The notes beneath the pieces were generated by a model. That model did not search any database. It saw only the letters and a program-made list of their open reading frames with translations, and was not told where the DNA came from. A stretch of DNA of 50,694 nucleotides from Eggerthia catenaformis OT 569 = DSM 20559 (GTDB taxonomy: Bacteria; Bacillota_I; Bacilli_A; Erysipelotrichales; Coprobacillaceae). Below, one piece after another: positions 1 through 50,694 of this stretch. The position numbers and the translations under genes are program-made. The stretch spans positions 1 to 50,694 of the forward strand of contig NZ_KB446648.1 of NCBI RefSeq assembly GCF_000340375.1. The letters are read 5' to 3'. Within the stretch, counting starts at the first letter, position 1; each line of letters starts with the position of its first letter.

Positions 1-3000
1 AAGGTAAATGACAGGGAGTATAACAAAAACAACTTCCTTATCCACGACTATTTCTTTGCTAAGTCCATTGATAAGGTTCGTAACGGCGGCATTATCGCCT
101 TTATCACATCAAGTGGAACAATGGATAAAAAAGATGAAAGCGTAAGAAGGTATCTTGCAGCAAGAGCCGAGTTTTTAGGGGCAATCAGACTTCCGAACGA
201 CACCTTTAAGGGTGTGGCCGGAACAGAAGTAACTTCAGATATTATCTTCCTAAAGAAAAGGGACAGTATCAGAGAAAGGGATGAGGACTGGATTCACCTT
301 GCTGAAGATGAAAAGGGGTTTGTATATAATAAATACTTTGTCGATCATCCTGAACAGGTACTCGGCACAATGCGTGAAGTTTCAGGAAGATTTGGAAACA
401 CACTTGCGTGCCTGCCGAAAGAAAATGCCGACTTAAAAGAGCTTCTGACAAAAGCAAGTGAAGAAATATCCAAAGGATCAACTTATGAAGAAATAGAGCT
501 TTTAGATGATGAAATTACTTCAGTTCCTGCAACGGATGATGTCAAAAACTTTTCCTATACCGTTATTGATGGTGAAGTCTATTACAGAGAAAACTCACTT
601 TTCGTAAAGAAAGAAGTAACGGAGAAAAATAAGGAAAAGATTAAGGACTATCTTGAACTGAATACTGCCCTTAAAGATGTTATCTACAAGCAGAAAGAGG
701 ACTATTCCGATGATGAGGTAAAGAAAGCTCAAGAAAAGCTCAATGAAGTCTATGACAACTTTTCAAAGAAGCATGGCTTTATAAATAATTTAAGCAATAC
801 CAGAGCCTTAAAAGAGGATAGCAATTTCCCACTTGTTTCCTCCATAGAAATCCTTGATGAAGAAGAAAATTTTAAGGCAAAGGGCGATATTTTCAGTAAG
901 AGAACCATCACAAAGGCAAAGATAATCGACCATGTAGATACTTCTCTTGAAGCTCTTGTGCTATCTATGTCTGAAAAAGGTTATGTGGACTTTGACTATA
1001 TGGGAAGTCTTACAGGAAAAGACAGACCAACGTTGATAGAAGAATTAAGGGGAGAAATCTACTTAAATATTAGAGAAGAACAAAACTTTTATAGACCGTT
1101 ATCCTTTAACCTCGAAGATGGGGATTTACCTTTTGCCTGTGCAAATGGCAGCAATTCATATAAATATGGTTATGTAACAAAAGACGAGTACCTATCAGGA
1201 AATATCAGAGATAAGATTGCGATTGTTGACAGTTATCTATCAAAAATTAGACAAACAGAAAGAGAACTACCTCATCTTGGATATGCGGAAGATGGCAAAG
1301 AAAAAGAACTGATAAGCTATGAGATGAACCGATTGGAATACCAAAAGGCAGAGCTTACCAAAGTTTTACCAAAGGAGCTTGAAGCAAGTGAGATAAATGT
1401 TCGTCTTGGAGCAACTTGGATACCGATAAAAGATATTGAAAAGTTTATCTTTGAAACACTGAAAACTCCGGGCTGGGCAAGATGGGATATTAAGGTTAAA
1501 TTTTCAAATCTCACAAGCGAATGGAATATTGAGGGAAAAAGCAAGGACAGAGGAAATGACCTTGCTGAAATGACCTACGGTACATCAAGGGTAAATGCCT
1601 ATAAGCTGATTGAAGATGCCCTAAATTTAAAAGAAACAAAGGTATTTGACCAGATTGTAAATTCGGACGGCTCAAAAACTTCTGTGCTAAATAAAAAAGA
1701 AACGCTTCTTGCAGGACAGAAGCAGGAGCTTCTAAAAGAAGAATTTAAGAATTGGATATTTAGTGATCAGGAAAGAAGAAACAGGCTTGTAAAGCTATAT
1801 AATGAGCGTTTTAACTCCATCCGTAACAGAGAATATGACGGAAGTAACCTTTCTTTTGAGGGAATGACCACAGAAATTGATTTAAGATCTCATCAAAGAA
1901 ATGCTATTGCAAGAAGTCTGTACGGAGGAAATACGCTGCTTGCCCATGTAGTGGGAAGTGGTAAGACTTTTGAAATGGTAGCTTCCGCAATGGAAAGTAA
2001 AAGACTTGGAATGTGCAGTAAATCTCTTTTTGTCGTTCCGAATCACTTGACAGGGCAAATCGGCAGAGAGTTTATGCAGCTATATCCGTCAGCTAATATT
2101 ATGGTGGCAGATAAGAAAGATTTTGAGCCGAAAAACAGAAAAAGATTTATCGGTAAAATTGCCACAGGAGAGTATGATGCCGTTGTCATCGGGCATACGC
2201 AGTTTGAAAAAATTCCTATGAGTAAGGAATATCAGGAGAAACATATTCAGGATCAGATTGATGAAATCATTAACTATGTGGAGGAATATAAGCATGATAG
2301 AAATCAGAACTTTACAGTAAAACAGCTTGAAAAGACCAAGAAGAAACTTGAAACAAGACTTGAAAAATTAAATGATGATTTTAAGAAAGATGATGTTATT
2401 ACCTTTGAAGAACTCGGCGTAGATAAGCTATTTATCGACGAAGCACACAATTACAAAAATCTCTATCTCTACACAAAAATGAGGAATGTAGCAGGTATCG
2501 GTCAAAGTGAAGCATTTAAGTCCTCCGATATGTTTATGAAGTGTAGATATATGGATGAAATGACAAATGGTAAAGGGATAGTTTTTGCTACAGGAACGCC
2601 TGTAAGTAACTCTATGACAGAGCTTTATACCATGCAGCGTTATCTTCAGTATGAAAACCTAAAGAAAAATCACTTGGAGCATTTTGACTCTTGGGCTTCT
2701 ACTTTTGGAGAAACGCAGTCTGCTTTTGAGCTTTCTCCGGAGGGAACGGGGTATAGAGTTAAGACAAGATTTTCAAAGTTTTATAATCTGCCTGAGCTAA
2801 TGAGTATGTTTAAAGAAGTGGCTGACATTCAAACAGCGGATATGCTCAATCTTCCAACACCTGAAGCACACTATGAAGTTATTAAGACTTTGCCAAGTGA
2901 AGAACAAAAGGAAATCCTAAAGAGCCTATCTGAAAGAGCTGATGATGTCAGAAACAAAGCGGTAGAGCCTGATGAGGATAATATGCTGAAAATCACCAAT

Positions 3001-4905
3001 GACGGTAAGAAACTTGCCTTAGACCAGCGTTTAATCAATCCTCTACTACCCGATAATCCTGACAGCAAGGTCAATGTCTGCGTGAAAAATGTGTTTGCCA
3101 TTTGGGATAAGACTAAAGATGATAGGTCAACACAGCTTCTATTTTCCGATATGTCCACACCGAAAGGCGATGGAGAGTTTAATATCTATGATGATATTAG
3201 AGAAAAACTTGTTGCAATGGGAATTCCGAAACAAGAAATAGCCTTTATTCACGAAGCGAACTCAGACAAGCAGAAAGATGAACTCTTTGCAAAAGTGCGT
3301 AAGGGAGAAATTCGTATCCTCATGGGATCAACACAAAAAATGGGCGCAGGTACGAATGTGCAAAACAAGCTAATTGCACTTCATGATTTGGACGTGCCTT
3401 GGCGTCCTGCTGATTTAGAGCAGAGAGCAGGAAGAATTGTAAGACAGGGAAATGAAAATAAAGAGGTTAATATCTATCGTTATGTAACGGAGAATACCTT
3501 TGATGCGTACCTTTGGCAGACCATAGAAAATAAGCAGAAATTCATTTCACAGATTATGACTTCAAAAACTCCCGTTCGTGTTGCGGAAGATGTGGACGAA
3601 AGCTCCCTTAACTACGCTGAGATAAAGGCTCTTGCAACAGGTGATCCAAAAATCAAGGAAAAGATGGATCTGGATAATGAAGTTACAAAACTTAAAATGC
3701 TGGAAGCAAACTTCAAGTCCAATCGTTACAGGTTAGAGGATAAGGTCGCAAAAAACTATCCGGAAGAAATCGCAAGGACGGAAAAACTCATTGAAGCTGT
3801 AAAGAAAGATATGGCAAATGTAGAACCTAAAGCAGAGGGTGAGGAAAAGTTTACTTCGATTACCATAAAAGACGAGAGAATATTTGATAAAAAGATTGCA
3901 GGAGAAAAGCTACTTGAAGCTATCAAGACCGTAAAAATCAATGAAAGTAAGATGATAGGCAAGTATAGAAATATGGATTTAGAGGTCAGTTATAACTTCT
4001 TTACCAATGAGCATAATTTCAGCTTAAATGGTGCTGCAAAGCATTCAGGAGAGCTTGGCACAAGTGCAGACGGTAATATCATAAGACTGGATAATGCCAT
4101 TGAGAAAATGCCTGAGAAATTAAATAGACTTGAAGAAAAACTTATCAGCACAAAGGAACAACTGGAAAATGCCAAAGAAGAATTAAAAAAGCCTTTTGAA
4201 AAAGCCGATGAGCTGAAAGGTAAGGTATTAAGACTTGCAGAACTGAATAAGCTCCTTGATATGGGAGAAGTGGAAGAAAAGAGAAATGATAATCCGCTTA
4301 TAGAAGATATAAAAAGAGCAATCATTGACTTCTGTAATAGAGAGTACGAAGAAAATCATAGCTATGATGAATTTAATACCTTGTACCCTGATTTGAAGCA
4401 TATAGGCATCGCCTATACCAATACACCCGATGAAAGGCATGGTATTCAGTATGAACTGAATTTAGAGGATAAGACATGGACTCAGTATATTGATGACACG
4501 CCAATCAAAACAGAGAGCTTTGATTACGAAAATAAGAGAGAAAAAGAAGCTCTAAAGAATATGAAAAATGAAATAGAAATGTCCTCTTTTAGTGATTTAG
4601 TTTATGTTGATTCCGAAGATTTAAGAGCAGCAATGGGACTCGATATTGATGATGAAGGAAACTTCTATGATCCACTTGCAAAAGACCTCGATAATGACGG
4701 TATTCCGGATAGATATGATAATGACTTTAAGGACAGTGATTATTTTGAGTCAACCTATGATGTGGAGGACAATTTTCATATCAAAGAAGAAAACACACAA
4801 AAATCAGAGGATAAGCCGTCTATTTTAGATCAGATAAGAGCCTATCAAAATGAAAGTAAAACAGAAGAAAAGCAAAAAACAAAAGAACAGGAAATTTTAA
4901 GATAA
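1..4905 (+). CDS. Giant ICE methylase-helicase (SNF2/DEAH type), 5' end outside window
   Basis: The frame is open from base 1. The residues before the first in-window Met (NDREYNKNNF, then GGIIAFITSSGTMDK) are the end of an N6-adenine methylase domain, so this is the C-terminal ~1,630 residues of a larger protein and the ATG at 121 is internal. The helicase part shows a P-loop (HVVGSGKT, near 4 kb before the end at ~1950), a DEAH box (FIDEAHNYKN, ~2440), GTPVSNS (~2600), and C-terminal motifs TQKMGAGTN and QRAGRIVRQGN (~3330-3450). A coiled-coil, Lys/Glu-rich tail follows. Near the end is an Asp-rich loop (DLDNDGIPDRYDND) resembling a calcium-binding repeat. The family is a conserved ICE backbone protein thought to handle or protect transferred DNA; its exact role is unproven. 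It is followed 42 bp later by the SSB-like gene. Confidence 0.9.
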   Translation, partial: KVNDREYNKNNFLIHDYFFAKSIDKVRNGGIIAFITSSGTMDKKDESVRRYLAARAEFLGAIRLPNDTFKGVAGTEVTSDIIFLKKRDSIRERDEDWIHLAEDEKGFVYNKYFVDHPEQVLGTMREVSGRFGNTLACLPKENADLKELLTKASEEISKGSTYEEIELLDDEITSVPATDDVKNFSYTVIDGEVYYRENSLFVKKEVTEKNKEKIKDYLELNTALKDVIYKQKEDYSDDEVKKAQEKLNEVYDNFSKKHGFINNLSNTRALKEDSNFPLVSSIEILDEEENFKAKGDIFSKRTITKAKIIDHVDTSLEALVLSMSEKGYVDFDYMGSLTGKDRPTLIEELRGEIYLNIREEQNFYRPLSFNLEDGDLPFACANGSNSYKYGYVTKDEYLSGNIRDKIAIVDSYLSKIRQTERELPHLGYAEDGKEKELISYEMNRLEYQKAELTKVLPKELEASEINVRLGATWIPIKDIEKFIFETLKTPGWARWDIKVKFSNLTSEWNIEGKSKDRGNDLAEMTYGTSRVNAYKLIEDALNLKETKVFDQIVNSDGSKTSVLNKKETLLAGQKQELLKEEFKNWIFSDQERRNRLVKLYNERFNSIRNREYDGSNLSFEGMTTEIDLRSHQRNAIARSLYGGNTLLAHVVGSGKTFEMVASAMESKRLGMCSKSLFVVPNHLTGQIGREFMQLYPSANIMVADKKDFEPKNRKRFIGKIATGEYDAVVIGHTQFEKIPMSKEYQEKHIQDQIDEIINYVEEYKHDRNQNFTVKQLEKTKKKLETRLEKLNDDFKKDDVITFEELGVDKLFIDEAHNYKNLYLYTKMRNVAGIGQSEAFKSSDMFMKCRYMDEMTNGKGIVFATGTPVSNSMTELYTMQRYLQYENLKKNHLEHFDSWASTFGETQSAFELSPEGTGYRVKTRFSKFYNLPELMSMFKEVADIQTADMLNLPTPEAHYEVIKTLPSEEQKEILKSLSERADDVRNKAVEPDEDNMLKITNDGKKLALDQRLINPLLPDNPDSKVNVCVKNVFAIWDKTKDDRSTQLLFSDMSTPKGDGEFNIYDDIREKLVAMGIPKQEIAFIHEANSDKQKDELFAKVRKGEIRILMGSTQKMGAGTNVQNKLIALHDLDVPWRPADLEQRAGRIVRQGNENKEVNIYRYVTENTFDAYLWQTIENKQKFISQIMTSKTPVRVAEDVDESSLNYAEIKALATGDPKIKEKMDLDNEVTKLKMLEANFKSNRYRLEDKVAKNYPEEIARTEKLIEAVKKDMANVEPKAEGEEKFTSITIKDERIFDKKIAGEKLLEAIKTVKINESKMIGKYRNMDLEVSYNFFTNEHNFSLNGAAKHSGELGTSADGNIIRLDNAIEKMPEKLNRLEEKLISTKEQLENAKEELKKPFEKADELKGKVLRLAELNKLLDMGEVEEKRNDNPLIEDIKRAIIDFCNREYEENHSYDEFNTLYPDLKHIGIAYTNTPDERHGIQYELNLEDKTWTQYIDDTPIKTESFDYENKREKEALKNMKNEIEMSSFSDLVYVDSEDLRAAMGLDIDDEGNFYDPLAKDLDNDGIPDRYDNDFKDSDYFESTYDVEDNFHIKEENTQKSEDKPSILDQIRAYQNESKTEEKQKTKEQEILR

Positions 4906-4947
4906 GGGGAGGGCAATCTCCCTTTTGCCATGAAAGGAGATAAAAAC

Positions 4948-5607
4948 ATGGATTACAAAGCAATGAGAAATCAAATAGAAGATATGGTAAATGATAACCA
5001 CAAGGACTTTGTAAAGGCGATTATAAGCATGGAAAAAGGCATCAATGATGAAAGTGCTTTGGACAAGCTATATGACGCTTATATGGACAATGACACCGTT
5101 AATTTGCTACATGAGGAATTTGACTATATGATTGAAGAATTAAGAGAACAGGGGCAGATAAAAGACCTGCCTTATGTACAGACAGAAAAAGATAACCTTG
5201 TCAATATCGTTGGAAATATTGTAGGAAAGGTCGATATAGTTGAAAGGGAGAATAAGAACGGAGAAACCTTTAAGGTGGCGAATTTCTCCGTTGTTTCAAA
5301 AAATGATGAAGGAGATAAAGTATATCATAATTGCTCTGCATACGGAGAAAAGAGTGATATTCCAAAGGACTTTAAGCAGGGAGATTTTGTTAAGCTTTTT
5401 GGACAAATCAGAACTTCTGTTGATGACAACGGTAAAGAACATACCAACATCAGGGTACTTTCTTCAAAACTGTTAAAGGCAAAAGAACAGATGAAAGGGC
5501 AAGAAGAAAAGAAAGAGTCTGTACTTGGAGCTATCAAAAAATATCAGGCTGAAGATAAGGAAAAGCCTAAAGAAAAGAAAGAAACATCAAAAGAAGCTGA
5601 GAGATAA
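4948..5607 (+). CDS. SSB-like OB-fold protein of ICE backbone
   Basis: A 219-residue protein. The N-terminal ~65 residues are helical and acidic. A single OB-fold follows (about residues 65-160: VNIVGNIVGKV, FKVANFSVVSK, FKQGDFVKLFGQI, TNIRVLSSKLL), as in single-stranded-DNA-binding proteins. The Lys/Glu-rich C-terminal tail lacks the usual DDDIPF tip of housekeeping SSB. I chose ATG 4948 because AAAGGAG (4933-4939) lies 8 bases upstream; an ATG at 4930 overlaps that Shine-Dalgarno. It is likely co-transcribed with the helicase and presumably coats transferred single strands (inference). A strong terminator follows. Confidence 0.85.
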   Translation: MDYKAMRNQIEDMVNDNHKDFVKAIISMEKGINDESALDKLYDAYMDNDTVNLLHEEFDYMIEELREQGQIKDLPYVQTEKDNLVNIVGNIVGKVDIVERENKNGETFKVANFSVVSKNDEGDKVYHNCSAYGEKSDIPKDFKQGDFVKLFGQIRTSVDDNGKEHTNIRVLSSKLLKAKEQMKGQEEKKESVLGAIKKYQAEDKEKPKEKKETSKEAER

Positions 5608-5614
5608 ACTTATG

Positions 5615-5650
5615 GTCGGTGTGGTCTTGGGACTGCACCGACTCTTTTTT
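5615..5650 (+). terminator. Rho-independent terminator after SSB-like gene
   Basis: A perfect 7-bp stem GTCGGTG (5615-5621) / CACCGAC (5636-5642) is followed by TCTTTTTT. It ends the plus-strand backbone operon just before the convergent relaxase gene. Confidence 0.85.
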
Positions 5651-5674
5651 ATTTGCGAAAAAAGGAGATAAAGA

Positions 5675-7006
5675 TTATCTCTCCATCTCCTTATCCATAT
5701 AAATTCCGTAATTTTTTCGTATCTTATAAAGCTCGTCCATAGTGGATTTTGAGGAAGAATACTCTTGCATAAGGCTATTCTTTTTTTCTTGTAATTTATC
5801 AAACTCAGCTAAAATATCCTTTGAATTTGGGAGCTTGGAATAAGATTTTTTAAGCTCTGAGAGAGCATTTTCATATAGGGTAATCTGAGCTTTATATTCT
5901 TCAAAAAATGCCTTGTCAGACGGATTAGCAGTATATTCCTTGTAGCACGCTCTGTATTTTTTAACGGTATGAACTTGCTCCATAGTGGTGGAAAGCTTCT
6001 GCATTTCCTTATCAATAGCCTTGATTTTCTCTTGTATATTTTGCCTTTCATCTGCTGCTTTTTGAATATACTCGTCAAGCTGTTTAACGGATTTAATGCC
6101 ATGTTCTCTGATATAAATAACAGACTCAGCCATTGTATGAAGGTTATGTTTGGTTGCCCAATATTCGTAGCCTTTGCTTTCCTTTACCTTTGCATTGGAG
6201 TTCATGTCAATAACATTGCCGATGCGTTTTTTGACGGCGGGAGTCTTGATAAACTCTCTTTTTGCAATTCGTTCTTTTAATCTTTCTTCGGTATAATCTT
6301 CTCCGATTGTTTTAGTCCTTGTAAATCTTGCCTTATTTTTTGGCTTAAAAGCAATGTGCTTACCGTATTTGATTTCATAGCCAAGATCAGCCATCTTCTT
6401 TAAAAATTCTTCCCAATCCTTAGACTGTTTTATCAAACGATCAATGTCAAATTGAAGTTTACTTTTCCAAGAAGTACCTTTCTTAGATTGCTCATTTTCA
6501 TACCATGACTTACCCTTTGTTTTGTACTTTCTCTTATAGCTCTCGTAGAACTCATCAATCACAGATAGGTTGTTTTCTTTGCATAGCTTGTCGCTCTGAT
6601 AACGGATTTGATGATAGCTTTTCTTATTAGACTGGTAGCATCTACCCGTTACCATATTTACATTGTTGAATATGATGTGATTATGAATATGTCCTTTGTC
6701 TATGTGAGTAGATAAGACAAATTCATACTCATTTTTTAATATCTTTTTACACAGCTCCATGCCAATCTGGTGTGCTATTTCAGGCGTAGTTTCTCCCGGT
6801 AAAAAGGATTGAATAAGATGCCTTGCAAGAACATTTCCCTTTGTTCCTGCATCATTTCGTGTCCTTAAAAATTGTGTATGGGCAGTTTCCTGATGGCATT
6901 TATGAGTGCTGACTAAAATCTGCTCATCTGTTTTATCTCCATTTACAATGTAGTCGATAGCAAGATTAAGAGTCGATTTTATTGGGTGTATTTTTGTAAT
7001 AGCCAT
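5675..7006 (-). CDS. MobA/VirD2-type relaxase (element 1)
   Basis: A 443-residue relaxase that should nick oriT and stay covalently bound to the transferred strand. The N-terminal domain starts MAITKIHPIKSTL with a candidate catalytic Tyr at ~19 (AIDYI). The metal-binding HUH-type motif HIDKGHIHNHIIF is at ~100-112. The C-terminal half is Lys/Glu-rich and coiled-coil. Length and layout match intact family members. The start lies 2 bases after the mobC stop, so the two are co-translated. It is clearly homologous to the second relaxase at 32510-33853 (same N-terminus and HUH motif), but the two diverge enough to be independent elements' copies. Confidence 0.92.
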   Translation of the reverse strand: MAITKIHPIKSTLNLAIDYIVNGDKTDEQILVSTHKCHQETAHTQFLRTRNDAGTKGNVLARHLIQSFLPGETTPEIAHQIGMELCKKILKNEYEFVLSTHIDKGHIHNHIIFNNVNMVTGRCYQSNKKSYHQIRYQSDKLCKENNLSVIDEFYESYKRKYKTKGKSWYENEQSKKGTSWKSKLQFDIDRLIKQSKDWEEFLKKMADLGYEIKYGKHIAFKPKNKARFTRTKTIGEDYTEERLKERIAKREFIKTPAVKKRIGNVIDMNSNAKVKESKGYEYWATKHNLHTMAESVIYIREHGIKSVKQLDEYIQKAADERQNIQEKIKAIDKEMQKLSTTMEQVHTVKKYRACYKEYTANPSDKAFFEEYKAQITLYENALSELKKSYSKLPNSKDILAEFDKLQEKKNSLMQEYSSSKSTMDELYKIRKNYGIYMDKEMER

Positions 7007-7008
7007 TA

Positions 7009-7365
7009 TTATTCACCTTCCGTTTCAGATGTTCTCTTCAGAAGTAGTGAATGAATTTGCCACAGCTCTTTTGAGAAATGTTCAATCTCTTTTTTTATAT
7101 CACCTATGTCCTCTTTGTAGATTACACCTGTCGAATTTACTCGCTTTGCAATCTGATTGATGTTGTTTGTGGCATTAGAAAGTAAGCCTTGTAAATCTCT
7201 GAAAGGCTCTAAATCCACTTGATAAATTTCCTTTTCCAAAACGCATTTGCGGATGAAATGGCTCATGTTTCTACACTTCGCAAGTCTTTTTTTCTCTTCA
7301 AAAAGAGCCTTTTCTTCTTCAGTTAGTTTAATTTCAAGTCTTTCGTTTCTTATTCTATTTGCCAT
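7009..7365 (-). CDS. MobC-like relaxosome protein (element 1)
   Basis: A 118-residue protein. The N-terminus is ribbon-helix-helix-like (RLEIKLTEEEKALFEEKKR) and is followed by the MobC signature NATNNINQIAKRVN. Members bind oriT and help the relaxase melt and nick it. AAAGGAGG lies 8 bases before ATG 7365. The oriT-like region is directly upstream and the relaxase directly downstream. The paralog at 32220 has the same INQIAKRAN motif. Confidence 0.9.
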   Translation of the reverse strand: MANRIRNERLEIKLTEEEKALFEEKKRLAKCRNMSHFIRKCVLEKEIYQVDLEPFRDLQGLLSNATNNINQIAKRVNSTGVIYKEDIGDIKKEIEHFSKELWQIHSLLLKRTSETEGE

Positions 7366-7390
7366 AGTTAGTTCCTCCTTTGAATGTATT

Positions 7391-7503
7391 TCGGGGTCTT
7401 AGGGTTCTCCCTAACAAGCTAAAAATTGATAAAAAAAGAAGCAGATCCCCAAGGGCTGCTTCGTCAATTTTCCGTAAGTGTCCGTACACTTACTGTGCTT
7501 GCT
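7391..7503 (-). other. Candidate oriT of element 1
   Basis: Intergenic DNA just upstream of mobC, read on the minus strand. It has GAGCAAGCA; an inverted repeat with 7-bp arms (GTAAGTG 7474-7480 / CACTTAC 7487-7493); a hairpin GAAGCAG/CTGCTTC (7438-7462) followed by seven T; then GCTTGTTAGGG and GGGAGAACCCTAAGACCCC. The same order of parts occurs at 32095-32195 and 37960-38060, which supports an origin or relaxosome site. The nick position cannot be read from sequence. The hairpin plus T-run could also act as a terminator. Confidence 0.6.
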
Positions 7504-7637
7504 CATATACTAATAGTATAAGAACAGCGTTAAGCAAGTTTTGAATTTGTAACTATATTATAACAAATAATCGTGGGCTATTCTATATAAAGATTGCCAA
7601 AATACAGATAATGATTGAGGTTACAGAACTGTTAATA
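7504..7637. other. Short AT-rich intergenic stretch, nothing recognised
   Basis: Lies between the oriT-like region and the AraC gene stop. No open frame with a ribosome binding site and no strong hairpin were seen. It may mark the join between mobilisation backbone and cargo. Confidence 0.4.
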
Positions 7638-8630
7638 TCATAAATGGTTTTTAGAAGTTGAAATTGTAGAACTAATGCTGTGAAAATTAGAATTATCTTT
7701 TCTATATTCACGTGGCGTGCATCCCACATGTTGTTTGAAAATATAGGTAAAACTGCTTTGATGAGAATAGCCTACGGTTGTAGCAATCTGTTGAATAGAT
7801 AAATCATTTTCTAATAATAATCTTTTTGCTTTATCTATCCTGTAGTTCATAATAAATTCTACAATGGTGCATCCATATATAGAATGAAACATTTCCGACA
7901 GTTTAGATTTGCTCATATTGCACATGCGTGCATACATTTGAATGTTCGTTGGATTGGAAAAGTTTTGTTCTAAATAGTGACCAAGACGATGAAGTGCTTC
8001 TGAATCTTCTTTGTCTATAACATTGTGAACAGCATTGCTTTTCCAAGATAAAAATGCTGCGATTATTTCTAATATTTTAGCCTCATAGAATAATTCCGAG
8101 ATTTCTGATGTTGGTGTGTATGTGGCAATATCATCAAGTATTGTTGAGATTTTTGGTATAAATAGGTCTGTACCAATTCGAGGGACTATTTCTGAAAGTG
8201 AAGAAAAGTCTTGATGAAATATTTTTGGAAGGTATTCTTCGTAATATTCAGGGAAAATTGAAACTCCAACACTGTCTAACCAAATCCCAGCAGGAATTGT
8301 ATATTCATGCTCGCCATTATCAAGGTAATAACCAATAAGTTGATTTTTTTGATTACAAGAATTTTTTTTTATTGCTCTTGCAACATAAAATGAACTTTGG
8401 GAAAGTACCAACATTTTAGGGTGATAATATCTGTAATGCATTTCATTATAAAAACAAAGATGGTAAATATTTATAGAACAAAATGCATTTACAGGGTATG
8501 TCCATAGATATCCTTCGCCAGTACTATCTTTTGGCACCATGGTAAAACCACCACTGGGTTTGATACCAGATTTATCAGGATTTAGATTTAGTTGAGAAAA
8601 TAAACCGGAATAAAATTTATCAGCATACAT
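7638..8630 (-). CDS. AraC-family transcriptional regulator of the ECF/ABC cargo
   Basis: A 330-residue protein. Residues ~1-200 are a sensor domain without a clear family match. Residues ~215-320 are the double helix-turn-helix AraC domain (LGHYLEQNFSNP, MCNMSKSKLSEMFHSIYG, LSIQQIATTVGYSHQSSFTYIFKQHVGCTPREYRK). It is divergent from the MptD-EcfT-EcfA operon with about 265 bp between them, the usual layout for an activator of the neighbouring operon. Direct repeats TGTCCAAA sit next to its start. By analogy with YbtA, an AraC activator of siderophore uptake genes, it may sense the transported ligand (inference). Confidence 0.88.
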   Translation of the reverse strand: MYADKFYSGLFSQLNLNPDKSGIKPSGGFTMVPKDSTGEGYLWTYPVNAFCSINIYHLCFYNEMHYRYYHPKMLVLSQSSFYVARAIKKNSCNQKNQLIGYYLDNGEHEYTIPAGIWLDSVGVSIFPEYYEEYLPKIFHQDFSSLSEIVPRIGTDLFIPKISTILDDIATYTPTSEISELFYEAKILEIIAAFLSWKSNAVHNVIDKEDSEALHRLGHYLEQNFSNPTNIQMYARMCNMSKSKLSEMFHSIYGCTIVEFIMNYRIDKAKRLLLENDLSIQQIATTVGYSHQSSFTYIFKQHVGCTPREYRKDNSNFHSISSTISTSKNHL

Positions 8631-8653
8631 TTGCGGCGCTCCTTTTTATAAAA

Positions 8654-8682
8654 TGTCCAAAATTTTTAGTATAATGTCCAAA
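8654..8682. promoter_or_regulatory. Candidate AraC operator: two direct repeats 21 bp apart
   Basis: TGTCCAAA occurs at 8654-8661 and again at 8675-8682, in the same orientation and exactly two helical turns apart, as expected for AraC-type half-sites. It lies 24-52 bp upstream of the AraC start, so autoregulation is likely. A TATAAT (8670-8675) sits between the copies on the plus strand. Confidence 0.5.
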
Positions 8683-8735
8683 CAAAATTTGGAGATATTG
8701 CAAAGGATAACTTTGAATATTATACTAAATATATT

Positions 8736-8753
8736 AGTTAGCTAGGTCTAACT
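8736..8753. promoter_or_regulatory. Palindrome in MptD promoter region
   Basis: AGTTAG-CTAGGT-CTAACT, with perfect 6-bp arms, lies just before a TATATTATA stretch (8758-8768) that could be the -10 of the MptD operon. A repressor or metal-dependent regulator could bind here. A similar palindrome is found in the TetR promoter of the second cargo (31995-32012). Confidence 0.4.
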
Positions 8754-8894
8754 TTTTGTATATATTATATGCTGAACCACAAGGAAAATCAAGTAAAATG
8801 AGTTTATAAATTAATAATATGTATTGGATAAAATACTAAATGATGTTTCTTGAGTATCAAGCGTAAATATAAAAAATTAAGGAGGATGTATTAC

Positions 8895-9506
8895 ATGACA
8901 GATAAGAAAGGTTCGAATCCAAACAGATTAAATGGTAAAGATTTAATCAATGCTGGGATTTTTTCAGCGATTTATGTGGTTATTATTATTGCAGTCGCAT
9001 GCACTTTGGGACTGATTCCAATTGGTTTTTTACTTCTCACTTTTGTTGTCCCATTTATAGAAGGTATTCCAATGATGCTTTATTTTACAAAAATAAGAAA
9101 ATTTGGAATGCTAATGATTTTGCAGACTGTAATTGGAATAGCCATGATTTTAACGGGAATGGGATATGATCTCTTGATTTGGGCAATCATAACAGGAGCT
9201 ATTGGGGAACTTATTTTAAAAGTTTCTAAATATCAAAAGAGTATGGGTTGCGTTCTTGCGTATGCAGTATCGAGTATATGTATTGCAGGAAATTATGTAC
9301 ATTGGCTCACAGCGAGTCAGGAATGGTTAAAGAATAAGGCAGCTAGCTATGGAGAAACATTTATGTATTCTGTTTATGGATGGTTTCATAGTAACTGGTG
9401 GTTATTCCCTCTTTTAATTGTCTCATGCTTTGTTGGTGGTTTTCTTGGCGGGCTGATTGGTCGTAAAGTTTTGAGGAAACATTTTGAAAGAAGTGGGTTG
9501 ATATAA
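8895..9506 (+). CDS. MptD-family ECF transporter S component (cargo 1)
   Basis: A 203-residue integral membrane protein with about five or six hydrophobic helices (e.g. AGIFSAIYVVIIIAVACTLG; LLIVSCFVGGFLGGLIGRK). It matches the MptD/Trep_Strep group of putative substrate-binding (S) components of energy-coupling factor importers. It ends in the family-like basic tail GRKVLRKHFERSGLI. I chose ATG 8895, which has GGAGG at 8881-8885; ATG 8850 and 8886 are too far from or too near to it. It overlaps ecfT by one base. The substrate is unknown. It is homologous to the protein at 30624-31217, sharing the tail pattern G-K/R-x-x-K-x-F-E-x-x-G-I. Confidence 0.85.
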   Translation: MTDKKGSNPNRLNGKDLINAGIFSAIYVVIIIAVACTLGLIPIGFLLLTFVVPFIEGIPMMLYFTKIRKFGMLMILQTVIGIAMILTGMGYDLLIWAIITGAIGELILKVSKYQKSMGCVLAYAVSSICIAGNYVHWLTASQEWLKNKAASYGETFMYSVYGWFHSNWWLFPLLIVSCFVGGFLGGLIGRKVLRKHFERSGLI

Positions 9507-10249
9507 TGATTTCTGAATTATATCAGAAAAATGCGACAGCAGATAAACTATATCTTGATCCACGTACAAAGATATTAATGTGCCTTCTTGTATCAACTAC
9601 TTTGCTTAGTGGCTCCCCCATTGGCTATTTAAAAATTTTTCACACAATACTTTCTCTTTTGCCATTTGTTTTTTTGGTTGTTTTAAAGAAGTTACGGGCA
9701 GTAGTATATTTTTTTGTTTTGTACCTTTTTGCACTATTTGTTCCCAACCTTCTTGCACCGTATTTACCAACTTGGTTTAATATCTTATTTACGGGGATAA
9801 TTGCATTTTCCGTAGAAATTATTCCGGGATATATGATGGCATATTTTATGTTTTCTACAACGTCTGTAGGGGAGTTTATTGCAGCTATGGATAGAATGCA
9901 CGTTACGAAAAAACTAACAGTTCCTATTTCAGTAACATTTCGCTTTTTTCCTACTATTAGAGAAGAATATATCAATGTGCGAGATGCTATGAAATTGCGA
10001 GGGATAGATTCTTTTCGCAATCCTCTTATGATGTTAGAGTTTAGGATGGTTCCATTTTTAACAAGTATCGTATCTATAGGAAATGATTTGGCTGCCTCTG
10101 CACTTACAAGGGGACTTGCAGCACCTAATGAAAGAACCAATGTAAGTAATATTGGGTTTAAGTGGAGAGATTATCTTGTTTTCGGCAGTTTGATTATCTT
10201 TTATACTCTTTATTTTATTGTGATGTATAAACAAAAGGTGGCTATATGA
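9506..10249 (+). CDS. ECF transporter T component (EcfT/CbiQ family, cargo 1)
   Basis: A 247-residue membrane protein that couples the ATPases to the S component. Hydrophobic helices fill the N-terminal 130 residues. The two EcfT coupling motifs with the Ala-x-x-x-Arg-Gly pattern are visible as AMKLRG (~170) and ALTRGL (~205). The start overlaps the preceding stop (TAATG), and the end overlaps the ATPase start by 4 bases (ATGA), so S, T and A are translationally coupled. Confidence 0.88.
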   Translation: MISELYQKNATADKLYLDPRTKILMCLLVSTTLLSGSPIGYLKIFHTILSLLPFVFLVVLKKLRAVVYFFVLYLFALFVPNLLAPYLPTWFNILFTGIIAFSVEIIPGYMMAYFMFSTTSVGEFIAAMDRMHVTKKLTVPISVTFRFFPTIREEYINVRDAMKLRGIDSFRNPLMMLEFRMVPFLTSIVSIGNDLAASALTRGLAAPNERTNVSNIGFKWRDYLVFGSLIIFYTLYFIVMYKQKVAI

Positions 10250-11730
10250 TTAAATTCAAAAATGCAAGTTTTTTATATAAAAATGGGCAGAGAGATGCTG
10301 GTATGCGGGATGTGAGTTTAAATATTCCAGAAGGTCAAGTTGTCGTGCTTTGTGGTGAATCTGGTTGTGGGAAAACAACTCTTACAAGAATGATAAATGG
10401 TCTAGTTCCGCATTTTTATGAAGGGGAAATGTCAGGTGAAGTTTTTGTTTGTGGAAACAATGTAGCTGAATGTGAACTGTATCAGTTAGCGTATTATGTA
10501 GGATCAGTATTTCAGAATCCCAAAGCCCAGTTTTATACAGTTAAAACAGATACAGAAGTAGTATTCACATGTGAAAATCTTGGAATGGAAAAACAACTTA
10601 TTTTTGAACGTTTTGAAAATATTGTTGAAGCTCTTGATATTACTACATTGTTAGGGAAAAGTCTTTTTTCTCTATCTGGAGGGGAAAAACAGAGGGTTGC
10701 TTGTGCCTCCGCTACAGCACCTAATCCTCCAATAGTCGTTATGGACGAGCCTACTTCCAATTTAGACACACATATTATCGCACAGTTGCGAAAGATTATT
10801 AAAAAATGGAAGCAGGATAGAAAAACGGTGATAATTGCGGAACATCGTTTGGAATGGCTGATGGATTTGGCTGATCGTGTAATATATATAAAAAATGGAC
10901 GAATTATAAATGATTACACAATAGAACAATTTAAGAAAATCAGTAAAGAACAATTAAAAATTATGGGGCTTAGAAGTAAGCCTGAATTTCAAAAAGAGAA
11001 TAGAGAAACGGATAATGCTGGAAAAATAGAGTTCGTTGATTTTAGTTATACTTACAAAGGAGAAGATAAACCTGCATTTTCTATTCCTTATATAAACCTT
11101 CCGGAAAAGTCTATTATCGGCATTGTTGGAAACAATGGAGCAGGTAAATCTACTTTCGGACGTGCTTTCTGTGGTTTGGAAAAGAGGTCGAAAGGGGATA
11201 TCTTTCTAAATGGAGAAAGTTTTAAAAGAAAAAATCGAATCGAAAGTACTTATATTGTTATGCAGGATGTAAATCAGCAGCTTTTTACCGAAAGTGTATT
11301 TGAAGAAGTCAGATTATCTATGGAGAGGTTAGGATTGTCCCATGAAGAACAGGAGAAAAAAACAAATATAATTCTGAAAGAGTTAGGGCTGGAAGAATTT
11401 AAAGACTCTCATCCCATGTCTTTGTCTGGAGGGCAAAAACAACGTGTTGCAATGGCTAGTGCGCTTGCATCTGATAAAAGATTTCTCATATATGATGAAC
11501 CGACTAGTGGACTTGATTATATTCATATGATTGAGGTGGCAGATGCTATAAAGCGTATGAAGGCGGCGGGACGAACGCAATTTGTGATTACGCATGATTC
11601 GGAGCTTGTTTCAAGATGCTGTGATTATATTCTATTTCTTGAATGTGGAGAAGTAAAATGTATTGGAAATATAGATGATATGGCAATACAGGAGACACTT
11701 CAAGAATTTTGGAATCAGGTTTACATGTAG
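10246..11730 (+). CDS. Fused double ECF ATPase (EcfA-EcfA', cargo 1)
   Basis: A 494-residue protein with two ABC ATPase domains in one chain. The first has Walker A GESGCGKTT (~36-44), signature LSGGEKQRV (~143) and VMDEPTSNLD. The second has GNNGAGKST (~294-302), LSGGQKQRV (~392) and IYDEPTSGLD. All catalytic residues are present in both. It powers the ECF importer formed with the two upstream genes. Its paralog is at 28510-29925. A weak hairpin and T-run (11745-11767) follow, so the next genes probably have their own promoter. Confidence 0.92.
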   Translation: MIKFKNASFLYKNGQRDAGMRDVSLNIPEGQVVVLCGESGCGKTTLTRMINGLVPHFYEGEMSGEVFVCGNNVAECELYQLAYYVGSVFQNPKAQFYTVKTDTEVVFTCENLGMEKQLIFERFENIVEALDITTLLGKSLFSLSGGEKQRVACASATAPNPPIVVMDEPTSNLDTHIIAQLRKIIKKWKQDRKTVIIAEHRLEWLMDLADRVIYIKNGRIINDYTIEQFKKISKEQLKIMGLRSKPEFQKENRETDNAGKIEFVDFSYTYKGEDKPAFSIPYINLPEKSIIGIVGNNGAGKSTFGRAFCGLEKRSKGDIFLNGESFKRKNRIESTYIVMQDVNQQLFTESVFEEVRLSMERLGLSHEEQEKKTNIILKELGLEEFKDSHPMSLSGGQKQRVAMASALASDKRFLIYDEPTSGLDYIHMIEVADAIKRMKAAGRTQFVITHDSELVSRCCDYILFLECGEVKCIGNIDDMAIQETLQEFWNQVYM

Positions 11731-11818
11731 ATGAAATGATGGATTAAGCTTTAGCTTCTTTTTTAAAATAATGGACAAAATAAATCAGCAACTTTATTGT
11801 TTGTTTTGATTTTGCTTA

Positions 11819-11846
11819 TGCAAGAGGTACTAAGATGCCTCTTGCA
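11819..11846. repeat. 9-bp perfect inverted repeat upstream of tetR
   Basis: TGCAAGAGG (11819-11827) / CCTCTTGCA (11838-11846), with A-runs rather than T-runs after it on the plus strand. It is therefore more likely an operator or RNA structure than a plus-strand terminator. Confidence 0.45.
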
Positions 11847-11859
11847 AAAAAATAACATA

Positions 11860-11880
11860 ATTGATAGTACTATTATCAAT
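11860..11880. promoter_or_regulatory. Candidate TetR operator (cargo 1)
   Basis: ATTGATA-GTACTAT-TATCAAT is a 21-bp perfect palindrome with 7-bp arms. It lies 18 bp before the tetR start, the expected place for an autoregulatory TetR operator. Confidence 0.55.
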
Positions 11881-11897
11881 GTACAAGGGGGAATTTT

Positions 11898-12509
11898 ATG
11901 GCGAACCAAGATATTAGCATTACTCCTAGATTGTTGGAAAATGCAAAAAAAGAATTTAAACGGAATGGGTTTGAAAAATCCTCTTTAAATGTAATTTGTA
12001 AAAATGCAGGCATAACTACTGGAGCGTTATACAAGAGATTTAGTACTAAAGAAGATTTATTTAATAGCTTAGTTGAAAAACCTGCAAATAGACTCAAAGA
12101 ATTTCTTGACAAAGAACATAGCGCTTACAAAAAATTACCCAAAGAAGAACAAATAAATTGTGTCTTTAGAAATTGGGAGAATGAAGATGGATTCATTGGA
12201 TTAATATATGAATACAAGGAAGATTTTTTAATGATTTTGAATTTATCAGGTGGAACAAAATATGAGTTCTATTTTGATGAGATTTCTAAAATAATTACGG
12301 ATGCAACAATGCAATTTATTAGAACTAACAATAAAAGTGATGTAGATGAATTTATTTTGTATGAACTTGTTCATATATTAGTCAGTTCATATATAAAGGG
12401 AATTTTAGTACCTCTTTCCCAAAATATGAATTTAAATGAAGCTAATATTTACATTCAACACGTTAAAAAATTTTTCTATGCTGGATGGAAAGATTTGCTG
12501 AGAATATAA
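11898..12509 (+). CDS. TetR-family regulator (cargo 1)
   Basis: A 203-residue protein. The N-terminal HTH (about residues 10-55: LLENAKKEFKRNGFEKSS, CKNAGITTGALYKRFSTKEDLF) is canonical for TetR. The C-terminal ligand/dimer domain is divergent. It sits directly before the ABC half-transporter pair (16 bp), so it probably controls that pair and itself through the upstream palindrome. It is homologous to the TetR at 31345-31956 (same AGxTxGAxYKxFxxKEDxF pattern), which heads the second cargo. Confidence 0.9.
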   Translation: MANQDISITPRLLENAKKEFKRNGFEKSSLNVICKNAGITTGALYKRFSTKEDLFNSLVEKPANRLKEFLDKEHSAYKKLPKEEQINCVFRNWENEDGFIGLIYEYKEDFLMILNLSGGTKYEFYFDEISKIITDATMQFIRTNNKSDVDEFILYELVHILVSSYIKGILVPLSQNMNLNEANIYIQHVKKFFYAGWKDLLRI

Positions 12510-12525
12510 GATTTGGAGAAGAAAA

Positions 12526-14268
12526 ATGTTTAAATTATACAAAAAATTATTTAAGTATGTTCCTGAAAGAAAAACATTCGCATATGGTTCAATGCTATTA
12601 GCTGCTATTTCCACAATATGTTTAATGGCTTCTTACTGGTATTTGTGGGATTTGTTTTGCGAATTATTAGTTACCAAAGATTATAGTGCGGCTCTAAAAG
12701 ATAGTAAATTGATTGTAATCTATATGGTATCGTATGGAGTTATTTACTTTGTGGCATTGATGGTATCACATATGCTTGGTTTTAGATTAGAAACAAATAT
12801 CAGAAAAACTGGGTTAAAAAATCTAATCAATGCTTCTTTTGCTTTCTTTGATACGAATCCGTCAGGGAAAGTAAGAAAGATTATTGACGATAATGCTGGA
12901 GAAACACATTCTACAGTGGCACATTTGATTCCTGATAATGTTGTTGCAGGAATGTTGCCAATTTTAATGTTTATTATGACCTTTGCTGTTGATTATAGAC
13001 TTGGTATTTTGTTGGCTATAACAATTGTAGTAGGTATTTTTCAATACAAATCAATGTATGGTGGAGAAGAATTTATGATGGCATATTCTAATTCTCTGGA
13101 GAAAATGAGTTCAGAGATAATTGAATATGTTAGAGGAATGCAAGTATTGAAGATTTTTGGGATAACCGTTCGTTCCTATAAAAGTTTATTGGATGCAATT
13201 CTCCAATACTCAAAAAACACTTATGAATATTCCTTAAGTTGCAGAAAGCCGTATGTGTCATTTCAAACGTTATTTAATACCTATTATTTGATATGTATTC
13301 CTTGCAGTATGTATTTTATAACAAAAGGAGAACAAGCTGGGATGATTCTTGCAAAAGTAATCTTCTTTACTTGTTTTTCTGGGGTTATATTTTCATCATT
13401 TATGAAAGTTATGTTTGCTTCACAAAATAACTTTAATGCCGGACAGGTAATAGATCGTTTAGAGAATTTGATAGATGGAATGAAGAATGAAAAATTAGAA
13501 CATGGTGAAAGAAAAGAATTTAAACATTATGATATTGAGTTTGATAGGGTTTTCTTTAAATATGATGAAAAATATATTATAGAAAATTTGAGCTTTAAGT
13601 TAGATGAGGGAAAAACTTTTGCTTTAGTTGGACCATCTGGGTCAGGGAAGTCAACGATAGCGAAATTGATATCAGGTTTTTATTCTTTAAATAGTGGCAG
13701 TATAAAAATTGGTGGTTATGATATACGAGAATATAGCGAGGAAACATTACTTCAAAATATTTCATTTGTATTTCAAAACTCAAAATTATTTAAAACCTCT
13801 ATTTATGAAAATGTAAAAATGGGTGACCAAAATGCGACAAGAGAAGAAATTATGAATGCTCTGCATTTGGCAAAGTGCGAAAGTATTTTGGCAAAATTTC
13901 CTGAAAAGGAGAATACCATTATAGGCTCAAAGGGAGTGCATTTATCAGGTGGTGAAGTACAAAGGGTTGCCATTGCAAGAGCTATTTTGAAAAAATCTAA
14001 GATTATTATACTCGATGAAGCTTCAGCTGCCGCAGATCCCGAAAACGAGTATGAACTTCAACAAGCTTTTTCAAATTTAATGAAAGGGAAAACAACCATT
14101 ATGATTGCTCACAGATTATCTTCAATTAGAAATGTTGATGAGATATTGTTCATTGAAAATGGCAAAGTTATTGAGCGAGGTAATGATACAAATCTAATGA
14201 ATTTAAATGGAAGATATAGAGAACTTCAAAACTTGTATGAAAAAGCAAATGATTGGAGGGTAATGTAA
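12526..14268 (+). CDS. Exporter-fold ABC half-transporter 1 (cargo 1)
   Basis: A 580-residue ABC protein with an N-terminal six-helix membrane domain (~1-320) and a C-terminal ATPase. Walker A is GPSGSGKST (~368-376), the signature is LSGGEVQRV (~473), Walker B is IIILDEA (~493-499) and the H-loop is IAHRLSS. The stop overlaps the start of the next half-transporter by one base, so the two should form a heterodimer. This fold is usually an exporter, but YbtPQ and IrtAB use it to import siderophores. Its position beside an ECF importer makes import plausible here (inference). It belongs with 26800-28506, sharing the AHxIPxxV motif. Confidence 0.88.
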   Translation: MFKLYKKLFKYVPERKTFAYGSMLLAAISTICLMASYWYLWDLFCELLVTKDYSAALKDSKLIVIYMVSYGVIYFVALMVSHMLGFRLETNIRKTGLKNLINASFAFFDTNPSGKVRKIIDDNAGETHSTVAHLIPDNVVAGMLPILMFIMTFAVDYRLGILLAITIVVGIFQYKSMYGGEEFMMAYSNSLEKMSSEIIEYVRGMQVLKIFGITVRSYKSLLDAILQYSKNTYEYSLSCRKPYVSFQTLFNTYYLICIPCSMYFITKGEQAGMILAKVIFFTCFSGVIFSSFMKVMFASQNNFNAGQVIDRLENLIDGMKNEKLEHGERKEFKHYDIEFDRVFFKYDEKYIIENLSFKLDEGKTFALVGPSGSGKSTIAKLISGFYSLNSGSIKIGGYDIREYSEETLLQNISFVFQNSKLFKTSIYENVKMGDQNATREEIMNALHLAKCESILAKFPEKENTIIGSKGVHLSGGEVQRVAIARAILKKSKIIILDEASAAADPENEYELQQAFSNLMKGKTTIMIAHRLSSIRNVDEILFIENGKVIERGNDTNLMNLNGRYRELQNLYEKANDWRVM

Positions 14269-15992
14269 TGAGAAAATATTTACAAAAGAAATTTCAATTA
14301 ACTGAAGCCGGAGCAAAAGGTCTGGAAAAATCCGTATGGTCTTCATTTGCATATTATGCTATTTATATGCTTCCAATGATTTTAATGATGTTTTTTGTGC
14401 AATCTATTTTAGAAAATAAAGGGCATGGACTTGAAACTTATGTTTTAGGAATTGGGATAATCATAATACTTGTTTATGTGGCAACAAATATGAATTATAA
14501 AACCACATACAACGAAACTTATAAAGAATCTGCCAATTTAAGAATCGAAATAGCGGATATACTAAAAAAATTGCCATTAGATTATTTTTCAAAACATGAT
14601 ATCTCTGATCTTTCACAGACAGTTATGGCAGATGTTGCGGCAATTGAACATGCTTTAGCTCACGCAATAGGTCATACAATTGGCTATGTTTACTTTTTCA
14701 TTGTGATAGGCGTGATGATGTTAATAGGAGATTTTAAACTTGGAATTTGTGTGTTACTTCCACTGATTATTTCAGCAGGTATTTTATATTTATCAAAAAA
14801 AAGCCAAATAAAGGTGAGAGGAAATCATTACGAAAAATTAAGAGGGATTTCAGAAGAATTTCAATCATCAATTGAAATGAGTCAAGAAATAAAGAGTTAT
14901 GGATTAAAGGAAAATACAATAGAAAACATTTCTAAAAAACTTGAAGAATCTGAAAAAATTCAAATGAGTGCAGAAATTGTTCAAGCTTTCCCAGTAAGCT
15001 TGGCTGGATGGATCACAAAGTTATCTATAGGTATTACAAGCGTTGTTGGACTCCATATGTTTATAAGTAATGAGGTGCCTTTGTTATATTTAGTTGGATA
15101 TATTATTGCAGCAACTAAAATCTCTGAAGGTTTAGAAGGTATTTATATGTATCTTGGAGAAATTTTTTATCTTGATGCAAGAATTAATAGAATTAAAGAG
15201 TTAAGAAATACTAAAGTCCAAATTGGAAATAATGTAGATTTTGATAATTATGATATTAGTTTTCAAAATGTGGATTTCTCATATTCAGGGAAAAATAAGA
15301 AAGTTATCAATAATGTTACTTTTACAGCAAAACAGAACCAAATTACTGCACTTATTGGACCATCAGGTTGTGGAAAATCAACATTATTAAAATTGATGTC
15401 AAGACTTTACGATTATGATAGCGGTCGGATTTTAATTGGGGGTCATGATATTAAAACAGTAGATACTGAGTGCTTATTTAAAAAAATTTCAGTCGTATTT
15501 CAAGATGTTGTGCTGTTTAACACTTCTATTATGGAAAATATACGCATAGGAAATACGAATGCAACGGACGATGAAGTAAGAGAAGTAGCAAAAATTGCTG
15601 GTTGTCAAGAAATTACAGACAGGCTTCCTGAGGGCATACAAACAATTGTGGGAGAAAATGGGGCAAAATTATCAGGAGGTGAAAGACAGAGAATTTCAAT
15701 TGCAAGAGCCATTTTGAAAGATGCACCAATTATTCTTCTTGACGAAATTGCAGCTTCATTGGATGTAGAAAATGAAGCAAAAATTCAAGAAGGATTAAAT
15801 AAACTTATAAAGAATAAAACGGTTGTCATTATTTCACATAGATTAAAATCTATTCAAAATGTAAACCAGATAATTTTGCTTGATGAGGGCAAAGTTGTGT
15901 CAAATGGTACACATGATGAAATTTATAATGAATCACAGTTATATAGAAATATGATTGAAAAATCTGATTTGACTGAAATGTATTCGTATTAG
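14268..15992 (+). CDS. Exporter-fold ABC half-transporter 2 (cargo 1)
   Basis: A 574-residue partner of the previous gene. The membrane domain spans ~1-315. Walker A is GPSGCGKST (~363-371), the signature is LSGGERQRI (~467), Walker B is IILLDEIAASLD (~490) and the H-loop is ISHRLKS. I chose ATG 14268, overlapping the upstream TAA (TAATG), with GGAGGG 7 bases before it; an in-frame TTG at 14253 lies inside that Shine-Dalgarno. Both ATPase sites appear competent. The matching gene of cargo 2 is 25056-26798. Confidence 0.88.
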   Translation: MRKYLQKKFQLTEAGAKGLEKSVWSSFAYYAIYMLPMILMMFFVQSILENKGHGLETYVLGIGIIIILVYVATNMNYKTTYNETYKESANLRIEIADILKKLPLDYFSKHDISDLSQTVMADVAAIEHALAHAIGHTIGYVYFFIVIGVMMLIGDFKLGICVLLPLIISAGILYLSKKSQIKVRGNHYEKLRGISEEFQSSIEMSQEIKSYGLKENTIENISKKLEESEKIQMSAEIVQAFPVSLAGWITKLSIGITSVVGLHMFISNEVPLLYLVGYIIAATKISEGLEGIYMYLGEIFYLDARINRIKELRNTKVQIGNNVDFDNYDISFQNVDFSYSGKNKKVINNVTFTAKQNQITALIGPSGCGKSTLLKLMSRLYDYDSGRILIGGHDIKTVDTECLFKKISVVFQDVVLFNTSIMENIRIGNTNATDDEVREVAKIAGCQEITDRLPEGIQTIVGENGAKLSGGERQRISIARAILKDAPIILLDEIAASLDVENEAKIQEGLNKLIKNKTVVIISHRLKSIQNVNQIILLDEGKVVSNGTHDEIYNESQLYRNMIEKSDLTEMYSY

Positions 15993-16007
15993 GAGAAATA
16001 GTTAAAT

Positions 16008-16141
16008 ATGAAAGAACAATTAATAGCAAAAGACCGATAGATTTATTCTTTCAGTTATCTATTCCGGCAGTAATAACAATGATAGTTATTGGTCTTTATC
16101 CACTTATTTATGGAGTGCTTATGATGCTTATATTTATCTAT
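16008..16141 (+). pseudogene. Remnant of a MATE-family efflux gene
   Basis: It begins with a good start (MKEQLIAK) after AGGAG, then shifts frame at the A-run near 16028. It continues as RPIDLFFQLSIPAV and MIVIGLYPLIYGV, which look like the N-terminus of a MATE multidrug transporter. The rest (~400 residues) is missing. It directly follows the ABC pair, so the cargo once held another transporter. The following bases (16142-16300) hold only short hydrophobic open stretches that I cannot assign. Confidence 0.55.
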
Positions 16142-16308
16142 AATGAACGGAGGGAAAGGGAGATGAACAAGTGTATAAGTTACCTTGTAGAATTGAAATG
16201 GAATAAAAATACTCCTTTTTTCTATAATCCTTGTAGTTGTCTGTGCTTACGCATACTCTCTTAAACAATTAAATACATTTCAAAAAAGAACGAGTTGTGT
16301 TCGTTTTA

Positions 16309-16350
16309 GAGGACTTCTTATGCCCGGATGTAGAAGTCCTCCTTTTTTTG
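16309..16350 (+). terminator. Terminator / attenuator hairpin before sigma-like gene
   Basis: A perfect 10-bp stem GAGGACTTCT (16309-16318) / AGAAGTCCTC (16332-16341), followed by CTTTTTTT. It ends read-through from the cargo. It shares its 3' arm with a competing pairing over the sigma gene's ribosome binding site (16378-16387). Confidence 0.85.
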
Positions 16351-16387
16351 TCTGAAAAACAGTCAGTCAAAAGAAACGGAGGACTTC
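16333..16387 (+). promoter_or_regulatory. Alternative pairing that would mask the sigma-gene ribosome binding site
   Basis: GAAGTCCTCC (16333-16342) is perfectly complementary to GGAGGACTTC (16378-16387), which contains the Shine-Dalgarno of the gene starting at 16391. The same left segment also forms the terminator with 16309-16318. The transcript can thus fold as a terminator, or as an antiterminator that occludes translation. Confidence 0.5.
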
Positions 16388-16390
16388 GAA

Positions 16391-16801
16391 ATGAAAAAAG
16401 AATTTTATCTATATGTAAACGGACAAAAGGTAAAAGTCAGTGAGGAGATATACAAAGTCTACTGGCGGGAAAGAGAACATGAAAAGTATTTAGAGCAGGT
16501 GGACAGAAAAAACCACTTGCTCTTTTTTTCGTCCTTGGATCAGGATGGACATTTTGCAGAGAACATCATTGATGAAAGTGTTGATGTCGAAAAGATTGCC
16601 GAAACACAGATGATGATTGAAGCAGTCAGAAATGCCATATCAAGGTTAAATGCAGAAGAAAGGGACATTATAGAGCGTTTGTACTTTCAGGACGAAACCG
16701 TTCGTTCGGTAGCAAAGCTAAAAAGTATCACACACCCGGCTTTGATTAAGAAAAGAAATAAAATCTTAGAGAAGCTGAAGAAATTTATCGAAGAAATTTA
16801 G
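16391..16801 (+). CDS. Sigma-70-like regulatory protein (element 1)
   Basis: A 136-residue protein. The C-terminal ~60 residues look like sigma region 4 (ISRLNAEERDIIERLYFQDETVRSVAKL, then HPALIKKRNKILEKL). The N-terminal part is charged and family-typical of ICE sigma-like factors. Tn916 Orf7-type proteins of this kind turn on transfer and recombination genes. GGAGG lies 9 bases before ATG 16391 inside a potential hairpin. It occupies the same place relative to the conserved untranslated segment, tnpW-like gene and recombinase as the sigma factor of element 2. Confidence 0.8.
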   Translation: MKKEFYLYVNGQKVKVSEEIYKVYWREREHEKYLEQVDRKNHLLFFSSLDQDGHFAENIIDESVDVEKIAETQMMIEAVRNAISRLNAEERDIIERLYFQDETVRSVAKLKSITHPALIKKRNKILEKLKKFIEEI

Positions 16802-16817
16802 AATTTCGGTAACCAAA

Positions 16818-16866
16818 GGGGTCAAATTTTCCTTATATAAAGTGAAGGGGAGTTTGACCTCTTTTA
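16818..16866 (+). terminator. Probable terminator after sigma-like gene
   Basis: GGTCAAA (16820-16826) pairs with TTTGACC (16853-16859), followed by TCTTTTACTTTC. The inner loop can extend the pairing partly. Confidence 0.55.
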
Positions 16867-16940
16867 CTTTCTTGAAGAAGAGAATGCCGGTTAAGGCAAA
16901 TTGGAAAATAGAAAGAAAAATCCCTTTCAAATATTTTGTT

Positions 16941-17225
16941 CTTTGACAACTGAATAGACCAAGGTAGGACTTTATCTGCTTGTGGAGAATTATGACTTAC
17001 GCCAAGACCTTTCTGCTAAAAAATATTTTGGTTCAATGAATACTGAGAAAATCAAGGAAACAAGGAAGCGAGCGACAAATAAGATTACATAAAAAACAGA
17101 TGTGGCAGTCTGTTCGTTGATACAGGCAGTGATAATGATACTTCAACAGTTTATGCCGGCTCGTCTTGAATAAGGGGCGGAGGTGAGATTCCTATGTTGT
17201 CAGCCAAGACACCTACCAATGTCAT
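16941..17225 (+). ncRNA. Conserved untranslated element upstream of tnpW (element 1 copy)
   Basis: No convincing gene lies between the sigma-like gene and 17265. This stretch shares a series of blocks, in the same order, with 23277-23550 on the minus strand of element 2: CTTTGACAA (16941); GGAGAAT then ACGCCA (16984-17004); GGAAGCGAGCGACAAATA (17064-17081); ATAATGATACT (17132); GGAGGTGAGATTCC (17179-17192). In both elements it sits between the sigma/HTH regulators and tnpW. A structured RNA or recombination/regulatory DNA site would explain this. I do not recognise the family. Confidence 0.45.
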
Positions 17226-17264
17226 AAAACTTAAAAAAGAAAACAACAGGGAAAGGAGTTTTTT

Positions 17265-17495
17265 ATGAATGCAGAAGAATTAGCAAGATATAAAAACATG
17301 TCAGCGGAAGAGATAGACAGGAAAATTGTCCCTGATATTGAAAATATAAAAGATAAGAAAAATGCAGAGCCGCTTTCCATGTACTTTATGAAAGTCGGAA
17401 ATGTCATTGTTAAATGTAGCTATGCAGAGAATGGAAGAAGTTTGGAGGATTGCTTTTTGTCTTACCTAAAAAAGAAAGCAATGCTTCTTGATTAA
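17265..17495 (+). CDS. TnpW-like small protein (element 1)
   Basis: A 76-residue protein. The N-terminus has a charged helical segment. The C-terminal half (MKVGNVIVKCSYAENGRS, LEDCFLSYLKKKA) resembles the TnpW family of Tn4451-type elements, whose function is unproven. AAAGGAG precedes ATG 17265. The recombinase cluster follows after 141 bp with its own promoter. The equivalent in element 2 is at 22991. Confidence 0.6.
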   Translation: MNAEELARYKNMSAEEIDRKIVPDIENIKDKKNAEPLSMYFMKVGNVIVKCSYAENGRSLEDCFLSYLKKKAMLLD

Positions 17496-17511
17496 AATAT
17501 GATAAAAGGGG

Positions 17512-17540
17512 CAGACTTTTTTACAAATCTATGGTATAAT
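17512..17540 (+). promoter_or_regulatory. Promoter of recombinase cluster (extended -10)
   Basis: TGGTATAAT, an extended -10 with TATAAT at 17535-17540, has a weak -35 (CAGACT, 17512-17517) 17 bp upstream. The string TATGGTATAATA recurs at the element 2 recombinase promoter (minus strand, about 22950-22961). Confidence 0.6.
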
Positions 17541-17636
17541 ACGAATCAAACAGGGATACAACTTCATAAGAGCTGAAAGACTCCAAGTTATCATATTTCT
17601 CCTTAAAAAAGAATATGAAAGTTTGGAGGTTTTGTT

Positions 17637-19307
17637 ATGTCTAAAAACAATTTAGATACAGATGTTCTCAAAGTTGCCATGTATCTTAGATTATCACAAG
17701 ATGATGAAAAATATGATAAAGGCTTTAAGGTGGAAAGCAACAGCATTTCCAACCAAAGACTTCAGATTAATGACTTCATTGATAAAAATGAGGATATGGA
17801 GCTGATAGAAGAATATGTCGATGACGGATATTCAGGGATAAACTTTGAAAGACCGGCATTTAAGAAAATGATGGAAGATGTCATCACAGGGAGAATTAAC
17901 TGCATTGTTGTAAAAGACTTATCCAGATTTGGCAGAGATTATATTGATAGCGGAAGATACCTGCAAAGAGTGTTTCCCTCTCTTGATATAAGATTTATTG
18001 CCCTAAATGATAATTATGACAGCTATACAGCCAGTGAAACGGAAAAGAACTTGGTCATTCCGTTTAAAAGCTTCATCAATGACAATTATTGTAGGGATAC
18101 TTCCGCAAAGGTCAGAAGTGTCTGCAAGGTAAAGAGAAAACAGGGACAGTTTATATCAAACTATGCTCCTTACGGCTATGAAAAAGATAAGGAAGATAAG
18201 CACAAAATAGTAATTGATAAAGAAGCGGAATATGTGGTGCGGAAAATCTTCTCAATGAAGCTTGAAGGGTACAGCTCCTACTCTATTGCCAAACACTTAA
18301 ACGATAATGGAATCCCATCACCGATGGAGCATAAAAAGGCAAAAGGAATAAGGTATAAGACAGGCTTCAGCACAAAGGCGGTTGCCAAATGGGATACGCC
18401 GGCAGTTAATCGTATTTTAACCAATGAAATCTATATCGGAACACTGCAACAGGGAAAACGGGAAAAGATAAACTATAAGCTGGATAAGGTGGTTTCCAAG
18501 GATAGAAGCGATTGGATTGAAATCGAGGACAATCATGAAGCTATTATTGATATTTATGACTTTGAAATTGCCCAAAAACTTTTGAAATGTGATATAAAGG
18601 CAAAAAATGTTGGGGAGAAAGCGGATTTGTTTTCAGGTCTTTTATTTTGCAAGGACTGTAATGCTCAAATGACAAAGAAAGTCGATAAGAGAGGGAAAAC
18701 TCCCACTATTTACTATATCTGCTCCCAGTACAACAAAGGAAAAGAGTGCAGCAGGCATTCAATCAAACAGGAAGAATTAAAGCTAAGCGTACTTGAGATG
18801 ATTCGCCATTATATCAACTCTCTTGGGAAGTATGAAAGCATTTCAGAAGAGATAAGAGAAATGGAAGTATCTTATGAGCTTTTTCAGAAAATAGATAAAA
18901 GACAGGAATATACCAAGAAAAGCAAGGCAAAGTTTGAACTTTTAAAATCGGCTCTGTATCAGGACTTAAAAGAAGGAATCATTTCTGAAGAAGAATTTTA
19001 CGGTATGAGAGAGTTTTATACAAACCGTATCGTAGAAAGCGAACTGATTTTAGAAAAGCAGAATAAAGAAATTTCAAGACTCTATCAAAAGAGTTTGGGA
19101 AACAAAAACTTCCTGTCAGATATTAAAAAGTACAGGAATATAAGCACCTTAGAAAGAGGGCTTCTTGTAAGACTTGTCGATAAAATCTATGTTTTGGAAG
19201 AAAAAAAGATAGAAATCCATTTTAACTATGATGAAACTACAGATATACTGGATAAGTTAAGCGACTACACAAAGCAATCCTCCGAGCTGATGAAGGAGGT
19301 GGTGTAG
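17637..19307 (+). CDS. Large serine recombinase 1 of 3 (element 1)
   Basis: A 556-residue site-specific recombinase. The N-terminal resolvase domain starts YLRLSQDDE with the catalytic Ser (~20) and continues with SNSISNQR, DDGYSGINFERP and VVKDLSRFGRDY. A recombinase domain spans ~160-300 and a zinc ribbon follows (GLLFCKDCNAQM and YICSQYNKGKECS, ~330-385). The C-terminus is a coiled coil. Intact and full length for the TndX/TnpX group. GGAGG lies 9 bases before ATG. The next recombinase starts at the base after its stop. Confidence 0.93.
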   Translation: MSKNNLDTDVLKVAMYLRLSQDDEKYDKGFKVESNSISNQRLQINDFIDKNEDMELIEEYVDDGYSGINFERPAFKKMMEDVITGRINCIVVKDLSRFGRDYIDSGRYLQRVFPSLDIRFIALNDNYDSYTASETEKNLVIPFKSFINDNYCRDTSAKVRSVCKVKRKQGQFISNYAPYGYEKDKEDKHKIVIDKEAEYVVRKIFSMKLEGYSSYSIAKHLNDNGIPSPMEHKKAKGIRYKTGFSTKAVAKWDTPAVNRILTNEIYIGTLQQGKREKINYKLDKVVSKDRSDWIEIEDNHEAIIDIYDFEIAQKLLKCDIKAKNVGEKADLFSGLLFCKDCNAQMTKKVDKRGKTPTIYYICSQYNKGKECSRHSIKQEELKLSVLEMIRHYINSLGKYESISEEIREMEVSYELFQKIDKRQEYTKKSKAKFELLKSALYQDLKEGIISEEEFYGMREFYTNRIVESELILEKQNKEISRLYQKSLGNKNFLSDIKKYRNISTLERGLLVRLVDKIYVLEEKKIEIHFNYDETTDILDKLSDYTKQSSELMKEVV

Positions 19308-20990
19308 ATGGCAAGGACAGCGAACAGGCGGGCAAAAGCGGAAGAAGCTCTGTTAAGCAAAGAAAGCGGAAACAGTTTTCAAACAGCGATTTACACAAGA
19401 ATATCAAGAGATAAAAAAGAAAAGCCGAGTGATTCCATTGAAAATCAAATTGCTCTTTGTGAAAGTTATATAAAGAAAAATGATGGGCATAAATTGGTTG
19501 GAATATATAAAGACATCGCAAAGACAGGGACAGAATTTGAAAGACCTGACTTTGAAAAACTTATGGGGGAAGTAAGGACGGGAAAAGTCAACTGCATTAT
19601 TGTAAAAGACCTATCCCGCTTCGGAAGAAATTATACGGAGCTTGGAAACTTCATTGAAAAGATATTTCCGTTTCTTGGAGTAAGATTTATTGCGGTTAAT
19701 GACAATCTGGATACCTTTCACATGGAAGATCCCAATAAATCTCTTGAGGTAATCTTGAAGAATATTGTAAATGAAACTTATGCAAAAGACATTTCAAAGA
19801 AAGTATCAAGCTCTCATCAGATGAGGATCAAACAAGGCGGATTCATCTGTGGTGCGGCTCCTTATGGCTATACAGCAAGAAAAGATGAAGATGGAGTAAG
19901 ACGGTTATATGTTGATGAAAATACAGCTTCCATCGTAAAAGAAATTTTTGATGCGTATTTGAAGGGATTTAGTACACTTGATATTTCAAAGTTACTGTTT
20001 GAAAAGAAAGTATATATAGCAACTGATTATAGGAAGTTTGGAAAAGCTAAAGCTGATGAAAATGAGCTTATAAGAGCGTGGATGCCGACAACAATATTAC
20101 AAGTGCTTAAAAATCGTGTATATACAGGAACACTCATTCAAGGCAGAAATCAAAAGCATTTATTTGAAGGTAAAAAGAGAGAAAGGCTTGACGAAGAACA
20201 TTGGACAATAACAGAAGATGCCCATGAAGCAATTATCTCGCTTGATACATTTGAAAAGGTACAGGAGAAAATTTCCTCAAAATCTAATTCCATTAAAAAT
20301 AGTGGAAAAGAAAATAAGAATGCTAAGGATGATACAGTATTTAGAGGAAAACTCTATTGTGGGATTTGTAAGAGAAAAATGAGCGTACACAGGCAAAAAA
20401 GCGGTAATAAAACTGTATTTTATTTTAGCTGTAATCGGTTCAGAGAATTTACAACAGAAAAATGCGGAACATCTATTACAGAGGCTACTCTTGAAAAAAC
20501 TGTTAAAGCAGCCTTTGATGCTATTCTTTTAAATAACAGTAAAAGTTATAAGGCTTATCTGAATGCTTATGACAATCTTAAAATAGAGATGGATAAGAAA
20601 AAGGAAAAAGAAATAACTGAAATTGAAAGAAAAATTTTAGGCTTTAGCAGACTTCAAAGTGAGTATTATGAAAAATATGTTTTGGGCAAGTGGAGTAAAG
20701 AAGACTTTGAAAGGGAAAAAGGACTTCTGGGTAAAAAGAAAGCAGAACTCGAAAGCCTAAAAGAAAGACAAGTTGCTATCTTTGAAAAAGAAGTATTTGA
20801 ACTTGAAGAAAGGCATAAGCACCTTACAGCACTTTTTAAAGGTAAAACAAAGAAATGGGATAAAGACTTTGTAGATAGCATCATTGATAAGATCTTTATA
20901 GGGAAAGATAACACAATAGAAATCAAATTTAATTTTGAAGAAACTCCTGTGATTACTGAAAAACTCGGTAGAAAGACAAGGAGGAGCTGA
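19308..20990 (+). CDS. Large serine recombinase 2 of 3 (element 1)
   Basis: A 560-residue recombinase with the resolvase domain at ~20-160 (AIYTRISRDKKE with catalytic Ser; SDSIENQ; VKDLSRFGRNY), a recombinase domain, a zinc ribbon (KLYCGICKRKM, FSCNRFREFTTEKCG, ~345-385) and a coiled-coil tail. It starts immediately after recombinase 1, with GGAGGTGGTG as ribosome binding site inside the end of that gene. All three genes in this run use the same strand, so they may act together as a multi-subunit integrase/excisionase (inference). Confidence 0.93.
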   Translation: MARTANRRAKAEEALLSKESGNSFQTAIYTRISRDKKEKPSDSIENQIALCESYIKKNDGHKLVGIYKDIAKTGTEFERPDFEKLMGEVRTGKVNCIIVKDLSRFGRNYTELGNFIEKIFPFLGVRFIAVNDNLDTFHMEDPNKSLEVILKNIVNETYAKDISKKVSSSHQMRIKQGGFICGAAPYGYTARKDEDGVRRLYVDENTASIVKEIFDAYLKGFSTLDISKLLFEKKVYIATDYRKFGKAKADENELIRAWMPTTILQVLKNRVYTGTLIQGRNQKHLFEGKKRERLDEEHWTITEDAHEAIISLDTFEKVQEKISSKSNSIKNSGKENKNAKDDTVFRGKLYCGICKRKMSVHRQKSGNKTVFYFSCNRFREFTTEKCGTSITEATLEKTVKAAFDAILLNNSKSYKAYLNAYDNLKIEMDKKKEKEITEIERKILGFSRLQSEYYEKYVLGKWSKEDFEREKGLLGKKKAELESLKERQVAIFEKEVFELEERHKHLTALFKGKTKKWDKDFVDSIIDKIFIGKDNTIEIKFNFEETPVITEKLGRKTRRS

Positions 20991-20991
20991 T

Positions 20992-21183
20992 ATGAATACA
21001 GTAGATTTTTATTTAAGACTTTCCTTAGAAGATGACGACTTAAAAGACGAAAGTAACAGCATTACTTCCCAAAGAGAAATCTTAAAAGACTATATCAGTT
21101 CAAGAGAAGAATTTACTGGAGTGAAGATAAGAGAACATATTGATGATGGCTATACCGGAACAAATTTTGTTGAAGTGGGATAA
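20992..21183 (+). pseudogene. Serine recombinase 3, cut off by insertion of element 2
   Basis: It starts one base after recombinase 2, with GGAGG upstream, and encodes the first ~57 residues of a resolvase domain (YLRLSLEDDDL with catalytic Ser, ESNSITSQRE, DDGYTGTNF). Intact relatives continue with E/N-RP after that point. Here it reads VEVG and stops, and unrelated DNA with a minus-strand recombinase follows. The remainder should lie at the far end of element 2, outside the window. Confidence 0.85.
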
Positions 21184-21226
21184 CGTAACTTTTTCAAGGG
21201 GTGCGTTGTCCCGCTTATTTTTTGCG
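21165..21226. mobile_element. Left end of element 2 (attachment junction)
   Basis: Homology to the third recombinase ends at GGAACAAATTTTG (about 21158-21171). From there to the recombinase stop at 21227 is non-coding DNA (with GAAGTGGGATAACG and a GC-richer composition), typical of a serine-recombinase attachment end. The exact crossover dinucleotide cannot be read without the right end or the empty site. Confidence 0.6.
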
Positions 21227-22900
21227 TCAAATTGCATAGCTCTTGACGTTTGCTCCTATCTGTCTGAAATAGGAGATGCTTTCCGTGGGCTGATCGCCCG
21301 TTTCTACTCGACCCACAAAGCTATACATGATTTCAATTTTCCGCGTATTTGTTTCCTTGTCCAGCTCGTGGATTAGGATGCGGTCAATAAATTCATGGAC
21401 ATTCTCGTAAGTCAGTTCTTGAATTGCCGTGTACTTGCGCACAATGGCAACAAATTTTCTTACGTCTACGCTGCGCTCGGTAACCTTATCGATCTCCTGT
21501 GACAGCTCCGCAATCCGGCGGGTTAATGTTTCTTTTTCCTCATCATAACCGGAAGTCAGAAACACAAACTGCTCGTCCGAAAGTTTCCCCAAAGCGTTAT
21601 CCTCATATAGCTTGCGGAACAGGATGTTCAACTCGTTCATTCTTACGGTTGCTTTTTCCAGATCCTTTTTCTGCCGAGACAATGCCTTTTGCATGGACTT
21701 TGCGTTATATTCATTGGCATGCCGGATAAATTCCTTTTCGTGAGTTTTGACATAAGATAATACCCTTTGCAGGTCGGCAAGGACAAGCTCTTTTAGGACA
21801 CTCTTGCGAATATAGTGGGTGGTGCAAATTTCGCCTGTCCTGATACGGTTACGGTATTTACCGCAAGTGTAGGCGTGTTTTCGCTCCGGCGTTCCGGCTC
21901 CCTGTTGTAGATACATCTTGTAGCCGCAATCTCCGCAAAAGAGAAGCCCAGAAAACAAATCAATCTCATTTATTTTGTTTGGTCGGTGTTTTGTAGCAAT
22001 CCGCTTTTGTGCGAGATCGAAGGTTTCTTCGTCAATCAATGCTTCATGGGTATTTGGGAAAAAATATTGCTTTTCTTCAGGGTTTTTCTTTGTCTTTTTT
22101 GACTTGTATGACACCTTATAGCTCTTTCCCGTGATAGTATGTCCCAGATATTCCTTTCGGGAGAGAATATCATACAGCGTCTTATCCGGCCAGTTATAGA
22201 TGCAAGTCGGATGCGGGCGCGGGTGACGGCATTTCCCTGTACGCCGATAGCGTAGTTCGGCGACGGTCAGAATTTTGTTTTCTTTCAGCCAATTCTGTAT
22301 TTCGCAGATACGGTCGCCTCTTATATACATAGCAAAAATTTGTTTTACTACATGTGTCGTTTCAGGATCGGGCAGGAGATGATTTCGGTTATTTGGATCA
22401 GCAACGTATCCGTAAGGTACTTCTCCGTTGACGCGCTCTCCCTTTTGAGCTTTTGCCTGTTTCACGGCACGGATTTTCTTTGAGGTATCGCGGGCATAAA
22501 ATTCGTTAAACCAATTCCGCAAAGGAGTGAACTCGTTGTCCTCTCTTGCAGTATCCACACCATCATTTATGGCAATATAGCGTACTTCATATTCCGGGAA
22601 CACAATCTCAATCAGTTCGCCGGTTTTCAAATAGTTACGCCCCAGACGGGAAAGATCTTTGGTGATGACGGTTGACACATTTCCGGCTTCTACCTCTTGT
22701 AACATAGCTTGAAGTCCCTTGCGTTCAAAGCTCACTCCGGAAAAACCATCGTCAATGAAAAATCGAGTATTGAAAAAATGGTGTTCATCCGCATACTTCT
22801 GTAAAATCAATTTTTGATTTTGTATGGATTCACTCTCACCGGTTTGTACATCCTCTTGACTTAATCGACAATATAAGGCAGTTATCTTGTCTGCTATCAT
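21227..22900 (-). CDS. Large serine recombinase of element 2
   Basis: A 557-residue integrase. The resolvase domain (ALYCRLSQEDV with catalytic Ser ~14; ESIQNQ; DDGFSGVSFERKG; ITKDLSRLGRNY) is followed by a recombinase domain with DPETTHVVKQIF. The zinc ribbon is GLLFCGDCGYKM and YTCGKYRNRIRTGEIC (~325-370), and a coiled coil follows. It resembles the single TnpX/TndX-type recombinases of Tn1549-related elements. It lies ~60 bp from the junction, transcribed toward the element end. It presumably inserted element 2 into the third recombinase of element 1. Its codon and base use are GC-richer than the flanking genes. Confidence 0.93.
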   Translation of the reverse strand: MIADKITALYCRLSQEDVQTGESESIQNQKLILQKYADEHHFFNTRFFIDDGFSGVSFERKGLQAMLQEVEAGNVSTVITKDLSRLGRNYLKTGELIEIVFPEYEVRYIAINDGVDTAREDNEFTPLRNWFNEFYARDTSKKIRAVKQAKAQKGERVNGEVPYGYVADPNNRNHLLPDPETTHVVKQIFAMYIRGDRICEIQNWLKENKILTVAELRYRRTGKCRHPRPHPTCIYNWPDKTLYDILSRKEYLGHTITGKSYKVSYKSKKTKKNPEEKQYFFPNTHEALIDEETFDLAQKRIATKHRPNKINEIDLFSGLLFCGDCGYKMYLQQGAGTPERKHAYTCGKYRNRIRTGEICTTHYIRKSVLKELVLADLQRVLSYVKTHEKEFIRHANEYNAKSMQKALSRQKKDLEKATVRMNELNILFRKLYEDNALGKLSDEQFVFLTSGYDEEKETLTRRIAELSQEIDKVTERSVDVRKFVAIVRKYTAIQELTYENVHEFIDRILIHELDKETNTRKIEIMYSFVGRVETGDQPTESISYFRQIGANVKSYAI

Positions 22901-22949
22901 AAAGTAGCCTCCTTTCTATCAGCAGACAAGCATGGTATGTGTACTAATA

Positions 22950-22961
22950 ATATTATACCAT
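22950..22961 (-). promoter_or_regulatory. Recombinase promoter, element 2
   Basis: On the minus strand, TATGGTATAATA (22961-22950, TATAAT at 22957-22952) lies 51 bp before the recombinase start. It matches the string at the element 1 recombinase promoter. Confidence 0.5.
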
Positions 22962-22990
22962 AAACCGCTGCTTATATCATGGCTTAAATA

Positions 22991-23161
22991 TTAAAGAACA
23001 CCATGATTTCGGGCGTTCTCTTCAATATCTTTTCGGATCAGCTTTTCAATTTTTTTATCAAGGTTATCCGTTGCTTTATCGCTGAACGACGAACATATAA
23101 TGTAGGTCGTCTTGCCTATCTTATGCTCCGTCTTTGTGACGGCAAGTTTCTTTTCATTCAA
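22991..23161 (-). CDS. TnpW-like small protein (element 2)
   Basis: A 56-residue protein starting MNEKKLAVTKTEHKIGKTTY. The core HKIGKTTYIICSSFSDKAT and a helical tail match the transposon-encoded TnpW family. I prefer TTG 23161, because AAAGGGG lies 7-8 bases upstream; an in-frame ATG at 23179 would put that Shine-Dalgarno inside the gene. It lies between the conserved untranslated element and the recombinase, as in element 1. The function is unknown. Confidence 0.65.
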   Translation of the reverse strand: MNEKKLAVTKTEHKIGKTTYIICSSFSDKATDNLDKKIEKLIRKDIEENARNHGVL

Positions 23162-23195
23162 AAGATCAACCCCTTTCATCTGATGTTAAATCAGT

Positions 23196-23226
23196 CTCTG
23201 AATAATGGTTTGTCCATTATTCAGAG
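23196..23226. repeat. 13-bp perfect inverted repeat upstream of tnpW
   Basis: CTCTGAATAATGG (23196-23208) and CCATTATTCAGAG (23214-23226) are separated by TTTGT. No T-run follows on either strand, so a protein-binding site or RNA stem is more likely than a terminator. Confidence 0.6.
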
Positions 23227-23229
23227 TTA

Positions 23230-23560
23230 ATTGATAAAATGGGCTTTAATCGGATGGCTATAAGCATTAGCCTCACGGGAATTTCACCCCTGCATGGTTC
23301 TCATCCAGCCCTACCCATTGCCTGCAACGCTTCTAACGCTCGGACTGTGGCTGTAAGGGAGTATCATTATATATTTTGTGCTGTCATGGCTTGCAAGGTG
23401 CTACGCTTGCTTTGCGGTAGAATATTTCTCGCTCGGCTTCCGTGTAGGGAAGTGTCATGGCGTATTCTCCGCACAGCTAAAGCACAAAAGGAAAGTGTCC
23501 GGTTTGCCCTATGATACGCCGCCGTTATCTTGCGGGTATGTTTGTCAAAGTACAGGCGGC
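23230..23560 (-). ncRNA. Conserved untranslated element upstream of tnpW (element 2 copy)
   Basis: Minus-strand counterpart of 16941-17225. The blocks in reading order are TTTGACAA (23550-23541), GGAGAATACGCCA (~23470-23458), GGAAGCCGAGCGAGAAATA (23441-23423), ATAATGATACT (23370-23360) and GGGGTGAAATTCCC (23290-23277). Frames here on either strand lack ribosome binding sites and family matches. Its place between the Orf8-like regulator and tnpW is the same as in element 1. Candidate structured RNA; type unknown. Confidence 0.45.
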
Positions 23561-23610
23561 AGCTTCTTTCTGCCTTATCTGCGGAAAGGGAAACGCAGAT
23601 CGTTACATTC

Positions 23611-23862
23611 TTAAATCTTGAAAATCAGGACAGCCTGCATGAGCTTTGAGCGAAGGCGATCTCGTATATCCTCGTCTATGCCGTAATAGGTATTTCCTCG
23701 TTCATCACGGAGTTTTCTCATAGAAAGGTGTGCGATATAGCCTGCGTAATGCTGGCAGACAATATTCATTGCCTGCGGCTCTCCTTTGGTTGCGGCTATG
23801 ATTACCGGATAAGGCAACAAGCCGCGTTCATCATCGGTTGTTTTACCAGTCCGGGTAGTCAT
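23611..23862 (-). CDS. Tn916 Orf8-like helix-turn-helix protein
   Basis: An 83-residue protein. The motif YPVIIAATKGEPQAMNIVCQHY followed by AGYIAHLSMR and DEDIRDRLRSKLMQAVL matches the HTH_16 family of conjugative transposon regulators (Tn916 Orf8 type). It overlaps the end of the upstream sigma-like gene by 20 bases. Together the pair is expected to control element 2 excision and transfer. Confidence 0.85.
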   Translation of the reverse strand: MTTRTGKTTDDERGLLPYPVIIAATKGEPQAMNIVCQHYAGYIAHLSMRKLRDERGNTYYGIDEDIRDRLRSKLMQAVLIFKI

Positions 23863-24295
23863 AAGCGTGTTCCTCCAAATAGCGTTTTAATAGCTCAAAT
23901 GAGCTGGTTCTCCGATACTGCACTGTGCTTCTTGGAATCTGATAGAGTGCCGCGATTTCCGCATCGCTCATATCAAAGAAGTAGTAGAGTAGAACGGCTC
24001 TGCGTTTTTCTTCCGGCAAGCTGTGAATCGCATCAGCGATCAGCTTTGCACCTAATGCTTTTCCGCCTGCGAAAAAGGTCTGTTCTTCTTTATCCTCCGC
24101 AAAGAAATCTTCACAGGTATAAAGCTGGTTTTCCTCTTTCGATGTCAGATCAGAAAAGTTAATTTCGTGTGCCTGCCGCTTCCTAATCTCCTTATGGGCA
24201 TTGATACTTTCGTTCTTCAATGTCCGCTTGCAGAAGCCGTTAAATGCGCAGCGTATCTGCCATTCGGTTCTTTCAGGTTCATTCATGGTATTCAC
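23843..24295 (-). CDS. Tn916 Orf7-like sigma-70 family factor
   Basis: A 150-residue protein. The C-terminal region-4-like HTH is HSLPEEKRRAVLLYYFFDMSDAEIAALYQIPRSTVQYRRTSS (given in parts: LPEEKRRAVLLYYFF; DAEIAALYQIPRSTVQYRR). The N-terminus (AFNGFCKRTLKNE) is typical of ICE sigma factors. ATG 24295 is preceded by AAAGGAGG. That Shine-Dalgarno abuts a 7-bp hairpin (GCGAAAG/CTTTCGC, 24299-24316) that could limit translation. It is followed by the HTH protein. Confidence 0.88.
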   Translation of the reverse strand: MNTMNEPERTEWQIRCAFNGFCKRTLKNESINAHKEIRKRQAHEINFSDLTSKEENQLYTCEDFFAEDKEEQTFFAGGKALGAKLIADAIHSLPEEKRRAVLLYYFFDMSDAEIAALYQIPRSTVQYRRTSSFELLKRYLEEHAYDYPDW

Positions 24296-24411
24296 CTCCT
24301 TTCGCAGCCGCGAAAGCGGGTAGAATTTCCCCTTTCGTAAACCCTCAACAACGCAGAGCCCAAAACTGCCAAAGAAAAGCGAATATTTTTAGAAAAAAGT
24401 TTTTGCAAGCA

Positions 24412-24444
24412 CAAAAAATCCCGACTGCATAGGGCAGCCGGGAT
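24412..24444 (-). terminator. Terminator between leader and sigma-like gene
   Basis: On the minus strand, ATCCCG + CGGGAT arms extended by CTGC/GCAG with one mismatch (24418-24444) are followed by TTTTTT. It lies ~120 bp upstream of the sigma-like gene, so read-through past it would be needed to express sigma from upstream promoters. Confidence 0.8.
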
Positions 24445-24484
24445 CGGACATGAAAAGATAACTATATGGATATGATTTAAGCAG

Positions 24485-24562
24485 TCATCCGTAAAGGCAC
24501 GGAAACCCGGAAATAGAATATATCCCTTTTAACAAGCTTTTAAGATAACGAAGAATGAACAC
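24485..24562 (-). CDS. Candidate 25-residue leader peptide
   Basis: GTG at 24562 with a perfect GGAGG 7 bases upstream opens a 25-codon frame (MFILRYLKSLLKGIY, then SISGFPCLYG) ending in TGA at 24485. Its ribosome binding site lies in a hairpin loop, and a terminator lies 41 bp downstream. This is the layout of an attenuation leader such as Tn916 orf12, but I do not recognise the peptide itself. Confidence 0.45.
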   Translation of the reverse strand: MFILRYLKSLLKGIYSISGFPCLYG

Positions 24563-24653
24563 GGCGATACCTCCTTTGATACCGCCGTTTTTCATAACCT
24601 ATAATTGATTTTAAGCCTCCGCTTCTTTATTCAAACAGGATAAAAACGGCGGT
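24560..24653 (-). promoter_or_regulatory. Alternative hairpins controlling the leader ribosome binding site
   Basis: On the minus transcript, ACCGCCGTTTTT (24653-24642) can pair perfectly over 12 bp with AAAAACGGCGGT (24592-24581). The CGGCG of that second segment can instead pair with CGCCG just before the GTG, trapping AAAGGAGG in the loop. The two folds exclude each other, so this looks like a translational or transcriptional switch. Confidence 0.5.
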
Positions 24654-24709
24654 CATATATAGCTTGTGTATTGCAACTTTTGCATAAGCGGGCTTCTCCT
24701 TAATAAAAT

Positions 24710-24751
24710 GAGCCGGCAATTACAGTTTCATAAACTGTGAATCACCGGCTC
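24710..24751 (-). terminator. Hairpin at end of the KTR gene
   Basis: GAGCCGG/CCGGCTC outer arms with an inner ACAGTTT/AAACTGT stem. The stop codon of the KTR gene lies in its 5' arm. Only a short T-rich tail follows, so it may be a terminator or an mRNA-stabilising stem. Confidence 0.5.
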
Positions 24752-24942
24752 TGTGTCTTTGCATCTGGCTCTTTGATGACTGATACATTAAATTGTTTTA
24801 CATTGATTAGCGTTTCCTGTTTGCACTTTGGACAGAACAGCGGAAAGTTTTTCAACTCCGTATCTTCTCTAACTTGCAGCCGTGTTTTATTCTTGCAAAC
24901 AGGGCAGAGTAACCATTGTCTTTCATCGTTTATATAATTCAT
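24742..24942 (-). CDS. Cysteine-rich KTR-domain protein
   Basis: A 66-residue zinc-ribbon-like protein with two CxxC pairs (LLCPVCKNKTRL and LFCPKCKQETL), typical of the Cys_rich_KTR family often found next to resistance genes on Tn916/Tn1549-type elements. The function is unproven. ATG 24942 is used; a TTG at 24951 is also in frame, and neither has a clear Shine-Dalgarno. No resistance gene is present beside it here; the ECF/ABC cargo takes that place. Confidence 0.8.
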   Translation of the reverse strand: MNYINDERQWLLCPVCKNKTRLQVREDTELKNFPLFCPKCKQETLINVKQFNVSVIKEPDAKTQSR

Positions 24943-24951
24943 TTCATACAA

Positions 24952-25055
24952 CAGCCTATTCTATAATATGATTTATTATCACAAGTAATCGCGTTATCTT
25001 GGATGTTATCCAACACTTGCTTTATACTAAATTTTCTTTTCAAAACTATTTCCCA
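24952..25055. other. Short intergenic stretch at cargo 2 boundary
   Basis: AT-rich, with no gene or strong hairpin seen. Base use changes from moderate GC on the left to AT-rich on the right, so this is one edge of the cargo 2 insert (inference). Confidence 0.4.
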
Positions 25056-26798
25056 TTAAATTGCCCACTCATCGGATCGTTTCCTTGTTTCAAGAAATTC
25101 TTTATATATACCTTGTTTAGACGCAAGTTCGGTATGTGTTCCTACTTGTTCTATTACTCCGTTTTTCAAAACTACTATCTGATCTGCACTTTTCACAGTA
25201 GTGAGTTTATGAGCGATTATAATTGTTGTCTTTCCTTTTAATAAATTCTTCAAAGCAATCAATAATTGTTTTTCGTTTTCCGGATCTACACTTGAAGTCG
25301 CTTCATCAAGAATCACAAATTTACTGCGTTTTAACATAGCTCTTGCAATAGACAGTCTCTGACGCTCTCCGCCGGACAAATTCGAACCCCCTTCTTGTAA
25401 AACAGTGTCATAGCCCTGTGGTAATTTCATGATAAAATCATGGCACTGAGCTTTTTTTGAAATGTCTATCATTTCTTCGTCTGTTGCGTTCGGATTTCCA
25501 AATTTGATATTATTTCTCACGGTATCATCAAAAAGGTATACATCTTGGAAAACAAAGCTAAAATTTGAAAGTAACTCATCGTACTTATATTCCTTTATAT
25601 TTAGATTCCCAATTTTTACTTCACCAGAATTTACATCCCAAAATCTTGACATTAAATTGCACAATGTTGTTTTACCACTTCCTGAAAATCCAACAAGGGC
25701 AGTAGTTTTTCCATCAGGAACAACCATACTTAAATTGTTGAAAAGATTTTCTTTCCCATACGAAAATGAAATGTTCTTCATTGATATTTCTGCTTTATCT
25801 ACTTCCGTTTTTTTACCATCTTCAATCACAGGCAGGTTTCTCAAATTTATAACACTGTTAAGATTTTGTACGGCAACCCCCTTAATACTCTGCATGCTTC
25901 CCGCCAATTCAAATCCTGAAAAGACAACAAAGCTCATAACAATTAAGATAATAGCCTTGGTTGCTTCCATATTTCCTGAAAAATATCTTATGAGAGAACT
26001 CAAAATTATCACGCAGATACCTATTTTGAATACTAATAGGAATAAGAACTGTGTCGGAACTAATATTTTTTCTACTGATAGGAACCCTTTACGACTTTCT
26101 GCAATACTTTTATTTAATTCCTTAACTGTATTTTTATCTTTCCCAAATGCTTTGGTTACTCCTATTCCTCTGACATATTCAAGCATTTTTTCACTTAAAT
26201 CCAATTTAAGCCCCAATAATTTCTCTGTTAGCTGATCAGTCTTTTTTTGTGTAATTAAATTAACTATAACCCCAACAATTAAAGTCAGTAATATAATTAC
26301 AGCAGTTATAAAATCATAAGGCAGAACAAAAATAACCATTATAAGCGTTTGTATTGTCCCTACAAGTATTTGCTCAATAATCGGAACACCGATTGTTTCA
26401 AGTTCTCCTATAACCGTTGAAAGACCTCCTGCTACATTTCCCAAAGAATTTGTATTGAAATACCCCATATTCACATTTTTCAGCCGATCCCCAATATATA
26501 GCCTGTTTTCAGCACCTAAACTGTACGAAGCAATATATTTGTTCTTATCAGCTAAATATCCGAATATAATTTTACCGACCATACTTGTGGCTGCAATAGC
26601 AAAAACAATATACACATCCCTTATTAAAACGCTCTGACCTGTGAATACATTTTCGCAAATTTTAGTCAAGCAAAACAAAATTGCACCTAAAGAAATACCT
26701 TCAAACACACCCTTAAACACATCAAAAATGAGCATTCTTGTTATTTTATTTGAATATGAGCCCGAAACTTCATACAAAGTTTTTATCAATTCTCTCAA
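25056..26798 (-). CDS. Exporter-fold ABC half-transporter 2 (cargo 2)
   Basis: A 580-residue protein with six membrane helices in the first ~320 residues, Walker A GFSGSGKTT (~367), signature LSGGERQRL (~470), Walker B FVILDEATSSVD and H-loop IAHKLTT. Both half-transporters of this cargo keep the catalytic Glu. Its start follows the upstream half-transporter stop by one base, so a heterodimer is expected. It is the last gene of the TetR-MptD-EcfT-EcfA-ABC-ABC operon, equivalent to 14268-15992 in cargo 1. The substrate is unknown; import of a siderophore-like compound is a hypothesis from the context. Confidence 0.88.
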   Translation of the reverse strand: MRELIKTLYEVSGSYSNKITRMLIFDVFKGVFEGISLGAILFCLTKICENVFTGQSVLIRDVYIVFAIAATSMVGKIIFGYLADKNKYIASYSLGAENRLYIGDRLKNVNMGYFNTNSLGNVAGGLSTVIGELETIGVPIIEQILVGTIQTLIMVIFVLPYDFITAVIILLTLIVGVIVNLITQKKTDQLTEKLLGLKLDLSEKMLEYVRGIGVTKAFGKDKNTVKELNKSIAESRKGFLSVEKILVPTQFLFLLVFKIGICVIILSSLIRYFSGNMEATKAIILIVMSFVVFSGFELAGSMQSIKGVAVQNLNSVINLRNLPVIEDGKKTEVDKAEISMKNISFSYGKENLFNNLSMVVPDGKTTALVGFSGSGKTTLCNLMSRFWDVNSGEVKIGNLNIKEYKYDELLSNFSFVFQDVYLFDDTVRNNIKFGNPNATDEEMIDISKKAQCHDFIMKLPQGYDTVLQEGGSNLSGGERQRLSIARAMLKRSKFVILDEATSSVDPENEKQLLIALKNLLKGKTTIIIAHKLTTVKSADQIVVLKNGVIEQVGTHTELASKQGIYKEFLETRKRSDEWAI

Positions 26799-26799
26799 T

Positions 26800-28506
26800 T
26801 TAGATCACCTCAATTTCTTTAGATTCTGTATATATATCCCACATTTCTTTGTATTTGCCATTCAATTCAAGCAATTCTTTATGAGAACCTTGTTCTATAA
26901 TACTTCCGTTATCTACAACGATGATTTTATTCGCATTAACGATTGTAGATAATCTGTGAGCTATCATAATTACAGTCTTGTTTTCAATAAGATTATTGAT
27001 AGATTCCTGAATAACCGATTCATTATCAGGATCAGAATATGCCGTTGCTTCATCAAGTAATACAATCGGGCTATTTTTTAAGAAGCTTCTTGCAATAGCG
27101 ATACGCTGTTTTTCTCCACCGGAAAGATTTGCACCACTTTCTCCAACAATGGTTTCATATCCATTCGGAAGGCTCATGATGAAATCATGGCAGCTTGCTT
27201 TTTCACACGCCTTCTGAATCTCACTCATACTTGCATCTTCCTTAGCTATCTTCAAATTTTCCAAAATCGTTTTATTAAAAAGAAAATTCTCTTGAGATAC
27301 ATAGGTTACAAGTTCCATATTTTGTTTTAACGGCATATCATTCAAATCATTTTTTCCAATTAAAATTTCTCCGCTATTTACATTCCAAAATCCTGCAAGC
27401 AGCTTTGCAATGGTGGATTTACCACCTCCCGACCCTCCGACTATTGCGGTTAATTCATTCTCATTAGCCTTAAACGAAATCCCGTTTAATACATTTTTTG
27501 ACTCATCATAGGCAAATGTTACATTTCTAAATTCCACATCATAGGAATATATATTTTTAGTTCTTTCCCCTCTTTTCAAGTCGGGAAGATTCATCACCTT
27601 GTTTATTTCTTCCAAAATGGTTTTTATATTTGTTATTGTTTCCAAGTGACTCATAGCTTTTATCAATGGTTTATATGATGCATAAGATAGTAGTACACAA
27701 ATAACCAGAGTTCCTATTTCTATGCTTCCATTCATAAAAAAATATATAGAAGCCGGCAAAACAAAGATCATGGTTGCCGGGATAGTTTCCATCGTTGCGG
27801 TCATCGAAAAACAAACACTCAAATACCAGTCAAGCATTGCTTTCTTATTTTCATTAACAGTTTCTTTGAATTTTCCAAAGGACGAAGCCGACTTATTGAA
27901 AGCCTTGATTACCTTAATCCCATTTACATATTCAACCATTGTAGTATTCATAGCTTTAGATGCTTCTTGATATCTTTTGGACTTTGCCTCGTACCCTCGC
28001 ATCATTAACATAGAAAAAAGCAAGCCTAATGGAATAGTAAGCAGGTTAGCTATTCCTATTCTCCAATCAAGAACAAAAATAATAACAATCAATACAATAG
28101 GTATAATAATATTAGCAATTACCTCAGGAATAACATGGGCAATAGGTTTTTCCATTTTATCAAGAGTTTCTACCATAAACTGTGACCATTGACCGCTGCT
28201 TTTTTTCTCAACATCTCCCATTGAAAGCCTGCTTAATTTATCAGCTAATAGTTTTCTTTTATCCTCAATAATTCTATATGCAAGATTGTGAGAGATAATC
28301 GTAGATACCTCATGGAACAATACACTGCCTAAAAAGCCTACCAATATGGCAAAAATATAGGGCAGATAATTGTAAATATCAGTATTATTATCGACAAGGT
28401 TATTGATAATAGATGCAACAGAAAAATAAGGTATTACTCCGAAGCCGACTCCGATTATTGCAATCAGAACAGATGCAAATACTTTGCTCTTATGTTTCTT
28501 TAACAT
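26800..28506 (-). CDS. Exporter-fold ABC half-transporter 1 (cargo 2)
   Basis: A 568-residue protein with a membrane domain, then Walker A GGSGGGKST (~355), signature LSGGEKQRI (~460), Walker B IVLLDEATAYSD and H-loop IAHRLST. The membrane domain shares with 12526-14268 the block ending AHVIPEVI, in the same position as AHLIPDNV there. It lies 3 bases after the double ATPase gene, so the ECF importer and ABC pair are made from one transcript, which argues for a shared substrate. Confidence 0.88.
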   Translation of the reverse strand: MLKKHKSKVFASVLIAIIGVGFGVIPYFSVASIINNLVDNNTDIYNYLPYIFAILVGFLGSVLFHEVSTIISHNLAYRIIEDKRKLLADKLSRLSMGDVEKKSSGQWSQFMVETLDKMEKPIAHVIPEVIANIIIPIVLIVIIFVLDWRIGIANLLTIPLGLLFSMLMMRGYEAKSKRYQEASKAMNTTMVEYVNGIKVIKAFNKSASSFGKFKETVNENKKAMLDWYLSVCFSMTATMETIPATMIFVLPASIYFFMNGSIEIGTLVICVLLSYASYKPLIKAMSHLETITNIKTILEEINKVMNLPDLKRGERTKNIYSYDVEFRNVTFAYDESKNVLNGISFKANENELTAIVGGSGGGKSTIAKLLAGFWNVNSGEILIGKNDLNDMPLKQNMELVTYVSQENFLFNKTILENLKIAKEDASMSEIQKACEKASCHDFIMSLPNGYETIVGESGANLSGGEKQRIAIARSFLKNSPIVLLDEATAYSDPDNESVIQESINNLIENKTVIMIAHRLSTIVNANKIIVVDNGSIIEQGSHKELLELNGKYKEMWDIYTESKEIEVI

Positions 28507-28509
28507 TTC

Positions 28510-29925
28510 CTACCTTCTTTCATAAAATTTATTTACCGTGCCATTACGGATTTCAAGTAATTTATTACAGACACTGTCAATCAATTCTTTATCATGCGTT
28601 ACAATGAGCACTATTTTATCTTTTGAAAATTCTCTAATAACTTTGCTTATTTCCAACATATTCAAATAGTCAAGTCCGCTTGTTGGTTCATCTAAAATAA
28701 TAATTTCTCTATCAACTAACATTCCGACTGCCACGGCCAATCTCTGCATTTGACCTCCAGACAAGCACATAGGATGGCGATTTTTTAATTTAATCAGCTC
28801 TAATTTTGTTAGAATATCATTTATTTTCTTTTCATCTATTTCTGAATCAAGCAAACTAAATTCACCAAGCACGGACTCCGAAAACAACTGATGAATTACA
28901 TCTTGCATAACCATATAGCAAAGAGTTCTTCGCTTTTTATATTTAACGTGCCTACCTTTATAGCGAATTGCTCCTTCTTTTTCTTTCAATAATCCGCATA
29001 AAATTCGCATTAGCGTTGTCTTTCCTTGACCATTATTGCCAGTTATTGCAATAATATCTCCTTTGTTAGCAGAAATATTTATGTTGTCCAAAATATTTAA
29101 TTTCTCATTTTCATATCGTAAATTTGATATTATAAAATCATCAGATTCAGAATATTTAACAGGAATTGTAAAATCATCATTTTCTTTCCTCACGAAAGTT
29201 CTAAGTCCCATTTTCTTTCTTGTTATATTGTCAATCAAAGAAAATTCCACATTTGAAAAGCTATGCTCTATTTTTCCATCTTGTAAATAAATCGCCTTAT
29301 CAATTAAGTCCATTAAATAATACAACCTATGTTCAGAGATAATAATTGTCTTGCCTTTAGACTTTAACTTTATAAGCATTTCTCTTATTTTTTCAATTCC
29401 ATAATCGTCAATATTTGCAGATGGTTCATCAAACACATAAATCTCAGGATTAGTAGCATATACGGATGCAATAGCCAATAATTGTTTTTCTCCACCCGAC
29501 ATCTTAAAAACATTTCTGTTTTTTAATGTTTCAATTTCTAAATCAGATACGGCCTTAGAAATTTGTGCCATAATCTTATCGGGTGTTTTTCCCATGTTTT
29601 CTAATCCAAATATGAGTTCACTGTCTGAATCTAAATTAAAAAACTGTGTTTTTGGATTCTGAAAAATTGATCCTACTTGCTCCGAGATTTCATAAATCTT
29701 CATTTCTCTTGTAGTTATCCCATTTATATAAATATTTCCTGATAAGTTCCCATCTAAAAAGTGGGGAATCAGTCCGTTAATCAATTTTGTTACTGTGGTT
29801 TTTCCACTCCCGCTTTTTCCACATAACAGGATAACCTCACCCTTACCAATCTCCATTGAGGTCGTATTTAGTTGTTCTTCTTCACTTCTCTTATAAGAAT
29901 ATGAAACCCCATTTATACTAATCAT
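28510..29925 (-). CDS. Fused double ECF ATPase (EcfA-EcfA', cargo 2)
   Basis: A 471-residue protein with two ABC ATPase domains. The first has GKSGSGKTT (~35-43), signature MSGGEKQLLA and VFDEPSANID. The second has GNNGQGKTT (~293), LSGGQMQRL and ILDEPTSGLD. In the first signature the usual Arg after Gln is Leu, a mild departure also absent from the cargo 1 paralog. ATG 29925 lies 9 bases after the ecfT stop. Confidence 0.92.
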   Translation of the reverse strand: MISINGVSYSYKRSEEEQLNTTSMEIGKGEVILLCGKSGSGKTTVTKLINGLIPHFLDGNLSGNIYINGITTREMKIYEISEQVGSIFQNPKTQFFNLDSDSELIFGLENMGKTPDKIMAQISKAVSDLEIETLKNRNVFKMSGGEKQLLAIASVYATNPEIYVFDEPSANIDDYGIEKIREMLIKLKSKGKTIIISEHRLYYLMDLIDKAIYLQDGKIEHSFSNVEFSLIDNITRKKMGLRTFVRKENDDFTIPVKYSESDDFIISNLRYENEKLNILDNINISANKGDIIAITGNNGQGKTTLMRILCGLLKEKEGAIRYKGRHVKYKKRRTLCYMVMQDVIHQLFSESVLGEFSLLDSEIDEKKINDILTKLELIKLKNRHPMCLSGGQMQRLAVAVGMLVDREIIILDEPTSGLDYLNMLEISKVIREFSKDKIVLIVTHDKELIDSVCNKLLEIRNGTVNKFYERR

Positions 29926-29934
29926 GGTTCACCT

Positions 29935-30621
29935 CTATAAAAATAATTTGAGCTTTACAATAAAGAGCATTAGAATGCACAATGCAACTATTACTCCATC
30001 CCAAAGTCCAAAACTCACATTATCTACAAATATTTTTCTTGCAGGATTTTCTATACCTCTAACCGTAATGGCCTGTGCTAATTCATCTGCCGTATTGGAA
30101 GCTGTGACGATCAACGGAACTAATCCTAACTCTATCTTTTTTAATCCCGTTACTCCCCGAATTTTCACTGCATCTGAGATCAGGTTATATTCTTCTCTTA
30201 AAGTAGGAAAATATCTAATGCTTATCGCTAATGGTATTATCAAGCTGTCCGGCAGATGCAATCTTTTCAATGCATACATAATACTTCTTATGGGATTAGT
30301 CTTCACAAGAATTTGACCAACTAAAAAAATAGGGATTAGTTTTGGTGCATGGATAACCAGCAAACCAAAATTAGCTGAAATAATGTCTGGCAAACTTGGT
30401 AATATGATGTGTTTTATACCTTGCAACAAGGCAAATAACAATAATGCTTTCGTTGATGTTTTTACCAACCCTAAAAGAGATGCTGCTATTGCTACTATTA
30501 AAAGAATGATTATGTCTATTGTTAGATTGTCATTTGTAAAGCTAACAACGCTAACCGAAACTAAAAATATAATTTCGGTTAGCGGATTTAATTTTATAAT
30601 TCCTTTTACGATACCTTCCAT
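29935..30621 (-). CDS. ECF transporter T component (cargo 2)
   Basis: A 228-residue membrane protein with N-terminal hydrophobic helices and the two EcfT coupling motifs, AVKIRG (~150) and AITVRG (~185). It starts 2 bases after the MptD stop. It is equivalent to 9506-10249 in cargo 1, with low overall but clear motif similarity (e.g. IRYFPTLREEYN here, FRFFPTIREEYI there). Confidence 0.88.
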   Translation of the reverse strand: MEGIVKGIIKLNPLTEIIFLVSVSVVSFTNDNLTIDIIILLIVAIAASLLGLVKTSTKALLLFALLQGIKHIILPSLPDIISANFGLLVIHAPKLIPIFLVGQILVKTNPIRSIMYALKRLHLPDSLIIPLAISIRYFPTLREEYNLISDAVKIRGVTGLKKIELGLVPLIVTASNTADELAQAITVRGIENPARKIFVDNVSFGLWDGVIVALCILMLFIVKLKLFL

Positions 30622-30623
30622 GT

Positions 30624-31217
30624 TTATATAATTCCAGCTTTCTCAAAGCGTTTCTTAAATATAGCTTTCCCGATATATGCACCAATTACACCACCAATAA
30701 ATGCAGTAGCTATCATTACAAGAAGTGTCGGAATTGAAATTAAGGTTTGCAATTTGTTTACATATTCTGGATTCATTCCCATTTTAACGATTGACTGCAT
30801 ATATGATTCTTGAAATAGCCACATCGGTAGTATAGAACCAATAAGTCCAACACAAATCCATCCTGAAGATACGATTTCCCCCTTAGGATTCTTATAACCA
30901 AAAATTTTTCTTGAAATTTCTGCTAAAATACCTGCAATAATACAGGTTACAATAATCACCCAAGTGCATTCACCAGTAGCAAAATATATAATCCCTGTTA
31001 TGGTTATCAGAATAAATGCTGTTCCCGGTTTTGGAACTTTAGCGACCAATAACATATAAATAAAATTACATATTATTCCTGTTATTGCAGGCCACAGAAT
31101 CCAAATAATGGGTGATAAAATTGCAGAAGCCATCACTATGATTGACAGCACCATGTAAAGCACAGAAAAAATACCGATATTAACCAAGTCTTTTGTTCTT
31201 AATTTTGTTTCACTCAT
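30624..31217 (-). CDS. MptD-family ECF S component (cargo 2)
   Basis: A 197-residue membrane protein starting MSETKLRTKDLVNIGIFSVLY, which aligns with NGKDLINAGIFSAIY of cargo 1. It has about six hydrophobic segments and ends YIGKAIFKKRFEKAGII, like the cargo 1 protein. GGAGG precedes the ATG. It should supply substrate recognition for the ECF importer; the substrate is unknown. Confidence 0.85.
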   Translation of the reverse strand: MSETKLRTKDLVNIGIFSVLYMVLSIIVMASAILSPIIWILWPAITGIICNFIYMLLVAKVPKPGTAFILITITGIIYFATGECTWVIIVTCIIAGILAEISRKIFGYKNPKGEIVSSGWICVGLIGSILPMWLFQESYMQSIVKMGMNPEYVNKLQTLISIPTLLVMIATAFIGGVIGAYIGKAIFKKRFEKAGII

Positions 31218-31283
31218 TTGAGTACCTCCATCTTTCTTTAGTAAAAATTTCTTTAATTCGTTTACTTTCTCTAAAAATGCAGA

Positions 31284-31304
31284 AAATCGGGTTTAACCCG
31301 ATTT
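31284..31304. terminator. Hairpin between tetR and mptD (cargo 2)
   Basis: Perfect 10-bp arms AAATCGGGTT / AACCCGATTT with almost no loop. On the minus strand a T-rich stretch follows, so it could terminate or attenuate tetR transcription before the transport genes. Confidence 0.55.
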
Positions 31305-31344
31305 CGACAGTTTCTTCATTTAATTACTTAGTTTAATTATGTTT

Positions 31345-31956
31345 TCATTTAATAATCCTCTCCCATCCAAAATTCATTGCTGCCTCCATCATATCAATAA
31401 AATTTAATGACTCATTATAAGTATATTGATGTGTAATTATTTCAAATAATGGAGTACATACCATTGTGTAAAGTATATGGAGTTCATCATCTTTTAACTC
31501 ATTTACTGCAATACCTTTTTCTTTAAGAACTGCAATGAGCTTTTTTGCTCCTTGAACTTCAAGATTTACCAAATCATTACGAATTGATTCAAACTCCGTA
31601 CCTTGAGAACAATTAAACAAAAGATTAAACACGGAAGCATTTTGATAGATAAATCCTAACAATTCCTCATTGCTATTACCGGATTTCTTTTCAAAGCCTT
31701 CCAACCCATTTAATTTGATTTCTTTTATTGCTTGATTTGTTAACTCTCTATTTCTTTTATATAAATGTTCAAGTGTGGGATTTACGATAGCTCTAAAAAT
31801 ATCTTCCTTCGATTCAAAGTGCTTATATATTGCACCGGGGGTGACACCGGCGTTTTTAGCAATAGTTCGTACAGAAGCTTGTTCAAACCCATATTTCTTA
31901 AACTCGACACTTGCACTTTGCAATATTCTTTTAATTGTAGCTTCTTTATTTCTCAC
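31345..31956 (-). CDS. TetR-family regulator (cargo 2)
   Basis: A 203-residue protein with an N-terminal HTH (ASVEFKKYGFEQASVRTIAKNAG, read in parts: FKKYGFEQASV; IAKNAGVTPGAIYKHFESKEDIF) and a helical ligand-binding domain. It is the first gene of the cargo 2 unit, 127 bp before mptD with a strong hairpin in between. Same length and similar layout as the cargo 1 TetR. It is likely autoregulatory through the palindrome at 31995-32012. Confidence 0.9.
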   Translation of the reverse strand: MRNKEATIKRILQSASVEFKKYGFEQASVRTIAKNAGVTPGAIYKHFESKEDIFRAIVNPTLEHLYKRNRELTNQAIKEIKLNGLEGFEKKSGNSNEELLGFIYQNASVFNLLFNCSQGTEFESIRNDLVNLEVQGAKKLIAVLKEKGIAVNELKDDELHILYTMVCTPLFEIITHQYTYNESLNFIDMMEAAMNFGWERIIK

Positions 31957-31994
31957 TCATATACACTCCATTTAAGATAACATCGTTTACTATA

Positions 31995-32023
31995 AGTTAA
32001 CATATACTAACTACCTCTGTCAA
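31995..32023 (-). promoter_or_regulatory. tetR promoter with overlapping palindrome (cargo 2)
   Basis: A perfect -35 TTGACA (minus strand, 32023-32018) precedes a palindrome AGTTAG-TATATG-TTAACT (32012-31995) that covers the spacer and -10 region. A regulator bound there would block the promoter. The palindrome resembles the one at 8736-8753 in cargo 1. Confidence 0.55.
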
Positions 32024-32094
32024 GATGCAATTTTTTTTCATTCTTTGGCAAAAATGAATTTCCGTTGTTGTAGAGATTAAGGGATAAGTAGAAC

Positions 32095-32195
32095 AGCAAG
32101 CATAGGAAAGGGGTACCCTTTCCGTAAAAAATCTCTATTTTCCGCAGTTCCGGCGATAGAGATTTTGCTTGCTGGGAAGTGTCCCAAACCCTCTA
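32095..32195 (+). other. Candidate oriT of element 2 (copy A)
   Basis: Just upstream of mobC. AGCAAGCA (32095-32102); inverted repeat GGAAAGGGGTACCCTTTCC (32105-32123); 8-bp stem AATCTCTA/TAGAGATT (32130-32164); then TTGCTTGCT (complement of the first block) and GGGAAGTGTCCC (32174-32185) followed by AAACCCTC. Parts and order match 7391-7503 and, inverted, 37960-38060. The relaxosome genes follow directly. The nick site is not determinable. Confidence 0.65.
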
Positions 32196-32219
32196 TGAAC
32201 GCAGAAAGGAAATTCACCG

Positions 32220-32549
32220 ATGAATAATAGGAAAAGAAATGTGCAAATTAAGTTTCGTGTTACAGAAAAAGAACGCAGCTTGATTGAAGAAAGAATGAAA
32301 CAGGTGCCTACAAGAAATATGGAAGCGTACCTTCGGAAAATGGCGATAGACGGATATATCATTCAGATTGATCACAGCGATATAAAGAAAATGACGGCGG
32401 AACTTCAAAAAATCGGGGTCAACATCAATCAGATTGCAAAAAGAGCCAATACTACGGGAAATGTGTATCAGGAAGATATAGAGGAAATCAAAGGAGCCTT
32501 AAAAGAGATATGGCGGTTACAAAGATTAAGCCTATTAAAAGCACACTGA
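32220..32549 (+). CDS. MobC-like relaxosome protein (element 2)
   Basis: A 109-residue protein with a ribbon-helix-helix-like N-terminus (VQIKFRVTEKERSLIEERMK) and the MobC motif GVNINQIAKRANTTGNVYQEDI. It binds oriT in related systems. GAAAGG precedes ATG 32220. Its end overlaps the relaxase by 40 bases. It is homologous to 7009-7365. Confidence 0.9.
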   Translation: MNNRKRNVQIKFRVTEKERSLIEERMKQVPTRNMEAYLRKMAIDGYIIQIDHSDIKKMTAELQKIGVNINQIAKRANTTGNVYQEDIEEIKGALKEIWRLQRLSLLKAH

Positions 32550-33853
32550 AAAAAGCACTTGAATATATCCAAAACCCCGATAAAACTGATGACAAAATGC
32601 TTGTATCTTCTTTCGGATGCAGCTATGAAACCGCAGATATAGAATTTGCCTTTACGCTTTCACAGGCACTTGATAAAGGAAATAATTTAGCTCATCACCT
32701 GATACAGTCCTTTGAGCCGGGAGAGGTCAGCTTTGAAAAAGCCCATGAGATTGGAAAGCAGCTTGCGGATGCCGTAACAAAAGGACAGTATGAATATGTC
32801 CTAACCACCCATATTGATAAAGGGCACGTCCATAATCACATTATTTTCTGTGCCGTCAATTTCGTGGATTATCACAAATATAATTCCAACAAAAGAAGCT
32901 ACTACGGGATTAGAAATATCAGCGACCGCTTATGCTATAAAAACGGTCTGTCGGTCATCACTCCGGAAAAAGGACGAAAAGGAAAAAGCTATATTGAGTA
33001 CCAAACGACAAAGAAAGGTAGAAGCTGGAAAGGAAAGCTGAAAGAAACGGTTGATCTTCTGATTCCTCAGGTAAAGGATTTTGAAGAGCTTTTAGAGAAG
33101 CTTCAAGCTTCCGGTTATGAAATCAAACGCGGGAAATATACATCCTGCTGTGCACCCGGACAGGAGCGATTTACAAGGCTGAAAACTCTCGGTATTGATT
33201 ATACGGAAGAAGCAATCCGAAAACGCATTGCAGGAATAAGAAGCCATAATGTCAAGACACTGAAGCAGGAACAAGGAATATCTCTACTGATTGATATTGA
33301 AAATAATATCAAGGCACAGCAATCGGCAAGCTATGAGCATTGGGCAAAAATCCATAATCTGAAACAGGCTGCAAAGACAATGAATTTCCTTACGGAAAAT
33401 AACATTAAGCAGTATGAGGATTTAATCAGTCGAATAGATGAAATCGTCCTCGACAGCGAACAGACGGCAACTAACTTGAAGCAGGCGGAAAAGAAGCTGT
33501 CCGATATGGCTGTTCTGATAAAAAATATCTCAACCTATCAAAAGACAAATGATATTTACAGAGGATATATCAAGGCAAAAGATAAGGACGCATACAGGCG
33601 TAAACATGAAAGCATTTTGATACTTTATGAAGCTTCCGGAAAGGCACTAAAGGATGCAGGCATTAAAAAGCTTCCGAATCTTACCACTTTGCAGAAAGAA
33701 TATTCTGATCTGCAAAAGAAGAAAGATGCCATATATTCCGACTATGGAAAATTAAAAAAGAAAGTCAAGGAATATCAGAAGATCAAACAGAATGTTGATA
33801 CGATTTTACAAAGAGAAAATACAGGCAAGGAGCATAAAAAGAACCTTGAATAA
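32510..33853 (+). CDS. MobA/VirD2-type relaxase (element 2)
   Basis: A 447-residue relaxase. The N-terminus is MAVTKIKPIKSTLKKALEYI (candidate Tyr ~19) and the metal site is HIDKGHVHNHIIF (~101-113). The Lys-rich coiled-coil C-terminal half is like that of 5675-7006. AAAGGAG inside mobC serves as ribosome binding site. It is transcribed on the plus strand, opposite to the type IV secretion operon to its right, which is unusual for this backbone. Confidence 0.92.
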   Translation: MAVTKIKPIKSTLKKALEYIQNPDKTDDKMLVSSFGCSYETADIEFAFTLSQALDKGNNLAHHLIQSFEPGEVSFEKAHEIGKQLADAVTKGQYEYVLTTHIDKGHVHNHIIFCAVNFVDYHKYNSNKRSYYGIRNISDRLCYKNGLSVITPEKGRKGKSYIEYQTTKKGRSWKGKLKETVDLLIPQVKDFEELLEKLQASGYEIKRGKYTSCCAPGQERFTRLKTLGIDYTEEAIRKRIAGIRSHNVKTLKQEQGISLLIDIENNIKAQQSASYEHWAKIHNLKQAAKTMNFLTENNIKQYEDLISRIDEIVLDSEQTATNLKQAEKKLSDMAVLIKNISTYQKTNDIYRGYIKAKDKDAYRRKHESILILYEASGKALKDAGIKKLPNLTTLQKEYSDLQKKKDAIYSDYGKLKKKVKEYQKIKQNVDTILQRENTGKEHKKNLE

Positions 33854-33967
33854 TTCCTCTTTTGGATGATGGGTAAAATTCATGGTATGATATGACTAAC
33901 TAAAGAAACGGGAAATACACAATATTGAGGACAGAAAACAGTTCCCGGAAGAAAAGGAGCTGATAGA

Positions 33968-34300
33968 ATGACGCGCAGAGAAATATGGAAAGATTTTTTT
34001 AATAAAGTAATAGTGCCTGTTCTGCTGACAGCATTTCTCTTTTATTGGGGAAAAAGCATCTTTACGCAAAACGGAGAAACAAACTATTTTTATGTATGGC
34101 TGTTTTGCGGCGTTCCTTTCGGTATCAGAAGAATGTTTCTGTGGCTGATTCCGATAAACCATGACTTTACTGCAACGGTGGGAATATTTGCTGTCAATAT
34201 CATAGCCGGCGGACTGATCGGCTGTATTGTGATTATCTGGCAGCTTCTCGTTGCGGCATGGTATATTCCACTTACGATATACAGGCTTGTAAAAGAATAA
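33968..34300 (+). CDS. Small membrane protein, DUF6050-like
   Basis: A 110-residue protein with two or three hydrophobic segments (VIVPVLLTAFLFYWG, VWLFCGVPFGIRR, IIAGGLIGCIVIIWQLLVA). AAAAGGAGC precedes ATG 33968, and TATGAT (~33890) in the 114-bp gap could be its -10. It is probably a conserved ICE accessory protein of unknown role. A strong bidirectional terminator follows. Confidence 0.65.
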   Translation: MTRREIWKDFFNKVIVPVLLTAFLFYWGKSIFTQNGETNYFYVWLFCGVPFGIRRMFLWLIPINHDFTATVGIFAVNIIAGGLIGCIVIIWQLLVAAWYIPLTIYRLVKE

Positions 34301-34324
34301 CGGAATTTCAGACATAAAAAAACA

Positions 34325-34363
34325 GCGGACGCAGCGGCCACAAATACATGGCTGCCGCGTCCG
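34325..34363. terminator. Bidirectional terminator between convergent operons
   Basis: GCGGACGC-GCGGCCA pairs with TGGCTGC-CGCGTCCG (one bulge), with an A-run before and TTTTT after. It separates the plus-strand relaxase unit from the minus-strand transfer operon. The bases from 34364 to 34488 hold no gene that I can support. Confidence 0.85.
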
Positions 34364-34488
34364 TTTTTCTCTTGAAATTGTTCCTTGCGTTACGCAGTTA
34401 AACCCTATTTTTAAGGATTTGAGGTTAAATCCCTGCCATAAGCTGAAATGCTTCTAAAAAGTAAGGTTATACAAGGCATTTGCACCCT

Positions 34489-34854
34489 CTATTTCGTAAC
34501 AAGGCTTCGCTTTTTTCTCATACGCTCTGCCGCTTGCTTTCTTGTGATTTTCTTTCTGCAATCAGGGCAATATTTCGCATTGTTGGATTTTGACGCGAAT
34601 GGCGCTCCGCATACGGTGCAGCGGCGTTTTTCCTCCGGTGCGTAAAGCTCTGCAAAAAGCTCTCTGTCAAGAGGAAGCACGGCATCGGAAAACCACCTGC
34701 AAAGAAGCGAACAGGATATAAGCTGCAGGCAAGGGCAGGCTTCTCCATCATCAAGTAAAATGCAGTTTCCGTTATCAAAGTTACAGCATTCTTTTTTTAC
34801 AAGGCGATTGACACGCTTTACCTGCTTCGATGAAAGCGGTTTTGATTTTCTCAT
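34489..34854 (-). CDS. Cysteine-rich VLP-domain protein
   Basis: A 121-residue protein with two Cys clusters (KECCNFDNGNC / CPCLQLISC and CTVCGAPF / YCPDCRKK) around the VLP motif AVLPLDRELFAELY, as in the Cys-rich VLP family of conjugative transposons. Probably zinc-binding, possibly nucleic-acid-binding; role unproven. The ATG overlaps the stop of the upstream gene by 4 bases. Confidence 0.82.
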   Translation of the reverse strand: MRKSKPLSSKQVKRVNRLVKKECCNFDNGNCILLDDGEACPCLQLISCSLLCRWFSDAVLPLDRELFAELYAPEEKRRCTVCGAPFASKSNNAKYCPDCRKKITRKQAAERMRKKRSLVTK

Positions 34855-35057
34855 ATTTCATCGGCGGAATCAATGGAAAGCGCGGCAAATTCCTGATCGG
34901 ACAGGCTGTTTACCTTTTTGACCGTGCGCTTTGCAAGCTCCCGCATATCAGGATCCATAAAGGAAAGTGCAAATGCAATCTTCTCCGTTACTTCCTCCTT
35001 GGTTTCGCCTCTGTAAATGCTTAACAAATTCATTTCTTCAACTGTAAAAGGATTCAT
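34851..35057 (-). CDS. Transposon-transfer assisting protein (TTRAP family)
   Basis: A 68-residue helical protein starting MNPFTVEEMNLLSIYRG, with the family-like block TKEEVTEKIAFALSFMDPDMRELA. I chose ATG 35057, preceded by GGAGG 6-7 bases upstream inside the end of the ArdC-like gene. An in-frame ATG at 35075 would place the Shine-Dalgarno inside the gene. The family occurs only on ICEs; function not established. Confidence 0.82.
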   Translation of the reverse strand: MNPFTVEEMNLLSIYRGETKEEVTEKIAFALSFMDPDMRELAKRTVKKVNSLSDQEFAALSIDSADEI

Positions 35058-35058
35058 G

Positions 35059-37938
35059 CTATACCTCCAATTCATGATTTTTTATTTTCGTGTTATGTTT
35101 TTTCTGTTCAGACTGTTTCTTTGCTTCCTTTAGCTGCTCCCTGATAGACGGCTTTTTCTCCGGTTCAGAAGTGTTGCGATTTTCCACCTTAACCGCCTTT
35201 GCAAGCTCGGTAAGGGAAATAGCTTCTCCCGCCTTTATCTTTTGTTCAAGCTCACTTACGGTAGGCGCATTCGGAGTATTGTTGATAATCCCGTCAAAAT
35301 TATTGTCGTTTTGCTCTACTATATCCTCCACATGCTTTAAGTAATTTTGCGGTTTCAGAAATTCCGTTGCATCCTTGTAACCGAAACGGTCAACATAGTG
35401 GGCGCTGTCCTTTCCGTCCTTATGAAGCACGACCACATCGGAAACGGAAAGGCTATGTCCGTAAAAATCCTTTGGATGATCAATATTAAAGCGGGTGTAA
35501 ATATCTTCAAGAGAAAGTCCTTTTGTAAGCTCTGCCTCATAAACCTTGACATAATGATCCGGATTAAGTGTCTGCCCCGATTCTTTTAAGCGGTCGTAGG
35601 ATTCAAATTGAAGCTCTCTTGTATTTTCTCCTCTCTTTAGCTGATAGATCTGAAAGGTATCTTTTTCAGCAACTTCCTCCTGTGCCTTATAGATATATTC
35701 CGGCTGTGCTTCTTTTCTTTCTTCCTTTCTGAAATTTCTTTGAAGCTCTATTACGCGTTCTCCCGAAAGGGGCTTTATGCTGCTGACAGCATCCGCCGCA
35801 TAGATTGCATTGGAATTAAGCTGTCTTTGCCACGCAGAAGCTTTCGGCGACCAGCGAAAACCGTTTGCCTTTAATTCATCTCTGATTTTGCCGTCCGGTT
35901 TATCGTCAAAGAAAAGCTGCAGGCGGTTATCCTTTACATTGATTTCGGCTTTTCCTCCTGCAAACTCCCAGCCTGTGTAAAGCTCTTCCTTATTTACGGA
36001 AAGGCTTTGAATACGGTCTTTAATTCTTCTGATTTCCGCATTGTTATTGGAAAGTGCCCAAGTCGGATAGGGCTTATCCTGAACGCCTCTGATTTCCATT
36101 CTTGCCTTTAGCTTTTGGGTAGCTTCGCTGTCAAGGTCCGGACAGCTCTCAAGGGTTTTATGCTTTCGGTAATAGGCGTTGACCGCCTTCATGGTTTCCT
36201 GCGCCTTTGTCAGCTTTTCAAGCTTTGCATTTAATTTCTTTACAGCATCCGGATCGTCTGCACTGATTCCGCCCATTCCGGTGCTTCTGATTTTTTCAAG
36301 AAGTCCCTGAATGTCTTTCCATTCTTTGTAGTTCTTATCACGGGCAGCGTTTTGCTTTTCCTTTTTTCGCACAGGGAAATTAGAGCCTCCCGCAATCAGT
36401 ACAGAGGGAACGCGGGCATCAATCGCAAATCCGCTATTCATATTTTCGGCAAGCTTTCTTGAATAGGTATCAAGCAGGGCGTCGATTTTACCGTGAAAGG
36501 ACGGATCAACTCTCTTTTTCTGATTTTCGGCAATTTCCGCCGCCTGATCCACAAGGCTTTTGTATTCAAGGGTTGCACTTCCCGCCGTGTAGTCGGAAAA
36601 GCTGTTCATTTCCTTTGCCCTTTTTGCTGCGGCTTCATTGATTGGGTAGTACCTTACCTGTATTTCAGATTCCTTTTCCTGTGAAGCTTCTTCCTGCATT
36701 TTCTCAAAATCATCTATGGAAAGTTCCGTTAAGCCTTGCCCTGAAAGCTCGTGCATTTTTAGGATTTCATCACGGGCTTTTTCAATAGAGATTTCCGGAT
36801 TATCAAGCTGCCCACCGTCAAGGTCTGTAAAGTCCGGTTGATACAGAGTATAGTCATAGCCTGTTTCGCAGGTTTGAATATAAAGATAGTTTCCGTTTTC
36901 AAGCAGGTAAGCTGTTTCCTGTTTTTCTTCCTGCAAAGGCAATTCTGTTTCTTTTTCTGAAAGCTCATTTTCTCTTGCCCTTTGAAGCTCCTTAAAATGC
37001 CCGTCTATGCTGTCGATCAGCTCCGATGCGGCAAGACGGATGGTTTCAAGGGAGCCCTTTAACTCGGACAGTTCTTTTCCGCTGCTCCAGCCTGCAACAT
37101 ACCCGAAAGAATAATCGGAAGTATCAAGCCCGTAGTGCTGGCATACGGTATAGGCGATGCTTTCTGCTTCAACCTCACGGGTACGCTGGTTCGGGCGATT
37201 TTCCTTTTCCTCTTTCGGTGCATTTAAGTCAATGTCGTGCAGCTTTGCGTGGGCGATTTCGTGAATGGCGGTCTTTAAGGTTTGCAGCTCGCTCATGTTA
37301 TCGTCAATCGCAATTCTTTTTTCCGCAAGGTGATAGTAGCCGTGAGCGCTTCCCTCGATATGTTCAAGAGCAATCGGAACGGGAGAAGCCTTTTTCAGTG
37401 CTGTAAAAAAATCCTCATACTGCGACACATCGCCTGTCAGCTCATCTACTCCGATAGAGGGTAGCTCTTTTCCCTCCGTCTGTGATACATCAAACACCGA
37501 TACCACCTTGTAGGCAGGGATGGTGATTTCCTTTTCTTCGATAATTGCATTTCCGTCCGCTCCGACAAGTGGCATATTGGTTTTCGGATCAAGCTTCTCC
37601 ATTTCCTGCTTTACCTTAAAGGGTGCAGGAGCGATAATGCGGATTCCTTTTTCTCCCTTTTTGACCGTTCTTCCGTGCGTATTTTTCCACGCGCTAAAGC
37701 CTGCAATCAGGGAAGCGTCGGGCTTTTGCAGGGCAATCAGCATCGTATTGTTAAAGCTGTAATGATGAAATTTTGACATGACGCGAAGATATTCCTTGTA
37801 CCTTTCGCTTTCAAAAACTTCTAATATTCCCTGCTCCAAACGATCCGTGATTTCTTTTAATCTGTCCTTTTGATTTTCAGAGGTCAGGACAATGGGCGTA
37901 ACTTCTTTTATTTCTTCCGTTTGTTCCATATATGGCAT
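35059..37938 (-). CDS. ArdC-like antirestriction protein with metalloprotease and YodL domains
   Basis: A 959-residue multidomain protein. Residues ~20-130 are an ArdC N-terminal ssDNA-binding domain (YSFNNTMLIALQKPDASL, GFSAWKN). Residues ~135-300 carry a zinc metalloprotease-like domain with HEIAH (~225-229). The middle is coiled and contains a block ending NGFRWSPKASAWQRQL (~700). A YodL domain follows (FQIYQLKRGENTRELQFES, ~790-890), then a DUF4316-like tail (NNTPNAPTVSELEQKIKAGE; KPSIREQLKEAKKQ). ArdC-type proteins protect incoming DNA from restriction. AAAGGAG lies 8 bases before ATG 37938, immediately downstream of oriT-like copy B. Confidence 0.88.
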   Translation of the reverse strand: MPYMEQTEEIKEVTPIVLTSENQKDRLKEITDRLEQGILEVFESERYKEYLRVMSKFHHYSFNNTMLIALQKPDASLIAGFSAWKNTHGRTVKKGEKGIRIIAPAPFKVKQEMEKLDPKTNMPLVGADGNAIIEEKEITIPAYKVVSVFDVSQTEGKELPSIGVDELTGDVSQYEDFFTALKKASPVPIALEHIEGSAHGYYHLAEKRIAIDDNMSELQTLKTAIHEIAHAKLHDIDLNAPKEEKENRPNQRTREVEAESIAYTVCQHYGLDTSDYSFGYVAGWSSGKELSELKGSLETIRLAASELIDSIDGHFKELQRARENELSEKETELPLQEEKQETAYLLENGNYLYIQTCETGYDYTLYQPDFTDLDGGQLDNPEISIEKARDEILKMHELSGQGLTELSIDDFEKMQEEASQEKESEIQVRYYPINEAAAKRAKEMNSFSDYTAGSATLEYKSLVDQAAEIAENQKKRVDPSFHGKIDALLDTYSRKLAENMNSGFAIDARVPSVLIAGGSNFPVRKKEKQNAARDKNYKEWKDIQGLLEKIRSTGMGGISADDPDAVKKLNAKLEKLTKAQETMKAVNAYYRKHKTLESCPDLDSEATQKLKARMEIRGVQDKPYPTWALSNNNAEIRRIKDRIQSLSVNKEELYTGWEFAGGKAEINVKDNRLQLFFDDKPDGKIRDELKANGFRWSPKASAWQRQLNSNAIYAADAVSSIKPLSGERVIELQRNFRKEERKEAQPEYIYKAQEEVAEKDTFQIYQLKRGENTRELQFESYDRLKESGQTLNPDHYVKVYEAELTKGLSLEDIYTRFNIDHPKDFYGHSLSVSDVVVLHKDGKDSAHYVDRFGYKDATEFLKPQNYLKHVEDIVEQNDNNFDGIINNTPNAPTVSELEQKIKAGEAISLTELAKAVKVENRNTSEPEKKPSIREQLKEAKKQSEQKKHNTKIKNHELEV

Positions 37939-37959
37939 AAATTTTTCTCCTTTCGATTT

Positions 37960-38060
37960 CTAAGGGTCTGGGACTATCCCGGAAAATATAAATCTCCGCT
38001 GCCGCAACTGCGGAAAACGGAGATTTTTCACGGAAAGGGTACCCCTTTCCTATGCTTGCT
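37960..38060 (-). other. Second oriT-like region of element 2 (copy B, inverted)
   Basis: Read on the minus strand: AGCAAGCATAGGAAAGGGGT, ACCCTTTCCGTG, the stem AATCTCCG...CGGAGATT, then GGGATAGTCCC and AGACCCTT. The first ~60 bases are nearly identical to copy A at 32095, in the opposite orientation. It lies between topB and the ArdC-like gene, and the topB stop codon falls in its first block. The GCTTGCT block present in A is missing here. Confidence 0.6.
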
Positions 38061-40140
38061 ATTCTTCTTCTTTCTTCCTCTCTATCTCAATACGGTAGTT
38101 CACATACTTATCTTTGGTATCTGAAAGAACCACATTACCGTCATAGGTTTTACCTGTTTTGTGAGAGTAGATATTCTTTACCTTTACTGTTTTATCTTTG
38201 AGTAGTGCAACTGCTATCTTTGGTGTAAAAGTGATCTTCCTATCCTCAAAGAAGCGGTCATTCTTCCACATGGAAAAGTTGCAATCTCTGTTACTGCAAT
38301 AATAGTTTTTCTTTCCCTCATAAACGGGATTTTGACAGCGCGGGCATAAGCCGATTACGGTTTTTTCCTGCTTGAAAAGTTTTGCTTTTACTTTTTCAGC
38401 GTCCGCATTTTTTATAAGCTCTTTTGTAAGTGCTTCAATCTTTTTCATAAAGCTGTCCGCATCCGCTTCTCCTTTTGCAATCCTTGAAAGCTCGTTTTCC
38501 CACTCGGCTGTAAGAAGCGGAGAGGTAAGCGTTTCGGGAAGCACGGAGATAAGGTTTATTCCATCTTTGGTCGGGATAAGCTGCTTTCCCTTTCTCGTAA
38601 CAAAGCCTGCCTTTATGATTTTTTCGATGATACTTGCACGGGTGGCGGGAGTACCTAAGCCTTTACGCTCCGCATCCTCTGTGGTTTCCTTGTTTCCTGC
38701 GCGCTCCATGGAAGATAGAAGCGTACTTTCCGTGTATGCCTTTGGGGGAAGTGTGTCATGCTCCGTAATCTTTACAGGAAAGCTTTCAAAGCTTTCTCCC
38801 TCACAAAATGCCGGAAGCTCTTTTTCATCTTCTTTATTCTGCTTTTCTTTCAGGCTCATAAGAAAGAGGTCTTCAATTTCTTTCCAGCCGGAAGATAAAA
38901 CCGTTTTTCCTTTTGCCGTAAAGGTATAATCTTCGCAGCTAAATGTAGCCGTCGCCGTTTCATAAATATGGGAAGAAGCACAAGCCATAAGAAGCCTTGC
39001 ACCTGCAAGAAAGAGAATGTTTCGCTCACTTTCAGGAAGCATGGAAAGTTCCGTTTTTCCAAGCTCCATTGTAGGAATCACGGCATGATGATCCGACACC
39101 TTCTTGCTGTTAAGAAGTCCTGTAATTTCCGGAATAAGTTTTACGCCCTGTATAAAGGAAAACTTTGATAAAAGAGTACGGATAACCGCCTCCGCCGTCT
39201 CTTTCATATCGTCTGTCAGATAATTGCTGTCCGTTCTCGGATAGGTTAGAAGCTTCTTTTCATAAAGGCTTTGTGCAAGGTCAAGGGTCTGCTTTGCGGT
39301 GTAACCGAAAATGCGGTTTGCTTCCTTTTGAAGTGCGGTAAGATCAAAGAGCTTCGGCGGCAGTGCTTCCTTTTTTTCAGAGGTAAGAGAAGTGCAGACT
39401 GCCGTTTTTCCTTTGCAAGTCTTTGCTATTTTTTCTGCCGCTTCCTTATCTGAAAATTTTTCGCTGACGGCTTCCGCATCTCCTAAAGCAAGGCGGACAT
39501 GGTAATACTTTTCTTTCTTGAAACTCATAATCGCCTCGCTTCGATCCACCAGCATTTTTAGGGTCGGGCTCTGCACGCGTCCCACATTTAGAGTATGGCT
39601 ATATAAAAGGGAAAAGAGGCGGGTTGCGTTGATTCCGACAAGCCAGTCCGCCTTTGCTCTGCAAAGAGCCGATCTGTAAAGGCTGTCATAGTCCGCTCCG
39701 TCTTTTAAGCTTTCAAAACCTTTTCGGATCGCACTTTCTTCCATTGAAGAAATCCAAAGTCTTTTTACCGGCTTTTTGCAGCCTGCTTTTTCCATAACAA
39801 AGCGGAAAATGAGTTCTCCTTCTCGTCCGGCGTCGCAGGCGTTTATCACCTCGGTAACATCGCTCTTAAAAAGAAGTGCCTTTAATACTGAAAACTGCTT
39901 TTCCTTATCCTTTGAGATAGTAAGCTGCCATGTTTCAGGCAGGATGGGTAAGGCTTCAAGGTTCCACTTTTCATAGCACTTTCCGTAACAGGACGGCTCG
40001 GAAAGCTCTGCAAGGTGTCCGATGCACCAAGACACAAGAAAGTCCTCGCTTTCCATATATCCGTCTTTTTTCGTTTCGATTCCAAGTGCGGACGCAATCG
40101 CTATTCCGACACTCGGTTTTTCACATATAATAAGTTTCAT
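38059..40140 (-). CDS. topB: DNA topoisomerase III
   Basis: A 693-residue type IA topoisomerase. The N-terminal Toprim domain has LIICEKPSVG and the acidic motif DAGREGE (~104). The active-site Tyr is in TYPRTDS (~300). A C-terminal zinc finger (LCPRCQNP / YYCSNRDCNFSMW) and a short extension complete it. Conjugative plasmids and Tn1549-like elements carry such TopB genes to resolve transferred DNA. It is a mid-operon gene, 12 bp after the small Cys protein. Confidence 0.93.
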   Translation of the reverse strand: MKLIICEKPSVGIAIASALGIETKKDGYMESEDFLVSWCIGHLAELSEPSCYGKCYEKWNLEALPILPETWQLTISKDKEKQFSVLKALLFKSDVTEVINACDAGREGELIFRFVMEKAGCKKPVKRLWISSMEESAIRKGFESLKDGADYDSLYRSALCRAKADWLVGINATRLFSLLYSHTLNVGRVQSPTLKMLVDRSEAIMSFKKEKYYHVRLALGDAEAVSEKFSDKEAAEKIAKTCKGKTAVCTSLTSEKKEALPPKLFDLTALQKEANRIFGYTAKQTLDLAQSLYEKKLLTYPRTDSNYLTDDMKETAEAVIRTLLSKFSFIQGVKLIPEITGLLNSKKVSDHHAVIPTMELGKTELSMLPESERNILFLAGARLLMACASSHIYETATATFSCEDYTFTAKGKTVLSSGWKEIEDLFLMSLKEKQNKEDEKELPAFCEGESFESFPVKITEHDTLPPKAYTESTLLSSMERAGNKETTEDAERKGLGTPATRASIIEKIIKAGFVTRKGKQLIPTKDGINLISVLPETLTSPLLTAEWENELSRIAKGEADADSFMKKIEALTKELIKNADAEKVKAKLFKQEKTVIGLCPRCQNPVYEGKKNYYCSNRDCNFSMWKNDRFFEDRKITFTPKIAVALLKDKTVKVKNIYSHKTGKTYDGNVVLSDTKDKYVNYRIEIERKKEEE

Positions 40141-40152
40141 ATCTGATCCTTT

Positions 40153-40338
40153 CTAAAGCTCCGGTTCGCTTTTTTCTTTTATTTTCCTGATACAGTACCC
40201 GATGCATGGGGACGTTCCCCTGTAAGGGCAGCCCTCACATTTTGAGAAAAAGGAAGCAGGCAGCTCTTTTTCGGGCCGCCCACATTTCGGTTTTTCTGTC
40301 ATAAGTCGTTCATAGATACTGTCTGTAAACCATGTCAT
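40153..40338 (-). CDS. Small Cys-rich hypothetical protein
   Basis: A 61-residue protein with a compact cluster CEGCPYRGTSPCIGYC that could bind zinc or an iron-sulfur group. The start overlaps the end of the DUF4366 gene by 4 bases, and topB follows 12 bp later, so it is coupled within the transfer operon. I do not recognise a family. Confidence 0.6.
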   Translation of the reverse strand: MTWFTDSIYERLMTEKPKCGRPEKELPASFFSKCEGCPYRGTSPCIGYCIRKIKEKSEPEL

Positions 40339-41003
40339 ACTGTTTCATCCGGCTCTGCTTCTTCTAAAGCTTCCTCGCCGTCCTCGTTATCTTCATCCGT
40401 GAAATCGTCCTCATAGTCCTCAAAATCAAATTCGTCAAGCTCTGTTGTACCCTTTACATTCTGCTTCGGCTTTAGAATCTTGAAATAATAGAAAGCACCG
40501 CCTGCAAGTCCAAGAATGAGAATAAGAGATAACACAATCATTCCGGCAGGGTTCTTTTTTTCCGGTTTTTCTTCCGGCTTTTCTTTTTCCGTCTCCGGCT
40601 CTTTCTTCTCCTCCTGCTTTGGAAGCTCCGGCTTTGCACTCAGGCTGTCCTTTTCATCAATAATGGAAAGCAGGTCTTTTTCATCCACCTGATTTAAGAA
40701 ATGAACCGTGTTTTCTCCCTGCGCCGCATGGTCGATTACGATATAGAAGTAATTTCCTCCCTTGCTTTTTACAATGATAAATTCCTTGTCCTTTGTGGCA
40801 TCTCCCTTGACATTATCCACAAGGCTCATGTTGCCGTCCGGGGTAAGGGGCGTTTTTTCTTCTTTCTTTTCCTCTGTTTTTACATTGCTGTCATTGGTAG
40901 CTTCACCGCCGCCGTTTGCATAAGCGGGAATAGAAAAGCCGCCCATAATGATCAGGGCGGCAAAGAGAGCTGTCGTTATTCTCATCAAAATTTTATTCTT
41001 CAT
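40335..41003 (-). CDS. DUF4366 membrane-anchored transfer protein
   Basis: A 222-residue protein with a signal peptide (residues 1-29, ending AYANG), an extracellular domain (~65-125, KGGNYFYIVID, TVHFLNQVDEKDL), a Glu/Lys/Pro-rich linker, one membrane helix (~152-172, IVLSLILILGLAGG) and a very acidic cytoplasmic tail. This layout matches the DUF4366 family of Tn1549-type conjugation modules. Probably part of the cell-envelope transfer apparatus (inference). Confidence 0.85.
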   Translation of the reverse strand: MKNKILMRITTALFAALIIMGGFSIPAYANGGGEATNDSNVKTEEKKEEKTPLTPDGNMSLVDNVKGDATKDKEFIIVKSKGGNYFYIVIDHAAQGENTVHFLNQVDEKDLLSIIDEKDSLSAKPELPKQEEKKEPETEKEKPEEKPEKKNPAGMIVLSLILILGLAGGAFYYFKILKPKQNVKGTTELDEFDFEDYEDDFTDEDNEDGEEALEEAEPDETV

Positions 41004-41244
41004 TTTCTATATCCTCCATAAACTCATTTTCATCTGCTGGTGCATCAGGGATCACGCCCTTTGCCAAAAATACGGAAAGCTCGGCAGGGGTCATGTGAAG
41101 CGACCTTACCATCTGCACGATTTCAAGGTTTTCCGCCTCCGTTTTCTGCATTTCAAGCTCTTTTAGCTTGCCTTGCTGCTCCGTGATTTTCTCACGGATC
41201 TTTTGAATTTCCTTTTCGATTTTCAGGACTTTCTTGTTTGTCAT
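40993..41244 (-). CDS. DUF4315 family protein
   Basis: An 83-residue, mostly coiled-coil protein (KIEKEIQKIREKITEQQGK) with the C-terminal motif HMTPAELSVFLAKG. It is a small partner usually encoded before DUF4366, as here, with an 11-base overlap. Function unknown. Confidence 0.85.
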   Translation of the reverse strand: MTNKKVLKIEKEIQKIREKITEQQGKLKELEMQKTEAENLEIVQMVRSLHMTPAELSVFLAKGVIPDAPADENEFMEDIENEE

Positions 41245-41270
41245 AAATGTTTTTCTCCTTTCATTTTTGC

Positions 41271-43178
41271 TTAATCCCAGTTCATAAGACCGTAGCCTTT
41301 GATATAGCCGGAATTTAAGTCATAGCTCTTTATTTTGCAGGCATCACCCGAATTTCCCTCAACGGTATAAACTCGGCTTCCGTCCGTTCCGATAACAATT
41401 CCCACATGATCCGCGCCACCGTCGCCGTCCCAGTCAAAGAAAATGGCATCGCCCGGTGCGATATTTTTATAACCTCGGTTTCCCCATTGACCATGAGAGG
41501 TAAACCAAGGGACTCCCTGCGACTGACAGCCTGCAAAACGCGGTTCGCTTTTTCCTGCCTTGTTGTAGCACCAAGATACAAAGCAGGCGCACCATTCCAC
41601 ACGTCCGTTAAAGCCGTACCAGCTCCAATAAGGATAGCCGCCTACATTTCCGACCTGCTTTTTTGCAAGATTTACAAGCTCCGGATTTCCGGGGCGGGTG
41701 CCGTTTACAAAATGAACGCCGCTTAAATCCTCCGATGCGCTTCCATCAGGGGAGCCTCCGCCGAATACAAGAGGTTTGTTTCCGCTGGTTTCAAGATAGA
41801 CGCGGTACATTTTAAGCTGTTCTTCATTTAGGATTTCTCTTGCAATATCTGAAAGCGGCGTTGTTTTCAGTCTTACGTGAAGAATGTAATAGTTGTACGG
41901 GATTTCTTCCTCCGTGGTTTCTCCAGTGTCCGGATCGGTATGGGTTTCTGTTTTGTAGCGCACCTCGATTTCTTCTTTTAATGTCAAAGAATACTGCTTT
42001 GTGAAAATCTTCTGTAAGTCCGCTTGCACTTTGGAAAGGGTATAGCTTTGATGTTTTGCCGTAAGGATGGAAGCAAGCTCATGGGGGTTGTGCCCGATGC
42101 CGTCAAGCTCGTATTTATACTCGTCATAGCCGGGATAATCCTTTTCTACACTATCTATTTTCCCCTGAAGTTCATTTTCCATAGCGGCATAGGCATTTTC
42201 CACCGCCACAAGATCGCTGTCCTCGGATGTATAGCTTGTGCCTAAAATTCCGTTAAAGCCTCCCGATAAAAGAGAGGAACAGGAAGATAAGCCGGTAAAA
42301 ATCAGAACGAATATGAGAAGCAGAGCTATCAAAATTGCAACTCCCCGTCTATGCCTTATAACAAATGAGCCTGCCTGTTTTGTCTTTTCCGCGGATTTCC
42401 TTGCCGCCTTTGCCGCGTCCTTACCTTTCTTGCGAAGCTCCGCCGCATACTTCTTCTTTATCTTCCTTTTCTGCCACATACGGCTAACGGGGTTTGCAGA
42501 TGACAGATTCGGGTTTTCATACATGGCTTTCTTATAGAAATACCTTGCATTTGCCTTTTCAGCGGCTTTTTCCGCTTTTCTTGCCTTGCGGTAGGGCTTT
42601 AGCTTTTGATTTCTGTAATTTTCTCTTGCCTTTCTTACGCTGAATCTTCCAAGTGTTTCTGCGGCTTTTTCGTTTTTGTGGGCTGCTTCAATGCCTGCAT
42701 TGTCATGCTCCGTTTCATGGATTTTCTTATGCACAAAGGCGCCGGCTTCATCAAGGGCAGGAGAAAGAGGGTTTCTGCCTTTTCCTTTTCCGATAGGCTT
42801 TTCCTTTTCTTCAAAGTGAAGCCTTGATTTTCCTTTGCCTGATCTTTCATCAAATTCACGGTCAAAGGAAAGAGCCTTTTTCTTTGGGATTTTATCCATT
42901 GCCTTATCAAGACGATCCGCCGCCTGATCGGATTTTTTAATATATCTTTGAAGCTCCGGAACGGCTCTTTCTTCCTCGGTAAAGGTAAGCCTTGAGGATT
43001 TTCTTTTCGGGATTTTTTCCGAAGTAACATCCTCATTTATCACATTATCCGGCTGTGGATTCTCTTTTGCTTTCGCTGATATGTTTTCCGTTTCTCCGGT
43101 TGTCATGTTTTCTCTTAAAAGTCCGTCCCGGCTCATTTTTTGCCTGAATTTATCGCGGGGTTTTAGAGGTTCTTTCAA
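41271..43178 (-). CDS. CHAP-domain cell-wall hydrolase of the transfer apparatus
   Basis: A 635-residue protein. A long basic, low-complexity cytoplasmic part (1 to ~275) is followed by one membrane helix (GVAILIALLLIFVLIFTG), an extracellular helical domain and a C-terminal CHAP amidase domain (~490-635) with Cys in VEWCACFVSWCYN and His in GGADHVGIVIG. It would open the wall for the mating channel, like VirB1-type proteins. I prefer TTG 43178, which overlaps the Dcm stop (TTGA) and has GGAAGGTGG upstream; an in-frame TTG at 43211 lacks a good site. Confidence 0.85.
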   Translation of the reverse strand: MKEPLKPRDKFRQKMSRDGLLRENMTTGETENISAKAKENPQPDNVINEDVTSEKIPKRKSSRLTFTEEERAVPELQRYIKKSDQAADRLDKAMDKIPKKKALSFDREFDERSGKGKSRLHFEEKEKPIGKGKGRNPLSPALDEAGAFVHKKIHETEHDNAGIEAAHKNEKAAETLGRFSVRKARENYRNQKLKPYRKARKAEKAAEKANARYFYKKAMYENPNLSSANPVSRMWQKRKIKKKYAAELRKKGKDAAKAARKSAEKTKQAGSFVIRHRRGVAILIALLLIFVLIFTGLSSCSSLLSGGFNGILGTSYTSEDSDLVAVENAYAAMENELQGKIDSVEKDYPGYDEYKYELDGIGHNPHELASILTAKHQSYTLSKVQADLQKIFTKQYSLTLKEEIEVRYKTETHTDPDTGETTEEEIPYNYYILHVRLKTTPLSDIAREILNEEQLKMYRVYLETSGNKPLVFGGGSPDGSASEDLSGVHFVNGTRPGNPELVNLAKKQVGNVGGYPYWSWYGFNGRVEWCACFVSWCYNKAGKSEPRFAGCQSQGVPWFTSHGQWGNRGYKNIAPGDAIFFDWDGDGGADHVGIVIGTDGSRVYTVEGNSGDACKIKSYDLNSGYIKGYGLMNWD

Positions 43179-44092
43179 ATTGCACCACCTTCCTTTCCTG
43201 AAAAGACGCAAGTGCTTTTGCAGCGTCCAAGCTCAATATCTGCAATGTATTTGAGTATCGGGTAAACCTGTGCGGGAACAACGGCATTACCAAGAGCCTT
43301 TAAGCGCTTTACTCTGTCTTTCTTATCTTCCGTAAGCCTCGGTATGTCCGTGGGCTCCGTTATCCAGAGGAAATTTCCGTCCATGCTCGCGGGAATCCCA
43401 TCAGCCACTCCGCCCACTCCGGATTGAAGCGAAGATTGGGTGCTGCATCCTTTTCCAGATAATAGATTGCTTCTGAAAGATTCGCTGACCAGTGCCCCGT
43501 TTTCTTCTTTCTGCGAAAGGAGCCCGCAGGAGATAGGACTACCTGCGGCACTTTCGGACGCGTTCCCGTGTCGGAAGCAAGGGGCGTAGGAAACATCTGC
43601 CCCCACGATAAAAGTTCGCTTGCGTTCATGCCACGCGCCGACGCTACAAGCAGGAAGTACGAATGTCCAAACGGCATATCCCGCTTTCTCCAAGTCAAAA
43701 ATCGTTTTGTTGAGCCCCATATTGATGAAGTTAGCAACATTTTCGCCAAGCACGAAATGGGGGTGCAGCTCTTTAATAACTCTGCACATTTCCGGCCAGA
43801 GATAACGGGGGTCTGTAAAGCCCTTTTTTGCTCCGATGGCGGAAAAGGGCTGACATGGGAAGCCCCCGGATATGAGGGTAACACTGTCTTGTCCTGTTTT
43901 TTCAATAAATGCCTCCTTTGTAACTGTGGTAATATCCTGAAAACGCGGAACATCCGGCCAATGCTTTTTTAATACGGCATTCGGAAAGTCCGCCCATTCA
44001 CATTGACAAAGGGTAGAAAAGCCTGCGGCTTCCGCCGCAAGGTCGATTCCTCCGATTCCGGTAAACAGGCTGAAATGGGTTAGTTTCTTCAT
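43175..44092 (-). CDS. C5-cytosine DNA methyltransferase
   Basis: A 305-residue enzyme with the ordered motifs of the family: FTGIGGIDLAAEAAG (I), GGFPCQPFS with catalytic Cys (~79, IV), ENV (VI), RKRTFIVG (VIII) and GNAVVP (X). No restriction endonuclease is nearby, so it is an orphan methylase, likely to protect the element in new hosts (inference). The start overlaps the virB4 stop by 4 bases; the gene is part of the transfer operon. Confidence 0.92.
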   Translation of the reverse strand: MKKLTHFSLFTGIGGIDLAAEAAGFSTLCQCEWADFPNAVLKKHWPDVPRFQDITTVTKEAFIEKTGQDSVTLISGGFPCQPFSAIGAKKGFTDPRYLWPEMCRVIKELHPHFVLGENVANFINMGLNKTIFDLEKAGYAVWTFVLPACSVGAWHERKRTFIVGADVSYAPCFRHGNASESAAGSPISCGLLSQKEENGALVSESFRSNLLSGKGCSTQSSLQSGVGGVADGIPASMDGNFLWITEPTDIPRLTEDKKDRVKRLKALGNAVVPAQVYPILKYIADIELGRCKSTCVFSGKEGGAI

Positions 44093-46494
44093 TCGCCGCT
44101 CACTTCCTCCGGCTTTGTCGTCATAACCTTGTAAAGCTTTGTATCTTTCGGGAAATGATCTACAAATGGCAGAATCACATTTCCGTAAAAGAGAAGTCCT
44201 TCGCCGGATTCCGTATGGGTTACATATTTCATCTGCTGAGGAGAAATATTAAGCTGCTTTGCAAGGATAGTTCTGTCGCTTACCGCCTGATTAAGCATCA
44301 GCACAAAGTCACTGTTTTCAAAGATATTTTCTACCTCGCGGCTGGATAAGAGATCCTTGACATTCTGCGTGATCCCTGTCGGGATTCCTGACCATTTTCT
44401 GAAACGCTTCCAGATTTCAACGCTGTATGCGGCGGTCTGTTCCTCACGAAGCAGAAGATGAAATTCGTCCATGTAGTAGCGGGTTGCTTTCTTTTTTGCT
44501 CTGTTTATGGTAACGCGGTTCCATATCTGATCCTGCACAATGAGCATTCCAAGCTTTTTTAACTGCTTTCCAAGGCTCTTTATATCAAAGCAGACAAGGC
44601 GGTTATTAAGCTCTACATTGGTTCGGTGGTTAAATACATTAAGAGAACCTGTTACATAAAGCTCAAGGGCTGCCGCAACTCTTTCCGCCTCCGGTTCCGG
44701 CTGTCTTAAAAGCTCCTCATATAAATCTCCCAAAACAGGCATCCTTTCCGGCAGAGGGTCTGCAAGAAAGTCCCTGTAAACCGTTCTTACCGCACGGTCT
44801 ATGACCGTTTTTTCCACAGGTGCAAGTCCTTCCTTTCCTCCGACTACAAGCTCACAAAGGGAAAGGATAAAGTCCGATTTTAAGGCAAGAGGGTTATCAT
44901 CCTCGCTGTAATTTAAGTTTATATCCATCGGATTGATATATTCTTTACTTGTGGGAGAAATGCGGATGACCTGTCCTAAAAGGCTGTTTACCAAAGGGGC
45001 ATACTCGGCTTCGGGATCGGAGATATAGATGTCATCATCTGTGATTAAAAAGGCGTTTGTAATTTCACGCTTTGCCGCAAAGGATTTACCGGAACCGGGC
45101 GTTCCAAGAATCAGACCGTTGGGGTTTTTCAGCTGCTTTCTGTCACATAAAATCATGTTGTTACTAAGAGCGTTAAGTCCGTAGTAAAGCGCTTCTCCTC
45201 CCTGAAAAAGCTCCTGCGTGATAAAGGGAATGAATACAGCGGTGCTTGAGGTAGTAAGCCCTCTTTGAATTTCAATTTCATTTATTCCAAGCGGGATGCT
45301 TGACATCAGGCCTTCTTCCTGCTGAAAGTCAAGGCGGGTTAAAGCACAGTTATATTTCTGTGCAATTCCTGCGGCGGCAAAAACATCGTTGTCCAGCTTT
45401 CTTTTGCTATCCGCCATATTCACCACAAGAAAAGTAACAAGAAACATTCTCTCGTTTCTGCTCTGTAAATCCTGTAAGAGATTTTTTGCCTCGCCTCCGT
45501 ATGTGGCAAGGTCGGACGGGATGATGTCCATGTCATAGCCGGAGCGTACTGCTTTTTTCTGCTCGTCAATCTTCATCTTGTCAAGGTCGGTGATTTTTCT
45601 TTTTATGGTTTTGATTGCTTCCGCCTGATCGATGCTTTTGATATGCAGGTTTACAATCATTCCCGTTTCCAAATCCAAAAGGTCGGACAGGATGCGGTCG
45701 TTTAATTCCGGGGCTAAGATTTCAAGAAAGCTTACCGCGCCAAGCTTTTTTCCTATGCGAAAGGTTCTGCCTTCTCCGAAGTAAAAAGAGGACGGCGCGA
45801 TAAAATCCTTTGTCGATAATCCTGACGGCACAAGATAGTCCCAAGAGAAGAAAAAGGGTTCTCCCTCCGGGTGAAAAATGCCGTGCATGATTTCCAGCCT
45901 TTCATATCCGTTCATGGAATGAGCGCTTACGCCAAGCACCTTGAAATTGTTTAACATATCCGTTTCAATGCGGTTAAGCCTTGCCTTTGCCGCGCTCATA
46001 TTTTCCGCTTCTACGCTGAATGTTACGAATTTCAGTTTTACAAGACCGTTGTTTCCTTTGGAAAGCTGATCGGAAAGCATTGTCTGATACTCACTTCTTA
46101 TGGCGTCAAAGGCATCCTCTTTTGCCGGAATTTCGATTGCGTTCTTTGCTTCTCCGTGGCTTCCCTGATTGATAAAGGAAAGCTGCACATCCACAGAAGA
46201 ATCAAAGTAGTTCAGAAAGTCACACCAGTTTTCAAAGATGGCGGTTTTTTCATCCGCACCTGCAAGCTGATAATTGATGTCGGAAAAGGAAATGCACTTG
46301 CTGTATCTGTTTTCTGTTACTCTGCATATCCCGTCCGGGTGCATGGAAAGATAGGGGATGCTCTCCTGTGCGGAAGAAGCTTTCTTTTCCGGCTTTGCTT
46401 TTCGGATAAGTTCTGCAATCTGCTTTTTCTCGCTTCTTGTGAGCTTTCTTTTATTTTTTACGCTGTTTTTTTCCTTTGTTTTGTCCTTTAACAA
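44089..46494 (-). CDS. VirB4/TraE-type conjugation ATPase
   Basis: An 801-residue ATPase of the type IV secretion system. An N-terminal VirB4 domain is followed by a C-terminal motor with Walker A GTPGSGKS (~465) and Walker B RYYMDEFHLL (~673), plus GITQNVKDLL. I prefer TTG 46494, because AGGAGG lies 9 bases upstream; the first possible start at 46515 lies before that Shine-Dalgarno. The 5' end overlaps prgI by 44 bases. Confidence 0.92.
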   Translation of the reverse strand: MLKDKTKEKNSVKNKRKLTRSEKKQIAELIRKAKPEKKASSAQESIPYLSMHPDGICRVTENRYSKCISFSDINYQLAGADEKTAIFENWCDFLNYFDSSVDVQLSFINQGSHGEAKNAIEIPAKEDAFDAIRSEYQTMLSDQLSKGNNGLVKLKFVTFSVEAENMSAAKARLNRIETDMLNNFKVLGVSAHSMNGYERLEIMHGIFHPEGEPFFFSWDYLVPSGLSTKDFIAPSSFYFGEGRTFRIGKKLGAVSFLEILAPELNDRILSDLLDLETGMIVNLHIKSIDQAEAIKTIKRKITDLDKMKIDEQKKAVRSGYDMDIIPSDLATYGGEAKNLLQDLQSRNERMFLVTFLVVNMADSKRKLDNDVFAAAGIAQKYNCALTRLDFQQEEGLMSSIPLGINEIEIQRGLTTSSTAVFIPFITQELFQGGEALYYGLNALSNNMILCDRKQLKNPNGLILGTPGSGKSFAAKREITNAFLITDDDIYISDPEAEYAPLVNSLLGQVIRISPTSKEYINPMDINLNYSEDDNPLALKSDFILSLCELVVGGKEGLAPVEKTVIDRAVRTVYRDFLADPLPERMPVLGDLYEELLRQPEPEAERVAAALELYVTGSLNVFNHRTNVELNNRLVCFDIKSLGKQLKKLGMLIVQDQIWNRVTINRAKKKATRYYMDEFHLLLREEQTAAYSVEIWKRFRKWSGIPTGITQNVKDLLSSREVENIFENSDFVLMLNQAVSDRTILAKQLNISPQQMKYVTHTESGEGLLFYGNVILPFVDHFPKDTKLYKVMTTKPEEVSGE

Positions 46495-46846
46495 TATGAA
46501 ATACCTCCTTTTCAAGTTTTCTCTGCTTTATTAAAAGGGTATAATAGTTTCTCGTCCTGTATGGACGCTCTTTCTTTCGGATAAACTTTGTCTGCACGAT
46601 ATGCTTTAGGACTACCTCAAGGGGCTGTCCGTGCTTTTCGTACATGGCAAAGAGAAAAAAGGGAAGCATGATTAAAATCATGAAAAAAGCCGCAAGACTT
46701 GTTCCTGCGCTTCCCTTTAGGAGAAAGAAAACAGGCAGCCCTAAAATTAAGGCTGCCGTAAAGCAAAGGATCTGCCTTTTTGTAAGGTTAAAGGCGACCT
46801 TTGTTTTAACCTTTGTTAAGTCTTTTGGTACGGGTACATACGCCAT
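46451..46846 (-). CDS. PrgI-family inner-membrane protein
   Basis: A 131-residue VirB3-like protein starting MAYVPVPKDLTKVKTKVAFNL, with two membrane helices (ILCFTAALILGLPVFFLL; LAAFFMILIMLPFFLFAMY) and a basic tail. PrgI genes nearly always precede virB4 in these modules. AGGAGG lies 4-9 bases before ATG 46846. Confidence 0.9.
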   Translation of the reverse strand: MAYVPVPKDLTKVKTKVAFNLTKRQILCFTAALILGLPVFFLLKGSAGTSLAAFFMILIMLPFFLFAMYEKHGQPLEVVLKHIVQTKFIRKKERPYRTRNYYTLLIKQRKLEKEVFHIVKGQNKGKKQRKK

Positions 46847-46862
46847 AAAAGCCTCCTTTCCG

Positions 46863-47399
46863 TTAAAGCGTAATATTGCTTTTTACTTCGTTTCCCCATA
46901 TATCCCATCCGGGACTTTCCTTCCTTGCAAAAAGCTCTATTTTAGGGAGATCTCCCATAAGGGCTGTGATTTTTTCTCTTGCTATATCCGGCTTTTTGCT
47001 GTGTGCTTCAATGGGGCTTATGATAAGCTGATGAACATTTTTCGCCTGTCTTTTGGGATGACCTTTCGTTGCAAGTAGGCAGATTTCCGCATTTCCTCTC
47101 GTCCAAAAGCCAAGCCCGTAAAACCATGTTCCAGCCTTTTTATTTGTTTTCAGCCATACAAAAGCGACCGTCTTATACTGAAAGCCCCATGCCTTAATTA
47201 GCTGCAGGGCTTCTTTAAGCTGCGGGAAAGTAGCCCATAAAAAAAGTACGCAGTCCTTTTCCGCGATTTCAGAAACGGGAAGCGTACAAAGCTCCTCTAT
47301 GCTCATGGTGGGATAGTGATTTTCCGCCGCGCCCTGTACTTTGCTTCTTTCGTATTTCCATGGCGGATCGGCATAGATAATGCTGTATTTTTTACTGAT
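46863..47399 (-). CDS. MT-A70-family adenine methyltransferase with non-ATG start
   Basis: The catalytic DPPW motif (YSIIYADPPWKYE) lies upstream of the first ATG (47306). It is in an open frame that reaches back to a codon at 47399-47397, placed 10 bases after GGAGG. That codon is ATC, followed by SKKYSIIYADPPW; relatives begin with Met here, so an ATG-to-ATC change is likely. Downstream motifs VLFLWATFPQL, FVWLKTNKKAGTWFYGLGFWTRGN and ELFARKESPGWDIWGNEV complete the family fold (178 residues). Starting at 47306 would remove the catalytic motif. It may be poorly expressed or inactive. Position between TrbL and PrgI is an accessory slot in this operon. Confidence 0.75.
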   Translation of the reverse strand: MSKKYSIIYADPPWKYERSKVQGAAENHYPTMSIEELCTLPVSEIAEKDCVLFLWATFPQLKEALQLIKAWGFQYKTVAFVWLKTNKKAGTWFYGLGFWTRGNAEICLLATKGHPKRQAKNVHQLIISPIEAHSKKPDIAREKITALMGDLPKIELFARKESPGWDIWGNEVKSNITL

Positions 47400-47426
47400 T
47401 GTTTTGATACCTCCTTTGTATTAGGG

Positions 47427-48296
47427 CTAATGCGCTCCAAAAATTGATTTTGAAATGGCACTTGATTTTAAGAGCATAAAGCAAAGCAGCACGGTATATG
47501 CCGCAAGAGAAAATATCGCGGTATGCAGGTTGTCCGATACGGTCATAGCCTTTACCAAGACAGCATATATTCCGACGCATACCATGATTAAAAAGCCCTG
47601 AAAACCGAGTGCGAATAAGCTTTTCAGATAGTTGTTTCCGATCTGTCCCCATTCTTTATTTGTCATAGTGGCAAATGGAATCGGGGCGACGGAGCAGACT
47701 AAATAGATCTCTATCATTCTGCCGTAGATGACAACGGTAATAAAAACGGACATGATTTTCATCGAAATGCTCACAAGTCCGGTTTCTATGGAAAGCCGTA
47801 AAAGCTCCGGTATTTCCATATCCTTCAGCTTTCCTTGTAGTGCGGTAAGAGAGGATGCCACATCAATGCTTGTGTCCGAGCTGATAACGCCGGATGCGCC
47901 CGATACAACGTGCTGCGCCACATCGAATACCGCCATGGTAATATCAAAGGTATGGGTAACGATAAATACCGCTACCCACGCCTTGAAAAACCACTTAAAA
48001 AACATAAAGGTGTCCAACTCGTGCAGATTATTTTTATCAATAATCATGCTGATCAGCTCGTAGCAAAGAACATAGGTAATGACAAGCCCCGCAATGGGGA
48101 CGATCACATTTTCCGACAAGGTTTTTATCATGGAAAATACGCTGCCGTTCCAGCCCTGCGGGGTCTTGCCTACCTCTGCCGCTATGGTTCCTACCTTTTC
48201 GTTGACATCTCCGAACAGAGCTTCAAGATTTTCCTGAATGGATCCAATTAAAATTTCCTTGATCCATTCATCGATTGCATCAAGTATGCTCTGCAC
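47427..48296 (-). CDS. TrbL/VirB6-like membrane protein
   Basis: A 289-residue protein with a start helix (SILDAIDEWIKEILIGSIQ) and about six membrane segments. It matches the TrbL/VirB6-type channel proteins of Tn1549-related modules. The start is GTG 48296 with AAGGAGGT 5 bases upstream, just after the Maff2 stop. The MT-A70 frame follows after 27 bp. Confidence 0.87.
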   Translation of the reverse strand: MQSILDAIDEWIKEILIGSIQENLEALFGDVNEKVGTIAAEVGKTPQGWNGSVFSMIKTLSENVIVPIAGLVITYVLCYELISMIIDKNNLHELDTFMFFKWFFKAWVAVFIVTHTFDITMAVFDVAQHVVSGASGVISSDTSIDVASSLTALQGKLKDMEIPELLRLSIETGLVSISMKIMSVFITVVIYGRMIEIYLVCSVAPIPFATMTNKEWGQIGNNYLKSLFALGFQGFLIMVCVGIYAVLVKAMTVSDNLHTAIFSLAAYTVLLCFMLLKSSAISKSIFGAH

Positions 48297-48307
48297 GTGT
48301 TACCTCC

Positions 48308-48409
48308 TTATCCGAACAGTCCGCGAAGAAGCGGAACAAGTGTTGTACCGATAAGGGCAACGCCTCCTCCTGCCATAAGCTGCTTGATTCCCTGTGATTT
48401 AGCGCCCGA
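48308..48409 (-). pseudogene. Maff2-family gene, 3' exon (split by group II intron)
   Basis: Thirty-three codons, GAKSQGIKQLMAGGG and VALIGTTLVPLLRGLFG after the first residue, match the C-terminal half of Maff2 proteins, small membrane proteins that precede TrbL in these operons (~65-70 residues). The 5' half is missing here because the intron lies in between; it should be beyond the right edge. Splicing would restore it, so it may not be truly inactive. Confidence 0.8.
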
Positions 48410-48452
48410 TAGTGATAGGTAATCCTTTGATGTTATCTCCGGATTTTCCCCC

Positions 48453-48489
48453 ACTTCACACCGTGCATGCGACTTTCACCGCACACGGC
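48453..48489 (-). ncRNA. Group II intron domain V
   Basis: On the minus strand GCCGTGTGCGG, TGAAAGT and CGCATGCACGGTG form the conserved 34-nt-type catalytic hairpin with the GTGAAAGT loop side. The following GGGGGAAAATCCGGAG region is domain VI-like and leads to the 3' splice site. Confidence 0.85.
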
Positions 48490-48558
48490 GTTCCATCACA
48501 AGAAAGATTTTCACGTTTTAACTAAGACTTACACACTTCGTAACAAATTATTTTTTCT

Positions 48559-50427
48559 CTAAATTAGTGGCAATCCTGCCATTTTTCTAAGCTTATTACA
48601 TTTCTCAATCTGCTTGAGCGTTAAGCCAAGCTCTTTTATATATTTTTGGATTGTATCTTCTTTTGTTGCATGGATGAGTATATGAACTGCCTCCGTAACA
48701 AGAATTAAGTTGCTGTAACTGTCTGTACCGCCTTGTTCAAGCGGTATCTTGTGATGGCAATGTATATCGTTTGGTGTAAGTTTTATTCCTGTTACTCCAC
48801 ATCTGCCATATTGAGCTGCAAAGAGCGAAATTCTGTTGTCTGCAAATTCTATGCTTTTATCAAGCACAGGGTGCTTCATCAGCCAGACAAGTGTATCTAC
48901 ATCAATTTGTAGATTTTTATGAATGAAAGCTCTGCCCTTTACAGTGTATTTATTTACAACCTTTTTCTTGTGTTTTGCGTCCTTTGTCCTGATATATCCA
49001 ACTGGAATTAACGGATGTCCATTAAGGAAGCGAAGCTGTTTACTTTTTCCATATTTTTCTTTGATAAATCCTTTGTTTAGTGTTCCACTGGTTTTAATAT
49101 CCAGTCTGTTGTTCATCTGCTTTTTAATGTGAAAGGCTATTTTAGCAAAGTCCAAACTCACATTTGTTGCTATTTGATAATAATTATGCAAGCCTGAAAC
49201 AGTAGCATTATACTTAGCTATTGCTTTGTACTGTTCCTTTTCATTTGCAGGTCTTTTTATATCCGCAACACATTTAGAAATATTTTCTTTTGCCTTTTTC
49301 AGTGCCTTATCATTTATATGCGACTGTACAACAAACTTTTTGCCTTTTGGTTTAACCTTAAGCTTGAAGCCTAAGAACTCCGAATACCTTTGTTTTAGAT
49401 TTGTTATTTTAGATTTTTCTTCACTCACATTTAGTTTTAATCTGTCTTGCAACCATTTTGTAACTGCCTGATAAGTTCTTTTTGCATCGTAGTAATTACG
49501 GCAAAATATCTTAAAATCATCAGCATACCTTACAATATATATTTCTTTTAGGTTGCTTGTTCTTAAAGCTCTGTAGGTATGACTTTTTATCTCTGTTCCT
49601 TGACTGTTCGTTCTCTGTTTATATGGATAATGCGTGGGTATTGTCAGCCATTGAGAAGAAACCCACCAATCTAATTCGTTCAAGACTACATTAGATAGTA
49701 GCGGTGATAATATTCCGCCTTGTGGTGTTCCCTTTGTTGGTGTAATTACCTCTTTATCGGGCATAACAATATCTGCTTTCAGCATTTCCTTAATGATACA
49801 AAGTAACTTTTTGTCTTGGATTCCCAAATTCCAAAGCTGCCTTATGAGCTTTGCATGATATACGTTATCAAAAAATCCTTGTATATCAATATCAACTACA
49901 TAGTGTAAGTGCTGTATCTGCATTAGTCTTGCACATTCTGCGATAGCGTGTTCCGTACTCCTGTTAGGTCGAAACCCATAGGAGCTGTCATGAAACTTGG
50001 CTTCGCATATCGGCTCTAATATTTGCAAGATACATTGTTGTACAATTCTGTCTACAATAGTCGGTATTCCTAAAGGTCTGATTTTCCCGTTAGACTTTCG
50101 CATTTCCACTCTCTTTACAGGGCGTGGTTTATACCAATGAAACTGTTTTTGTATGAGAGAAATGTATTTTTCTTCATTTAGCCTTGATAGATGTTTTATT
50201 GTTCTGCCATCTACTCCGGCTGTATGACTGCCTTTGTTCCCTTTGATACTGCGATAGGCAAGTTTTATATTTTCTCTTGAAGTTATCAACTCCATTAAAT
50301 TTGAAAATATTTTATTCTTACTACTATCTTCATATAAATCATCAAGGACTTTTTGCAAGTCATAGTATTCCGTATAACGGATTTTGCTTTGTTTCAGTGT
50401 TTGTTTCGAAGTGGACACAGTCACCAT
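48559..50427 (-). CDS. ltrA: Group II intron reverse transcriptase/maturase (LtrA type)
   Basis: A protein of up to 622 residues with RT domains (NGKIRPLGIPT, DIDIQGFFDNV, GTPQGGILSPLLSN, active site RYADDFKI at ~300), a maturase X domain and a C-terminal HNH endonuclease (CGVTGIKLTPNDIHCHHKIPLEQGG, in parts CGVTGIK; HCHHKIPLEQGG). All key residues are present, so it may be active. ATG 50427 lies only one base after AAAGGAG; GTG 50418, nine bases further, fits the Shine-Dalgarno better. Confidence 0.93.
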   Translation of the reverse strand: MVTVSTSKQTLKQSKIRYTEYYDLQKVLDDLYEDSSKNKIFSNLMELITSRENIKLAYRSIKGNKGSHTAGVDGRTIKHLSRLNEEKYISLIQKQFHWYKPRPVKRVEMRKSNGKIRPLGIPTIVDRIVQQCILQILEPICEAKFHDSSYGFRPNRSTEHAIAECARLMQIQHLHYVVDIDIQGFFDNVYHAKLIRQLWNLGIQDKKLLCIIKEMLKADIVMPDKEVITPTKGTPQGGILSPLLSNVVLNELDWWVSSQWLTIPTHYPYKQRTNSQGTEIKSHTYRALRTSNLKEIYIVRYADDFKIFCRNYYDAKRTYQAVTKWLQDRLKLNVSEEKSKITNLKQRYSEFLGFKLKVKPKGKKFVVQSHINDKALKKAKENISKCVADIKRPANEKEQYKAIAKYNATVSGLHNYYQIATNVSLDFAKIAFHIKKQMNNRLDIKTSGTLNKGFIKEKYGKSKQLRFLNGHPLIPVGYIRTKDAKHKKKVVNKYTVKGRAFIHKNLQIDVDTLVWLMKHPVLDKSIEFADNRISLFAAQYGRCGVTGIKLTPNDIHCHHKIPLEQGGTDSYSNLILVTEAVHILIHATKEDTIQKYIKELGLTLKQIEKCNKLRKMAGLPLI

Positions 50428-50694
50428 CTCCTTTCGGATTTGATTTTCTTTGTCATACTCGAAGCTATGTTTGTCTTAATTTCAGTTCTTGTACTTTCCT
50501 GTGACTGGTGGCTATCCCTCCACGAACTTATTATTTTCGCTTCATAGGTACTGTGCCACCACTTTCCCCGAGATAAAGAATGGTTATATGCTGTTTTTAC
50601 AGTCATTTTCCCATTCAACACTTCATTAGCATTAGACTGCTTCCATGTTCCCGGCTTACCACGTTCCGACAATCTTATCTTTGAATACGTTTAG

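Follow-up and report, generated by a model that had tools for sequence, protein, structure and literature searches.

The sigma-factor and HTH regulators of a mobile element in the window (the whole stretch of 50,694 nucleotides, read on both strands) are probably governed, with modest confidence, by a translation-dependent transcription attenuator with a frameshift gate. As judged by sequence comparison, the larger finding is a conserved leader before orf7-type genes with a likely gate of this kind. The leader element lies on the minus strand, where all parts named by the sequence-only reading were found: a 25-codon frame, a hairpin around its ribosome-binding site (RBS), a 12/12 upstream match, a terminator, and then the sigma and HTH genes. 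That reading placed GGAGG in the hairpin loop; the motif is indeed inside the hairpin, but it straddles the loop and the 3' arm. The parts are as follows, all on the minus strand.

24742 to 24951, minus strand: Cys-rich KTR gene (PF14205); the listed start is TTG, an ATG just downstream is also possible, and a hairpin follows near 24711-24752.
24653 to 24685, minus strand: possible upstream mini-ORF of 10 codons (MQKLQYTSYI) with AAGGAG present; its TGA adjoins segment 1.
24642 to 24653 (read 24653-24642), minus strand: segment 1, ACCGCCGTTTTT, a 12/12 match to segment 2; this pairing would release the leader RBS.
24592-24581, minus strand: segment 2, AAAAACGGCGGT, partner of segment 1 and also the 5' arm of the RBS hairpin.
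24561 to 24588, minus strand: RBS-sequestering hairpin 2:3 of 11 bp, formed by ACGGCGGTATC (24588-24578), loop AAAGGA and GGTATCGCCGT (24571-24561), based on the fold and on paired changes in relatives.
24574-24570, minus strand: leader RBS GGAGG, within hairpin 2:3.
24485 to 24562, minus strand: leader frame of 25 codons, VFILRYLKSLLKGIYSISGFPCLYG, from GTG 24562 to TGA 24485; the short frame is also present in relatives L118-L120 and is less alike in L121.
24295 to 24528, minus strand: stop-free +1 frame relative to the leader, crossing the terminator to the sigma RBS, with no in-frame ATG, GTG or TTG before the terminator.
24408 to 24445, minus strand: intrinsic terminator between leader and sigma gene, with a 12-bp stem (24445-24417), then a T-run; fold energy -20.0.
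23843 to 24286, minus strand: Orf7-like sigma-70 region 4 protein (PF08281), likely start ATG 24286.
23611 to 23862, minus strand: Orf8-like HTH_16 protein (PF12645).
23273 to 23370, minus strand: pemK RNA motif (RF02913), whose position matches the Tn916 antiterminator canT.

The sigma-70 region 4 gene followed by the HTH_16 gene corresponds to the Orf7/Orf8 module of Tn916-like elements. The window element as a whole reads serine recombinase, TnpW, pemK RNA motif, HTH_16 and sigma genes, leader, Cys-rich KTR gene, transporter cargo, MobC and relaxase, and its serine recombinase, TnpW, MobC and MobA-type relaxase are those of Tn6218/Tn4451-like mobilizable elements. The leader shows the three features by which the family is defined in this analysis, namely the 2:3 RBS hairpin with a competing 1:2 pairing, a terminator before an Orf7-like gene, and a shifted open frame through that terminator.

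According to dinucleotide shuffling, the fold energies of hairpin 2:3 and of the 1:2 duplex in the window are each reached by 0/300 shuffled sequences. In 17 sequences whose segments 1-3 were aligned manually by their pairing, so that the counts lean towards the helices, 90% of cells pair in helix 1:2 and 93% in helix 2:3; both partners have changed in 5/9 and 4/9 pairs, respectively. Slid controls for both helices give far lower pairing. In the S. aureus Tn916-like form, segment 2 contains GGCGACTT in place of GGCGGT, and segments 1 (about 19-bp pairing) and 3 are changed to match. The GTG start of the window leader lies at the foot of the 2:3 stem, and the hairpin covers most of this codon. 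As for the mini-ORF at 24685-24653, L118 has two synonymous changes and the E. yurii copy L008 has lost the frame; a ribosome terminating at its stop would cover segment 1. In L103, L014, L004, L019, and L030 another terminator-like hairpin upstream uses segment 1 as its 3' arm, which makes a third competing fold.

For comparison, plasmid records and two whole-genome searches supplied 100 Orf7-like loci, to which closer relatives of the window leader were added. Where the sigma match is strong, the main lineages have an RBS-in-hairpin leader with a terminator before the sigma gene; where it is weak, the loci are mostly without a recognisable leader. Both alternative stems recur with paired changes before sigma and HTH genes in Tn916, Tn1549, Tn6218/Tn4451-like elements, and S. 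aureus Tn916-like elements. Attenuation before the Orf7/Orf8 pair, as originally proposed, is thus well supported, with both stems, the short leader frame and the terminator conserved among relatives. Poor conservation had been named in advance as the observation that would speak against it: the stems and the short frame are kept, but the leader peptides are variable. This variability, together with the fact that terminators are common between modules, is what could be said for an arrangement with nothing regulatory in it, in which the upstream cargo operon simply ends at its own terminator and the small frames arose by chance. Such an explanation is very improbable, however, given the shuffling result for each stem, the recurrence with paired changes, and the same gene downstream in elements of differing cargo.

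Regarding cargo, leader-bearing elements carry tet(M) (Tn916 of pCF10), vanB (Tn1549), an rlmN/cfr-like gene (Monoglobus), and an ABC transporter (Vescimonas); the last two have a gene order near-identical to that of the window element and different cargo. The sequence-only reading took the absence of a linked resistance gene to mean a different inducing signal. This argument is weakened, since tet(M), vanB, cfr/rlmN-like, and transporter cargo are all followed by the same leader; the cargo therefore does not define the inducing signal. Two further copies were seen in passing. In E. yurii (L008/L066) the leader is 92% identical and the sigma gene is broken by three stops, so this element copy is decaying. 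The IMG/VR contig L012 has a Cfr/RlmN-like methyltransferase cargo directly before the leader (1154-2137), and this 'viral' contig thus carries a transposon. The window leader DNA gave no match in plasmids and phages, and searches of viral contigs by a fixed pattern and by the sigma protein were likewise without result.

Within the leader frame, 22 relatives, and so most of the leaders, have an in-phase A_AAA_AAA slip site (T[CT]AAAAAAA, phase xxA_AAA_AAA) 9-16 codons in; neither this A7 nor the open alternative frame through the terminator figured in the sequence-only reading. The -1 frame from the last A of A7 crosses the terminator stop-free in 22/22 and meets no stop before the sigma RBS in 19/22. 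Neither of the other two frames after A7, zero and +1, is open in any of the 22, with 1-8 stops each. Taking one sequence per 60%-identity cluster, the cluster-wise product of shuffle probabilities for the open -1 frame is ~1e-7. The last stop of this long frame mostly lies a few to 25 nt 5' of A7, and between that stop and the terminator ATG, GTG, and TTG are all absent from the frame in 17/21 A7 leaders, so that ribosomes could enter it there only by a change of frame. An independent start inside the long frame is accordingly ruled out for these 17/21 and, before the terminator, for the window subtype. The A7 is kept at the nucleotide level while the amino acids change between SKK and LKK. 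One locus with an A7 leader and no sigma gene seen (L128) has a -1 frame that closes within a few codons. In another (L123, 1769 onward) an A7 leader with an open -1 frame stands before a non-Orf7-like gene (53-aa frame, MKTINLKDYY...), which suggests that the leader may be reused before other genes.

The long frame is in phase with sigma in six sequences (e.g., Tn1549), as would be expected of a hidden protein or an N-terminal extension of the sigma factor. Elsewhere, however, it stops shortly past the sigma start, out of frame with sigma (Tn916 and others), or before sigma (a few). Moreover, substitutions by codon position in the long frame after the leader stop are 89/78/89 for Tn916-like sequences and 76/69/67 for the window type; this lack of third-position bias rules out a conserved protein and makes such a product highly improbable. 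It is the openness of the frame, not its peptide, that appears selected: had the observed substitutions fallen at random, stops in the long frame would often have arisen (P 0.03-0.19, distant pairs), and the pattern suggests maintenance of a ribosome path rather than of a product.

The slip could also belong to RNA polymerase rather than to the ribosome, with slippage on A7 yielding an mRNA fraction in which leader and long frame are continuous. The conserved feature is a pure A run, and L085, which has A8, has its long frame in +1, as this explanation would have it. The phase xxA_AAA_AAA, however, suits a ribosomal heptamer, seven A are short for polymerase slippage, and the A4 of the window could not be served in this way; polymerase slippage is therefore rated as improbable.

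Classical attenuation without frameshifting, in which the position or stalling of a ribosome on the leader picks the RNA fold and the open second frame is incidental, is an unlikely alternative of more weight. The RBS switch and the terminator are conserved, as it demands, and CCGGG of the window leader could pair with CCCGG of the terminator over 5 bp, a pairing kept with G-U in L118 and L120. Yet this antiterminator is weak and is missing from L121, there is no conserved stall peptide except the A7-encoded SKK/LKK, and stop avoidance in exactly the frame that A7 reaches is left unexplained. Counting against frameshifting itself are the early closing of the -1 frame in L128, the A8 with a +1 long frame in L085, and the lack of A7 in the window; moreover, no conserved stimulator (SD-like site or downstream pseudoknot) was demonstrated, and A_AAA_AAA slips less than A_AAA_AAG in E. 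coli (PMC5009743). A kissing pair between AAAAAAGCC and the terminator loop occurs in L013 only and is not general.

As for the window's own copy, CTTAAAAGC and TTAAAAGGG stand at the place of the relatives' A7. The window leader has no in-frame X_XXY_YYZ heptamer (-1 frameshift cassette), and a simple scan of the rest of the window found no A7-type leader of the standard kind. The stop-free frame of the window leader is +1 (24528 to 24295, shuffle P 0.025) and is shared by L118-L121, in which the stop ahead of it falls at the same position and the terminator region is reached without a start codon. Across these five sequences the shuffle P is 0.025-0.056 each, with every one of the four relatives at 0.04-0.06; owing to kinship these values do not multiply. 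Read-through of UGA is ruled out for the window leader, as the stops of L118 and L120 are UAA, and a +1 slip at AAA_G is rejected because the site is not kept in the same two sequences. UUU_C is the sole +1-prone site kept in all five, which is a weak argument. A functional frameshift in the window's exact sequence is thus possible but doubtful, and less probable than for the family.

The frameshift-gated attenuator would work in three steps. Pairing 1:2 would free the leader RBS and pairing 2:3 would hide it, making leader translation switchable, a structure deduced by comparison. Ribosomes staying in the leader frame would be released 12-70 nt before the terminator, which would then form and leave sigma untranscribed. 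Ribosomes that changed frame would enter the stop-free frame, cross the terminator, and reach the sigma RBS; the crossing would both block terminator formation and deliver ribosomes to sigma. The slip would be -1 at A_AAA_AAA in Tn916, Tn1549, and most relatives, and, with much less certainty, +1 in the window subtype, perhaps at the conserved UUU_C. Slippage would become more frequent when drugs or starvation slow or destabilise ribosomes, and this would switch excision and transfer on. Ribosome-inhibiting drugs are known to relieve Tn916 attenuation and to raise Tn916 excision and transfer (PMC9632896); we infer that orf7-leader frameshifting is linked to this activation.

Several known systems resemble parts of this scheme. 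In pyrBI-type attenuation the terminator cannot form when a ribosome follows RNA polymerase closely along the leader; the ribosome-prevented terminator is alike, but the pyrBI leader frame itself crosses the terminator, whereas here only the shifted frame does. For ermC, ketolide-induced frameshifting carries ribosomes past the leader stop, unfolds the downstream mRNA structure, and induces the gene (PMC5009743). The ermCL leader is similar in that frameshifted ribosomes open downstream RNA, but it controls translation of a resistance gene, while the window-type leader has a terminator before a mobile-element sigma gene and a switched RBS of its own.

The parallel drawn by the sequence-only reading with Tn916 orf12 stands as an analogy only. 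The orf12-tet(M) attenuator likewise has a short leader frame and then a terminator in the element's regulatory path; translation inhibitors relieve Tn916 attenuation (PMC9632896), and the published mechanism, in which fast ribosomes prevent stem-loops, leaves frameshifting unmentioned (PMC7288454). However, it precedes tet(M), while the window leader precedes sigma and so is not of the orf12 type, and Tn916 has both: besides the orf12-tet(M) leader, it carries its own leader directly before orf7, MKYIIYNKFPYIGFLSKKVVYLQ, without a CDS annotation in the RefSeq-derived table. Papers name 'orf10' as adjoining orf7 of Tn916. The upstream half of this Tn916 leader, including the RBS hairpin, is covered by Rfam RF03532 SQ2397 at 229.8 bits; the match begins at the orf9 end of the intergenic region and extends to the leader start. 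SQ2397 originated in an Rfam course, with a published list of RNAs as its source; the family ends just inside the leader and is described only as an HTH-factor cis-regulator (PMC7779021). The window leader had no match above the gathering score to the SQ2397 covariance model, and its membership in a known Rfam family was rejected, with chance-level hits only.

Another antitermination layer in the same regulatory transcript of Tn916 is the processive antiterminator canT (PMC11658703), which, unlike the orf7 leader and separately from it, is RNA-borne, lies 3' of orf8, and acts on T1-T3. The recent paper on Tn916 termination and antitermination deals with T1-T3 and canT, and with orf7 only as the Porf7 promoter. 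A pemK RNA (RF02913) lies between the orf8-like and xis/TnpW genes in the window (23273-23370, minus strand), L016 (5930-6030), L019 (5907-6004), L013 (5941-6038), and L014 (5879-5978). In Tn916 it occupies 283-383 nt past the orf8 stop, inside the experimentally mapped canT (229-390). The canT S3 mutation begins at 283, and PMC11658703 mentions neither pemK nor Rfam; the core of canT is probably this pemK RNA. Another pemK RNA motif of the window (17132-17197, plus strand) precedes two genes of about 560 codons in the neighbouring element, and a group II intron domain match (48409-48493, minus strand) adjoins a 622-aa ORF.

In the open-licence literature searched there was no report of an orf7-type leader, and a search on frameshifting in Tn916 gave nothing relevant. 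What appears new is the in-phase slip site with an open shifted frame in a leader before orf7-type genes, of which only the Tn916 upstream half is already in Rfam (as SQ2397). The use of frameshifting to control transcription termination would be unusual, and A7, as a defined and breakable slip site, makes the frameshift reading testable. More broadly, it is plausible, although this wider claim is held tentatively, that in a widespread class of mobile elements including Tn916 programmed frameshifting in the leader enables ribosomes to push RNA polymerase past a terminator and on into the excision and transfer regulators, and so reports ribosome distress. The usual account of drug-stimulated Tn916 transfer invokes only the tet(M) leader; a further leader directly before orf7 that does not depend on cargo would explain how elements lacking tet(M) could respond. 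The leader before sigma may thus be the means by which such elements detect ribosomes under stress and commit to moving.
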